The notes below the pieces were generated by a model. It had not been told where the DNA came from. It saw only the letters and a program-made list of their open reading frames with translations, and searched no databases. The position numbers and the translations under genes were made by a program. From positions 1 through 39,262 of the IMG/VR virus record IMGVR_UViG_3300014499_000002: a stretch of DNA of 39,262 bases, one strand, 5' to 3'. This DNA is from a virus. Of this stretch, positions 1 to 39,262 are shown one piece after another. Each line of letters begins with the position of its first letter. Position 1 is the first letter of the stretch.

Positions 1-85
1 CCGGCTCCTCCTGCTCCTACTGTATAAGAATAAGAAGACCCAATTGAAGAGTAAAATTTTCTTTGATATGAGCCGCTACCACCAC
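1..85. repeat. 85-bp terminal direct repeat, left copy
   Basis: Bases 1-85 are identical to 39178-39262. The repeat lies inside a coding sequence that continues in frame through the join, so it is best read as the overlap of a circular or circularly permuted assembly rather than a packaged terminal repeat. Unit length would be 39,177 bp. Confidence 0.95.
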
Positions 86-410
86 CTCCAGCGGCAGCTA
101 CAGATGAAGCAGCAGCTGCTACTGCGCCGCCGCCTCCTCCACCAGCCGTTATTTCAACCAAAATAGCAACAGTTCCAGCGGTTGGTGTATAAGTTCCACT
201 TGCAGCGGTAGTAAAAATTTGAAATCCAGTTAATGTAAGTCCCGAAGAAGAAGGAGTAGCCCAAGTGCCATCGCCACGCCAGAATGTGGTGCTGCTAGCC
301 GATGTTCCACTATTTAGATGTGTAACTGCCAAATTGCCCGTTACTCCAGTTGCTAAAGGCAAGCCTGTGCAGTTCGTGAGTAAATTGTTAATTCCATTAT
401 TAGTGGCCAT
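1..410 (-). CDS. Glycine-rich tail fibre/appendage protein, N-terminal part (continues at the right end of the window)
   Basis: The start codon is the ATG complementary to 408-410 and the frame is open to base 1. Because base 1 equals base 39178, the same frame continues at 39177 and stops at 38772, giving about 271 residues in all. The N-terminus ([19 protein letters not shown]) is followed by a segment with [11 protein letters not shown], common in phage tail-tip proteins, and then Gly/Ala-rich stretches (GGGGGG, GGGGSGS) that run to the C-terminus. Glycine-rich C-terminal domains of this kind often form host-recognition tips. The neighbouring 163-residue protein begins in a similar way (MATNNST). 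Function is inferred from composition and position. Confidence 0.8.
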
Positions 411-419
411 GTAATTTCC

Positions 420-911
420 TTATACAACCGTTAAGTTGCCCTGGCTACTAACTACAGACCAAATTGTATTCGCTGTTAGACAACGAAGTCTAATGGCATC
501 ATATTGCAAAGTGCTACTTATTGTACCTGTCGCACCTAAGGTTGTTGCCAATGATCCAAAATGAATTTGTTGTCCTGATGCCTGTGCAATGGTGAATAAC
601 CCAGCCGCTTTCCCATTAATCTCAACATAATCGCCAATGGCTGAAGTTGTTGGTAATGTAAATGTGACTAATGTAGCACCATCATCGGAGGTATACCCTG
701 TATTGGTAGCCATCGTGACCGAGGCGCCAGTTTCATCTACCCAGGTTCCAGTGCCATTTGCACTGATAGTTATAGAGCCTGCGCCATTGGTGACTGTAAC
801 ACCTGTTCCAGCAGTCAAAGTGGCTGCTACGGGATTATTGCCAGCAGAACCTATAAATGTTTGACCATTTACGGTTAATACAGGGGTATTTGTTGAGTTA
901 TTAGTAGCCAT
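420..911 (-). CDS. Small tail fibre protein with a C-terminal domain shared with its upstream neighbour
   Basis: 163 residues starting at MATNNS; the AAGGA about 9 nt upstream favours this ATG over an upstream TTG. The last roughly 100 residues (FTLPT...LGATGTISS...TIWSVVSSQGNLTVV) match the end of the 305-residue protein encoded just upstream on the same strand (FTLPT...IGATGSISS...STWVSFASMGNLTIV). The two therefore share a beta-rich terminal domain, probably a trimerising or receptor-binding tip. The N-terminus is low in complexity, rich in Thr, Ser, Asn and Gly, typical of fibre shafts. It lies in a run of tail genes on one strand. No catalytic motif is visible. Confidence 0.75.
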   Translation of the reverse strand: MATNNSTNTPVLTVNGQTFIGSAGNNPVAATLTAGTGVTVTNGAGSITISANGTGTWVDETGASVTMATNTGYTSDDGATLVTFTLPTTSAIGDYVEINGKAAGLFTIAQASGQQIHFGSLATTLGATGTISSTLQYDAIRLRCLTANTIWSVVSSQGNLTVV

Positions 912-946
912 TTTAAACAATCCTTGTTCTTGTTAGTTTATTTTTT

Positions 947-1864
947 CTAAACAATTGTTAAATTTCCCATGGATGCAAAACTTACCCATGTACTGTTAGC
1001 AACACTACAGACTATTGAAATGCTGTCATTTGCTCGGAACGATGAAATACTACCAGTCGCCCCAATCGTTGAGGTTACATCACCTACAGTTATTGATTGC
1101 CCTGCATTCTGAACTATATTCCAACTTGTTGAGGTTCCACCAACTATTTGCAATACTGTACCGACAGCAGCAATCGTAGGCAGTGTGAACGCCACATTTG
1201 AGCCTGTGTTATTTGCAATATAACTGCTACCAGGGACAAGATTTGCAGCGGCAGCAGTAACAACAACCCAACTTGGAATAATCACGGTTCCGGCTGTAAG
1301 GATGTTAAATTGCTGGAATGTAATATCTGTAGTACCGATAACAAATGGGCCTGCTGCTGTTTCTTGGAAAGTTAATCCATGTAATGTATTTCCTGCCTGA
1401 ATCATAATAATCTGGCCTTGAATCACTTGGGCTGAATTATCATAATCAGTTGTTCTAGTAAGTACCCATGGAATAAGCGAAGTTCCCACATTGGTAACGC
1501 TATAAACGCCATTTTGAGCAGAATTAGTCTGTTGCCATACCAGTACACGTTGTCCTACTTGCAAATTAATCCCATCGATAATTAGCAAACCAAAAGTGGA
1601 ATTATTAGTAAGAGTCGCTCCAAATCCTGCTGTTCCATTATTATATGTTGCTGTTAATGGTGTTGTTGTTGCCACATAAGCCGCTGCAATCGTTCTAATA
1701 CCCACTGCATTAAAATAGAAATCAAAGACATCACTGCGAATATATTTTTTTGTGGTACCTGTGGCAGCTTGGCTTGTATCATTGACATCCGTTGCTGGAA
1801 TTAAATCGGTTGCATCAGGAACGCCGGTTTGTAATTGACTAATTGGATTAACTATAGTGACCAT
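947..1864 (-). CDS. Tail fibre/appendage protein
   Basis: 305 residues. The N-terminus (MVTIVNPISQLQTGVPDATDLIPATDVNDTSQAATGTTKKYIRSD in sense, with the ATDVNDTSQAATGTTKKY segment) is of the kind used by many phage fibre proteins to join a shaft. The middle (residues about 60-190) is a Thr/Asn-rich beta region including GQRVLVWQQTNSAQNGVYSV, seen widely in phage fibre-associated proteins. The C-terminal 100 residues are paralogous to the next gene downstream. It probably forms part of the host-binding appendage. Confidence 0.7.
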   Translation of the reverse strand: MVTIVNPISQLQTGVPDATDLIPATDVNDTSQAATGTTKKYIRSDVFDFYFNAVGIRTIAAAYVATTTPLTATYNNGTAGFGATLTNNSTFGLLIIDGINLQVGQRVLVWQQTNSAQNGVYSVTNVGTSLIPWVLTRTTDYDNSAQVIQGQIIMIQAGNTLHGLTFQETAAGPFVIGTTDITFQQFNILTAGTVIIPSWVVVTAAAANLVPGSSYIANNTGSNVAFTLPTIAAVGTVLQIVGGTSTSWNIVQNAGQSITVGDVTSTIGATGSISSFRANDSISIVCSVANSTWVSFASMGNLTIV

Positions 1865-1873
1865 AATTAACCC

Positions 1874-2254
1874 CTAATCAACGTTGGTGTATGTATTAGC
1901 TACATAGTATTTGACACATAATGTCGAACCACCAGTATCAGCAGTTATGAAGCTTAATGTCTGGCCTGCTTTGACATAACGAGTTAATCCAATGACAGGG
2001 ATTATTTCCATTGTTGTAGCAGCTAAAGAACCAGAAGGCACGACGGCTGTGGTAATACCATCAAAGTAAACTGTTTTAGCATCCTGAACAGTCATCACAG
2101 CGAGCCAATATTTATAATTGCTTGGAACAGTTATATGTTGCTCGGTACTCGCAGCTAATAAGCCAGAAAATCCATCCAAAGCACAGGGTAACGCCGAATT
2201 TGTATCGATAATTGCACCAGATGCATCACGAGCGGCTAAAAATTGTGTTGACAT
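1874..2254 (-). CDS. Small virion-associated protein of unknown function in the tail module
   Basis: 126 residues with no recognised motif, rich in Ala, Thr and Val, and predicted by eye to be mostly beta. It sits 9 nt upstream of the 305-residue fibre gene and 24 nt downstream of the 733-residue fibre gene, all on one strand. Position and composition suggest a structural tail or decoration protein; no specific function can be supported. Confidence 0.6.
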   Translation of the reverse strand: MSTQFLAARDASGAIIDTNSALPCALDGFSGLLAASTEQHITVPSNYKYWLAVMTVQDAKTVYFDGITTAVVPSGSLAATTMEIIPVIGLTRYVKAGQTLSFITADTGGSTLCVKYYVANTYTNVD

Positions 2255-2278
2255 ACTATATCCTTATAATTTGTATCT

Positions 2279-4480
2279 TTATTTACCTAATCGAACATCA
2301 ACTACATAATGATAATTAAAATACCCGTACCAATTCGTGCCTATCCCTGCTAATGGCGAGAAAGCCTGTACAAATGTTGACGTACTAGAAATATAAGTAA
2401 CAACCTTTGTTCCAGTTGACGTGAATGTAAAATTAGATGATAAAATATCAGCAGGTGCAAAAGATGCTCCGCCGCCATTAAAACCCACGCATTGTAATGA
2501 ATTTATAAGTCCAGATGGTGAATATAATGTCAAATCTGTACTTCCTACATTCGCACGCTTTTCTGTATCAAATATAATTTGTAAGTTTTGAGCGTAAACA
2601 GTTAAATTAGGTGAAGAGGCAACACTTAAAGTTAGTTGCTGGCGTTGTCCTGTAGCTGTCACAGCACCAGCCAGTATTCCCACATCATAAGAATCTTCAT
2701 AGTAAAATTGGCATTCATTTAACGTGGCATCAAAGGTTTTAGGAGGTGTCGCTATTGCAAAGCGGTTGGGTACTAATGAACAGGAATTAAATATTACAGA
2801 ATCGGCAGTACCAGTGCTTTGCATATTGGATACGGTGTATATAACAACACCAACTGTTTGTACCCCAGTGGTTGCCGCAGGTAATATAAAGTTATTAAAA
2901 GCATAATTTGCGTAGGTTGAACCCAGTGTATAAACAGGATCGTTTTCAGGAGCAATAGGGGGAATAGCAGTCCATCCCGCAGCAAAAACAGGGTCTTGTC
3001 CTGCTGTCCATGATGCAATAGGGTCGACTTGTGAAATCGTATTAGGCAGTGCAGGGTTTGATATTACACGCATCTTTACTTTTACCTGCGTACTATTGAC
3101 CGTGCTTATTCTTGCGTTCAGTAACGATGATACGATTGATGACCAATAAACATGAAATGTATTGGGATCGACGTACTGAATTAAAGCAAATTGGTTATTG
3201 GCAGTTAGTGCTTTTACTTGTAAATTAAAATTATCAGCAGTAGCAGCGCGTCCTGTTTGAACATTACTTCCTGTAGTACTTGCGACATAGGCTTGTTGTA
3301 TCAATATGGTCTGATCAGCTACATAGGCATTCACAGTTTGAGTTGTTAGTGTATTGGAATTGAACTGAAATGGATTTAAGCCAAAATCCCATCCTGTTAA
3401 TATCGTATCTTTAGGCTGAAATAGTATTGAATTGTAAAAATAGTGGAACAAATGATCGAGTTCGCGCTGTGGTGTTTGTTCAATAAAATTGGTTGTAGAA
3501 TTGACATTAGGAACTTCGACAAGTTGTACGCTTGTGAGTTGTATATGTGCGCCAGGATTGAACGTAAAAACAATATCAACATAACCTACGGTACTACTAT
3601 CTGTATTTATTACCCCATCAATTGCAGCAGTTCCAGTGTATTCAGAATATCCAGTTGCAGGAATTACTACATCAACCAATACATAACTTACCGCCGGCCC
3701 TGAAAGGATAGAGGGTACAAAACTCATAGTTATTTGGTGGGTAGCCCCATCTTGAGATTCAGCTACGAAAGAACCATTTGCAAAACCGTCATAGAACAGC
3801 CTAGGAGCGTTTGTGAGACGTTGCCTTAAAGAGATGCTAGTTACTGAAGCGGACGTGATATCGAGCAAATATGAAGGATTTGAAGGTATAACACTATTAC
3901 CTGCTGTAGCAATCTGCTGAACCGTTACAGTTCCGGTACCTGAAGTGACAACAACCCAGTCAGGTGCGATTTCCGTAATGATATTCGATCCAGTCACGCT
4001 AAACGTATAACCAGGCGATGCTGTATTAGGATTAAAACTAACTTGAGAGAACTGTGGATTTGATATTAAATTCTCTGTGATATTAGCTTCAGCGGCTGAC
4101 ACTGCCGTTACATTAGGCCAAGCATCCCGTGTAAATTGTAAAACACCAGCCGAACTGTAAACTGTTATGTAGTATAAATCGATAGTTCCATCGGAGTCAT
4201 CTGGTGTGCCATTGTAAGGGAAAAAATAAGGGACAATATCGTTGCCATTCTCATCGATAAATGTACCGACTGAGGATAACTGCATTGGATCTGGTAAGAC
4301 ATTATAGACATAGGTATTATTTGGTCCTGCTGATAATTGATAGACAGGTTTAAGAACAGTGTGATCGTTGTCTTCGTAGAATGTGACAATACCTGCAGAC
4401 AAAGGGAAGCCAGTATCTTTATCGACAAAATAATCTTGCAAAGGTGGCACTTGAACGAATCTTGGATCTAAACTCGGCAT
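2279..4480 (-). CDS. Large tail fibre protein, probable main receptor-binding appendage
   Basis: 733 residues, the largest tail gene. The N-terminus (MPSLDPRFVQVPPLQDYFVDKDTG, then SAGIVTFYED) is of the type that binds the tail or capsid vertex in phage fibres. After about residue 135 (ENLISNPQFSQV) comes a jelly-roll-like stretch resembling carbohydrate-binding modules, then an ELDHLFHYFYNSILF...GWDFGLNPFQF block (about 340-375) recurrent in phage fibre proteins, and a long beta-rich C-terminal half. P22's tailspike gp9 is not recognisable, so this protein probably takes its adhesion role. No hydrolase motif is visible. Confidence 0.75.
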   Translation of the reverse strand: MPSLDPRFVQVPPLQDYFVDKDTGFPLSAGIVTFYEDNDHTVLKPVYQLSAGPNNTYVYNVLPDPMQLSSVGTFIDENGNDIVPYFFPYNGTPDDSDGTIDLYYITVYSSAGVLQFTRDAWPNVTAVSAAEANITENLISNPQFSQVSFNPNTASPGYTFSVTGSNIITEIAPDWVVVTSGTGTVTVQQIATAGNSVIPSNPSYLLDITSASVTSISLRQRLTNAPRLFYDGFANGSFVAESQDGATHQITMSFVPSILSGPAVSYVLVDVVIPATGYSEYTGTAAIDGVINTDSSTVGYVDIVFTFNPGAHIQLTSVQLVEVPNVNSTTNFIEQTPQRELDHLFHYFYNSILFQPKDTILTGWDFGLNPFQFNSNTLTTQTVNAYVADQTILIQQAYVASTTGSNVQTGRAATADNFNLQVKALTANNQFALIQYVDPNTFHVYWSSIVSSLLNARISTVNSTQVKVKMRVISNPALPNTISQVDPIASWTAGQDPVFAAGWTAIPPIAPENDPVYTLGSTYANYAFNNFILPAATTGVQTVGVVIYTVSNMQSTGTADSVIFNSCSLVPNRFAIATPPKTFDATLNECQFYYEDSYDVGILAGAVTATGQRQQLTLSVASSPNLTVYAQNLQIIFDTEKRANVGSTDLTLYSPSGLINSLQCVGFNGGGASFAPADILSSNFTFTSTGTKVVTYISSTSTFVQAFSPLAGIGTNWYGYFNYHYVVDVRLGK

Positions 4481-4538
4481 TATCGTCCCTGATAATACAA
4501 CGTTGATGGATTATTATACTATGCTGTTGTTGCAAACC

Positions 4539-5105
4539 CTAGCATTCTTCTAATTCATATAATCCCGCGATCTCTTTCATCATCACTTCTGGATTTTCTA
4601 GCTTAAATTTTATTAGTTGACGTTGTTCTTGGGTTGCCTTTTCTGAAATCCAAAGAACCTTTTCTTTATGTTTTAGAATAAGAGATGTTTTACTGTATGA
4701 CACAATGTCGCGGTTGGTCATATTTTTGTGACACAATGTCGCGGTTGATAGATTATTGACCTGCTTTGGTTTTGTTCTATTTGTCACGGTTGTTAAAATT
4801 TTATCCAAAATAGTTCCGCGACTAAAGCGCCTATTTTTTCCTAAACCATGTCTTTTAATTAATCGAAAATTTTCTAACTTATCTAAACATCTAAAAATTG
4901 TACGCTTATCTAATCCAGTTAATTCAGCCATTTTTATTGCTGAATAAGGAAATGGTTTGTCATTTCTTATTAGAAATCCTAATAATCTTTGAAATACTGA
5001 TCGTTGACTTGAGGATAGAGTTAAACGTTGATATGCTTTTTGATAAACCTGATGATTATAAGACTTTGCTTTTTTAATGCTCATTTGGTAGACTATTCCG
5101 GTCAT
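4539..5105 (-). CDS. Winged-helix DNA-binding protein, replication-initiator-like
   Basis: 188 residues from the first ATG; an internal ATG at 5084 (MSIKKAK) is an equally plausible start, and neither has a clear ribosome site. Residues about 30-100 (SSSQRSVFQRLLGFL, then MAELTGLDKRTIFRCLDKLENFRLIKR) form a winged helix-turn-helix like those of phage O-type and plasmid initiators. The C-terminal part is basic and unassigned. Two 19-bp direct repeats lie inside the gene just after this domain, reminiscent of initiators that bind within their own gene. It could equally be a transcription regulator. It is distinct from the main initiator at 26572-27411. Confidence 0.6.
   Translation of the reverse strand: MTGIVYQMSIKKAKSYNHQVYQKAYQRLTLSSSQRSVFQRLLGFLIRNDKPFPYSAIKMAELTGLDKRTIFRCLDKLENFRLIKRHGLGKNRRFSRGTILDKILTTVTNRTKPKQVNNLSTATLCHKNMTNRDIVSYSKTSLILKHKEKVLWISEKATQEQRQLIKFKLENPEVMMKEIAGLYELEEC
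4698..4747. repeat. Two 19-bp direct repeats inside the winged-helix gene
   Basis: TGACACAATGTCGCGGTTG occurs at 4698-4716 and 4729-4747, spaced 31 bp start to start (about three helical turns). As 31 is not a multiple of three, the copies are read in different frames (NRDIVSY in one, TATLCHKN in the other), so the DNA rather than the protein appears to be conserved. Possible binding sites for the protein encoded by the same gene. Confidence 0.7.
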
Positions 5106-5116
5106 TTAGTTGTGAT

Positions 5117-5158
5117 AAGCCGAACGGGTTCGTACCCCATATGTTCGGCTTTGTTTTT
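5117..5158 (+). terminator. Hairpin with T-tract, or leader hairpin of the winged-helix gene
   Basis: AAGCCGAAC (5117-5125) pairs with GTTCGGCTT (5143-5151), with a nested GGGT/ACCC stem in the loop, and TGTTTTTTG follows on the plus strand. In the plus direction it has the form of an intrinsic terminator, but no plus-strand gene lies upstream. In the minus direction the same hairpin lies in the leader just before the start of the winged-helix gene, where it could regulate translation or be a target of antisense RNA. Confidence 0.5.
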
Positions 5159-5203
5159 TGTATTATACCCTTTCCTTTTGAATCTACTATTAATAAATTA
5201 TGC

Positions 5204-5231
5204 TTGTTTTTTGTCCATTCTATGGTATAAT
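5204..5231 (+). promoter_or_regulatory. Sigma70-type extended -10 promoter of the plus-strand island
   Basis: TTGTTT (5204-5209), a 16-bp spacer and TATAAT (5226-5231) preceded by TGG, giving an extended -10. It lies 27 bp upstream of the first gene of a three-gene plus-strand island embedded in minus-strand virion genes, so the island probably has its own expression, as morons do. Confidence 0.65.
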
Positions 5232-5257
5232 GTATAATAAATAATCACGAGCTTATT

Positions 5258-5458
5258 ATGGAAACTGATAATAAAACATTAGAACAACACATCGAGCATG
5301 AAGTTCAAATAAGAGTATTAAACTTTAAGCATGACGATCTCTATAAGAAAGTAGAGCAGTTGGATTCTAAAATAGAATCACGATTTTTAATGCTTGGTGG
5401 ACTTATTATCACTTCCAGTATTCTTCCTGTTGTTTTACATTCTTTAAAATTAGTTTAG
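5258..5458 (+). CDS. Small coiled-coil protein with C-terminal membrane segment
   Basis: 66 residues. The N-terminal two thirds are charged and heptad-like (ALEQHIEHEV-type spacing through KKVEQLDSKIESRF), followed by one hydrophobic segment (MLGGLIITSSILPVVLHSL). The topology matches the next gene (coiled coil, then one membrane span). First gene of a compact plus-strand operon driven by the promoter at 5204-5231. Candidate lysis accessory or membrane moron protein; no family could be assigned. Confidence 0.6.
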   Translation: METDNKTLEQHIEHEVQIRVLNFKHDDLYKKVEQLDSKIESRFLMLGGLIITSSILPVVLHSLKLV

Positions 5459-5466
5459 GAGGATTT

Positions 5467-5733
5467 ATGGCTACTAAAAATACAGTCGAATTTCCAAACA
5501 GTCTTGAAAGTAGAGTTTTATTACTAGAGCACATTGCTGGGGATATTAATAAGTCATTGGATAGAATTGAGAAACGATTTGATAAGATAGATGCGAGATT
5601 TGATAAGATTGACGAAAAATTCGATAAAATGGATGAAAGAATGCGATCTGACTTTCGATGGTTAGTAACTATTTTTGGAAGTCTTATGTTAGGACTTATG
5701 GGCATTATGGCCCATGGGTTTCATTGGTTTTAG
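5467..5733 (+). CDS. Coiled-coil plus single membrane span protein (XhlA-like topology)
   Basis: 88 residues with a strong ribosome site (AGGAGG, 5 nt before ATG). Residues about 30-60 hold repeats of R/K-F-D-K-I/M-D (FDKIDARFDKIDEKFDKMDE), an obvious coiled coil, then WLVTIFGSLMLGLMGIMAHGF as one membrane span at the C-terminus. This layout resembles XhlA-type phage lysis accessory proteins, but also other membrane-anchored coiled-coil proteins. Since the endolysin at 31980-32513 has no signal peptide, a holin is expected somewhere, and this cluster is one candidate. Confidence 0.65.
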   Translation: MATKNTVEFPNSLESRVLLLEHIAGDINKSLDRIEKRFDKIDARFDKIDEKFDKMDERMRSDFRWLVTIFGSLMLGLMGIMAHGFHWF

Positions 5734-5747
5734 TTTAGGAGTTAATT

Positions 5748-5837
5748 ATGTTTATTATTAATTTGTTTATTGATTTTGTCATTGTAATGATAGTATGTGG
5801 TTTTTTTCATAATTTGTGCAACCCTGCTAAAAAATAA
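5748..5837 (+). CDS. 29-residue single-span membrane peptide
   Basis: MFIINLFIDFVIVMIVCGFF is followed by a short polar tail ending in Lys-Lys. AGGAG lies 7 nt before the ATG. The stop codon (5835-5837) directly abuts the stop codon of the convergent ejection-protein gene (5838-5840). Third gene of the plus-strand island; size and topology would suit a small holin-like or regulatory membrane peptide. Confidence 0.55.
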   Translation: MFIINLFIDFVIVMIVCGFFHNLCNPAKK

Positions 5838-8063
5838 CTACATAAAGTTTCTTATTTTTCTTCTCAACGCCTCGCCTCCGCCAAGACCCAATACACCTAG
5901 TCCTATTTTTCCTGCTGCATAGTACTGCTGTTTATTGGCCTCTTTCATTCCCGACTCAAGTTTTTTAAGGTCTGATTCTGCTTTTCTAAGATTAGCTGAA
6001 GATTTTAACTTCTGTTTATAAGTTGCGTCTTTTTTATCACTAATTGCTCGTTGACGTTTTATATATTCTTTTTTATCACGAATTTCTTCAGATAATTTTT
6101 CACGTTCTTTGATGGCATCTTTTCGTTTGGCTTCTTGCTCACGATAATGTTTATCTGATTCTTCTATACGCTTTGATTCTGTGTCTAGGGTTTTTTTCTG
6201 CTCTTTAGCCTGTTCTAAACCATGCTCAGCCTGTTGACGTTCATAATTTGACCTATGATGTCTTGAAACTGTTTCTCTAAATTCTGGCGCATGTTCTAAA
6301 AATCTCTCTGTGCCCTCATTCCACTCATGAATAGCTTCTGGTTTTTTATTGGCGTAGCGTTCGGCTAGAGCAAGACGTGTTAACTCAGGGTTGCTTTTAA
6401 CCACTTCATTTAAGATATGCGTTCCTGTAACCTTATTTGGATTGCCACGTTTAACATGAGGATATTTGCCAAGTTTGCCTATAATGTCAGACCCTGCATC
6501 GCCCTTAAGAAGTGCCCTATAAAAATCACTTCCGTATAATGGCGCAAATTCAGTGGAATAACGTTTATTTAATGCGTGTAATTCCTTAAGATTCTCATTC
6601 CCCAAATGCTTATCTATATAGTCTTCCATTTTAATAGCATCGGCATCGAGCTTATCGGCTTTGGCAATTCTTTCTTTAAAGACAATATCATTTTCTCCGT
6701 ATGCGCTCATGCGGGTTTCATGAGCTATACGTCTAGTTGTTCTATAGAGAGAAACAAATTTATCCGCTGGTACATCAACACCTGGCGAACCTTCTTTTAA
6801 TTCAGTAACAAGTTTGCTTAATTCAGGTGAACTAACTTCACCATTGTTTATTTTAGTTTCAATGTCTCCAATAATATCATTGGAGGTACGCGTGGAAGGC
6901 AATTTTACATCTTTACCTTTTAAGCCCTCTTCATATGTTTTATAACCGTGCCCAATATCAGCTTGACGCTTTTCTAGTATAGGATTTATCTCCTGCGCAA
7001 ACCGCTTGGCATGTTCTTGTCCCGGTTTATAGTAATTTTCTAGTGCTTTAACTTCTTCAGCCTCTTTTGCATGAGCATTTTCTAATTTTGACTCAGCTTC
7101 AGGTATTAAATGCTCTCCTTGAGCTCCAGGTAATAGGTTTTCTGTTTGCTCAGATTTTATTGCAGCGCTGGGTTCTAGCTCATTGAATCGCTGTTCAGCC
7201 TTGTAAACATCATTACCCAACGCTTCTGGACTATTTTTCTTATATAATTCTTGCAGGAATGATTTTAATGTATTCTGTTCTTCTTCTATTTGAGCATGCT
7301 CGGCTTCTGCTGATTCATTAGTTCCGCGCATTTCTTCAGTTGCAGCACGTTGTTCATTTAAAGGCGCTTCTAATTCCCCTGGAGCGCGTAAATCTTTATA
7401 AAGTTTAGATGCAAAATTCTTAGTTCCTTTTGCTCCTGATTTTGCAAGTTCCCAAGCTTTTGGTGCGCCCTTAAATATTCCACCTAATCCTGCGGTAGTA
7501 GCAGCCCATGTTAAGGCTTCTCTGGCACGTTCTTTTAAATCACCAGGTGAGAGAGTAGCGCCAGCTACCGCAGCCCCAACTAATCCTGAAATAGCTGCTG
7601 GTAAAACAGCTTCAGCAGTCGCGGCAAAAGGAACTGCTAATGCGCCATATGTTCCTATATTTCCGGCGGCACGACCAAATGACTGCCCAAAAGATTTAGA
7701 AGGTTCATTCTCTGGAACCTTAACACCTTTACTTCCAAATATTTCAGATAGTCCTGAATAACTATTTGCTAATGCCCTAGGTGTTGATTCTGCCACACCT
7801 TCGGAATAGGATTCTGGAAATCCTGCCGACGTACCGAGCTGTTTACCAGTATTTGATATACTATTAAAAGAGCCTTTAGATATAACATGTTTTAGAAAAT
7901 CGCCAATCGATTTAAATTCAGGCTCAGGTTCTAATTTCTTAATCTTAGCGTCTAAATCCTCATCAGATAAAGTTGAGAAATCTTTCTTAGAAGATGCTCC
8001 AGCGGTAATAAGCTTATCAAGTTCTTCGTCACTCAATGTAGAATAATCTCGTTTAGCTTTCAT
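5838..8063 (-). CDS. DNA ejection (internal virion) protein, gp16-like position
   Basis: 741 residues. The N-terminus has two copies of a motif found in phage ejection proteins (DYSTLSDEELDKLI, then DFSTLSDEDLDAKI). Residues about 115-165 are hydrophobic and Gly/Ala-rich (AAISGLVGAAVAGATL), followed by long charged coiled-coil regions (about 230-340 and 610-720) and a hydrophobic C-terminus (AAGKIGLGVLGLGGGEALRR). In P22-like phages gp7, gp20 and gp16 are made from consecutive genes after the tail accessory genes and are injected with the DNA; this is the last of three such genes here. No lysozyme-like catalytic motif was seen. The start overlaps the preceding stop by 4 nt. Confidence 0.7.
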   Translation of the reverse strand: MKAKRDYSTLSDEELDKLITAGASSKKDFSTLSDEDLDAKIKKLEPEPEFKSIGDFLKHVISKGSFNSISNTGKQLGTSAGFPESYSEGVAESTPRALANSYSGLSEIFGSKGVKVPENEPSKSFGQSFGRAAGNIGTYGALAVPFAATAEAVLPAAISGLVGAAVAGATLSPGDLKERAREALTWAATTAGLGGIFKGAPKAWELAKSGAKGTKNFASKLYKDLRAPGELEAPLNEQRAATEEMRGTNESAEAEHAQIEEEQNTLKSFLQELYKKNSPEALGNDVYKAEQRFNELEPSAAIKSEQTENLLPGAQGEHLIPEAESKLENAHAKEAEEVKALENYYKPGQEHAKRFAQEINPILEKRQADIGHGYKTYEEGLKGKDVKLPSTRTSNDIIGDIETKINNGEVSSPELSKLVTELKEGSPGVDVPADKFVSLYRTTRRIAHETRMSAYGENDIVFKERIAKADKLDADAIKMEDYIDKHLGNENLKELHALNKRYSTEFAPLYGSDFYRALLKGDAGSDIIGKLGKYPHVKRGNPNKVTGTHILNEVVKSNPELTRLALAERYANKKPEAIHEWNEGTERFLEHAPEFRETVSRHHRSNYERQQAEHGLEQAKEQKKTLDTESKRIEESDKHYREQEAKRKDAIKEREKLSEEIRDKKEYIKRQRAISDKKDATYKQKLKSSANLRKAESDLKKLESGMKEANKQQYYAAGKIGLGVLGLGGGEALRRKIRNFM

Positions 8064-9595
8064 TTATTGAGGTTCCTTCTTCGAGCTTGTTCAGCTTTTA
8101 GTGCTTCTAAATCATCTTCTGTTACTTGATTATTTTGTAATTTGTCTTTAATTTTATAATTAAGTCTTGCAGCATTTGCACGTCGTCCTGCTTCTTGTAA
8201 TTTTTCACCAATTTTATGTTCTACAGCAGTCCACGTTTCTTCATCAACAAGTGGCCTTAGAATTTTTATATCTGTCATGGCTTTTGTTGTCATGTCTCTA
8301 AGCGCTGGAACAGTGGCTCTAGCATTGGCTACTAATAAACGAAGGCCGGATAATTCTGGACTTAAACCACGGGCTGCTAGAAAATCAATTTGTTGTTGTT
8401 TGTTTTTTCCTTGCAATGCATCTTTTACTTGCGCTGGACTAAATCCAAAAACTGTTCTCGAATATGGCCCAAGCGCTTCCGCTATAAAGTTCTCCATATA
8501 ATCCAATTCCGCTAATGATGCTTTTTGTTGGTTTACTTTTGTTCTATCGGCCGGTGTATTAATGGCAATGGGTTCAGGAGGATTTTTTGGATCAAAACCT
8601 TTTTCTTTCAACAAATCATCGACAGATTCACCTTCAGATAATCTTCTATTAGCCTCATTAGTATTATACCCAGCTCCAGCAAGTTGGCCCAAATCATTTA
8701 TTTTGGCATCATTAGGCTCTTTCATCCAAGCATAACCTTTTTCTTGTTTTGCTCGTAATCTATCACGTGATTCAGCAGAATTTTCTAATACTTTTTGATG
8801 AGCAGCTTTTGCATCTAACATTTTTTGATATTGTTGTACTTCAGGTGTATCGCCCTCTTTCATTCTTTTTTGATTTAACCAGTTCTGTGTTGCAACATCG
8901 CCACTTGGTTTAACTTCAGTAGCTTGTTTTTCACCAGATAATTTTCTGATTAATGATTTCCTATAAAGGTCAACAAAATTTGGTTCAGCTTGTTGAGCTG
9001 GTTGTTTTCCAAAATTAATTGGCTCAACATAATTGCCGGTTTCATTTGGCTGTCTTGACGGTTCAGCTTGTTGAGCTGGTTGTTTTCCAAAATTAATTGG
9101 CTCAACATAATTGCCGGTTTCATTTGGCTGTCTTGACGGCTCAGTTTCATTCGCTGCATTGGTTTCAGGAGTTGAGGTATTGCCCATTCCTAGTAATTCT
9201 GGATTTGATTGTAATAAAGCTAATGCTCGTAGTTCAGGGGGTAGATTAGGCAATCGTAAAGCAGGATTTTTTTTATAAATAGCCTCTAATGCTGCTGCTT
9301 GCTGGTTTTGTCGGTTTAATGTATTAGTTGATGCCCCAAGATGCGACGTGTTAGCACGCTTATTTTGTAAATCAGCCAATGTGATATCACGCGCAAACTC
9401 AGCTTTAGGTGCATTAATCTTATTCTCAAGCTGCAGCTTAAGCAGGTTCTCAGCTAATGTTTTGGGCGTATAGGCCGCTTTGCCAGTCTCTTGAAAAGCC
9501 TTTAGTCCTTTGACGAAGGAATCCATGAAACTGCCTCTGCCTGTTGCACCTTCTGCTGATAATTGAAAGGGAACCTGTGGTAAGTTGATAGCCAT
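8060..9595 (-). CDS. DNA ejection protein, gp20-like position, with duplicated linker
   Basis: 511 residues, hydrophilic, rich in Gln, Asn, Ala and Glu. The N-terminal 100 residues are helical; the linker at about 150-205 carries an exact 26-residue tandem duplication (unit includes SRQPNETGNYVEPINFGKQP), and a conserved-looking helical C-terminal third begins around residue 350 (KASLAELDYMENFIAEALGPYSRTV). It lies between the 221- and 741-residue genes, the position of P22 gp20, and overlaps the latter by ATGA. Assignment rests on order and composition. Confidence 0.65.
   Translation of the reverse strand: MAINLPQVPFQLSAEGATGRGSFMDSFVKGLKAFQETGKAAYTPKTLAENLLKLQLENKINAPKAEFARDITLADLQNKRANTSHLGASTNTLNRQNQQAAALEAIYKKNPALRLPNLPPELRALALLQSNPELLGMGNTSTPETNAANETEPSRQPNETGNYVEPINFGKQPAQQAEPSRQPNETGNYVEPINFGKQPAQQAEPNFVDLYRKSLIRKLSGEKQATEVKPSGDVATQNWLNQKRMKEGDTPEVQQYQKMLDAKAAHQKVLENSAESRDRLRAKQEKGYAWMKEPNDAKINDLGQLAGAGYNTNEANRRLSEGESVDDLLKEKGFDPKNPPEPIAINTPADRTKVNQQKASLAELDYMENFIAEALGPYSRTVFGFSPAQVKDALQGKNKQQQIDFLAARGLSPELSGLRLLVANARATVPALRDMTTKAMTDIKILRPLVDEETWTAVEHKIGEKLQEAGRRANAARLNYKIKDKLQNNQVTEDDLEALKAEQARRRNLNK
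8982..9137. repeat. 78-bp perfect tandem duplication within the ejection-protein gene
   Basis: Bases 8982-9059 are repeated exactly at 9060-9137, followed by a partial, slightly diverged third start. The period of 78 bp keeps the frame (26 residues). Absence of any substitution between copies implies a recent or actively maintained expansion in a flexible linker. Confidence 0.95.
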
Positions 9596-9604
9596 AATTT
9601 ATCC

Positions 9605-10270
9605 TTACATGAATAACCAAGGAGCTGCACTGGAAAGACCACTAAATAAATCTGACCAGTTATTAGCTTTACCTTTGTTTTCACCTTCTTCACCTGCATA
9701 GCCATATTGCGCTTTCTGTCCAGTTACATTCCCAAGGATGTCGGCATATTTCTGACCAGCTTCATTTCCACGATTTACTATACCTTCCTGACCGGTTAGA
9801 CCTGTATTCATTATTCCAAGTATATGATTCATATAATCCATAAAATCTTGGTCTGCATAGCCCTCAGCAACTTTAGTAGCGTTTTCTTGATGGAAGGGGG
9901 TACCCAAAGTACCACCTTGTGCTGACGCGTTACTAGCAGCTCCTAAACCCTGTTTAAGCTTGAATTGGTAACCAGGTGATTCTTTATACCCTTCGCCTAA
10001 TTTATTAAATGTTTCACCAGGATTGTTTGCTAATTGCTGATACAAAGCTTGTTGATTAGGTGCTGTATATTGGCCACGGTTAATTGCATCTTGATAATAT
10101 GGATTTGTTTGGCCTGGTATTTGGTCTAAATAATTGTTGGCCTCAGTAGCAGGATTTTTTCCTTTACCAAGACCAAACAATCCAGCTATTCCTGATAAAC
10201 CCGATCCTATTCCGCCAGCAATACCAAGATTCTTAAATATAGTGTTGTAATCAAAATTGTTTGTAGCCAT
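9605..10270 (-). CDS. Internal virion/ejection protein, gp7-like position
   Basis: 221 residues. The N-terminus contains a Gly-rich hydrophobic segment (NLGIAGGIGSGLSGIAGLFGLGKG), followed by a Tyr/Gln/Asn-rich middle with LGAASNASAQGGTLGTP and a Gly-rich C-terminus. P22 gp7 is of similar size and occupies the same place, downstream of gp10 and gp26 and before gp20. It is probably a small ejection protein that helps form the trans-envelope channel. Order supports this more than sequence. Confidence 0.6.
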   Translation of the reverse strand: MATNNFDYNTIFKNLGIAGGIGSGLSGIAGLFGLGKGKNPATEANNYLDQIPGQTNPYYQDAINRGQYTAPNQQALYQQLANNPGETFNKLGEGYKESPGYQFKLKQGLGAASNASAQGGTLGTPFHQENATKVAEGYADQDFMDYMNHILGIMNTGLTGQEGIVNRGNEAGQKYADILGNVTGQKAQYGYAGEEGENKGKANNWSDLFSGLSSAAPWLFM

Positions 10271-10310
10271 AATTTTCTCACATCCTGTGATAGCTCTATT
10301 ATATCGGTTA

Positions 10311-10643
10311 TTAAGTTAATGTAACAGTTTTGAACAATGGTGGTGTTGTTGGGTATGTATTGTCATTACGTACCGCTATGACAACTTTATCTTGCGTATA
10401 ATCACTGGGATGTTGCGAATAAAGGATGGTTCCCAACTGGCAAGTATAATAGCCCTGTTCATTTTGGTTATTCTGTATAATCGTTATATTCGAAGGAGAC
10501 TGTGTTGGTGGTACTAGACCTTCGGGGCCTGCATTATTACGCAACTCCTGGATTAACTGATCCATAAATACTTGTTCAGTAGGTGTTCGCATTTTGTTGT
10601 CATCGACTACTGGCGATAGAGCGGGTAGATTAGGTATGTTCAC
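10311..10643 (-). CDS. Small tail-module protein in the gp26 (needle) position
   Basis: 110 residues. The N-terminus is proline-rich (MNIPNLPALSPVVDDNKMRTP) with a short helix, then a beta-rich C-terminal half (YYTCQLGTILYSQ...). It overlaps the gp10-like stop by ATGA. In P22 the gene after gp10 encodes the tail needle gp26, a much longer coiled coil; here no long coiled coil is seen, so this may be a plug of another type or an unrelated virion protein. Confidence 0.55.
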   Translation of the reverse strand: MNIPNLPALSPVVDDNKMRTPTEQVFMDQLIQELRNNAGPEGLVPPTQSPSNITIIQNNQNEQGYYTCQLGTILYSQHPSDYTQDKVVIAVRNDNTYPTTPPLFKTVTLT

Positions 10644-12238
10644 TGATATATCTCCGCTACTCCGTCAAATAATACAAACCTGCCAAAACCCCAACATTGA
10701 ATCATAATCGATGAATCATTAGCTATTCCAAGACGCAAATAATTAAACAACGATTTTCTATTACCTGTTGGATTCATATTGCGCCGTAATTGATTGCCCC
10801 AGTTGACCCCGCCATCTCTTGATATAGATAAATCTATGGCTTCCGATGCTAGTTGAAACTCATTGATGCCGCGATTCGCCTTTTGTTCTAAGCCAATCGG
10901 AATAAAGTTTTCTGTACCAATAATATTGCCGTCCTCACTACCTAGCGCGATCGGGTCTCCACTATAAAAGAATTTGGTTTGTATGGCATTGGGTTGTCCA
11001 TTTTCCACCATAAAAGAGAGCGATTTGATAATATAATACCGCTGTGATGGTAATCGTAATGGAGGGCAAATTCTTATACGTGGTATTTGCCTAATATCAT
11101 CGGCTGCATATTGGTAATTAGTATATTGGGTGCCAAATTCATATAAATTACCATCATTAAAACTAACGAAATAATACTGATTATTAAAAAATACGACCTT
11201 GCGAGCGATATGGTAATTTAGATTTTCATCGCTAACTGTGTAAAACTGGTTTAAATCAAAATCGTAAATATAGGATAGATTGTCAGTCTTAAATGTAAAC
11301 TGGTAAAATAAATGACCATCTAGTTTGATTAGGAATCCAACGCAATCAGTAGGATCGGTTAGTCCTGAGAATTTAAAGTCTAATCCATCTGTTGAGATTT
11401 CTTTAATGCTATTGCCATCCGATACCATGATTACAGGGCCAGATTGCTCATTCGCTGCTAACCATACAGTGTGCTCGCCTAAATCAGCAATGGAGGCGGC
11501 ATTTAAACAGCCATAATCTACGTTATAGGAATTCTGGCGGTTATAGGGAAATAAAGCTGCTCCTACATCCACCCAAGGTTCAACTACGTTGGAGCCAAAC
11601 AAGAACAGAAGATTACCTTTACCAGGGAAAGGAACTGCCGCTTGTACCGTATCAGGCTTTGACTGCAAGGAACCTACATGCGATGAATCATTTGGCCAGA
11701 CCGTACCATCATTAAAAGCTGATAATAACCAAGTTGACGTATTTAAACACGCTAATATAAATCGACCATTTTGGAATGATATGTACCCAGGGGATACATT
11801 AAATAAAAACGATGCTGTAAGCGAAAGTCCTGTAACAGTAGTGACAATATTTGTATTGTAATCGTAAACATAAATATTAACGCCATCTGTAATCGCTATT
11901 TGTCCGCCATTATTTTCAGCAATATAGACTTCACCATTCGTAGTTGCAATTGATAACAAAAACATTGTTCCTAATACTGACGATATTCTGTAAATAGCAT
12001 CGCCCACTACAGCAATCATGATATTAGCGCGTGTACTAGAATATAATCCTCGGCCTACACCAGCAGGATTAAGTGTGATTTTATTAATGTAACCTGCATA
12101 ATCTACGAGCGCACCATCGCTTATAATCATGTTATAGGTTTGTTCTTGCGATATCTTAGGATAGCGTCCGAATTTTGTACCGCCAACGATAGTTAATGGT
12201 ATAGGTTCAATATTCTGTTTTGCATAAGGTGCTACCAT
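10640..12238 (-). CDS. P22 gp10-like packaged-DNA stabilisation/tail hub protein
   Basis: 532 residues from the ATG at 12238 (MVAPYAKQNIEPIPLTIVGG), which has AAGGA 7 nt upstream; an earlier in-frame ATG would only add residues overlapping the gp4-like gene. The IVGGTKFGRYPKISQEQTYNMIISDGALVDYAGY N-terminal block and the repeated beta structure, ending in RLGIANDSSIMIQCWGFGRFVLFDG, are typical of the gp10 family, which closes the portal channel after DNA packaging. P22 gp10 is 472 residues. It follows the gp4-like gene as in P22. Confidence 0.8.
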   Translation of the reverse strand: MVAPYAKQNIEPIPLTIVGGTKFGRYPKISQEQTYNMIISDGALVDYAGYINKITLNPAGVGRGLYSSTRANIMIAVVGDAIYRISSVLGTMFLLSIATTNGEVYIAENNGGQIAITDGVNIYVYDYNTNIVTTVTGLSLTASFLFNVSPGYISFQNGRFILACLNTSTWLLSAFNDGTVWPNDSSHVGSLQSKPDTVQAAVPFPGKGNLLFLFGSNVVEPWVDVGAALFPYNRQNSYNVDYGCLNAASIADLGEHTVWLAANEQSGPVIMVSDGNSIKEISTDGLDFKFSGLTDPTDCVGFLIKLDGHLFYQFTFKTDNLSYIYDFDLNQFYTVSDENLNYHIARKVVFFNNQYYFVSFNDGNLYEFGTQYTNYQYAADDIRQIPRIRICPPLRLPSQRYYIIKSLSFMVENGQPNAIQTKFFYSGDPIALGSEDGNIIGTENFIPIGLEQKANRGINEFQLASEAIDLSISRDGGVNWGNQLRRNMNPTGNRKSLFNYLRLGIANDSSIMIQCWGFGRFVLFDGVAEIYQ

Positions 12239-12270
12239 ACCAATCCTTGGTGTAAATATTATACAATATG

Positions 12271-12975
12271 CTAAAAAGGAAACCAACCGACGCTGAGGTT
12301 GACTGTTTGCCAATCCAATGGCGGCGCTCCTGAAAAGTACGTTTGCTGCCTAATTGACAAGTCAGGTGGTGATACATCCATCAGTTTCTTACGAATTTCT
12401 TCATATTTCTTTTGAGCCTGGTCTGGGAATGTAGCGCCCCAATCTGAACAGATATATTCAGCAAGCGCATAACGTAAATATTCCAGATAATATAAATCAT
12501 ACGTCTCTGACATATCGGTATTAAGCGCGACTTCTGTAAGTGCAAATTTTCCGTTTAACTTCATCTGATATACAGCGCCAGGTAGGAAATAGAAATACAA
12601 ATTCATACCACCAAGCAGACGCTCAGCTCTAAAACTAAAGGGTAGATTTGCGATGCCATCTACACGAGGCGTACCGAAATAATCAAATCGAGTCATATCG
12701 GTCATTGAGTATCTAACCGTACCGATATTGAATGTCAGTGTATCAACATAGAGCAAATTAGGAATGTAGTACAATTCCTGGTTAGCAACGGTGTCAAATT
12801 CATAGTAAGTAAAATAAGGGATTAATCGTAAATCAGTATTCTTGAAATCTAGCAATGCGTTAAGCAAAAATAACCCATCACTTATTTGGTCAGCATTTGG
12901 AGTCTGCAAATCACGGGCTACAATTTGCGATAGGTAAAGCGCTCTTGTAATAAGCGTTTGCGCTGTATAGGCCAT
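12271..12975 (-). CDS. P22 gp4-like head-completion/tail accessory factor
   Basis: 234 residues. The N-terminus (YTAQTLITRALYLSQIV, then DGLFLLNALLDFKNTDLRLIPYFTYYEFDTVANQELYYIPNLLYVDTLTF in sense) fits the P22 tail accessory factor family, which binds the portal ring as a dodecamer and forms the platform for gp10. P22 gp4 is 166 residues and also has muramidase activity; no lysozyme motif could be confirmed here. The gene order coat, (unknown), gp4, gp10 agrees. Confidence 0.8.
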   Translation of the reverse strand: MAYTAQTLITRALYLSQIVARDLQTPNADQISDGLFLLNALLDFKNTDLRLIPYFTYYEFDTVANQELYYIPNLLYVDTLTFNIGTVRYSMTDMTRFDYFGTPRVDGIANLPFSFRAERLLGGMNLYFYFLPGAVYQMKLNGKFALTEVALNTDMSETYDLYYLEYLRYALAEYICSDWGATFPDQAQKKYEEIRKKLMDVSPPDLSIRQQTYFSGAPPLDWQTVNLSVGWFPF

Positions 12976-13073
12976 GATTGCAAATCCTTATGCAATTTGT
13001 ATAGTTTTATAATGATAGACAGGATGAAGTTATAAAGCTGTCTATCATTATCATTTAAGTACTACTGTGCTAA

Positions 13074-13850
13074 CTACAAATCGAACTGATAACCAGCAAC
13101 ATTAATAGCTACTGCATCCGATGCATTCGCTTCTTTATAGTTAATAACAGGTGAGGCAACAGTTGAAATTACAACAGTTTGCGCCATTAACAAACTATTA
13201 GAAGTCACCGCAATAGCAGCAACTTGACCTGTGATTGTAATCGCATCACCTGTGGCATTTCCTGGTTGCATTTTCAGCGTATTGCCAGCAGTAGCAGGTA
13301 CATAGGAGGTTGAAATCCAAACTGGTCTTTCAACTGATGCAGGAACTAATGTTATTAAATTAACATTAGTATAAGTTGTTCCATGACCTGCTGTGATAGC
13401 AGTTGCTTGAGGCGCATCGTAGAAAAATGTTCTTGCGGAACCAATACCTGCTGTCCAGTAACCCAATAAGAAATGCGAACTTGCATCCGTTGTTACATAC
13501 CCTATTTTACCAAATACACTATAACCAAACGGCAATAATGGTGTAGTTTGGTTAAGGGATATCATGCAACCACTTAAATTTGAAGTAACGGGATCGCCAA
13601 CTAAATACACGGCATAAACCTTGCTAGCACCTAGGGTACCGGTATCTAAACCATTAAGACCTGTAGTGGTCGCATCAATTACAGCAGCCGTTAATAAGTC
13701 AATTTGGAAAGTCTGAGTGCTATCAATCATTGTTCCAGTAGCAATATCAAGTTTTGTATTAGGAGTTGTTGCATCATTGCTAATGCCAAGACCATTAATG
13801 TAGAAAAATGGTATTTGGCCATATTGTTTGTAAGCTTGTGGGATTGTCAT
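13074..13850 (-). CDS. Virion structural protein of unknown role between coat and gp4 genes
   Basis: 258 residues, Thr/Ala/Val-rich, beta-type. It begins MTIPQAYKQYGQIPFFYINGL and includes LLPFGYSVFGKIGYVTTDASSHFLLGYW, a block found in phage structural proteins placed next to coat genes. P22 has no gene here, so this could be a capsid decoration or head-fibre protein. Its own upstream spacing (62 nt) and downstream gap (about 100 nt) separate it slightly from its neighbours. Confidence 0.6.
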   Translation of the reverse strand: MTIPQAYKQYGQIPFFYINGLGISNDATTPNTKLDIATGTMIDSTQTFQIDLLTAAVIDATTTGLNGLDTGTLGASKVYAVYLVGDPVTSNLSGCMISLNQTTPLLPFGYSVFGKIGYVTTDASSHFLLGYWTAGIGSARTFFYDAPQATAITAGHGTTYTNVNLITLVPASVERPVWISTSYVPATAGNTLKMQPGNATGDAITITGQVAAIAVTSNSLLMAQTVVISTVASPVINYKEANASDAVAINVAGYQFDL

Positions 13851-13912
13851 AATAATCGTCCTATAATCCGTTATTTATTAGTATAAAACGCCCTGTTTCC
13901 AGGGCATCTGAA

Positions 13913-15235
13913 CTACAAAGGAAAGCACATACGCATTGCATTCTCAGCCACCATGGTGCTACCCCAAATTGAGTCACGTACATAGGCACGGTTGTTTAAC
14001 CCGAATTGAGAACCCCAATAATGTCTGATTGATGCACCTGAATCTTCATCACGCATATTAACTGTGGTGAAAGGTGATTCATCAGGCAATGTAGGCATAG
14101 CTAAATAGAACTGATTACCAGACATCATGCAACCTGCCAAGTGACTAGGAACAGGTGTTACTGTCATGCCCGCTTGGATTACGTTGTTAATGTTTTGGTT
14201 TTGGTTTTGTGCTGACACTAATCCAACCCCATTAATAGTCTGAATAGTTACAGTAACCGTTCCACCTACAGTAGCCGCATTTGCAATTGCTCTAAATTGT
14301 ACCGGCTGACTTGAAGGCACATGACCGATAAAGGTTAAAAATCTCATGTTAGGTTGACCGGAAACACCATCATTGAACTGGAATAAATCACCAGACTTAA
14401 TAGCATTTGCATCAGTACCGCCTGTAGGCTCTGTAAATGTAATCTGAGTTACGTTTTGGCCAGTAGGATCGTTAGTAGATACTACAGTCATCACGTTGTT
14501 AGGAGGTGTCGCATTAGCTATAGTTCCAGATACATGTATTGGCAGCAGATTGGACGTATACCACTCAGTACCTGTAAATTTGCCTAATTCCCAGTATTCA
14601 GCATCTTCATTATTTCGATCCATAGCGAATTGATTTAAGCCAGTACCGATAATGGCTGGAATTCTATCGACTGGTAATACAGCGCGCATATCATGACGAG
14701 CCGCACCAAATGCTTCAAAATTGGCAACCATTTGCGCTAATTGAGTATAACTATTGATAGGTGTTACACCATTACCAAAGAATCTGAATGGGCCTGAATT
14801 AACTTGCAACGTACCAAAACCTGCATTTTGTGGATCGTTAATTGTGACACCTGACACAAAGTTCTTTAAAATATCTTGTTCAATCAGTGTGCCCAGTTCT
14901 TTCATTGCGGACATACCAAAACGTTCCATGTAGTCCCGAACGTTAAATATGAATTGTTGATCGGTGTAAGCGGCTGAAACGTTAGCTGCTTGTGAGCATA
15001 TTAATGATTGCAGACGTTGAACTGATGGTTGCTCAGTAATCACAAGTCCAGTATAAGAAATATACCTAGGAGTTGTATCAAATGTAACCGTATCGCCCAA
15101 ATTTGCTACAAGATCATTGAAATTGCGAAATTTCTTGTTAGTAATGTTAATCGCAACAAATTCGTTTAATAACCATGCAAGCTCAGCCTTTTGGTAAGTT
15201 TGCACGTTCTGTAAAATATTTACTGGTGTAGCCAT
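13913..15235 (-). CDS. Major coat (capsid) protein, P22 gp5-like
   Basis: 440 residues starting at MATPVNILQNVQTYQKAELAW; GGAG lies about 9 nt upstream of this ATG, and the earlier ATG at 15250 overlaps that ribosome site, so it is unlikely. P22 coat is 430 residues. The start, the LNEFVAINITNKKFRNFNDLVANLGDTVTF region and an inserted domain (about residues 215-330) suit the P22-type HK97 fold with an I-domain. It lies between scaffold and tail accessory genes, as in P22. Confidence 0.85.
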   Translation of the reverse strand: MATPVNILQNVQTYQKAELAWLLNEFVAINITNKKFRNFNDLVANLGDTVTFDTTPRYISYTGLVITEQPSVQRLQSLICSQAANVSAAYTDQQFIFNVRDYMERFGMSAMKELGTLIEQDILKNFVSGVTINDPQNAGFGTLQVNSGPFRFFGNGVTPINSYTQLAQMVANFEAFGAARHDMRAVLPVDRIPAIIGTGLNQFAMDRNNEDAEYWELGKFTGTEWYTSNLLPIHVSGTIANATPPNNVMTVVSTNDPTGQNVTQITFTEPTGGTDANAIKSGDLFQFNDGVSGQPNMRFLTFIGHVPSSQPVQFRAIANAATVGGTVTVTIQTINGVGLVSAQNQNQNINNVIQAGMTVTPVPSHLAGCMMSGNQFYLAMPTLPDESPFTTVNMRDEDSGASIRHYWGSQFGLNNRAYVRDSIWGSTMVAENAMRMCFPL

Positions 15236-15299
15236 GATATCAATCTCCAAAAATCCAGATAAGGAGATAGACGGGCTATTATCGTTTTATTCCCTGCGC

Positions 15300-16061
15300 C
15301 TAACGCTTTTTAAGCATCTTGCGAAAGTCTTTAACCGACATTGAACCGCTGTCTATTCCGGCAGTTAATGAAGGTTTGATTTGAGACATGGGATCACGAA
15401 CTTGTGCATCTTGTGCTTTGGCGTCCTCGTTCTGCTTAATCGATTGACTTAATGAAGCCATTGCTTTTCTAGCAGCGTAGGGTTGAGAGACAGACAGATT
15501 TAAAAGTTGGTCGAGTTTCGCTGGGTTATCGACTACTTCTTTCATAATATCGCCTGTATTCTCTACAGCATTCGCCATTTCTATAAAAGCGTGCATTCTT
15601 GGGTCTTGATAATTAAGCTGATTGAGTTCTGCTTCGAGTCCAGGATATTTTTGTTCAGCAGCCTGCATCTTGCTAACGAATGTGTTAACTAGACTGTCAG
15701 TTTTATATTGCTGGATTTGTGCTTGGAGTGCTTCGGGCGCTTGTTCTGCAATCATACGTCGGACTTCATCATGTGATAGACCTGGAACTTGTGGCATCCC
15801 GCCTAACCCTTGTGATTGACCCGCTGGTTGTTGCATGGGGGCTTGTGGTGCTTGGGCAATTTCTTGCTGTTGTTGCTGTTGCATCATCGCGTCCTTTCGT
15901 CCTTTTTCATAAGCTCGTTCACGTTCCCGCTTGACCACATCCGATACCTGGCGTTGATTAAACTTAGGTACTTGTTCAGGGTCTTCTGGTTCTGCATTAC
16001 TTGCTTGTGGCTCTCCTAACACCAATTCATCCTGAATCGGCTCATGTTCTCCATTAGTCAT
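15300..16061 (-). CDS. Scaffolding protein
   Basis: 253 residues, highly charged and Gln-rich (including seven Gln near residues 61-68), mostly helical, ending in a basic amphipathic segment VKDFRKMLKKR that matches the coat-binding C-terminal helix-turn-helix seen in P22-type scaffolds. P22 gp8 is 303 residues. It is directly upstream of the coat gene and would direct procapsid assembly and then leave. Confidence 0.8.
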   Translation of the reverse strand: MTNGEHEPIQDELVLGEPQASNAEPEDPEQVPKFNQRQVSDVVKRERERAYEKGRKDAMMQQQQQQEIAQAPQAPMQQPAGQSQGLGGMPQVPGLSHDEVRRMIAEQAPEALQAQIQQYKTDSLVNTFVSKMQAAEQKYPGLEAELNQLNYQDPRMHAFIEMANAVENTGDIMKEVVDNPAKLDQLLNLSVSQPYAARKAMASLSQSIKQNEDAKAQDAQVRDPMSQIKPSLTAGIDSGSMSVKDFRKMLKKR

Positions 16062-16168
16062 TAATCAAATCCTTCTGTTCCTGACTATTGATATCGCGTC
16101 ACCGTGACACATTCTTTAACGTTAGAACGAGACGGCTATTTTGTCCTCGCATAGCTGCGTGATAATTT

Positions 16169-16198
16169 ACTGTAGTTGTTTGGGTGATTATTTGTCAA
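16169..16198 (-). promoter_or_regulatory. Probable promoter of the scaffold-coat-tail operon
   Basis: Reading the minus strand, a perfect TTGACA (complement 16193-16198), 18-bp spacer and TACAGT (16169-16174). It lies in the 235-nt gap 16062-16296, the longest in the packaging and virion region, and faces the scaffold gene. The leader between promoter and scaffold also holds a GTCACCGTGAC palindrome around 16098-16112. No gene is seen in this gap. Confidence 0.5.
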
Positions 16199-16296
16199 TG
16201 TTTTGGTTTACTGTTCAGTTTTAGGTAGTTTAGGTGGGCTGTTTAGTATGTCCAGCGTTGTGATGGTGTGCGCATGATTTGCAATGTGGATTCATG

Positions 16297-16506
16297 CTAC
16301 ATACCTTTTAGATTATCCAATGCTTCTGAGTATTTACATTCTATAGCTTTACTGGCTTGTATAATCTCTACATCTTTGATAATTTGTTTAACTTTACGGA
16401 GCATATTAATGCTTGTTTTTATATATTCCTCGCTATAACTACTATCCTTTATATCCAACTCTACTAGATTAATAATATCTAAAAGGGTATCGCTGTTAAT
16501 CATCAT
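16297..16506 (-). CDS. Small helical protein of unknown function
   Basis: 69 residues, helical and charged (LDIINLVELDIKDSSYSEEYIKTSINML). It overlaps the preceding gene by 4 nt (ATGA) and is the last gene of the small-gene cluster between portal and scaffold. No family recognised. Confidence 0.6.
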   Translation of the reverse strand: MMINSDTLLDIINLVELDIKDSSYSEEYIKTSINMLRKVKQIIKDVEIIQASKAIECKYSEALDNLKGM

Positions 16507-16718
16507 TTCTTTTTCTTCTTAGGAATTTTAACACCTGATTTTCTAGCTTCATTCAATGATGCTGCAATGGATTGATTACGCGGATGACCGGCTTTTTCCA
16601 TCTCTTTAATGTTATGACCTATATTCTTTTTACCTGGCAATAGCGGCATCTCTAGCTCCCTAGTTATCAAATTGCGCACGTATCCTGACTTACCCCATAC
16701 ATAGTCAACAACTGTCAT
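16503..16718 (-). CDS. Small conserved phage protein, basic C-terminus
   Basis: 71 residues. The second half has PLLPGKKNIGHNIKEMEKAGHPRNQSIAASLNEARKSG followed by a Lys-rich tail, a pattern (LPG-K, NI-E...AG-P..Q..A.ALN.A) recurring in small phage proteins near packaging genes. Biochemical role unknown; the Lys-rich tail suggests nucleic-acid contact. Overlaps both neighbours by 4 nt. Confidence 0.7.
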   Translation of the reverse strand: MTVVDYVWGKSGYVRNLITRELEMPLLPGKKNIGHNIKEMEKAGHPRNQSIAASLNEARKSGVKIPKKKKK

Positions 16719-17041
16719 GATGACTGCTCACTTAAGGCAATACCAATATCATATTTTTTTGGATACAAATCGTGCCCACATAACCCAGTTTCTACAGTAG
16801 GATAATGGGTGTTTTTTTTTATAATAGGTTGAGTTACTTTGTCCTCTCCTAAAAACCTACCCATGGTTATATTTTTACTCGCCCGTACTTGCGTATTGTC
16901 ATATGTCCAACACTCGCCAGTCTCATTAATAAACAGTACCCATTGTAGGTTATGCTCAACGCCATTATCAATAACAAGATGAGCTAAGCCCTCACCTTTA
17001 GGGCAGCTCATTGGCAATGGTGGATCTAATTGTAATATCAT
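16715..17041 (-). CDS. Conserved phage protein of the portal-adjacent cluster
   Basis: 108 residues. The opening LDPPLPMSCPKGEGLAHLVID, then LQWVLFINETGECWTYDNTQVRASKNITMGR, is a pattern I recognise from conserved phage proteins of unknown function coded near head genes. It starts 2 nt after the stop of the 47-residue gene, implying translational coupling. Probably an early or head-associated accessory protein. Confidence 0.75.
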   Translation of the reverse strand: MILQLDPPLPMSCPKGEGLAHLVIDNGVEHNLQWVLFINETGECWTYDNTQVRASKNITMGRFLGEDKVTQPIIKKNTHYPTVETGLCGHDLYPKKYDIGIALSEQSS

Positions 17042-17043
17042 CC

Positions 17044-17187
17044 CTAGTTCCTCAAGCTACTTGCCTTGACCATTTTTTTAACCAGTTTTTTATCTTCTTT
17101 AGTATCCTCATGACGTGACTCCTTTTTAGTTTTTTTAGTGGATAATTTCATCTTAGATTTTGATTTGTCATTCATAAACGCTTTCAT
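17044..17187 (-). CDS. 47-residue lysine-rich small protein
   Basis: Too short for usual gene finders. MKAFMNDKSKSKMKLSTKKT is followed by KKESRHEDTKEDKKLVKKMV and a short tail. The ESRHEDTKEDKKLVKKMVK block is typical of small phage proteins in this neighbourhood. Its ATG overlaps the preceding stop region (17184-17187) and its stop is 2 nt from the next ATG, so it fits tightly in the operon. Confidence 0.65.
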   Translation of the reverse strand: MKAFMNDKSKSKMKLSTKKTKKESRHEDTKEDKKLVKKMVKASSLRN

Positions 17188-17396
17188 AATAAGTCCTTAA
17201 TATTTAATGGTTCATCTAAGCGCGTCCATTGATTGCTGAAATCTGTACGACGATTTAAATAATATTGCTTATAGTCATTTGGGATCTTATGAATAAGTGA
17301 CTCTTCAAACTCACGTAATTTCCGGTTAAATTCTGTACTACGATGAATATAACCTGGAAAATTACCGTAGTTATTTGGCTTTGTTGTATTTGTCAT
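17184..17396 (-). CDS. Small protein of unknown function
   Basis: 70 residues, charged, with FNRKLREFEESLIHKIPNDYKQYYLNRR in the middle. Overlaps both neighbours by 4 nt (ATGA). No domain recognised; part of the portal-scaffold small-gene cluster. Confidence 0.6.
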   Translation of the reverse strand: MTNTTKPNNYGNFPGYIHRSTEFNRKLREFEESLIHKIPNDYKQYYLNRRTDFSNQWTRLDEPLNIKDLL

Positions 17397-17602
17397 CGTT
17401 TTTTTTTAGCTATCTTTCGCGCCGTTTCTGCTAGTACTGCTTCTTTTTTTATTATCCTATCGTTGCTATTTGCAGCTTTTGATAGTTTTTTAGCTGGAAT
17501 CTTACTGCCTTCCTTAACCCCTAACTCGCGGTGCAACTTGCCTTTATTTTTACTAAAGGCTTTTTCCATCCATTTGCCATCATCTTTAGTATCTTTAGCC
17601 AT
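17393..17602 (-). CDS. Small basic phage protein
   Basis: 69 residues, strongly basic. WMEKAFSKNKGKLHRELGV is followed by KEGSKIPAKKLSKAANS, a pattern common in short phage proteins near structural genes. Basic charge suggests nucleic-acid or capsid-interior association. Overlaps the upstream gene by 8 nt and the downstream by 4 nt. Confidence 0.7.
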   Translation of the reverse strand: MAKDTKDDGKWMEKAFSKNKGKLHRELGVKEGSKIPAKKLSKAANSNDRIIKKEAVLAETARKIAKKKR

Positions 17603-17795
17603 GATTAGATTCCCCTATAGGCGCTACAACTGGTGTAACGTTATTGCCGTGTACTTTACTTTCTGCAAATGTTATAAATTTCTTGGCAAGAACTTCTAGT
17701 TCACCAATAATTAGCGCTTGTATTTGAGGTTCTTGGGATAATAAATAGGCCTCAAACATGGATATCACTTTGTCACCAAGTACGTTCATAAGCAT
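17595..17795 (-). CDS. Small protein of unknown function
   Basis: 66 residues with a mainly hydrophobic helix-rich N-terminal part (VISMFEAYLLSQEPQIQALIIGELEVLAKKFITF) and a polar C-terminus. Overlaps the preceding gene by 23 nt. No family recognised. Confidence 0.55.
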   Translation of the reverse strand: MLMNVLGDKVISMFEAYLLSQEPQIQALIIGELEVLAKKFITFAESKVHGNNVTPVVAPIGESNHG

Positions 17796-17961
17796 CAGGT
17801 CTCTTCTTGTATATTTTATTACTATTAAGGCGCTTTATGCGCTTTTCTTCAGCAATACCACGCTTCCCTTTTGTATTCTTACTGTACAATAATATAGATA
17901 ATCTCTCTGTAAATCCTTCTGATTGCATTTTAGGTACATTGATTTTGTCCCTGTTCGCCAT
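17773..17961 (-). CDS. Small basic protein of unknown function
   Basis: 62 residues from MANRDKINVPK; AGGTGAT 5-8 nt upstream supports this ATG over one nine codons earlier. Lys/Arg-rich C-terminus (KRGIAEEKRIKRLNSNKIYKKRPD). Starts 5 nt from the stop of the previous gene. Role unknown. Confidence 0.55.
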   Translation of the reverse strand: MANRDKINVPKMQSEGFTERLSILLYSKNTKGKRGIAEEKRIKRLNSNKIYKKRPDAYERTW

Positions 17962-17965
17962 GAAA

Positions 17966-18154
17966 TCACCTCGCTTTAGTCCTGTCATATAGGTTCTTCA
18001 TAATACGTTGTCGCTCCGGAGTGCTTGCGCCTTCCGTAAGTTTATACATTGATTTATGTATCTGCTCATTGTTAAATCCATCACGTTCAAGCTTGGCTAT
18101 TCCACCTGGCTGTTCAAAATCACGCAGCGTAGGATTGTATTTTGGTTTCGTCAT
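17966..18154 (-). CDS. Small protein of unknown function
   Basis: 62 residues (MTKPKYNPTLRDFEQPGGIAK start). The DFEQPGGIAKLERDGFNNEQIHKSMYKLTEGASTPERQ region looks like a compact helical domain. Overlaps the upstream gene by 35 nt. Conserved-looking but no function can be given. Confidence 0.6.
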   Translation of the reverse strand: MTKPKYNPTLRDFEQPGGIAKLERDGFNNEQIHKSMYKLTEGASTPERQRIMKNLYDRTKAR

Positions 18155-18494
18155 TGTTAGCTCCTACAGTTATAATGTTTACATTTTCAATCACAGTCGC
18201 ATCGTTCAATGCATTTAAGTATCTTAATAATAGTTTTTTCTCTTTCTGTTCCTGTTTAGACGGGTACCTATCTTTTAATGCATCAAGTCGTTTAATTAGC
18301 AGGTCAATTGCTTCATTCTTTGTATAAAATATTGCCGTTTTGTGCAGTAGATACGGGTAATCTTTTACTTTATAGGTGGATCGTGATTTTTTCATTATTA
18401 CCGTATGAAGTAATTTATATTCAGTATTAGCTACTGCCCACACGGTATCGCCACGTTTAAAGATATATTGTTTTTGTTTGTCCTTATTCTTCAT
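18120..18494 (-). CDS. Unknown protein following the portal gene
   Basis: 124 residues. The first half is beta-type (YIFKRGDTVWAVANTEYKLLHTVIMKKSRSTYKV), similar in feel to small phage proteins with an SH3-like fold; the second half is helical and Lys-rich. Overlaps the portal stop by 11 nt. Confidence 0.6.
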   Translation of the reverse strand: MKNKDKQKQYIFKRGDTVWAVANTEYKLLHTVIMKKSRSTYKVKDYPYLLHKTAIFYTKNEAIDLLIKRLDALKDRYPSKQEQKEKKLLLRYLNALNDATVIENVNIITVGANNDETKIQSYAA

Positions 18495-20706
18495 TGGTTA
18501 TTTCCCTTCTGTTTGTAGCCTTGGCCTCACGCTGCGCCATGCTCATTTCATGGTGCAAGCGTACTGATTCTCGTATAGAGTTATGATGATCCATTTCTTG
18601 CGCATGCTCACGTTCCTTGACGGCGGCCATTTTAGCTGCTGAATCTAGCGCATGTGTTTCAAGGCTTGTTTGCGTTTCCTCAAGGCGCACGGCGCTGTCT
18701 ATTTGAGCCTGGGATACCTTGGCTTCTGCTGTAAGTATCTCGGAATCGGCGCGCTCTTTCTCAATAGCAAGACGTGCGATTTCAAACTGATTTTCTATTT
18801 GGTCTTGTTCAATAGTGTGTTGTACTTTTTGCAATTCAGCTTGTGCTCGTACCATTTGTGGCTGTTGCATCGCCATTTGTTGTGCAGCTTGCATTTGCTG
18901 TTGCTGTTGTTGTTGCTGAATTTGCTGCCATTGTGGTACCGCTTCTTCTAGCTCGTCGGCTCCGTGTATCGTCAGATTCTTAAGCAATATTGGCAATCCA
19001 ACTGATGAATTCATGAACTTATTGAACTCTTCTGATACACCCATTAGCGCTATCATTTGGGTTAAAGCTTGGTTTTTCTGTACCTGAAAATTTACACCCG
19101 CTTCAATGTTGACGTGTATTGCGCGCTCATCGAAATCAAGATACGGCGCGCCTTCCTGGTTAACTAGCTTTGAATCCTTCTCGCCTTTCTTGTTTACTAC
19201 AGGGATTGATCGTTTACCGACTATGTACTTGGGCATTAAGTCAGCAAGCATATTGCCAATGTGAGCAAGGGATTGTAGATAGCCGATAACATACGGCATT
19301 GCAGCAGCATTTCCGACGCTTGCAGATTCAATAACAGCTTTCCCAGATAGGTCATTGTCGTTTTTCCCTAGGTTGGATGCATAGGAGCCTAAAATAGTTT
19401 GTGTGGTAGCCTCGGTATTCATGAATGTGTTCATAATCTCGGGAGGCGCTGGTGGCGTTACTATCTCGCGTATAGGGTTATGTATAGGTTTATCTGGGTT
19501 ATTCTCACTATAGGCATTGACTACCACTGTATTGGCTTGTTGTATATTACGTAATGCTTTGAGGTAATCTTCTTCTTGTGGGAGAGCTTCCTTCATTACA
19601 ATAAACTTATGCTGTACTAGATTTTCTAGGTAGTTCGCTAGTGACTGTCCGGCAAAGTTCTTTAAATCTTGCGAGCCTTTTGCGTTATAAACATAGGGAC
19701 GCGTCATTTGGTAAGTAGTGTTGGAATTATCTTGCGTTAGGATTACTGAATTACCATCAAAAAACACATGGGGTAAAAAGCTATAATCTGTTTCTTCATA
19801 TTCTAGGATATCGCATTCTAAGAATACGTAACGGCAAATTGTTTCGAGTTCAGTCCAGCGTGAAGTAATAATGATAGGTATCTGCTCTATAAACTGCCGC
19901 TCTAACCAATAGGCTTGTAGTTTCTTATAGTTCTTATCAGTGATTACTCGGCCGTTAGATAGCTTATGTATACGTGTACGCTTTCGCTTCTTCTCATAGT
20001 AGTCACATAACAGGACTATTTTTTGTTCCTTAATATCCTTATATGACCAATTAAAGCCTTCTATTTCCCTAGTAAATGACATACGTGATATATCAACGTT
20101 AGGGTATTCCCTGGCAAAGTCTTCTACTGTTTTAGGATAGATTTCAAATGACCAATTGCCATCGCCTTTATGTGATGCGCGTGCCATTGGGTCAAAGCCA
20201 CACATCGTGGGGTCAAATGCCCTAGAAAGGTATATCTGTTGGTCTAATGACATAGAATTGGTGTAATCAGTATAAACTTTAGCCACTGAAAATCCGCCTG
20301 TTAGCAAGTCCTTATAGACTTCATAGGCAAAGTTGTCTTTATTGGATTCATAGAGAATATGACGGATATGACCTTCAACAAGGTCAAGTACTTGCGGTTT
20401 TACTGGTGCTCCATCGGAGGGTGATACTTCAATACTGGGTTCATGCTTTGAAAACTCACCTAGTAGGCGTGAGCAGTAGGACTCCACGATGTTAAATTCT
20501 ACTAGTGGCTTGTGTTGCTTTTGAAGTAATGCTTTTTGTTGTTCGCTAACCGTTGTCTTATAGGTATACTTGCGATAATCATGATAACGCTTGTAGTTTT
20601 CTTTAAAATATAAGTACGACTTGCAAACGTTGTCTTTCAACCGTGCAAGCTGCGCGTATTGCGAATGCGGGTTAGGTAATTCCTTACCCCTAGTAGTCTG
20701 AACCAT
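18484..20706 (-). CDS. Portal protein, P22 gp1-like
   Basis: 740 residues (P22 portal 725). The start region (YLYFKENYKRYHDYRKYTYKTTVSEQQKALL...KPLVEFNIVESYCSRLLGEFSKHEPSIEVSP) and FDPTMCGFDPMARASHKGDGNW fit the P22-like portal family. After about residue 590 comes a Gln-rich region and a long helical C-terminus (about 610-735), which in P22 forms the barrel through the capsid. It forms the dodecameric DNA channel and docks the terminase. Overlaps the large terminase stop by 17 nt. Confidence 0.9.
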   Translation of the reverse strand: MVQTTRGKELPNPHSQYAQLARLKDNVCKSYLYFKENYKRYHDYRKYTYKTTVSEQQKALLQKQHKPLVEFNIVESYCSRLLGEFSKHEPSIEVSPSDGAPVKPQVLDLVEGHIRHILYESNKDNFAYEVYKDLLTGGFSVAKVYTDYTNSMSLDQQIYLSRAFDPTMCGFDPMARASHKGDGNWSFEIYPKTVEDFAREYPNVDISRMSFTREIEGFNWSYKDIKEQKIVLLCDYYEKKRKRTRIHKLSNGRVITDKNYKKLQAYWLERQFIEQIPIIITSRWTELETICRYVFLECDILEYEETDYSFLPHVFFDGNSVILTQDNSNTTYQMTRPYVYNAKGSQDLKNFAGQSLANYLENLVQHKFIVMKEALPQEEDYLKALRNIQQANTVVVNAYSENNPDKPIHNPIREIVTPPAPPEIMNTFMNTEATTQTILGSYASNLGKNDNDLSGKAVIESASVGNAAAMPYVIGYLQSLAHIGNMLADLMPKYIVGKRSIPVVNKKGEKDSKLVNQEGAPYLDFDERAIHVNIEAGVNFQVQKNQALTQMIALMGVSEEFNKFMNSSVGLPILLKNLTIHGADELEEAVPQWQQIQQQQQQQQMQAAQQMAMQQPQMVRAQAELQKVQHTIEQDQIENQFEIARLAIEKERADSEILTAEAKVSQAQIDSAVRLEETQTSLETHALDSAAKMAAVKEREHAQEMDHHNSIRESVRLHHEMSMAQREAKATNRREITNEE

Positions 20707-22261
20707 AATAGAGACTTTCCTTAGCCTTCAAAAATTCATCCTGAATTTTCATTATTGTAGCAGCGACACTGGCTGATTTACTATCAATTTGGTGCAGTTT
20801 TGCAGGATAGGCAAATGTTAATGCTAAGGCATCGGCTTCATCGCTTGACCTTATGCCACGTCGTTTCATATCCTCTTTTGCTTCTAGTACTAGCCTCGTA
20901 TTGGAATCGAACTTATATTTTACACCGCATAAGTCCGCGTGAAGTGAATCCGAGTCGGGTATTTTTGATGGTTCATCGAGCAACCACAATCGCATTTCTC
21001 CCCACATCTCAGCGCGTTTGTTTTTATACTTGTTACTGTCGAATGGTTTTGATCCAGCATTGACCGGAACCACCAATTGTTTATAGCCGAGCTCATTAAG
21101 CCTATCCACCACACCAGCGCCAAGGCCGCCAACATCAACAAAAACTTTTTCTGGGTGTTCATCTTCTATAATCCTTACTACTAAACCTGTAACTTCCATT
21201 GTATCGCGCTTAATGTACGATTGTAGATTAAATGCAACCCTACCTTTGCGCCTTATGATTGATGTTCTATCATCACCAAAACGTGCTGGATCAACGCCTA
21301 TATACAGTCGGCCATAGGGCTCAACGTTAACGGCTTTGCGCGCTTTGAGGACTATATCAGAATCTATATAACTATCTTCACCCGTTAACTGAAAGGCTTC
21401 TACGGGGTTACATGGGTATTCTTGTTTGAATGCTTTCTCACCGTCTACACCACTAACTGATAGTTCCGCTATCTTAAAACGACGCCAGTTTATTTGTGTA
21501 TCTGTGAGCAAATATTGACGTTTAAGTTCACTTTCCTCGGCGGTTGGGCTAAACGATTTATCTATAGGTTTATGGTATTTTGTTTGCCAAAACCATGGGA
21601 CAAACACGGCTATGAATTCTGATTGCCCAGCTTCCGCACGCTGCCATTGTTGATGATAGTAATTACCTATACCGTTAGCGGTTGATTCAAGGATTATTTC
21701 TGTACCTGGTAAGCCTGGCACGGCTTGCATGATACCTTTTGCATGTTCATTGGCATTTGCCCAGAAAGCAACTTCGCTACCGTGCAATAACTGGATGGTA
21801 CTTGACCTACCAACGGCTTTGTTTTCTGCTGTACCAAGTTTATAGCCCGAATCGAGCTCACCGAATACCAATTCCTTAGCATTTGATGTGGTAACCGCAG
21901 GCTTAACCAGAACTGGGGTATTATCATAATAACGTTGCGCCATTTTATATAGATTTTGTGTGGCATCCAGTGCATGCGTAAGAATGAATGCTTGCATACC
22001 TCTATTGTGTGTAACGATATGATAATACCGTGCTCCTACATAGGTGGAGCATCCTTGCTGACGTCCCTTTAGCACAACTGCACGCACGTTCCCTGTGCTT
22101 TCCTTTTGTGCCTGCAACCTGGCGTGTATAAACTTTTGAGCAGCATTAAACTCAAAGGGTACTACACGCCCTGATTCACTGCGTATCTTAAGACACTTTA
22201 AGGCGTAGTGTGATAAGTCATTCTTTAGTCGTTGTCGTATCTTTATTTCGTCGGGTGACAT
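20690..22261 (-). CDS. Terminase large subunit
   Basis: 523 residues. Walker A-like KGRQQGCST at 65-73, Walker B-like TIQLLHGSEVAFW at about 155-167, coupling-type ILESTANGIG about 190-199, and an RNase H-like nuclease domain with YIGVDPARFGDD (Asp324), VFVDVGGLGAGVVDRL and SSDEADALALTFA near the end. It translocates DNA into the procapsid and cuts concatemers. It follows the small subunit with a 109-residue gene between, whose end it overlaps by 44 nt, and precedes the portal. Confidence 0.95.
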   Translation of the reverse strand: MSPDEIKIRQRLKNDLSHYALKCLKIRSESGRVVPFEFNAAQKFIHARLQAQKESTGNVRAVVLKGRQQGCSTYVGARYYHIVTHNRGMQAFILTHALDATQNLYKMAQRYYDNTPVLVKPAVTTSNAKELVFGELDSGYKLGTAENKAVGRSSTIQLLHGSEVAFWANANEHAKGIMQAVPGLPGTEIILESTANGIGNYYHQQWQRAEAGQSEFIAVFVPWFWQTKYHKPIDKSFSPTAEESELKRQYLLTDTQINWRRFKIAELSVSGVDGEKAFKQEYPCNPVEAFQLTGEDSYIDSDIVLKARKAVNVEPYGRLYIGVDPARFGDDRTSIIRRKGRVAFNLQSYIKRDTMEVTGLVVRIIEDEHPEKVFVDVGGLGAGVVDRLNELGYKQLVVPVNAGSKPFDSNKYKNKRAEMWGEMRLWLLDEPSKIPDSDSLHADLCGVKYKFDSNTRLVLEAKEDMKRRGIRSSDEADALALTFAYPAKLHQIDSKSASVAATIMKIQDEFLKAKESLYYGSDY

Positions 22262-22547
22262 CCTGTCTGCCTTTCGTTTGATTCGATTGATTGATTAGAT
22301 TTACAGTATATTCTATGCTTGCAATCTTAAGCGCTTGGTTTGCTTGGATCTCCTGCCTATCAGCTTCGGACTTTTTATAGCTATTTTCAATGTTCTGCAA
22401 TATTCTTTCCACAAATTTACCGTGGTGTTCATAAGTAGCGGCTAGTAAATCGGTGTAACGCGCAAATTCTGCACTAAAAAACTGGATACGTTTATCGCAT
22501 TCTACATTGATTAGATGTTTTATTTGCTTTTTAGTTAAAAATATCAT
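22218..22547 (-). CDS. Coiled-coil protein between the terminase subunits
   Basis: 109 residues, helical and charged (LINVECDKRIQFFSAEFARYTDLLAATYEHHGKFVERILQNIENSYKKSEADRQ), ending in a polar Thr/Lys-rich tail. No family recognised. Its ATG overlaps the stop of a 17-residue upstream reading frame (ATGA), and its end overlaps the large terminase by 44 nt, so coupled translation is likely. Confidence 0.65.
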   Translation of the reverse strand: MIFLTKKQIKHLINVECDKRIQFFSAEFARYTDLLAATYEHHGKFVERILQNIENSYKKSEADRQEIQANQALKIASIEYTVNLINQSNQTKGRQDVTRRNKDTTTTKE

Positions 22548-22597
22548 AAGTACTCCAACTTTATCTTATCTGAGTACGTGTGAATGAACTTTATCAT
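22544..22597 (-). CDS. 17-residue leader peptide with strong ribosome site
   Basis: MIKFIHTYSDKIKLEYL, preceded by AAGGAGG about 5 nt before its ATG, the best ribosome site nearby. Its stop overlaps the start of the 109-residue gene (ATGA), which itself has no good ribosome site. Probably a leader that couples ribosomes into the terminase cistrons. Confidence 0.45.
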   Translation of the reverse strand: MIKFIHTYSDKIKLEYL

Positions 22598-22715
22598 ATA
22601 ACCTCCTTGTAACTACATTAACTACACTTGTTACCTTAGGTTTGATTATTACAATAACCAGACTTAGTGACTACAAAATGAGCTAAGTCATTGTTTTATC
22701 TTCATAAATACCAAA

Positions 22716-22810
22716 TACCAATTTGGTAGATATTAGTAGTAAATTAGTACTAACAAATTGTGCATAAATTATGCTGGTATTTCGTGCTTAATATATACAG
22801 ATTGTATATA
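22716..22810. promoter_or_regulatory. Cluster of three short dyads in the 254-nt gap before the terminase cistrons
   Basis: Within the gap 22598-22851 lie TACCAA-T-TTGGTA (22716-22728), GCATAA-A-TTATGC (22762-22774) and TATATACA-GAT-TGTATATA (22792-22810), all perfect inverted repeats. The gap is very AT-rich and has no other gene. They could be operator sites or small transcript hairpins between the small and large terminase genes. Confidence 0.5.
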
Positions 22811-22851
22811 GCCGCTGTGTTCTACTCATTATATATATGTACGTGCGTGCG

Positions 22852-23286
22852 CTACTCTAGTTCTTTGAGTGCATCCTCATGTTTAATAGTCACCGTTGTT
22901 TCCGTTTGAATCTTATCGCCGTACAATCGTGGCGCTAGCTTAGCAGCCAGCCATTTGCGCGTGTCTATCCTAAGCTTTGCTCTTGTTACACGGACATTAT
23001 TAACAAACATGTTACCATCAAGGTCAACGCTATCATCTTCGGAGCTATCATCACTGATGGTTATGATTTCATCGACTAGCAATTCTACCTGCCGCTGCTT
23101 AGCTCTCGCGTACATACCAGCAAACTCAGCATTCTTATATCGCCACTCGCCAATCGTCACATCATCCGGCATATCATCAAACATTTTACACAATGTTGGC
23201 AATCCCACACTATGAGTAGCAACGCGCTCACAGATTAATTCAGCAAGCTCAGTAGTATAAATAGATTTACGCCCTACTTTAGCCAT
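22852..23286 (-). CDS. Terminase small subunit, Sf6 gp1-like
   Basis: 144 residues from MAKVGRKSIYTTELAELICERV (Sf6 gp1 140). N-terminal helix-turn-helix (about 1-60: LICERVATHSVGLPTLCKMFDDMPDDVTIGEWRYKNAEF), central helices of the oligomerising core and a C-terminal KLRIDTRKWLAAKLAPRLYGDK block typical of the family. It forms a ring that recognises the packaging site and stimulates the large subunit. An upstream in-frame ATG would add 32 residues overlapping the previous gene and is rejected. Overlaps that gene by 8 nt. Confidence 0.9.
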   Translation of the reverse strand: MAKVGRKSIYTTELAELICERVATHSVGLPTLCKMFDDMPDDVTIGEWRYKNAEFAGMYARAKQRQVELLVDEIITISDDSSEDDSVDLDGNMFVNNVRVTRAKLRIDTRKWLAAKLAPRLYGDKIQTETTVTIKHEDALKELE

Positions 23287-23506
23287 GGTGACCCCGTAAT
23301 TTATTATGCGCGTTATTTGCTTTAACAGGGTTGAGATGCAATGTTTTTTTAGGGATAGGGTTGGTTGTAACTGGTTTATCAATAACTTGGGTTGTTATAA
23401 CAACGGGAGGTGATTCATCAGGCATACATACAATACAAGGCTCGAAAAAGCCCCCAAACCCTCGGACTCGGCGCATATCATTACAATTTAAACATTTATA
23501 CGGCAT
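23279..23506 (-). CDS. Small zinc-ribbon-like protein
   Basis: 75 residues. CLNC at 5-8 and CIVC at 24-27 give a four-cysteine zinc site; the rest is Pro/Val/Thr-rich (SPPVVITTQVIDKPVTTNPIPKKT) and disordered. AAGGAG before the ATG and the promoter at 23536-23563 make it the first gene of the minus-strand packaging operon. Role unknown; possibly nucleic-acid binding. Confidence 0.65.
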   Translation of the reverse strand: MPYKCLNCNDMRRVRGFGGFFEPCIVCMPDESPPVVITTQVIDKPVTTNPIPKKTLHLNPVKANNAHNKLRGHHG

Positions 23507-23535
23507 GTAACACTCCTTGTACTACCTGTACGGAT

Positions 23536-23563
23536 ATTATAGCAATCGTGTAGAGATAGGCAA
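23536..23563 (-). promoter_or_regulatory. Extended -10 promoter of the packaging operon
   Basis: On the minus strand TTGCCT (23558-23563), a 16-bp spacer and TATAAT (23536-23541) preceded by TGC, an extended -10. It lies 30 nt upstream of the zinc-protein ATG and faces away from the plus-strand promoter at 23653-23680. Confidence 0.65.
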
Positions 23564-23610
23564 GAAATATCTACTCCACACCCACTATTAACATAGTTAT
23601 ACACCGATTT

Positions 23611-23619
23611 TGTGGATAA
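23611..23619 (-). promoter_or_regulatory. DnaA box in the divergent control region
   Basis: TGTGGATAA, the complement of the strong DnaA box TTATCCACA, lies between the two divergent promoters. A close match, TTATACACC, is at 23597-23605. The AT-rich stretch 23629-23680 follows. May mark DnaA-dependent regulation or a second origin. Confidence 0.55.
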
Positions 23620-23652
23620 CTGCAATCTTTTATAGATAATTACAAAATTAGT

Positions 23653-23680
23653 TTGCATTAAAGTTTATTTTGTGTATACT
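23653..23680 (+). promoter_or_regulatory. Early promoter of the left plus-strand operon
   Basis: TTGCAT (23653-23658), 16-bp spacer, TATACT (23675-23680). Nearly identical in sequence and spacing to the promoter at 28621-28648 (TTGCATTAAA...TATACTAGC in both), so both plus-strand operons are probably switched together. Confidence 0.65.
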
Positions 23681-23712
23681 AGCGGAATCAGACACAAACA
23701 ACGGGGTACAAC

Positions 23713-23763
23713 ATGACGGTAATACTATTCATAGCATTTTACATATTTATATTTAATCTTTAG
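23713..23763 (+). CDS. 16-residue hydrophobic leader peptide
   Basis: MTVILFIAFYIFIFNL, ending in TAG that forms part of the TAGGAG ribosome site of the next gene. The hydrophobic peptide and close coupling suggest a leader; it may not have a function of its own. Confidence 0.4.
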   Translation: MTVILFIAFYIFIFNL

Positions 23764-23772
23764 GAGCTAACC

Positions 23773-24089
23773 ATGAAATCACTAGCAGCATTAAAACGAA
23801 ACGCAAAAAACTATACTTGGTCAATGTTTAGAACTAATTCGTTCTTCATTCCAGAAATACCAGACTTTCTTAAGCAATATCGTAAGGTCACGCGAGTGCA
23901 AGCAGATAGGCTAGCATTTGCCACGGTTAAGGATGGTCTTACAAGCGAGTCATGGATAACGTTCCCAAAAGCAAAGCAGTTGAGATTGTCGAAGATCAAA
24001 TTTTCGATCGTCAATCATATTTCGTAAAGTTCACGCAAGATAACGGCACATTTATCGAATATCACTTACTACCAATACAAGGTGCTTGA
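23773..24089 (+). CDS. Small early protein requiring a -1 frameshift (or a disrupted gene)
   Basis: The zero frame from 23773 ends at 24027 (84 residues), but its end (KQLRLSKIKFSIVNHIS) does not look like a natural continuation. In the -1 frame, reached at the heptamer C CCA AAA (23964-23970), the protein continues SKAVEIVEDQIFDRQSYFVK and so on to 24089, giving 105 residues and bringing the stop next to the following gene. A 33-nt imperfect hairpin (23984-24016) lies 13 nt downstream of the heptamer. Programmed frameshifting, a mutation or a sequencing error would each explain this. First real gene of the left early operon. Confidence 0.6.
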
Positions 24090-24091
24090 TT

Positions 24092-24490
24092 ATGAAAATA
24101 GGCAAAATAGTAAAATCTGAATTAAAGCAAGCATTTCCCCAGATTAAGTTTAGCGTTACCAGTGATTACAATTGTGTGCTTGTTAGCTGGACGAATGGAG
24201 TAACAGTCGCAATGGTTGAAGCAATAACTTCAAAGTACAAGCTAGGACACTTTGATGGCATGACAGACAGCTACGAATATTCAAATCGTCGTGATGATGT
24301 ACACCAAGTAGATTATGTATTTTTAAGTCGTGACATTAGCGAAGACGTTTACAAAGCAAAGTTTGTTGAATATAAAAAATATTACCATGATTGGGAAAAT
24401 TTGAATGATATGGACGATAACTCAGTTCATATGCAAGGTTATAACCCACGCGGTTTTATACGTCATAAATTATCTGAGGAATGCTTATGA
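24092..24490 (+). CDS. LPD29-like domain protein
   Basis: 132 residues from the ATG at 24092, with AGGTG 9 nt upstream. ELKQAFPQIKFSVTSDYNCVLVSWTNGVTVAMVEAITSKYKLGHFDGMTDSYEY in residues about 10-65 resembles the LPD29 domain found in phage and mobile-element proteins (FPG.KFSV.S..Y.....V.W.DG). Biochemical function of that domain is not known. Overlaps the next gene by 4 nt. Confidence 0.65.
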   Translation: MKIGKIVKSELKQAFPQIKFSVTSDYNCVLVSWTNGVTVAMVEAITSKYKLGHFDGMTDSYEYSNRRDDVHQVDYVFLSRDISEDVYKAKFVEYKKYYHDWENLNDMDDNSVHMQGYNPRGFIRHKLSEECL

Positions 24491-24663
24491 AATACCAAAT
24501 AATCGATAGTGTGCGCGTCAAGCGCACGAGGTTTGAATTGCTAACGGATGGATTTATTTATCACGTAGCAAAAATAGTGGGTGAGCGTGTTACTTTTTTA
24601 TATAGCAGTAGCAAACACACCTTAGCGCTTAAATTTTATGAACGAACAATAGGAGCGAATTAA
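24487..24663 (+). CDS. Small early protein of unknown function
   Basis: 58 residues (MKYQIIDSVRVKRTRFELLT start). GAGGA 6 nt before this ATG favours it over the one at 24481. Beta-rich appearance. Directly abuts the next gene. Confidence 0.55.
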   Translation: MKYQIIDSVRVKRTRFELLTDGFIYHVAKIVGERVTFLYSSSKHTLALKFYERTIGAN

Positions 24664-24879
24664 ATGAAGATAGAAAAAATACTTACCCAAAATCGAAGAG
24701 ATTTTACTGCTTATTTTAAATGCGAGCACTGTGACCATACACCAATTTTAAAAGGTTACGATGATTCATATTTTCATAATGAAGTCATTCCAAAAATGAT
24801 ATGTGAACGATGTGGTAAACAATCTCCGGAAGATTATAGGCCATTAACGACAAAATATCGCGACGGGGAACAAATATGA
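24664..24879 (+). CDS. Small zinc-ribbon phage protein
   Basis: 71 residues. MKIEKILTQNRRDFTAYFKC opens a pattern I recognise from conserved small phage proteins. Four cysteines (CEHC at 20-23 and CERC at 47-50) would bind zinc; the end LTTKYRDGEQI is also typical. Overlaps the next gene by ATGA. Confidence 0.7.
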   Translation: MKIEKILTQNRRDFTAYFKCEHCDHTPILKGYDDSYFHNEVIPKMICERCGKQSPEDYRPLTTKYRDGEQI

Positions 24880-25007
24880 CAATTCCATGCAGAATTACCG
24901 ATGAGCAAGTATTGCCCACGTGGATTCATAAGGCACAAACTTTGGGATGTGTGCTTATAGTGATGATTAGCAGCATAACAAGGATGTTTAATTACATAAC
25001 GTTGTAA
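24876..25007 (+). CDS. 43-residue small protein with hydrophobic C-terminal half
   Basis: Starts MTIPCRITDEQVLPTWIHKA and has a hydrophobic segment GCVLIVMISSITRMF that could span the membrane. Its ATG overlaps the stop of the zinc protein. Short and unassigned. Confidence 0.45.
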   Translation: MTIPCRITDEQVLPTWIHKAQTLGCVLIVMISSITRMFNYITL

Positions 25008-25019
25008 GGTGTAGAACAA

Positions 25020-25340
25020 ATGAATAAATTTAGCATTGGCGAAATAGTATATATCCTAAGGTTTACCAACTCAGGCGTGACTATCACTGAAAGCCTATTA
25101 ACAAAGTGCACTATGAGAGATTATATCAATGGCAATAATTGGACTGTTAAACCCATAGATTTTCTATATGATTATACCTATCAGGCAGTAATCACACGTA
25201 GAAAAGACGCTTATCAATATGTATTATTACAATTGGAGGATGTTGAGCAATCCATAGAGGAACGTTATATATTTACGACTCACAAATACGCACATGATTA
25301 TCTATCAGCCTATGTGCAAGAACTAACAATAGAGGATTAG
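25020..25340 (+). CDS. Early protein of unknown function
   Basis: 106 residues. The start FSIGEIVYILRFTNSGVTITESLLTKC looks like a small beta-barrel domain, and the C-terminus is a YIFTTHKYAHDYLSAYVQEL helix. Part of the left plus-strand operon. No function inferred. Confidence 0.6.
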   Translation: MNKFSIGEIVYILRFTNSGVTITESLLTKCTMRDYINGNNWTVKPIDFLYDYTYQAVITRRKDAYQYVLLQLEDVEQSIEERYIFTTHKYAHDYLSAYVQELTIED

Positions 25341-25348
25341 TATTTAAT

Positions 25349-25699
25349 ATGGATATTATAGAACTAAAACAAACAGCAATTGTGCATCAATTAGCATACT
25401 ATTTAGCAGATAATATTAGAGAATGTATTGCCACTGATTATTTAACCTATTATTGGCAAGATAATGTGTGTACATTCTCACCAGAAATTACTCACTACAG
25501 ACACGTGACTTATAAAGAAAATGTACTCGATATTCCACTACAAGATTTTATATCTTTAGGGGCGATATATGAGCTATATTTTGACGTAGGTTCCGGCGCT
25601 GAATTACATATAAATAGTATAAGTAATGTGATTGCTATTATTGAATGCTATTACCTAGATTTTCAACATAAACTTAAGGATAAAAATGACCCCAAATAA
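25349..25699 (+). CDS. Early protein of unknown function
   Basis: 116 residues, acidic, aromatic-rich (HQLAYYLADNIRECIATDYLTYYWQDN). Overlaps the next gene by 14 nt. No family recognised; small acidic early proteins like this are sometimes host-takeover or anti-defence factors, which is only a possibility here. Confidence 0.6.
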   Translation: MDIIELKQTAIVHQLAYYLADNIRECIATDYLTYYWQDNVCTFSPEITHYRHVTYKENVLDIPLQDFISLGAIYELYFDVGSGAELHINSISNVIAIIECYYLDFQHKLKDKNDPK

Positions 25700-26042
25700 A
25701 AATGATGTTATAGAAGTAACTACTAATACTATTGACGATGAAGATCAGTTTCAGATTATTCGCGATCAAGCTATTAGGAACAAAGCCTACCTCATGAAAC
25801 AATTTGATCAAATTTTGCACGCTATGAAAAGTGTTAATCATCAAGAAAAACAACATGCAATCATGGTTGGGACTATTATACTGCATCTTGCTAAGCAATT
25901 TACCGGGATTATGATTGAAACTTTTCACAAAATGGAATGTGAACGCTTATCCTGGGATGAAGTAAAAGCTATTATAATCGCTGATATACAAGAAGACTTG
26001 AATTGTATTGTCCTTAAAACAGCATCAGACCTAGAACACTAG
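25686..26042 (+). CDS. Early helical protein, last gene of the left plus operon
   Basis: 118 residues, nearly all helical (RDQAIRNKAYLMKQFDQILHAMKSVNHQEKQHAIMVGTIILHLAKQFTGIMIETFHKM), with no cysteine pairs or catalytic motif. Followed by a terminator-like hairpin. Confidence 0.6.
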   Translation: MTPNKNDVIEVTTNTIDDEDQFQIIRDQAIRNKAYLMKQFDQILHAMKSVNHQEKQHAIMVGTIILHLAKQFTGIMIETFHKMECERLSWDEVKAIIIADIQEDLNCIVLKTASDLEH

Positions 26043-26055
26043 CAAAGTGCCCTAT

Positions 26056-26085
26056 AAACGCCATATTTGCGTTTTGGGGCGTTTT
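26056..26085 (+). terminator. Terminator-like competing hairpins after the left plus operon
   Basis: AAACGC (26056-26061) pairs with GCGTTT (26069-26074), followed by a T; the same 5' arm, AAACGCC, can instead pair with GGCGTTT at 26078-26084, followed by TTTT-rich sequence. It lies between convergent genes ending at 26042 and 26115. The two alternative stems could reflect a bidirectional or regulated terminator. Confidence 0.5.
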
Positions 26086-26114
26086 CACACAAACCCTATG
26101 CGTAGATACTAAAT

Positions 26115-26441
26115 TTATCTAAACGGCTTCCTTAGAGTAAATTTACTGGATTTTATCGCATTACTTACCACGTTCTTCGGTTTAGAATGTCGTTTATGGT
26201 CTTCTACAAACAATGTATCTCTGCCATTCGCATAATCAGGCATTCCATTATCTCGCCAAAGCTCTATATGTGCCGCAAGCGCCTCGATAGGCAATTCCCC
26301 GTTCAACATATCGCACTTGTCGTGATCGTCCAACAGGCGCGTGCTGATTAGCTCAGCTCTAACGCATAGCATCTTTGCTAGCTCCCTTAACAAGCCTTTG
26401 CAATGCTCTACCGATAGGGGTATTAGTCGGGAACTGTCCAT
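26115..26441 (-). CDS. Unknown protein downstream of the replication gene
   Basis: 108 residues. LLRELAKMLCVRAELISTRLLDDHDKCDMLNGELPIEALAAHIELWRDNGMPDYANGRD is well-formed helical sequence. It overlaps the upstream reading frame by 83 nt, so its start is uncertain: a later start or a frameshifted fusion of the two is possible. Being next to the initiator, a replication accessory role is plausible but not shown. Confidence 0.5.
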   Translation of the reverse strand: MDSSRLIPLSVEHCKGLLRELAKMLCVRAELISTRLLDDHDKCDMLNGELPIEALAAHIELWRDNGMPDYANGRDTLFVEDHKRHSKPKNVVSNAIKSSKFTLRKPFR

Positions 26442-26562
26442 ATTCTGATAATCCTATTAATTGCCGTATCACTGGCATATTTTCAGCTAACCCCCGTAAA
26501 TGCGCATACTGCGGAAGTATTCCTGACTTTGGCGGATGGTCCATATCCATATCAATAATCAT
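26359..26562 (-). CDS. Small unknown protein overlapping the next gene
   Basis: 67 residues, starting MIIDMDMDHPPKSGILPQYA and ending QFPTNTPIGRALQRLVKGASKDAMR. It lies 9 nt downstream of the replication gene and overlaps the following frame by 83 nt. The long overlap is unusual and may mark an ancestral frameshift. Confidence 0.45.
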   Translation of the reverse strand: MIIDMDMDHPPKSGILPQYAHLRGLAENMPVIRQLIGLSEYGQFPTNTPIGRALQRLVKGASKDAMR

Positions 26563-26571
26563 GTAAACACC

Positions 26572-27411
26572 CTATCTTGCATTGCGTTTTTGTTGTTCCT
26601 CTCGGTTAAAGCGTATATTTCGCTCAATGCGCTCTTGGGCGGTTTCTTGTTGTTGGTTTGTGTTGATAGAAGTAACAGTCGATTTCCCTTTTGTGATGAT
26701 TTCGCCGAGATACTCGCCTTTACGCAGGTAGGAAGCAGGTGATTTTATGTATTGCAGGTCTTGCCATTGGGTGTGTTTTGCTTTGCGTAGCTCTATATCG
26801 GCAATAATCACGTTAAGTCGTTCGTCGTCTTTGCCTACAATGGTTTTAAATGCTTTGTATGCATCACCTGGATCTTGTTTTTTTGGGTAAGCATTGTAGA
26901 AACGCATAAACCGTGGGCATTTTTGGTGTTCATGGGTTTTAGAAGACTTATTCACAGTCGTTGATTCGTCAGAATCGACAAGTGTTTTATTATTTTTAAT
27001 TTCTTTATTTATATTCTTATTATTATAGTCGCATGGATGAGACGTTGAACGTCGCATGGATGAGACGTTGACGTCGCATGGATGAGACTTTGGTGCAATT
27101 TCTGCACAATCAGTTTCTATAAGCCTTTCTGGGCGTACAAGATACCGTTTTCCATTTATTTTACGTCGAATGAGTTCGTTGTGATTTTCAAAATAATTAA
27201 GTGCTCGATAAACTTGCGCTCTCGATAGCTTTGTCCGTTCACACAACGCCTCTTCAGCAAGAAAGCAGGTTTTATTATGGTTCCAAAATTGAAAGATAGT
27301 CTCATATACTCGGAGGAAGCCAATGCTTAAATCAGGCAAGTCAATAATATGGGATGGGACAATAAAAAAAGCAGATTGATAAATAGGGGTGTTGTTATTT
27401 AGTTCAGACAT
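26572..27411 (-). CDS. Replication initiator (O-like) with internal origin
   Basis: 279 residues from MSELNNNTPIYQSAFF, with AGGAG about 9 nt upstream; upstream in-frame ATGs lie in a repeat-rich leader and are rejected. Residues about 25-100 form a winged helix (CERTKLSRAQVYRALNYFENHNELIRRK). The C-terminal half has FMRFYNAYPKKQDPGDAYKAFKTI (about 165-190) and a YIKSPASYLRKGEYL block, typical of O/DnaT-type phage initiators that recruit helicase. The linker between them encodes three iterons and an AT-rich tract, as lambda O encodes lambda ori. Confidence 0.8.
   Translation of the reverse strand: MSELNNNTPIYQSAFFIVPSHIIDLPDLSIGFLRVYETIFQFWNHNKTCFLAEEALCERTKLSRAQVYRALNYFENHNELIRRKINGKRYLVRPERLIETDCAEIAPKSHPCDVNVSSMRRSTSHPCDYNNKNINKEIKNNKTLVDSDESTTVNKSSKTHEHQKCPRFMRFYNAYPKKQDPGDAYKAFKTIVGKDDERLNVIIADIELRKAKHTQWQDLQYIKSPASYLRKGEYLGEIITKGKSTVTSINTNQQQETAQERIERNIRFNREEQQKRNAR
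26948..27093. other. ori: Probable replication origin inside the initiator gene
   Basis: Three iterons with the unit GTCGCATGGATGAGAC begin at 27028, 27051 and 27073 (spacing 23 and 22 bp). Next to them lies an almost pure AT stretch (26985-27027), a likely unwinding element, then an inverted GATTC/GAATC (26963-26976) and a TTATTCACA DnaA box (26948-26956). The iterons lie in different frames, so DNA is conserved rather than peptide. This is the layout of lambda ori within gene O. Confidence 0.8.
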
Positions 27412-27441
27412 GATATAATGCTCCTGTGTTGTATGTTGTGC

Positions 27442-27538
27442 AGCACATTGTTGTATGTGTTTGTAGCACATTGTTGTTGTAGTAATAATTATTATTCTGG
27501 GCAGAACGTAATTATTAGTAGTCGAGGCAGGATGCCTC
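27442..27538. promoter_or_regulatory. Repeats and hairpin in the leader of the initiator gene
   Basis: AGCACATTGTTGT occurs at 27442-27454 and 27465-27477, spaced 23 bp as the iterons are. Upstream (on the minus strand) lies a short hairpin, GAGGCA-GGA-TGCCTC (27524-27538). Both are in the 171-nt leader 27412-27582, which holds no gene. Candidate sites for autoregulation of the initiator. Confidence 0.5.
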
Positions 27539-27582
27539 AACCTCTCTATTATGCCTTAATTATAGGGAACTTAACAGGAGTA

Positions 27583-27864
27583 TTAGCTTGTTTCGATAGT
27601 CATAACATAGTCTTTGTAATCCTTTCCAAGACGGGTTGTACCAAATCCACCAAGCGCATTTTGAAAAGCGATATATACATCCCCTGCTAATCCCTTATCC
27701 TCAAAATCAAAAATAACCGGAGCCATGTGCGGTGAGTTAACATATATTGTTATCCGTGAGATTAACTTTTGCTGGCAATATATGTCTTCCACAAATGAAA
27801 TTGACGCAATTAAATCGGCATTAATTATTGAAGTATGCGATGATATATTAATATCTAAAAACAT
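27583..27864 (-). CDS. Unknown protein upstream of the initiator
   Basis: 93 residues, beta-type with no recognised motif (ADLIASISFVEDIYCQQKLISRITIYVNS). Lies between a small membrane protein gene and the initiator leader. Confidence 0.55.
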   Translation of the reverse strand: MFLDINISSHTSIINADLIASISFVEDIYCQQKLISRITIYVNSPHMAPVIFDFEDKGLAGDVYIAFQNALGGFGTTRLGKDYKDYVMTIETS

Positions 27865-27879
27865 GATAATTTCCTTATA

Positions 27880-28032
27880 TTATTCAAAGAATTTCAGGTA
27901 AATAAATCCACTAATTATACCAAATCCAAGCCCACATATTACCATATCCAAGCCATGTAAATAGGTATATATCCATGGATATATTAGGCCACATATTCCA
28001 ATACTAAACCATGTACACCCTAATAATCGCAT
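27880..28032 (-). CDS. 50-residue membrane protein
   Basis: MRLLGCTWFSIGICGLIYPW begins one hydrophobic segment, and a second (MVICGLGFGIISGFIYLKFF) follows a short polar turn, so a two-span hairpin is likely. Stop at 27880-27882; it fits the gap between flanking genes with 15 nt and 10 nt spaces. Function unknown. Confidence 0.5.
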   Translation of the reverse strand: MRLLGCTWFSIGICGLIYPWIYTYLHGLDMVICGLGFGIISGFIYLKFFE

Positions 28033-28042
28033 TAAATATCCC

Positions 28043-28318
28043 CTATTGTTCTGTTAAACCATCGGCACTTGTTAATATAATTTTTTCCATTATATCTTGC
28101 ATAAATTTATCTAAGTTATTGAAAAAATAATCCACATGTTTGTGCAGTAATAGTCCGACCATTAACAAATGTTTTAGCTCCAATTCATTATTTAATTTCG
28201 CGTTTAAGTCAATTTGTTCTATCATTTTCATAACCATGTTTGCTATACTTACAAGCTTAGAATGTACTTCAAGAATCGATATTGTTTCCTCGTCTATTTT
28301 ACTATCATTAATCATCAT
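28043..28318 (-). CDS. Small helical protein next to the Cro-like regulator
   Basis: 91 residues, helical (ILEVHSKLVSIANMVMKMIEQIDLNAKLNNELELKHLLMVGLLLHKHVDYFFNNL). Overlaps the Cro-like gene by 11 nt and so is co-expressed. Family unknown. Confidence 0.55.
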   Translation of the reverse strand: MMINDSKIDEETISILEVHSKLVSIANMVMKMIEQIDLNAKLNNELELKHLLMVGLLLHKHVDYFFNNLDKFMQDIMEKIILTSADGLTEQ

Positions 28319-28571
28319 TGTTTCCTTGTTTAATAGAACGTTTTACACCAATTAAACCCTGTCTATAAGTTAGTTTACCAATATTATCTGGGATTAAATG
28401 CACTGAATCAGCAGCCAGTATTCCATTAGTATAGATATGGATTTTAAGTTGATGAACTGCTGGAAAGGTTGCTTTCCTGCGCCAGTGGTCAAAATTCTGA
28501 GGTGATATTCCTAACGCTAAGCATAATTTGTATTGTGAGCCAAAATGTCCCACTGCCTCTTCTAATGTCAT
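28308..28571 (-). CDS. Cro-like helix-turn-helix regulator
   Basis: 87 residues. The N-terminus MTLEEAVGHFGSQYKLCLAL followed by GISPQNFDHWRRKATFPAVHQLKI is a helix-turn-helix of the P22 Cro/YdaS type (usual length 60-75), where Q/S-rich recognition follows a FGSQ..LA.ALGIS core. It is transcribed divergently from the recombination operon and probably controls it, and perhaps the similar promoter at 23653. No partner repressor gene is seen. Confidence 0.75.
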   Translation of the reverse strand: MTLEEAVGHFGSQYKLCLALGISPQNFDHWRRKATFPAVHQLKIHIYTNGILAADSVHLIPDNIGKLTYRQGLIGVKRSIKQGNNDD

Positions 28572-28620
28572 AACAAACCCCTACTCATATAATGATAGCA
28601 ATACTATACACAAAAAATGC

Positions 28621-28648
28621 TTGCATTAAAAGTTATTTTTGATATACT
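28621..28648 (+). promoter_or_regulatory. Early promoter of the recombination operon and Cro-facing control region
   Basis: TTGCAT (28621-28626), 16-bp spacer, TATACT (28643-28648). The adjacent bases carry an AATGC-TT-GCATT dyad (28616-28627) and TATACACAAAA (28605-28615), the complement of TTTTGTGTATA found at the -10 of the 23653 promoter. Divergent from the Cro-like gene. Confidence 0.65.
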
Positions 28649-28676
28649 AGCTAAGTCGGGTTTAACAAGGATGATA

Positions 28677-28946
28677 ATGTACTACACAGCACTTGAAATT
28701 GAATGTTTTATTATTGGATTCATTGGTGGATTAAGTGCGCTTACCATTGCCATGATAGGGCTAAAGCAATATTTTACCAGGCAATACATGCGTTATGCGA
28801 GACGTAGAAACAACATGTCACAAGACCAGAAAATAAAGAATCATAATATACATTTGAACATCATACATAAAGATATGGGTGATATGCGCAAAGATATTTA
28901 TGATTTATTTCAAGAAGTGGAGGTTTTACACCATGCAAAAGACTGA
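28677..28946 (+). CDS. Membrane-anchored small protein
   Basis: 89 residues from the ATG at 28677 (AAGGA just upstream). An N-terminal membrane span (ECFIIGFIGGLSALTIAMIGL) is followed by a basic then coiled-coil cytoplasmic part (RQYMRYARRRNN, ...HKDMGDMRKDIYDLFQEVEVL). First gene of the recombination operon, overlapping the exonuclease start by 14 nt. Function unknown. Confidence 0.6.
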   Translation: MYYTALEIECFIIGFIGGLSALTIAMIGLKQYFTRQYMRYARRRNNMSQDQKIKNHNIHLNIIHKDMGDMRKDIYDLFQEVEVLHHAKD

Positions 28947-29763
28947 TGAAGCGCTCCTAGGCGTATTTAGTATTACAAATGATGATTACCATAGCTCTCC
29001 AGGGGTATCACGCTCTATGTTAATGCTTATGGAACAATCACCCTTACACTACTGGCATCAATACATTAACCCTGATTTTATAAAGCCTGAGCCTACTGAA
29101 CCGATGGTATTTGGATCGGCAGTACACACGGCTGTTCTTGAACCGCATCAATTTCATGACCAATATTATGCCTTAGATAAGATAGACCGACGTACTACGG
29201 CTGGCAAAGCGCAATATGCTAAAGCCATGGCTGAGAGTGCAGGCAAACAACTGCTATCTTGCGAGCAATACGACGCTATTAAACAAATAAATACTACAAT
29301 ACATAATAATGCTGAAGCACGCCAACTCATAGACTATGGAAAAATAGAGCGTTCTATCTACTGGCAAGACCCTGATACTGGTCTACTATGCAAATGCCGT
29401 CCTGATATCTGGCATGATGACATGATTATTGACCTTAAAACTGCTAAAGATGCGACATTTCGAGCCTTTAGGAATGAGACATTTTCACGCGGCTATCACA
29501 TACAAGCAGGAATGATACAGGAAGCGTTGCGCCATGCTTGTAACAAAGAAATGTATAACTTTGTTTATCTAACGATTGAGAAAACGCCTCCCTATGCCAT
29601 TGCGATATTTATACTGGATGAGGAGGTTATAGAGCATGGTGTACAGGAATTCAAACGGTTATTGCAGCGGCTTAAGCATTGTAAAGACGCTAATATATGG
29701 CCAAGCTATGAGACTAGAACACTAACACTGCCAGGATATTTTAAATACGAGGTGATTGAATGA
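28933..29763 (+). CDS. RecE/exonuclease VIII-like PD-(D/E)xK nuclease
   Basis: 276 residues, starting at MQKTDEALLGV (GGAGG about 9 nt upstream; an earlier frame start lies within the previous gene). FGSAVHTAVLEP (60-71, His65), KCRPDIW (Asp158), MIIDLKTA (Asp167 and Lys169) and HIQAGMIQEAL (Gln191) are the conserved residues of the PD-(D/E)xK exonuclease VIII-like family (DUF3799). It would degrade one strand of double-stranded DNA ends to yield 3' overhangs for the RecT-like partner two genes downstream. Confidence 0.85.
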   Translation: MQKTDEALLGVFSITNDDYHSSPGVSRSMLMLMEQSPLHYWHQYINPDFIKPEPTEPMVFGSAVHTAVLEPHQFHDQYYALDKIDRRTTAGKAQYAKAMAESAGKQLLSCEQYDAIKQINTTIHNNAEARQLIDYGKIERSIYWQDPDTGLLCKCRPDIWHDDMIIDLKTAKDATFRAFRNETFSRGYHIQAGMIQEALRHACNKEMYNFVYLTIEKTPPYAIAIFILDEEVIEHGVQEFKRLLQRLKHCKDANIWPSYETRTLTLPGYFKYEVIE

Positions 29764-29903
29764 CCTTGATTAGAGACGTTGCTCTGGCCGAATTAGTAAG
29801 ACTTAAAAAATTATTTATCTGTTGGGTTTGCGGCTATATCTCAAACATTGAAAAACAGCATTATCAAGATGGCTGTATAAATTGCCTGGAGAAAAAAGAA
29901 TGA
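29760..29903 (+). CDS. 47-residue zinc-ribbon protein between recE- and recT-like genes
   Basis: CWVC and CINC pairs, 16-18 residues apart, form a probable zinc ribbon. Its ATG overlaps the exonuclease stop (ATGA) and its stop overlaps the RecT-like ATG, so translation of all three is coupled. Role in recombination is a guess from position only. Confidence 0.6.
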   Translation: MTLIRDVALAELVRLKKLFICWVCGYISNIEKQHYQDGCINCLEKKE

Positions 29904-30919
29904 CTAACGAACTAATTGCATTACAAGAAGAAAATGTGGAGCTTAGAACAAAACTTCAAATGGCCTCCTTGCAAATACAAAAAACGTCTCGCCTAGAAGA
30001 TAGTTTGTTTTCCCCGGCGTTATACGAGCACTACTCTAAAATAGCGCAACGTTTTTCTAGGTCAACGCTTATTCCAAAAAACTATATTGGCAAGCCTGAT
30101 GATATCTTTATTGCCATGGCCATGGGCTACCAGCTAGGCTTCAGTGTCGAGCAGTCATTGCAGGATATTGCTGTAATCAATGGGCGTCCATGCCTATGGG
30201 GTGACGGTTTATTGGCTCTAATCTACGCGCATAATCAGCTAGAATATCTTACTGAACACCAATTGCTAGATAACAAAGGCAATGTGATAGGCGCAGCATG
30301 TACAATCAAACGCAAAGGACATCCCGAACACATTGAAAACTTTACAATAGAGGATGCTAAGAAAGCTAATCTCTGGGGCAAACAAGGGCCATGGTCACAA
30401 TACCCTAATAGAATGCTTAAGATGCGTGCACGGTCTTTTGCGGTGCGTGATAAATTCTCTGATGCATTGCGTGGTGTTAAAGTAGCTGAAGAGGTTATGG
30501 ATTATATCGATGCGGAACCAGTCCAAAAATCTGCCACAAGAGCTTCAAATAAGCTAATGGAATTATTGCAAAACAAGGAATCTAGTCATGCTAATGCGAC
30601 TTTGCAAACCACTTCGATTACTGTTCCAGTGCTGGTTGAGCCGCCGTATAGCGAAGATTCGCCGCAAGCAATTAGTGACATTCAGCCCGAAGAAATGGGC
30701 AAAACTAGAACAAAAAAAGATAACACTCCAGATCCAAAAGATGCGCTCCCAATAACTGATGAGCTATTAGACGAGGTTTCAGGGTTACTACAGGAAAAGC
30801 CCCTAGATAAAGACCGTATGGATAGTGCAATGCGCTATTTTGAAGTGACAGCTATTGAAGATATGACCATCGGGCAGGCTAAACGGTTTATTGAGATTAT
30901 TAATAAGACGGTGCGCTGA
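29900..30919 (+). CDS. RecT-family single-strand annealing protein
   Basis: 339 residues from MTNELIALQEENVEL (GGAGA upstream). The block GKPDDIFIAMAMGYQLGFSVEQSLQDIAVINGRPCLWGDGLLALI (about 65-110) and the later EDAKKANLWGKQGPWSQYPNRMLKMRARSFAVRDKF (about 152-190) are hallmark sequences of RecT-like phage recombinases. It would coat single strands made by the exonuclease and anneal them. C-terminal part is linker-like. Confidence 0.85.
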   Translation: MTNELIALQEENVELRTKLQMASLQIQKTSRLEDSLFSPALYEHYSKIAQRFSRSTLIPKNYIGKPDDIFIAMAMGYQLGFSVEQSLQDIAVINGRPCLWGDGLLALIYAHNQLEYLTEHQLLDNKGNVIGAACTIKRKGHPEHIENFTIEDAKKANLWGKQGPWSQYPNRMLKMRARSFAVRDKFSDALRGVKVAEEVMDYIDAEPVQKSATRASNKLMELLQNKESSHANATLQTTSITVPVLVEPPYSEDSPQAISDIQPEEMGKTRTKKDNTPDPKDALPITDELLDEVSGLLQEKPLDKDRMDSAMRYFEVTAIEDMTIGQAKRFIEIINKTVR

Positions 30920-31095
30920 TGCATGAATATCTAGGCGATGGAGCATATATAGAATATGATGGCTTTGGATTTATATTGAGAGCCAACGACCATCGTGATC
31001 AATTATGCACAGATAAAATATATTTGGAGCCTCGCGCTATAATATTATTAAATGAATTCGTTAAACGTATTCAGTCCAAGGAGACAGTTGAATGA
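30919..31095 (+). CDS. 58-residue conserved early phage protein
   Basis: MHEYLGDGAYIEYDGFGFIL opens a compact beta protein with RANDHRDQLCTDKIYLEP, a pattern found in small early phage proteins of unknown function. Its ATG overlaps the RecT-like stop by one base. Confidence 0.6.
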   Translation: MHEYLGDGAYIEYDGFGFILRANDHRDQLCTDKIYLEPRAIILLNEFVKRIQSKETVE

Positions 31096-31298
31096 TTAAC
31101 CTCTCAATTCTAGGCATAGAGATTGCCTTGTTATGGGGTGCAATTGTTATTCTAGCGTTTTGGTGTCATCGTCTTGGCAGCAAATTATCAATATTACACT
31201 TTACCTATAGCCGTTTACTTGAAAATCAAAGCAATCAATTTGTAGAAAAGCTCGTTAAAGAAATCGAGGATTCAATAGCCAAACAAAATGAGATTTAG
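31092..31298 (+). CDS. Small single-span membrane protein
   Basis: 68 residues. ILGIEIALLWGAIVILAFWCH is one membrane span; the C-terminal half is helical and charged. Overlaps its neighbours by 4 and 11 nt. Could be a spanin or regulator, but no motif decides. Confidence 0.55.
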   Translation: MINLSILGIEIALLWGAIVILAFWCHRLGSKLSILHFTYSRLLENQSNQFVEKLVKEIEDSIAKQNEI

Positions 31299-31389
31299 CG
31301 AACGTGAATATATATTGATTGGTATCATAATGTGCCAACTTGTTATAAATTTTTCATTAATTGGGATGGTTGTTAAATTATTACATTAA
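31288..31389 (+). CDS. 33-residue membrane peptide
   Basis: Starts MRFSEREYILIGIIMCQLVI and has one hydrophobic span. Overlaps the preceding gene by 11 nt; no family. Confidence 0.4.
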   Translation: MRFSEREYILIGIIMCQLVINFSLIGMVVKLLH

Positions 31390-31403
31390 AAAGAGGACTT
31401 ATC

Positions 31404-31547
31404 ATGGATGACTTGACGAAAGACGATCTTGAGGATTTGCATTTAGTTTATAGAACGTTTTGTACTGATGATGGAACCCAAAGTCAACGTGAGTTAACCA
31501 ATCTTGAGAGTGGAATACTAGACAAACCATTACCGCCGATGCCATGA
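31404..31547 (+). CDS. 47-residue acidic protein
   Basis: Starts MDDLTKDDLEDLHLVYRTFC, acidic, with a PLPPMP end. GAGGA lies 8 nt before the ATG. Last gene of the recombination operon; convergent with the VRR-NUC gene 4 nt away. The second half (TQSQRELTNLESGIL) looks helical. Confidence 0.5.
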   Translation: MDDLTKDDLEDLHLVYRTFCTDDGTQSQRELTNLESGILDKPLPPMP

Positions 31548-31551
31548 TTTC

Positions 31552-31908
31552 TCACTTAGAATCCTTAAGGTAATTAGTTATAACCTTAACGGCCGCATCA
31601 TAACCAAAGCAAAAACAAGCATAATAGCCTCGCTTTGATAGTGTCGCAATGAATTTCTTCTGTGATAGGCTGGGTTTACCCGTCTTGGATTTCATCTCTA
31701 TAAACAAGCCAGGATAGCGTGTTGTAGGCCATGGAATCATGAGATCAGGAACGCCCGCTTTAACACCTAGTCGCTTGAGTTTTGCGCCGTATAGTCTGGA
31801 ACACTTTCGTTCATTAGCAATATGGAAGGTACAGGCTGCTACTTCTGGGTAATTCCATGCAAGCCATTCTAATAGTGTTATCTGGTCTAGTTCTTCAGCT
31901 TTTAGCAT
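31552..31908 (-). CDS. VRR-NUC domain endonuclease
   Basis: 118 residues. GVPDLMIPW (Asp55), GLFIEMKSK (Glu71 and Lys73) and SLSQKKF (Gln83) fit the VRR-NUC PD-(D/E)xK fold in its short phage form. Such stand-alone nucleases may act on Holliday-like or flap structures during replication or packaging. Its ribosome site lies in the loop of a hairpin 2 nt upstream of the start codon. Confidence 0.85.
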   Translation of the reverse strand: MLKAEELDQITLLEWLAWNYPEVAACTFHIANERKCSRLYGAKLKRLGVKAGVPDLMIPWPTTRYPGLFIEMKSKTGKPSLSQKKFIATLSKRGYYACFCFGYDAAVKVITNYLKDSK

Positions 31909-31910
31909 TG

Positions 31911-31932
31911 TAACTTAAATCCTTTTAAGTTA
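31911..31932 (-). promoter_or_regulatory. Hairpin enclosing the ribosome site of the VRR-NUC gene
   Basis: Perfect 9-bp stem TAACTTAAA (31911-31919)/TTTAAGTTA (31924-31932) with a 4-nt loop that is AGGA on the mRNA. The start codon (31906-31908) follows 2 nt later. This could keep the ribosome from binding, or act as a terminator for transcripts arriving from upstream. Confidence 0.6.
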
Positions 31933-31979
31933 TATTGTTTTGCACGCTTTTTTATTGAAAGTCCAACTTAGCACTCCAG

Positions 31980-32513
31980 CTACCAAGCTGCTCTTTTTAA
32001 CCAATCTTCTAAAAATACTTTGTCACTAGGTGTTATCTCAACGAGACTAATATAGAATTCTTTTGACATATCGCGAAGTTCTTCATGTAAATAGGTTTCT
32101 GGTAGGCCATTCGCTGCGTGTAAGGTATTTATGCCGAGCACACCATCTACTAATACTTGGTCATAGGACATTTTATTTATTGCGCGCTGTAATAACGTAT
32201 GTGCCTCATGTGCGCCCATATTTACAGCCATGTCGAATATTTTAGTCGCTAATTGAAGGTCTTCTAAGAGATTGTAGTTGTATTTAAACCAGAAATATTG
32301 CTTGTATAGTGTAGCTGCCTTGTCCTTGGTTAAAAATCTTACAAAATCCATGGCCATAATAGAAGTTCTACAAATATGGTTTTCCAGTACAAAATTGGCG
32401 CTTATACCAAAGTTAGTCATACCGCCTTTATCAGCCTTATTATTAGAAAGGCCACCCTCATGTGACAACACTACAGCTACAGCATAGTTAAAACGATTAT
32501 CAGAATCCTGCAT
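31980..32513 (-). CDS. Endolysin, glycosyl hydrolase family 108
   Basis: 177 residues. VVLSHEGGLSNNKADKGGMT (residues 14-33, catalytic Glu19) followed by NFGIS is the GH108 signature; the C-terminal half (IFDMAVNMGAHEAHTLLQRAINK and then LVDGVLGINTLHAAN) fits the peptidoglycan-binding domain that follows in this family. It cuts the glycan strands of peptidoglycan for host lysis. No signal peptide, so a holin or similar pore is required; small membrane proteins at 5258-5837 are candidates. Confidence 0.9.
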   Translation of the reverse strand: MQDSDNRFNYAVAVVLSHEGGLSNNKADKGGMTNFGISANFVLENHICRTSIMAMDFVRFLTKDKAATLYKQYFWFKYNYNLLEDLQLATKIFDMAVNMGAHEAHTLLQRAINKMSYDQVLVDGVLGINTLHAANGLPETYLHEELRDMSKEFYISLVEITPSDKVFLEDWLKRAAW

Positions 32514-32632
32514 ATATTATCCTTAATATATAGTGGTTTTGTTTCTCACAAAAGTACACCAACGATGCACCTGCCGATGGGACAAAACCCAAACCCGATA
32601 CTATCAGCAGACAGTAGCTAGACAATTATAGT

Positions 32633-33376
32633 TTATTTCTTATCAATAATATTAGCAAGATTGATAACTTTTTCTTTGATTTGTATAGAATATGTCATGT
32701 TTGCGCACTCCAGTTCACGAATAAAGAAATTATCAAACCATTTAATCCGATATAAATAGCCAGTTTCTGGGTTTCCTGAAGTATCTATTAGCGTTATTTT
32801 GCCATTGACATCATTAGTAGCTTCCTCTTCTGCTATGCGCGCAGCTCCATGACTTACATAGAGATTACTTTCAGTATAAGCGCACGTTGCAAAGCTTGTT
32901 TTAAAGAACTCTACAGCTCCAGACCATCCCTTAACATGTTGAATTGGATCGTCAAGATAAGCCCCTGACGGCGCTATACCGATGAATTCAGTAATGACTT
33001 CTTGAGGCACACCAATCAATGTATAAGCCATGGGCATCTCATCAATAGAATAACGCATATGAGATTCATAGGGCTTATTCATCGGCGCTTCAAGGGTTTT
33101 ATAGCCTCTTATGACCTCTTTAAAATGTAATAATTCATGTGCTCTTGGCGATGATTCATTATAATAACCCTCTTTATTCGGCTTTGTATAGGCTACATTA
33201 TGGGTTGCTCGTAAGGCGGCTCTAGGCACTAATTCCACCCCTGAATCGGGTGTCATATATCCTTTTTCTTTTAATACTCTAATGTTCTCAGCTCGAAAAA
33301 TTTCTTTTTCTGCTTCTGTAATCGCGTGATTTACAGTTGGCAATAAGCACAAGGACGCAACTAGTAATTTTTTCAT
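32633..33376 (-). CDS. Exported protein of unknown function
   Basis: 247 residues with a Sec signal peptide (MKKLLVASLCLLPTVNHA, likely cut after Ala18). The mature protein has ELLHFKEVIRGYKTL and GIAPSGAYLDDPIQHVKGWSGAVEFFKTSFATCAYTESNLYV, with two cysteines that could pair. No family recognised. A signal peptide on a phage protein not needed for virion assembly suggests a role in the host envelope, such as superinfection exclusion, or secretion. It lies next to a second exported protein gene. Confidence 0.65.
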   Translation of the reverse strand: MKKLLVASLCLLPTVNHAITEAEKEIFRAENIRVLKEKGYMTPDSGVELVPRAALRATHNVAYTKPNKEGYYNESSPRAHELLHFKEVIRGYKTLEAPMNKPYESHMRYSIDEMPMAYTLIGVPQEVITEFIGIAPSGAYLDDPIQHVKGWSGAVEFFKTSFATCAYTESNLYVSHGAARIAEEEATNDVNGKITLIDTSGNPETGYLYRIKWFDNFFIRELECANMTYSIQIKEKVINLANIIDKK

Positions 33377-33402
33377 TGGGTTCCCTTAATAATTGTATAA
33401 AA

Positions 33403-33786
33403 TTAGTCCCACCAGCCTTTATCAAGACCGCACCCTGATGCTTCAGTCGTGTTATCCAAAATCTCATGGCCTCGATCAATGTAGTAGTGAAAGCCTTTTA
33501 CGAAATAAGAGCCTCCTGGAGCCGCCTCACCCCAACATACGGCAGCGGCGCGCCAAGTGTATACTTTGCCCGTATCAACGGCGTGGTAGCCTTTAGATGG
33601 ATGATTAACGTCGTAATTATGAAAACTAATCACATGCCAGTTAAAATAATGGTCTTTAAACCAGGTAATTGATTCATTGTTAATACAATTGGCTCGACTA
33701 TGAATAGTTGTAGAATAGAAACCGGCGTGTGAGATAGTAGATACAAATAGCGATGTGGCTAGGGCAATACTACATTTTAATTTCAT
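33403..33786 (-). CDS. Small exported cysteine-containing protein
   Basis: 127 residues. A signal peptide (MKLKCSIALATSLFVSTISHA, likely cut after Ala21) precedes a Trp/Tyr/His-rich mature part with three cysteines (in RANCIN, AVCWGE and SGCGLD). Unknown family. Directly upstream of the 247-residue exported protein (26 nt gap); both are probably expressed together. Confidence 0.65.
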   Translation of the reverse strand: MKLKCSIALATSLFVSTISHAGFYSTTIHSRANCINNESITWFKDHYFNWHVISFHNYDVNHPSKGYHAVDTGKVYTWRAAAVCWGEAAPGGSYFVKGFHYYIDRGHEILDNTTEASGCGLDKGWWD

Positions 33787-33846
33787 GTATAAATCCTATT
33801 TCCATTATTTAGCAGACGGCCCTGTCTTATATAAAATCCTAAGCTA

Positions 33847-34209
33847 CTAATCTTCAGAGAACATTTCTTCAATAATCTTTTCAAACTGTTCTTTGCGACG
33901 TGATACTAACTCAAGGTCGTCAATTGCATCAATAAGTTTGTCAAAGTTTATGGGGTATTCAGAGGCATATTCCTGTATTTTTTGCTCTTTTTCTGCAATT
34001 AGACTATCGATTTTACAAACTTCTAACTCTGCCTTTATGACAGCTTCCGACAATCTAGGCATGATGGTAGTCACCCACGTCGATCGGTCTTGCACTATAT
34101 TTGTTGTGCCAGTAATTTGAGTAGCTAATCCAGGATACACCCTATTATTATTGGCTAATTGTCCGATTGCATGGCCACAATTAAAAGACTGACATGAATA
34201 ACAATACAT
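33847..34209 (-). CDS. Cysteine-rich N-terminus plus coiled-coil protein
   Basis: 120 residues. N-terminal MYCYSCQSFNCGHAIGQLAN offers Cys/His metal ligands; the C-terminal half is a helical hairpin (AELEVCKIDSLIAEKEQKIQEY and DDLELVSRRKEQFEKIIEEMF). AAGGAG lies 8-9 nt upstream of the ATG, at the end of the structured non-coding region. Confidence 0.6.
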   Translation of the reverse strand: MYCYSCQSFNCGHAIGQLANNNRVYPGLATQITGTTNIVQDRSTWVTTIMPRLSEAVIKAELEVCKIDSLIAEKEQKIQEYASEYPINFDKLIDAIDDLELVSRRKEQFEKIIEEMFSED

Positions 34210-34215
34210 TTATAA

Positions 34216-34374
34216 ACTCCTTAAAACCATTTCGTGCAACTTCACGATATGGTGACGGGCTTTCACCGTCTTCGACCCCTATTAGTGCCAGCCCTTGCAC
34301 CCAGCTTAAGCATTACGCTCTTTCTATGGATTAGGCTGGAAATCCTCTCACTACTAACCATGGCTAGTGAGTAC
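34216..34374 (-). ncRNA. Structured non-coding region downstream of the first tRNA-like element
   Basis: Contains, on the minus strand, CTCACTA/TAGTGAG (7 bp), CCAGC/GCTGG, GACGG/CCGTC and TCGTG/CACGA hairpins within 160 nt and no convincing reading frame. It follows directly after the CCA of the tRNA-like element, so could be a 3' domain of the same RNA or the leader of the next gene. Only self-complementarity supports it. Confidence 0.4.
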
Positions 34375-34510
34375 TGGTGACAGTGGTAGGAATCGAACCT
34401 ACTCTGCATCGTTTCACACGGCAACTTTTGATCAGGTCTCCGACGACACGCAATATGGCGCAGGTCTTTCAAGTACTATGCCCGCTAACCCAACTGCGGT
34501 ACAACTGTCA
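34375..34510 (-). ncRNA. tRNA-like structured RNA, copy 1
   Basis: Minus-strand 5' GACAGT pairs with 3' ACTGTC followed by A-CCA. A D-arm-like stem (CCGC/GCGG with loop AGTTGGGTTA) and a canonical T-arm (GTAGG-TTCGATT-CCTAC, 34386-34402) are present. Between them lies about 80 nt rather than a 23-40 nt anticodon and variable region. This includes a 67-nt core (34411-34477) shared with copy 2. A tRNA-Ser-like CTTGAAA loop occurs but has no proper stem. G-U pairs in the stems fit only the minus strand. Confidence 0.7.
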
Positions 34511-34516
34511 TAATTT

Positions 34517-34705
34517 TTATTCAACTTCCTTTAATTCTTCGAATTGTTGTTTGGTTATATCGCTGAGAAGGTCTGTTATTTTACTGCCATTTTTAATAAC
34601 GGCATTTATAATATCTTCTCTAACCATACCTGTGCAATCACAGATTGCCATTAATGTATATGTATTTCCTATTAGTTGCATTACCTGTTTTTCACTGATT
34701 ATCAT
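34517..34705 (-). CDS. Small protein of unknown function
   Basis: 62 residues, helical (MIISEKQVMQLIGNTYTLMA; then REDIINAVIKNGSKITDLLSDITKQQFEEL). Overlaps the upstream gene by 14 nt. Ends just upstream of tRNA-like copy 1. Confidence 0.55.
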   Translation of the reverse strand: MIISEKQVMQLIGNTYTLMAICDCTGMVREDIINAVIKNGSKITDLLSDITKQQFEELKEVE

Positions 34706-34898
34706 TTTCTTTCCACATATATTTGCATTTATCGCAATAATTCATCCAGCCGTCATATCTATATCTATAAGACTGAGGATGCTCGCAATAGTTATCGATC
34801 ATGGATTGTATTTTCTGACACAATTTAGTATGAACTTTCGGATTACCGAAAAGGTGATACTTTAACTGCTCAAGATCTTCTTTCGTGAAATCATTCAT
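34692..34898 (-). CDS. Small zinc-site protein, copy A of a tandem pair
   Basis: 68 residues from MNDFTKEDLEQLKYHLFG; an earlier ATG is unlikely since this one overlaps the upstream stop as ATGA. The end holds CDKC and a further Cys pair further back (LCQK, YCEH). The DFTKE-L and KIQSMIDNY motifs recur in the next gene upstream, so the two are paralogues made by tandem duplication. Confidence 0.6.
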   Translation of the reverse strand: MNDFTKEDLEQLKYHLFGNPKVHTKLCQKIQSMIDNYCEHPQSYRYRYDGWMNYCDKCKYMWKENDNQ

Positions 34899-35077
34899 TG
34901 AACATGTCCACATTTCTCACAATGCCAAACTTCTACTACCTTCGCGTCATAGTTATCAATTATATCTTGTATTTTTTTCATCAATGGGCTTTCTTCTACA
35001 AGGCCGTCCAAATCATCAAAATAATACTCAAACTTCCAATAGATCTCTATTAACTCTTCTTTCGTGAAATCACTCAT
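34895..35077 (-). CDS. Small zinc-site protein, copy B of a tandem pair
   Basis: 60 residues (MSDFTKEELIEIYWKFEYYF start). Shares DFTKEEL and KIQDIIDNY with copy A and ends WHCEKCGHVQ, a CxxC site. Overlaps neighbours by 4 and 8 nt. Confidence 0.6.
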   Translation of the reverse strand: MSDFTKEELIEIYWKFEYYFDDLDGLVEESPLMKKIQDIIDNYDAKVVEVWHCEKCGHVQ

Positions 35078-35252
35078 CTTTACACCTGTCTAAAGGTAGC
35101 ATATTTGTAAATTTATATTGTAATATCCAAAGTTCAACTAATGTAAAAGCGTGCATCATGCCATCTTTTTGTGCACAATCATCAGACAATAATTCCTCTT
35201 TTCTTGCAATTATTCTTTGTAATATAAATTGTTCGAGTGATTCAGTATTCAT
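35070..35252 (-). CDS. Small protein of unknown function
   Basis: 60 residues, helical (LEQFILQRIIARKEELLSDDCAQ). Resembles phage proteins placed beside small DUF551-type genes, but no domain can be named. Overlaps the DUF551-like gene by 4 nt. Confidence 0.55.
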   Translation of the reverse strand: MNTESLEQFILQRIIARKEELLSDDCAQKDGMMHAFTLVELWILQYKFTNMLPLDRCKDE

Positions 35253-35458
35253 TTGGGATAGTCCGGCAAAGGAATCCAGTGTGTTACTTGAATATCATTA
35301 ATTAAGCCAACGTTGCCATAAAACATATATGTGCAATACCAGATACTATCCTTATTATATCCCGTCATTATGTCGTGTCTGTGAAGCCCATGAGTTGCAT
35401 AAAATATAACTTCTTGAAATCGTTCTGGCATTTGGTCTTTGCAGCTAATCCAGTTCAT
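35249..35458 (-). CDS. DUF551-like small phage protein
   Basis: 69 residues. MNWISCKDQMPERFQEVIFYAT at the start and VTHWIPLPDYPK at the end match the DUF551 pattern (W......MP....V......VTHW.PLP.PP). Its molecular function is not known; common among phage early or accessory genes. Confidence 0.8.
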   Translation of the reverse strand: MNWISCKDQMPERFQEVIFYATHGLHRHDIMTGYNKDSIWYCTYMFYGNVGLINDIQVTHWIPLPDYPK

Positions 35459-35675
35459 TAGCTTCGCCCTGTATGCGTTTATGGTCTTCTTCAGTCAAAG
35501 AATTATGCCATACCATATAGTCATCATAACAAGTATCACAAATGGTCTTAATGGTGTCTTTATAGGCAAAATCACCGTACAATGCTTCATATTCTTTACG
35601 AGCGTCTTCATCTGGACGGTCAGAATTAAACGTTGTTAAGCATTCAGAACATTCATAGATAATTTCCTTCAGCAT
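35445..35675 (-). CDS. Zinc-ribbon small protein
   Basis: 76 residues. CSEC (9-12) and CDTC (46-49) form a four-cysteine site; acidic in between (DRPDEDARKEYEAL). Overlaps neighbours by 7 and 14 nt. Role unknown. Confidence 0.6.
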   Translation of the reverse strand: MLKEIIYECSECLTTFNSDRPDEDARKEYEALYGDFAYKDTIKTICDTCYDDYMVWHNSLTEEDHKRIQGEANELD

Positions 35676-35860
35676 CCGATTTGTTCCTCTAACTCCCTAA
35701 TCTTATCGTCTTGCAAATTAATATAGGCATTAAGCCCTAATATAAGCTCATCTAAAGCGCCTACTTTGTCGTAGATATCCAATATCATGTCTCTTAAATG
35801 TTCAATGTCGCCAGTAATTTCCATATTGTTAGCGCTAGTTTTCGATACTAGGCTTTTCAT
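35669..35860 (-). CDS. Small coiled-coil protein
   Basis: 63 residues with heptads through EHLRDMILDIYDKVGALDEL and further leucine-rich turns. A second ATG (MEITGD) 12 codons in is possible. Lies 32 nt downstream of tRNA-Tyr. Confidence 0.55.
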   Translation of the reverse strand: MKSLVSKTSANNMEITGDIEHLRDMILDIYDKVGALDELILGLNAYINLQDDKIRELEEQIGC

Positions 35861-35891
35861 GATTACTATTTCCTCATTTTTTTATTATTTC

Positions 35892-35977
35892 TGGTGGAGT
35901 GGGAAAGATTCGAACTTTCACGTGCTAGACGACCGCCGGTTTACAGCCGGGTTCCATACCAATTAGGAGTCCACTCC
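35892..35977 (-). tRNA. tRNA-Tyr (GUA)
   Basis: Acceptor GGAGTGG/CCACTCC with A and encoded CCA, anticodon arm CCGG-CTGTAAA-CCGG (anticodon GTA), long variable arm as usual for bacterial tRNA-Tyr and T-arm GAAAG-TTCGAAT-CTTTC. 86 nt. It overlaps the end of the 101-residue reading frame by 53 nt. Confidence 0.9.
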
Positions 35978-36230
35978 GTAATTTGACAGATTCTAGCGTA
36001 TTCAATAATATTAGCCAACTGTCTTTGTCCATATCCATACCATAATTATTGGTTTCTACTGCTTTTTTTATTTCTTTAATGATTAGTTCGATAGTATGTT
36101 GTTCTAATTCTATAACATTGTCAGTGATAATGTCGCATATTAGTGAAGGCATATAAGTCATTCTGCCTAATGCATAGCGGAAGGAACAAACTATAAGTGT
36201 ATTAAAGTCATTATTGGTTATTTTTAACAT
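35925..36230 (-). CDS. Unknown protein whose 3' end runs into tRNA-Tyr
   Basis: 101 residues. The first 84 look like normal helical coding sequence (IVCSFRYALGRMTYMPSLICDIITDNVIELEQ); the last 17 (SGLLIGMEPGCKPAVV included) are encoded by tRNA-Tyr bases. The original end may have been lost when the tRNA arrived. No function assigned. Confidence 0.55.
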   Translation of the reverse strand: MLKITNNDFNTLIVCSFRYALGRMTYMPSLICDIITDNVIELEQHTIELIIKEIKKAVETNNYGMDMDKDSWLILLNTLESVKLRSGLLIGMEPGCKPAVV

Positions 36231-36238
36231 CTATATCC

Positions 36239-36631
36239 CTATCTATTATATTTAATTATCTCTGGCTGTTCATCTTCTTCATACCATTTCCAACCATAAT
36301 ATCCTGTCATATAAGGTTTTATCCAGTCTAAGAACAGGTCTATTTCATTGTCATAGTTTTTTAGATCGCATCTTAAGAAAACATACGCACCTTGATTAAT
36401 TCCATTTTGATTCTGTTTATAACGTACAGTAAATGGCATAAAATAAAAACTACTCATATGTCCAATATTATTCCATCTAAAACATTTGAAAAATGGATGA
36501 TCGGGCGTTTTAATATCCTCTATCAAATCGGCTGAACATTCATTAAAAAAATAATCCAACATTACATATACTTCATCTGGCAAGTTAGGCTTTGTTTCGC
36601 CTTGGAAAATAAACTCTGTATACATTCCCAT
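36239..36631 (-). CDS. Conserved phage protein of unknown function
   Basis: 130 residues. MGMYTEFIFQGETKPNLPDE opens, then HPFFKCFRWNNIGHMSSFYFMPFTVRYKQ and a YVFLRCDLKNYDNEIDLFLDWIKPYM block, a pattern known from phage proteins of unknown function. It is a moderately conserved moron or accessory gene, placed between tRNA-Gln and the tRNA-Tyr gene. Confidence 0.65.
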   Translation of the reverse strand: MGMYTEFIFQGETKPNLPDEVYVMLDYFFNECSADLIEDIKTPDHPFFKCFRWNNIGHMSSFYFMPFTVRYKQNQNGINQGAYVFLRCDLKNYDNEIDLFLDWIKPYMTGYYGWKWYEEDEQPEIIKYNR

Positions 36632-36697
36632 GGACTTCCTTATAAAACGAACTAAATTGATTATTTAATACAACTATACTTTAACTATTCTGTCTTA

Positions 36698-36771
36698 TGG
36701 AAGCGCTGCCGAGACTCGAACTCAGAACAACAGGATCAAAATCTGCTGTGTTACCATTACACCACAGCGCA
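36698..36771 (-). tRNA. tRNA-Gln (UUG)
   Basis: 74 nt on the minus strand. Acceptor GCGCTG/CAGCGC with an unpaired T1-T72 as tolerated in tRNA-Gln, D-arm GTGT/ACAC, anticodon loop TTTTGAT (TTG), T-arm CTGAG-TTCGAGT-CTCGG and encoded CCA. The anticodon stem has a G-U pair and an A-C mismatch, so it may be weakened. It lies 10 nt downstream of tRNA-like copy 2. Confidence 0.8.
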
Positions 36772-36781
36772 ATAATAGGGC

Positions 36782-36903
36782 GACAAGCGTAAGCATTTCA
36801 GCTTAGAGGAAGTTTCACACCGCAACTCATGCCCAGGTCTCGGACTTCCTAGAATATGGCTCAGGGCTTAAAAGTACTTTCTACGTTTTCTGTCTCGCTT
36901 GTC
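36782..36903 (-). ncRNA. tRNA-like structured RNA, copy 2
   Basis: Closed by an 8-bp stem GACAAGCG/CGCTTGTC (36896-36903 with 36782-36789), with a T-arm-like TAAGC-TGAAAT-GCTTA near the 3' end and a G-CCC end. The 67-nt core (36812-36878) aligns without gaps to copy 1 with 51 identities. Two helices in the core (7 bp and 3 bp) are kept by paired changes. Compared with copy 1 it lacks a clear D-arm and the TTCGA loop, and the end is not CCA. Confidence 0.7.
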
Positions 36904-36913
36904 ATGTAAAGAA

Positions 36914-37227
36914 GCCAACGCATAACGTTGGCTCAACTCTTTCCCCCATAGGTAGATGAGATTAAAGGCAGCGATTTAAGCTTAGATGCGACCATGTAAT
37001 GCTAGAGGCTTGCTGCCTAATTATTGCCACATGCTGCAATTTCGTCCTGTGTGGCGCTTGACCTCATAACGCTTTAGCAGCTTAGCTACCCTAATCGTGC
37101 CAACTAAGGTTTTGCTAGGAACGCCGTAACGATCCCGAATACTCTTTCTACGCCATGGTAGATGAGCTGTTGACCAAGCCCAAGACAAAATGTCTATTCT
37201 AACTTCGCATTTCTAATAAGGGCTCGG
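36914..37227 (-). ncRNA. Highly structured non-coding region 5' of tRNA-like copy 2
   Basis: About 310 nt without a credible gene, in a 472-nt gap (36772-37243). Stems: CCGAGCCC/GGGCTTGG (37220-37227 with 37174-37181), AGACA/TGTCT (37183-37195), ATCGT/ACGAT (37094-37133), GCCACA/TGTGGC (37026-37055), AGGCAGC/GCTGCCT (36966-37018) stacked on AAGC/GCTT, and GCCAACG/CGTTGGC (36914-36932). A G-U pair in the first stem fits only the minus strand. A 25-nt motif (ACTCTTTC...GGTAGATGAG) occurs at 36936 and 37141. Could be one RNA together with copy 2. Confidence 0.6.
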
Positions 37228-37243
37228 CTACATAAATTTACCA

Positions 37244-38248
37244 CTATAACACTGAATAACCAATAAATATTGTGCCGCTAATAGACGTTGCCGGTGCAGT
37301 ATTAAATATTGTAAGCGTTGCAGTTCCAGATCCAGGCGCACAAGTAAAACTAAAATTCTGATTCGTATTAGTTCCGCCTTGTACGGTAAGCGTAATGACT
37401 GAAGTCGCGGTGATTTTAGTATTAGTCCAAGTAATGGCATACGTTGAACCAGCAGTCACAGTTAACGAGGAAGTAGTTATTAATCCTGCATTTCCGCTAG
37501 CTGTCACAGCATTACCTGATTCAGTACCGTTAACTTTAGCTAATATAATTTGACCAGCCCCAGAGAAGGTATTGGCCGCTGTTAGACTTGCGAATGAACC
37601 AGGAGCTGCTCCAGAGTCTATAAATAAACCACCAGTTCCTGATGCTATCGGGAAATTACCTGATACAAAGGGCGTAGCTGTAGCACCAATCATCAATCGG
37701 GCTAGTGCGTTAACGGGATCTGGAATACTTACCACTGATGCCTGCCCCATTGCGACGTTTGAAATCGTAGTATTTGTATTGCCAGTGTTCGCAACGCCCG
37801 CTACTATCAATGAACCTTTTGATGCAGTAGCTGGGAAGGATGACAATGTGCCAGCAGTACCAGACATTCCAGCTTGGATATTGCCACGATGAGCCGCTGG
37901 AGCCGTACCATCATAAATCTGCCCAGTAGTTCCATTAAACTGTGCAATATTGTTTGCAACAACTGGTAAGAGAACATTTCCTGCATCAACTTCTTGAAAC
38001 AGTGTTATAACGCCTTGACTTATCGTAGGTAAAAATTCCCCATAAGTGCCTACACCCGTGGCAACATTATAAAGATAAATAATATCAAAAATGTCAGTAG
38101 GATAAACAGTATTTGGAACCAGTCCTTGTTCATTAAGAAAACCTGCTGTTGTAATTGTTGCTAAACTATCAGTGACTACCATTTGTACGCGACGTGGGGC
38201 AATACTTGTTTGCCCTAGTAAACCAAACGTTTGTGATACGATGCTCAT
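37244..38248 (-). CDS. Tail fibre/appendage protein
   Basis: 334 residues. MSIVSQTFGLLGQTSIAPRRVQMVVTDSLATITTAGFLN and TDIFDIIYLYN form an N-terminal block used in several phage fibre-associated proteins; the remainder is Gly/Thr/Ser/Ala-rich beta sequence with a Tail-fibre-like C-terminus. Last gene before the structured non-coding region. Confidence 0.7.
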   Translation of the reverse strand: MSIVSQTFGLLGQTSIAPRRVQMVVTDSLATITTAGFLNEQGLVPNTVYPTDIFDIIYLYNVATGVGTYGEFLPTISQGVITLFQEVDAGNVLLPVVANNIAQFNGTTGQIYDGTAPAAHRGNIQAGMSGTAGTLSSFPATASKGSLIVAGVANTGNTNTTISNVAMGQASVVSIPDPVNALARLMIGATATPFVSGNFPIASGTGGLFIDSGAAPGSFASLTAANTFSGAGQIILAKVNGTESGNAVTASGNAGLITTSSLTVTAGSTYAITWTNTKITATSVITLTVQGGTNTNQNFSFTCAPGSGTATLTIFNTAPATSISGTIFIGYSVL

Positions 38249-38268
38249 TTTTATTTCCTTATAAAATG

Positions 38269-38481
38269 TTATGCTGAAACATATTCAATAATGTAAATCA
38301 ATCCTGCTCCACCAGCCGCTCCAGCTTGACTTGCTGTAGTAGATAATGAGCCTCCTCCACCGGAACCAAAATTTATTCCTGCGCTACCCACAGAATTTGC
38401 TGCCGTAGCCCCATAGCCACCCGCTCCAAAATAAAATGCTGGCGTAACTATTGGCGGTAAAGCACTTATTTTAATACCCAT
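38269..38481 (-). CDS. Truncated glycine-rich tail appendage protein
   Basis: 70 residues. MGIKISALPPIVTPA is a common virion-binding N-terminus of phage fibre proteins, usually followed by a few hundred residues. Here it joins directly to a Gly/Ala/Ser-rich tip (GAGGYGATAANSVGSAG) ending in GLIYIIEYVSA, as if the shaft had been deleted. It may still attach a small glycine-rich tip. Confidence 0.65.
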   Translation of the reverse strand: MGIKISALPPIVTPAFYFGAGGYGATAANSVGSAGINFGSGGGGSLSTTASQAGAAGGAGLIYIIEYVSA

Positions 38482-38508
38482 TTTATAATCCCTTTAAGAA
38501 AAGCGTCC

Positions 38509-38676
38509 TTATTCTGTCATTTCATCTAGCCATCTAAGAACCATATCAACACCAAAAAATATATTATTTTGCTTGTTAAATTCATAATAGGACAACTCTT
38601 CACCTAATAAGGACTTTTTTCGTTCACTTTTCTTTTCTTCAATGTATTTAATAACCGCTTCTTTTGATATATTCAT
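38509..38676 (-). CDS. 55-residue small protein between tail genes
   Basis: MNISKEAVIKYIEEKKSERK start, charged helix, then a NIFFGVDMVLRWLDEM end. No strong ribosome site, but the reading frame fits the gap. Unassigned; the flanking 95-nt space 38677-38771 shows no gene. Confidence 0.45.
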   Translation of the reverse strand: MNISKEAVIKYIEEKKSERKKSLLGEELSYYEFNKQNNIFFGVDMVLRWLDEMTE

Positions 38677-38771
38677 CAATAAATTATACCTAGTAATTAT
38701 ATTAATATATTTCTACATTGTGTAACTTTTCAATGGTTAACGACATTTAAAACTACTCCTTGTTATTAAAT

Positions 38772-39262
38772 TTAAGAAAATTCCCACACTATTACTATAC
38801 CGGGCCCACCTCTGCCACCTCCTGCATTAGAACCCCCTTGTCCCGCAGTTGCGCCTCCTCCACCAGCACCATAGCAGTTTGTTAGTGCACCTGCACCGGC
38901 AGTTTGAACAAGTCCTTTTCCACCACCGCCCCAATAAGAATTAGCTCCATACCCTCCTGCATAAGCGGTCAACATCATTGCTCCGTTAGACCCTGGGCCA
39001 CCAAAACCATATATATCAGCGGTACCTGGATTATTTCCACCAACTCCACCTTGGGCAAAAGCTGCTCCTGTAATTGCTACAGCTGCAGTACCATTTCCGC
39101 CGCCACCACCACCTGCATCCATTACATCAAAAATACTATCTCCTCCAGAAGAGCCATTATTTGCGCCTGCAGTTCCTCCGGCTCCTCCTGCTCCTACTGT
39201 ATAAGAATAAGAAGACCCAATTGAAGAGTAAAATTTTCTTTGATATGAGCCGCTACCACCAC
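38772..39262 (-). CDS. Glycine-rich tail fibre/appendage protein, C-terminal part (starts at 410 across the join)
   Basis: This frame has no start of its own that fits well; it is open to base 39262 and is the same frame as 1-410 once the 85-bp overlap is removed (both have their lower codon base divisible by 3). It holds VMDAGGGGGGNGTAAVAITGA, GGGGKGLVQTAGAGALTNCYGAGGGGATAG and ends RGGPGIVIVWEFS, a motif common to glycine-rich phage tail tips. A shorter internal start at 39122 (MDAGG) is rejected because of the open upstream frame. Confidence 0.85.
   Translation of the reverse strand, partial: GGSGSYQRKFYSSIGSSYSYTVGAGGAGGTAGANNGSSGGDSIFDVMDAGGGGGGNGTAAVAITGAAFAQGGVGGNNPGTADIYGFGGPGSNGAMMLTAYAGGYGANSYWGGGGKGLVQTAGAGALTNCYGAGGGGATAGQGGSNAGGGRGGPGIVIVWEFS
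39178..39262. repeat. 85-bp terminal direct repeat, right copy
   Basis: Identical to 1-85; see there. The duplicated bases encode part of the glycine-rich tail protein. Confidence 0.95.

Follow-up and report, generated by a model that had tools for sequence, protein, structure and literature searches.

The locus and its two tRNA-like RNAs

What kind of RNA has the acceptor, T-arm and D-arm of a tRNA and an unrelated structure where the anticodon arm should be? The question is raised by an uncultivated phage genome, IMG/VR record IMGVR_UViG_3300014499_000002; the window is the whole stretch of DNA that was analysed (39,262 nt, positions 1 to 39,262 of that record). Genes of the window include those for a P22-like portal, a terminase and proteins resembling exonuclease VIII (RecE) and RecT, and its ends are an identical 85 bp, as expected for a genome with direct terminal repeats. 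One stretch carries two tRNA-like elements (copy 1 and copy 2), a tRNA-Tyr and a tRNA-Gln, all on the minus strand.

The initial annotation had taken the two elements for homologues built around a common 67-nt core, and this is confirmed: the core is gapless (34411-34477 versus 36812-36878) and identical at 51/67 positions, against a best ungapped 67-mer match of 35/67 in 20 shuffled windows. The four conserved blocks named at that stage lie at identical offsets in both copies. The 7-bp helix said to stay paired where the copies differ (GTGTCGT/ACGATGC versus AGGAAGT/ACTTCCT) and the inner switch from CGG/CCG to CCG/CGG are as described, and both covary in 17 homologues. Copy 1 does possess a genuine D-arm, T-arm and CCA (CCGC-AGTTGGGTTA-GCGG, GTAGG-TTCGATT-CCTAC and A-CCA), and each copy has its own closing stem and T-arm-like hairpin, the closing stem of copy 2 being a tRNA-like acceptor. 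The boundaries first given were 34375-34510 for copy 1 and 36782-36903 for copy 2; the list below gives copy 2 as 36778..36904. R1 is a covariance model whose training set is eight compact sequences of the family.

34375..34510, minus strand: copy 1, tRNA-like RNA with canonical elbow and core cargo (R1, built without copy 1: 73.5 bits, E 4.5e-17)
34502..34509, minus strand: copy 1 acceptor 5' strand GACAGTTG with one bulged U, pairing with CACTGTC at 34379-34385 as GACAGT(bulged U)G/CACTGTC
34482..34499, minus strand: copy 1 canonical D-arm (sequence, cmscan alignment)
34411..34477, minus strand: copy 1 core cargo, where a tRNA has its anticodon arm (51/67 identities with copy 2)
34406..34449, minus strand: copy 1 helix P2, GTGTCGT 34443-34449 / ACGATGC 34406-34412 (covarying pairs)
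Within 34406..34449, minus strand: copy 1 helix P3, inside P2, 34440-34442 / 34419-34421 (covarying pairs)
34430..34466, minus strand: copy 1 pseudoknot, GACC 34463-34466 with GATC 34430-34433, one C.A mismatch (helix 98.5% paired over 17 sequences)
34386..34402, minus strand: copy 1 T-arm GTAGG-TTCGATT-CCTAC (sequence, cmscan alignment, R1 model)
34375..34385, minus strand: copy 1 acceptor 3' strand CACTGTC, discriminator A and CCA (sequence)
35895..35977, minus strand: tRNA with anticodon loop CTGTAAA (Tyr), between the copies (Rfam tRNA model, 47.0 bits)
36698..36771, minus strand: tRNA-Gln (TTG), 7 nt downstream of copy 2 (ARAGORN, Rfam)
36778..36904, minus strand: copy 2, tRNA-like RNA with core cargo (R1 156.3 bits, copy 2 being in the training set)
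36896..36903, minus strand: copy 2 acceptor, 8 bp, 5' strand GACAAGCG with CGCTTGTC at 36782-36789 (acceptor covaries)
36883..36893, minus strand: copy 2 short 2-bp D-arm-like hairpin AC-AGAAAAC-GT, after the acceptor (AC/GT, CC/GG, GC/GC covariation)
36812..36878, minus strand: copy 2 core cargo (51/67 identical to copy 1)
36807..36850, minus strand: copy 2 helices P2 (36844-36850 / 36807-36813) and P3 (36841-36843 / 36820-36822), both covarying
36831..36867, minus strand: copy 2 pseudoknot, GCCC 36864-36867 with GGGC 36831-36834 (four of four pairs covary)
36790..36805, minus strand: copy 2 T-arm TAAGC-TGAAAT-GCTTA (T-arm helix covaries)

Homologues and distribution

Pattern scans of IMG/VR together with R1 define a family, called core A here, of 17 distinct members including both window copies, all in phage records; the other 15 are in uncultivated phages. 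The covariance model and phage homologue search that the initial annotation had proposed as a check thus yielded further homologues whose pairing is kept by covariation. R1 recovered copy 1, L001, L004, L005, L223, L228, L278, L343 and L344, none of which was in its training set, and both window copies combine an R1 match with P2, P3, the pseudoknot, the acceptor and the T-arm. No match to core A was found in 50,697 phage isolates, 72,556 plasmids or 5,426 Escherichia coli genomes, and in a genome-contig scan with a loose pattern none among the matches listed passed the core check.

The element in compact members is 78-93% identical to copy 2, whereas conserved stretches of portal and capsid genes between the same phages are only about 64-74% identical; the compared records are a related but diverged phage set. 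In L001, L005 and L006 the 67-nt core is 84-86% identical to copy 2. A terminase of 68% identity occurs in a genome from the order of Legionella; core A was not found in the 2.8-kb piece that carries it, and the chassis pattern described below had no match in 369 genomes of Legionella's class.

Proximity to tRNA genes is frequent. A tRNA lies within 100 nt of 7/17 core A members, always on the same strand, and for 5/17 the distance is 5-11 nt; another 5/17 have no tRNA detected on the locus. In the wider class described below, 13/64 RNAs lie at most 500 nt from a tRNA, compared with 4% of random positions.

Structure and covariation of core A

All members share an acceptor stem, usually of 8 bp, a T-arm (5 bp, loop of 6-7 nt) and a D-arm-like hairpin, usually of two pairs, with the core in the anticodon-arm position. 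The inner helices are P2, of 7 bp, and P3, CSG/CSG. A four-pair pseudoknot joins the 5' part of the core, at the segment before UGAGCYAUAUU, to the P3 loop; all four pairs covary, and copy 1 has one mismatch. It is of the H type and is accompanied by many invariant, mostly unpaired nucleotides. Only a subset of the members encodes a 3' CCA.

Over the 17 sequences, 99.0% of cells are paired and double-sided changes occur in 23/29 pairs. In alignment A4, which was fitted to the nested structure with the pseudoknot outside the model, and in which kinship among sequences inflates the shuffle control, the covariation score is 0.572 against 0.143 in shuffled alignments (0/500); none of the 500 shuffles reaches any of five measures, and slid controls collapse (below 0.09). 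A structure-free MAFFT alignment of eight members gives 99.6% paired and 14 double-changed pairs, pseudoknot included. Compensatory changes extend over six helices, the pseudoknot among them, and some pairs are G-U. Indels among homologues are not multiples of three, which speaks against a coding sequence; translation had been named at the start as a finding that would speak against an RNA. The predicted secondary structure and pseudoknot of the core A RNA family are well supported.

One core in three chassis

Core A is found in three versions of the tRNA-like frame, here called the chassis, each with its own pair of D-loop and T-loop. Copy 1 represents the first, with the canonical GG-containing D-loop AGTTGGGTTA and T-loop TTCGATT (UUCGAUU). 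The second (L001, L005, L006 and L278) combines a five-pair D-stem and D-loop GACAGTGA (RNA GACAGUGA) with T-loop TGCAATT (UGCAAUU). Copy 2 and most other members have the third, in which a two-pair D-stem and D-loop AGNAAAM go with T-loop TGARAT (UGARAU). The two loops vary jointly across the versions, as a docked tRNA elbow, which is probable here, would require.

One chassis with many cargos

A search for the GACAGUGA...UGCAAUU chassis with any insert gave 52 and 34 contig matches; among 81 distinct candidates, 64, on 61 phage contigs, are predicted RNAs with acceptor, D-stem and T-stem. Their inserts measure 42-160 nt and fall into 59 distinct clusters by blastn. The acceptor is at least 7 bp long in 63/74 cases, against 7.2 on average with 3' strands swapped, and its sequence is free to vary across the class. 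Among 31 distinct excised chassis, which were selected for pairing and whose loops and inner T-stem pairs were set by the search pattern, so that only the variety of pair types counts, 8/8 pairs of the acceptor and most of those in the D- and T-stems have double-sided changes, with a covariation score of 0.759 versus 0.178. A structural scan that used neither D-loop nor T-stem sequence gave 70 matches in 715 kb and 0 in the shuffled control; it covered contigs already in the class, and so confirms the class and says nothing on its spread.

Single phages may carry more than one such RNA. L005 has two with nearly identical chassis and unrelated inserts, and L282 and L290 have two chassis RNAs each. 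L326 is a separate case, apparently a tRNA whose variable region is enlarged.

The inserts gave no Rfam family match in the scanned loci, and their fold stability (MFE z-scores) is on average not above that of shuffled sequence, so that for most of the other cargos a structure is presumed. A dedicated protein partner was also sought and rejected, the commonest neighbour family within 5 kb occurring in only 11/61 contigs. For the class as a whole, defined by acceptor, D-arm, T-arm and a non-anticodon insert, copy 1 has all three arms and copy 2 has a D-arm reduced to 2 bp. Core A is thus one cargo of a predicted modular class of phage RNAs, in which the anticodon arm of a tRNA-like chassis is replaced. 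Three points were missing from the initial annotation: the pseudoknot, the core's replacement of the anticodon arm, and the core's place as one of dozens of cargos on a phage tRNA-like chassis.

Comparison with known RNAs

The two copies had been described as matching neither tRNA, tmRNA nor any nameable family, and the searches agree. At gathering cut-offs Rfam returns nothing but tRNA, and no family matching the core. Copy 1 scores 22.7 bits against the tRNA model (RF00005; cut-off 29), the alignment placing a 68-nt insert where the anticodon arm would be, and copy 2 is not listed. Acceptor, D-arm and T-arm are shared with tRNA, acceptor and T-arm both covary, but the anticodon arm is absent, replaced by the core. 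In tmRNA, too, a tRNA-like acceptor and T-arm occur with pseudoknotted sequence instead of an anticodon arm. No tmRNA is found in the window by ARAGORN or Rfam, and core A RNAs differ from tmRNA in that they have no tag ORF, are much shorter, have a real D-stem and lack the G3.U70 alanine identity pair (acceptor pair 3 is CG in 14 and UA in 3 of the 17 members). Their stacked acceptor and T-arm resemble the 8+5-bp stack of bacterial tRNA-Sec. The bacterial Y RNA YrlA, which is noncoding and sometimes carried by phages, also has a domain that mimics tRNA, and differs in topology; the scanned loci gave no Rfam match to it at curated cut-offs.

The nearest known analogue is T4 RNAC. RNAC and RNAD (species 1 and 2) are stable RNAs of 139 and 119 nt from the phage tRNA cluster with no assigned role (PMC3014915), and they are expressed late (PMC9697503). 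Like the RNAs described here, RNAC is a small RNA encoded in a phage tRNA cluster and has a T-arm, in its case canonical (CCGGG-TTCGAAT-CCCGG); a stable product has been seen for RNAC, while the present RNAs are predicted from sequence. RNAC contains no core A, its R1 score of 6.9 bits being no better than flanking noise, and, unlike the chassis class, it gives no evidence of interchangeable cargo. GOLLD and ROOL are structured phage RNAs near tRNA islands, again with no assigned function (PMC12286853). They are hundreds of nucleotides long and not built on a tRNA chassis; the suggestion that the two copies belong to such a large ornate RNA finds no support, since they match neither model in Rfam and the element stands alone in varied contexts. 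Searches of the open-access PMC literature found no account of a tRNA chassis whose cargo can be exchanged.

Proposed explanation and alternatives

In the reading preferred here, to which we give a probability of about 0.5, core A RNAs are members of the modular class, each a stable trans-acting RNA with ends made by tRNA processing and a cargo that binds a target. The RNA would be transcribed together with adjacent phage tRNAs where these are present. RNase P would cut its 5' end, and the tRNA 3'-processing and CCA machinery would trim and finish the 3' end, leaving a stable RNA of about 125 nt, neither decoding nor an ordinary EF-Tu ligand. The chassis would protect and present the cargo, which would bind a conserved protein or RNA of host or phage and so act in trans, likeliest as a decoy or modulator during infection. 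The parts differ in strength: the architecture of tRNA-like chassis with cargo is very probable from the alignments, tRNA-type end processing is rather probable, and a trans-binding decoy or modulator is a tentative guess, suggested by the conserved unpaired nucleotides and the turnover of cargos. The roles suggested in the initial annotation, a mimic that engages synthetases, RNase P or EF-Tu and a processed element of the tRNA operon, are candidates. An ordinary EF-Tu role is disfavoured by the 13-bp (8+5-bp) acceptor/T-arm stack, as such a stack, known from tRNA-Sec, normally disfavours EF-Tu.

The same arms could serve a mimic acting on the translation machinery, by synthetase charging or ribosome entry in a tmRNA-like layout, given the CC(A)-like ends and a topology identical to that of tmRNA. 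The absence of any tmRNA by ARAGORN, the C-G or U-A at acceptor pair 3 in place of G.U, the tRNA-Sec-like stack and the free variation of acceptor sequence across the class make this unlikely. The members 5-11 nt from a same-strand tRNA would suit a role in cis, as a processing or spacing element within the tRNA operon of the phage, but many members have no tRNA nearby, and a spacer needs neither invariant unpaired loops nor diverse cargos, so this role is quite unlikely. A riboswitch or self-cleaving ribozyme in a tRNA frame might also be expected to have an H-type pseudoknot and many nucleotides that are invariant though unpaired; there is little chance of this, as Rfam has no such match even at E up to 10, no downstream gene was seen at a consistent place and cis-regulators do not usually have a closed acceptor.

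It is highly improbable that the element is a real tRNA in disguise, for instance one bearing an intron, whose anticodon arm would be restored by removing the insert. Copy 1 does have a canonical D-arm, T-arm and CCA, and GCAT/ATGC can close at anticodon-stem positions; the 42-160-nt inserts, however, are too small for group I introns, the elbow loops are non-canonical in most core A members, and an anticodon arm or closing anticodon stem is no more frequent in the inserts than in shuffled ones, and on this ground both an intron and a giant variable loop are rejected for core A and the GACAGUGA/UGCAAUU class. Equally hard to credit is a site that works as DNA, in packaging, recombination or integration, and merely resembles an RNA: insert swapping does imply recombination at the chassis, but compensatory changes over six helices, with the pseudoknot and some G-U pairs, fit RNA, and the elements are often placed among same-strand tRNAs.

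The modular-class reading may be carried further. It is possible, at slightly less than even odds, that the class is a cassette-like RNA system, in which one tRNA-shaped, host-matured scaffold carries dozens of unrelated effector domains swapped by recombination, each for a different host or competitor target; core A would then be the first effector with a defined conserved pseudoknot fold.

Significance

Because of its two-way modularity, the tRNA-like chassis looks like an undescribed, categorically new RNA class; core A taken alone could be called a new family of tRNA-like RNA by a stricter reader. Should these RNAs be expressed, tRNA mimicry serves phages as a general scaffold that delivers and protects structured effector RNAs, an arrangement to our knowledge without a described counterpart. 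If true, this would open a way into an old problem, the presence in phage tRNA clusters of stable RNAs that are not tRNAs, such as T4 RNAC and RNAD, and would provide dozens of natural cargo domains whose targets are open to pull-down and a natural tRNA scaffold for RNA expression.

Sequences flanking the two tRNA-like RNAs

Both tRNA-like RNAs of the window adjoin further distinctive sequence, beside copy 1 a probable second structured RNA:

Window 34220-34374, minus strand: structured RNA candidate, directly downstream of copy 1
L002 (compared record) about 325-465: counterpart
L004 (compared record) about 3408-3556 (reverse-complement numbering), minus strand: counterpart
Window 36905-37243, minus strand: gene-free stretch of repeated CATCTACC..GTAGAAAGAGT units, upstream of copy 2

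The candidate comprises a hairpin followed by a second hairpin, plus a GRCGG-TGAAAG-type hairpin; the loop of the second and a downstream GGCTGG/GGCAG/TGTACC segment seem to form a pseudoknot. Compensatory changes, judged by eye, are found across three phages, and Rfam yields no match to this RNA. Sequence resembling the stretch upstream of copy 2 adjoins core A, the 67-nt cargo domain, in records L021 and L052, and Vibrio phage 1.084.O has a 61-nt match to it.

Related RNAs in other records

A phage tRNA array (L223/G012, about 10040-10930) is interspersed with a type-2 chassis RNA and core A, and holds a further RNA, GGCATTAAG...CTTAGTGCC-ACCA, with a tRNA-like acceptor. In three other chassis RNAs the inserts are unrelated and the elbow is canonical, with GG in the D-loop and TTC in the T-loop; one candidate is probably a tRNA:

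L261 1055-1154, minus strand (reverse-complement numbering): chassis RNA
L281 2780-2880, minus strand (reverse-complement numbering): chassis RNA
L228 890-1041, minus strand (reverse-complement numbering): chassis RNA
L326 3705-3828: tRNA candidate, anticodon TGG

The last scores 47.7 bits against the tRNA model; its anticodon arm is normal, and its variable region, at about 60 nt, is enlarged.

Genome completeness and host range

The window contains two repeat pairs:

1-85 and 39178-39262: direct repeats of 85 bp, identical in sequence, one at each end of the record
8982-9147: near-identical 88-bp repeat pair

Because of the identical end repeats, the window is likely a complete genome with terminal repeats. 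Its terminase shares 68% identity with that of L342 (G516:C287:4-1341), from a genome in the same order as Legionella, a likeness that hints at the phage's host range.
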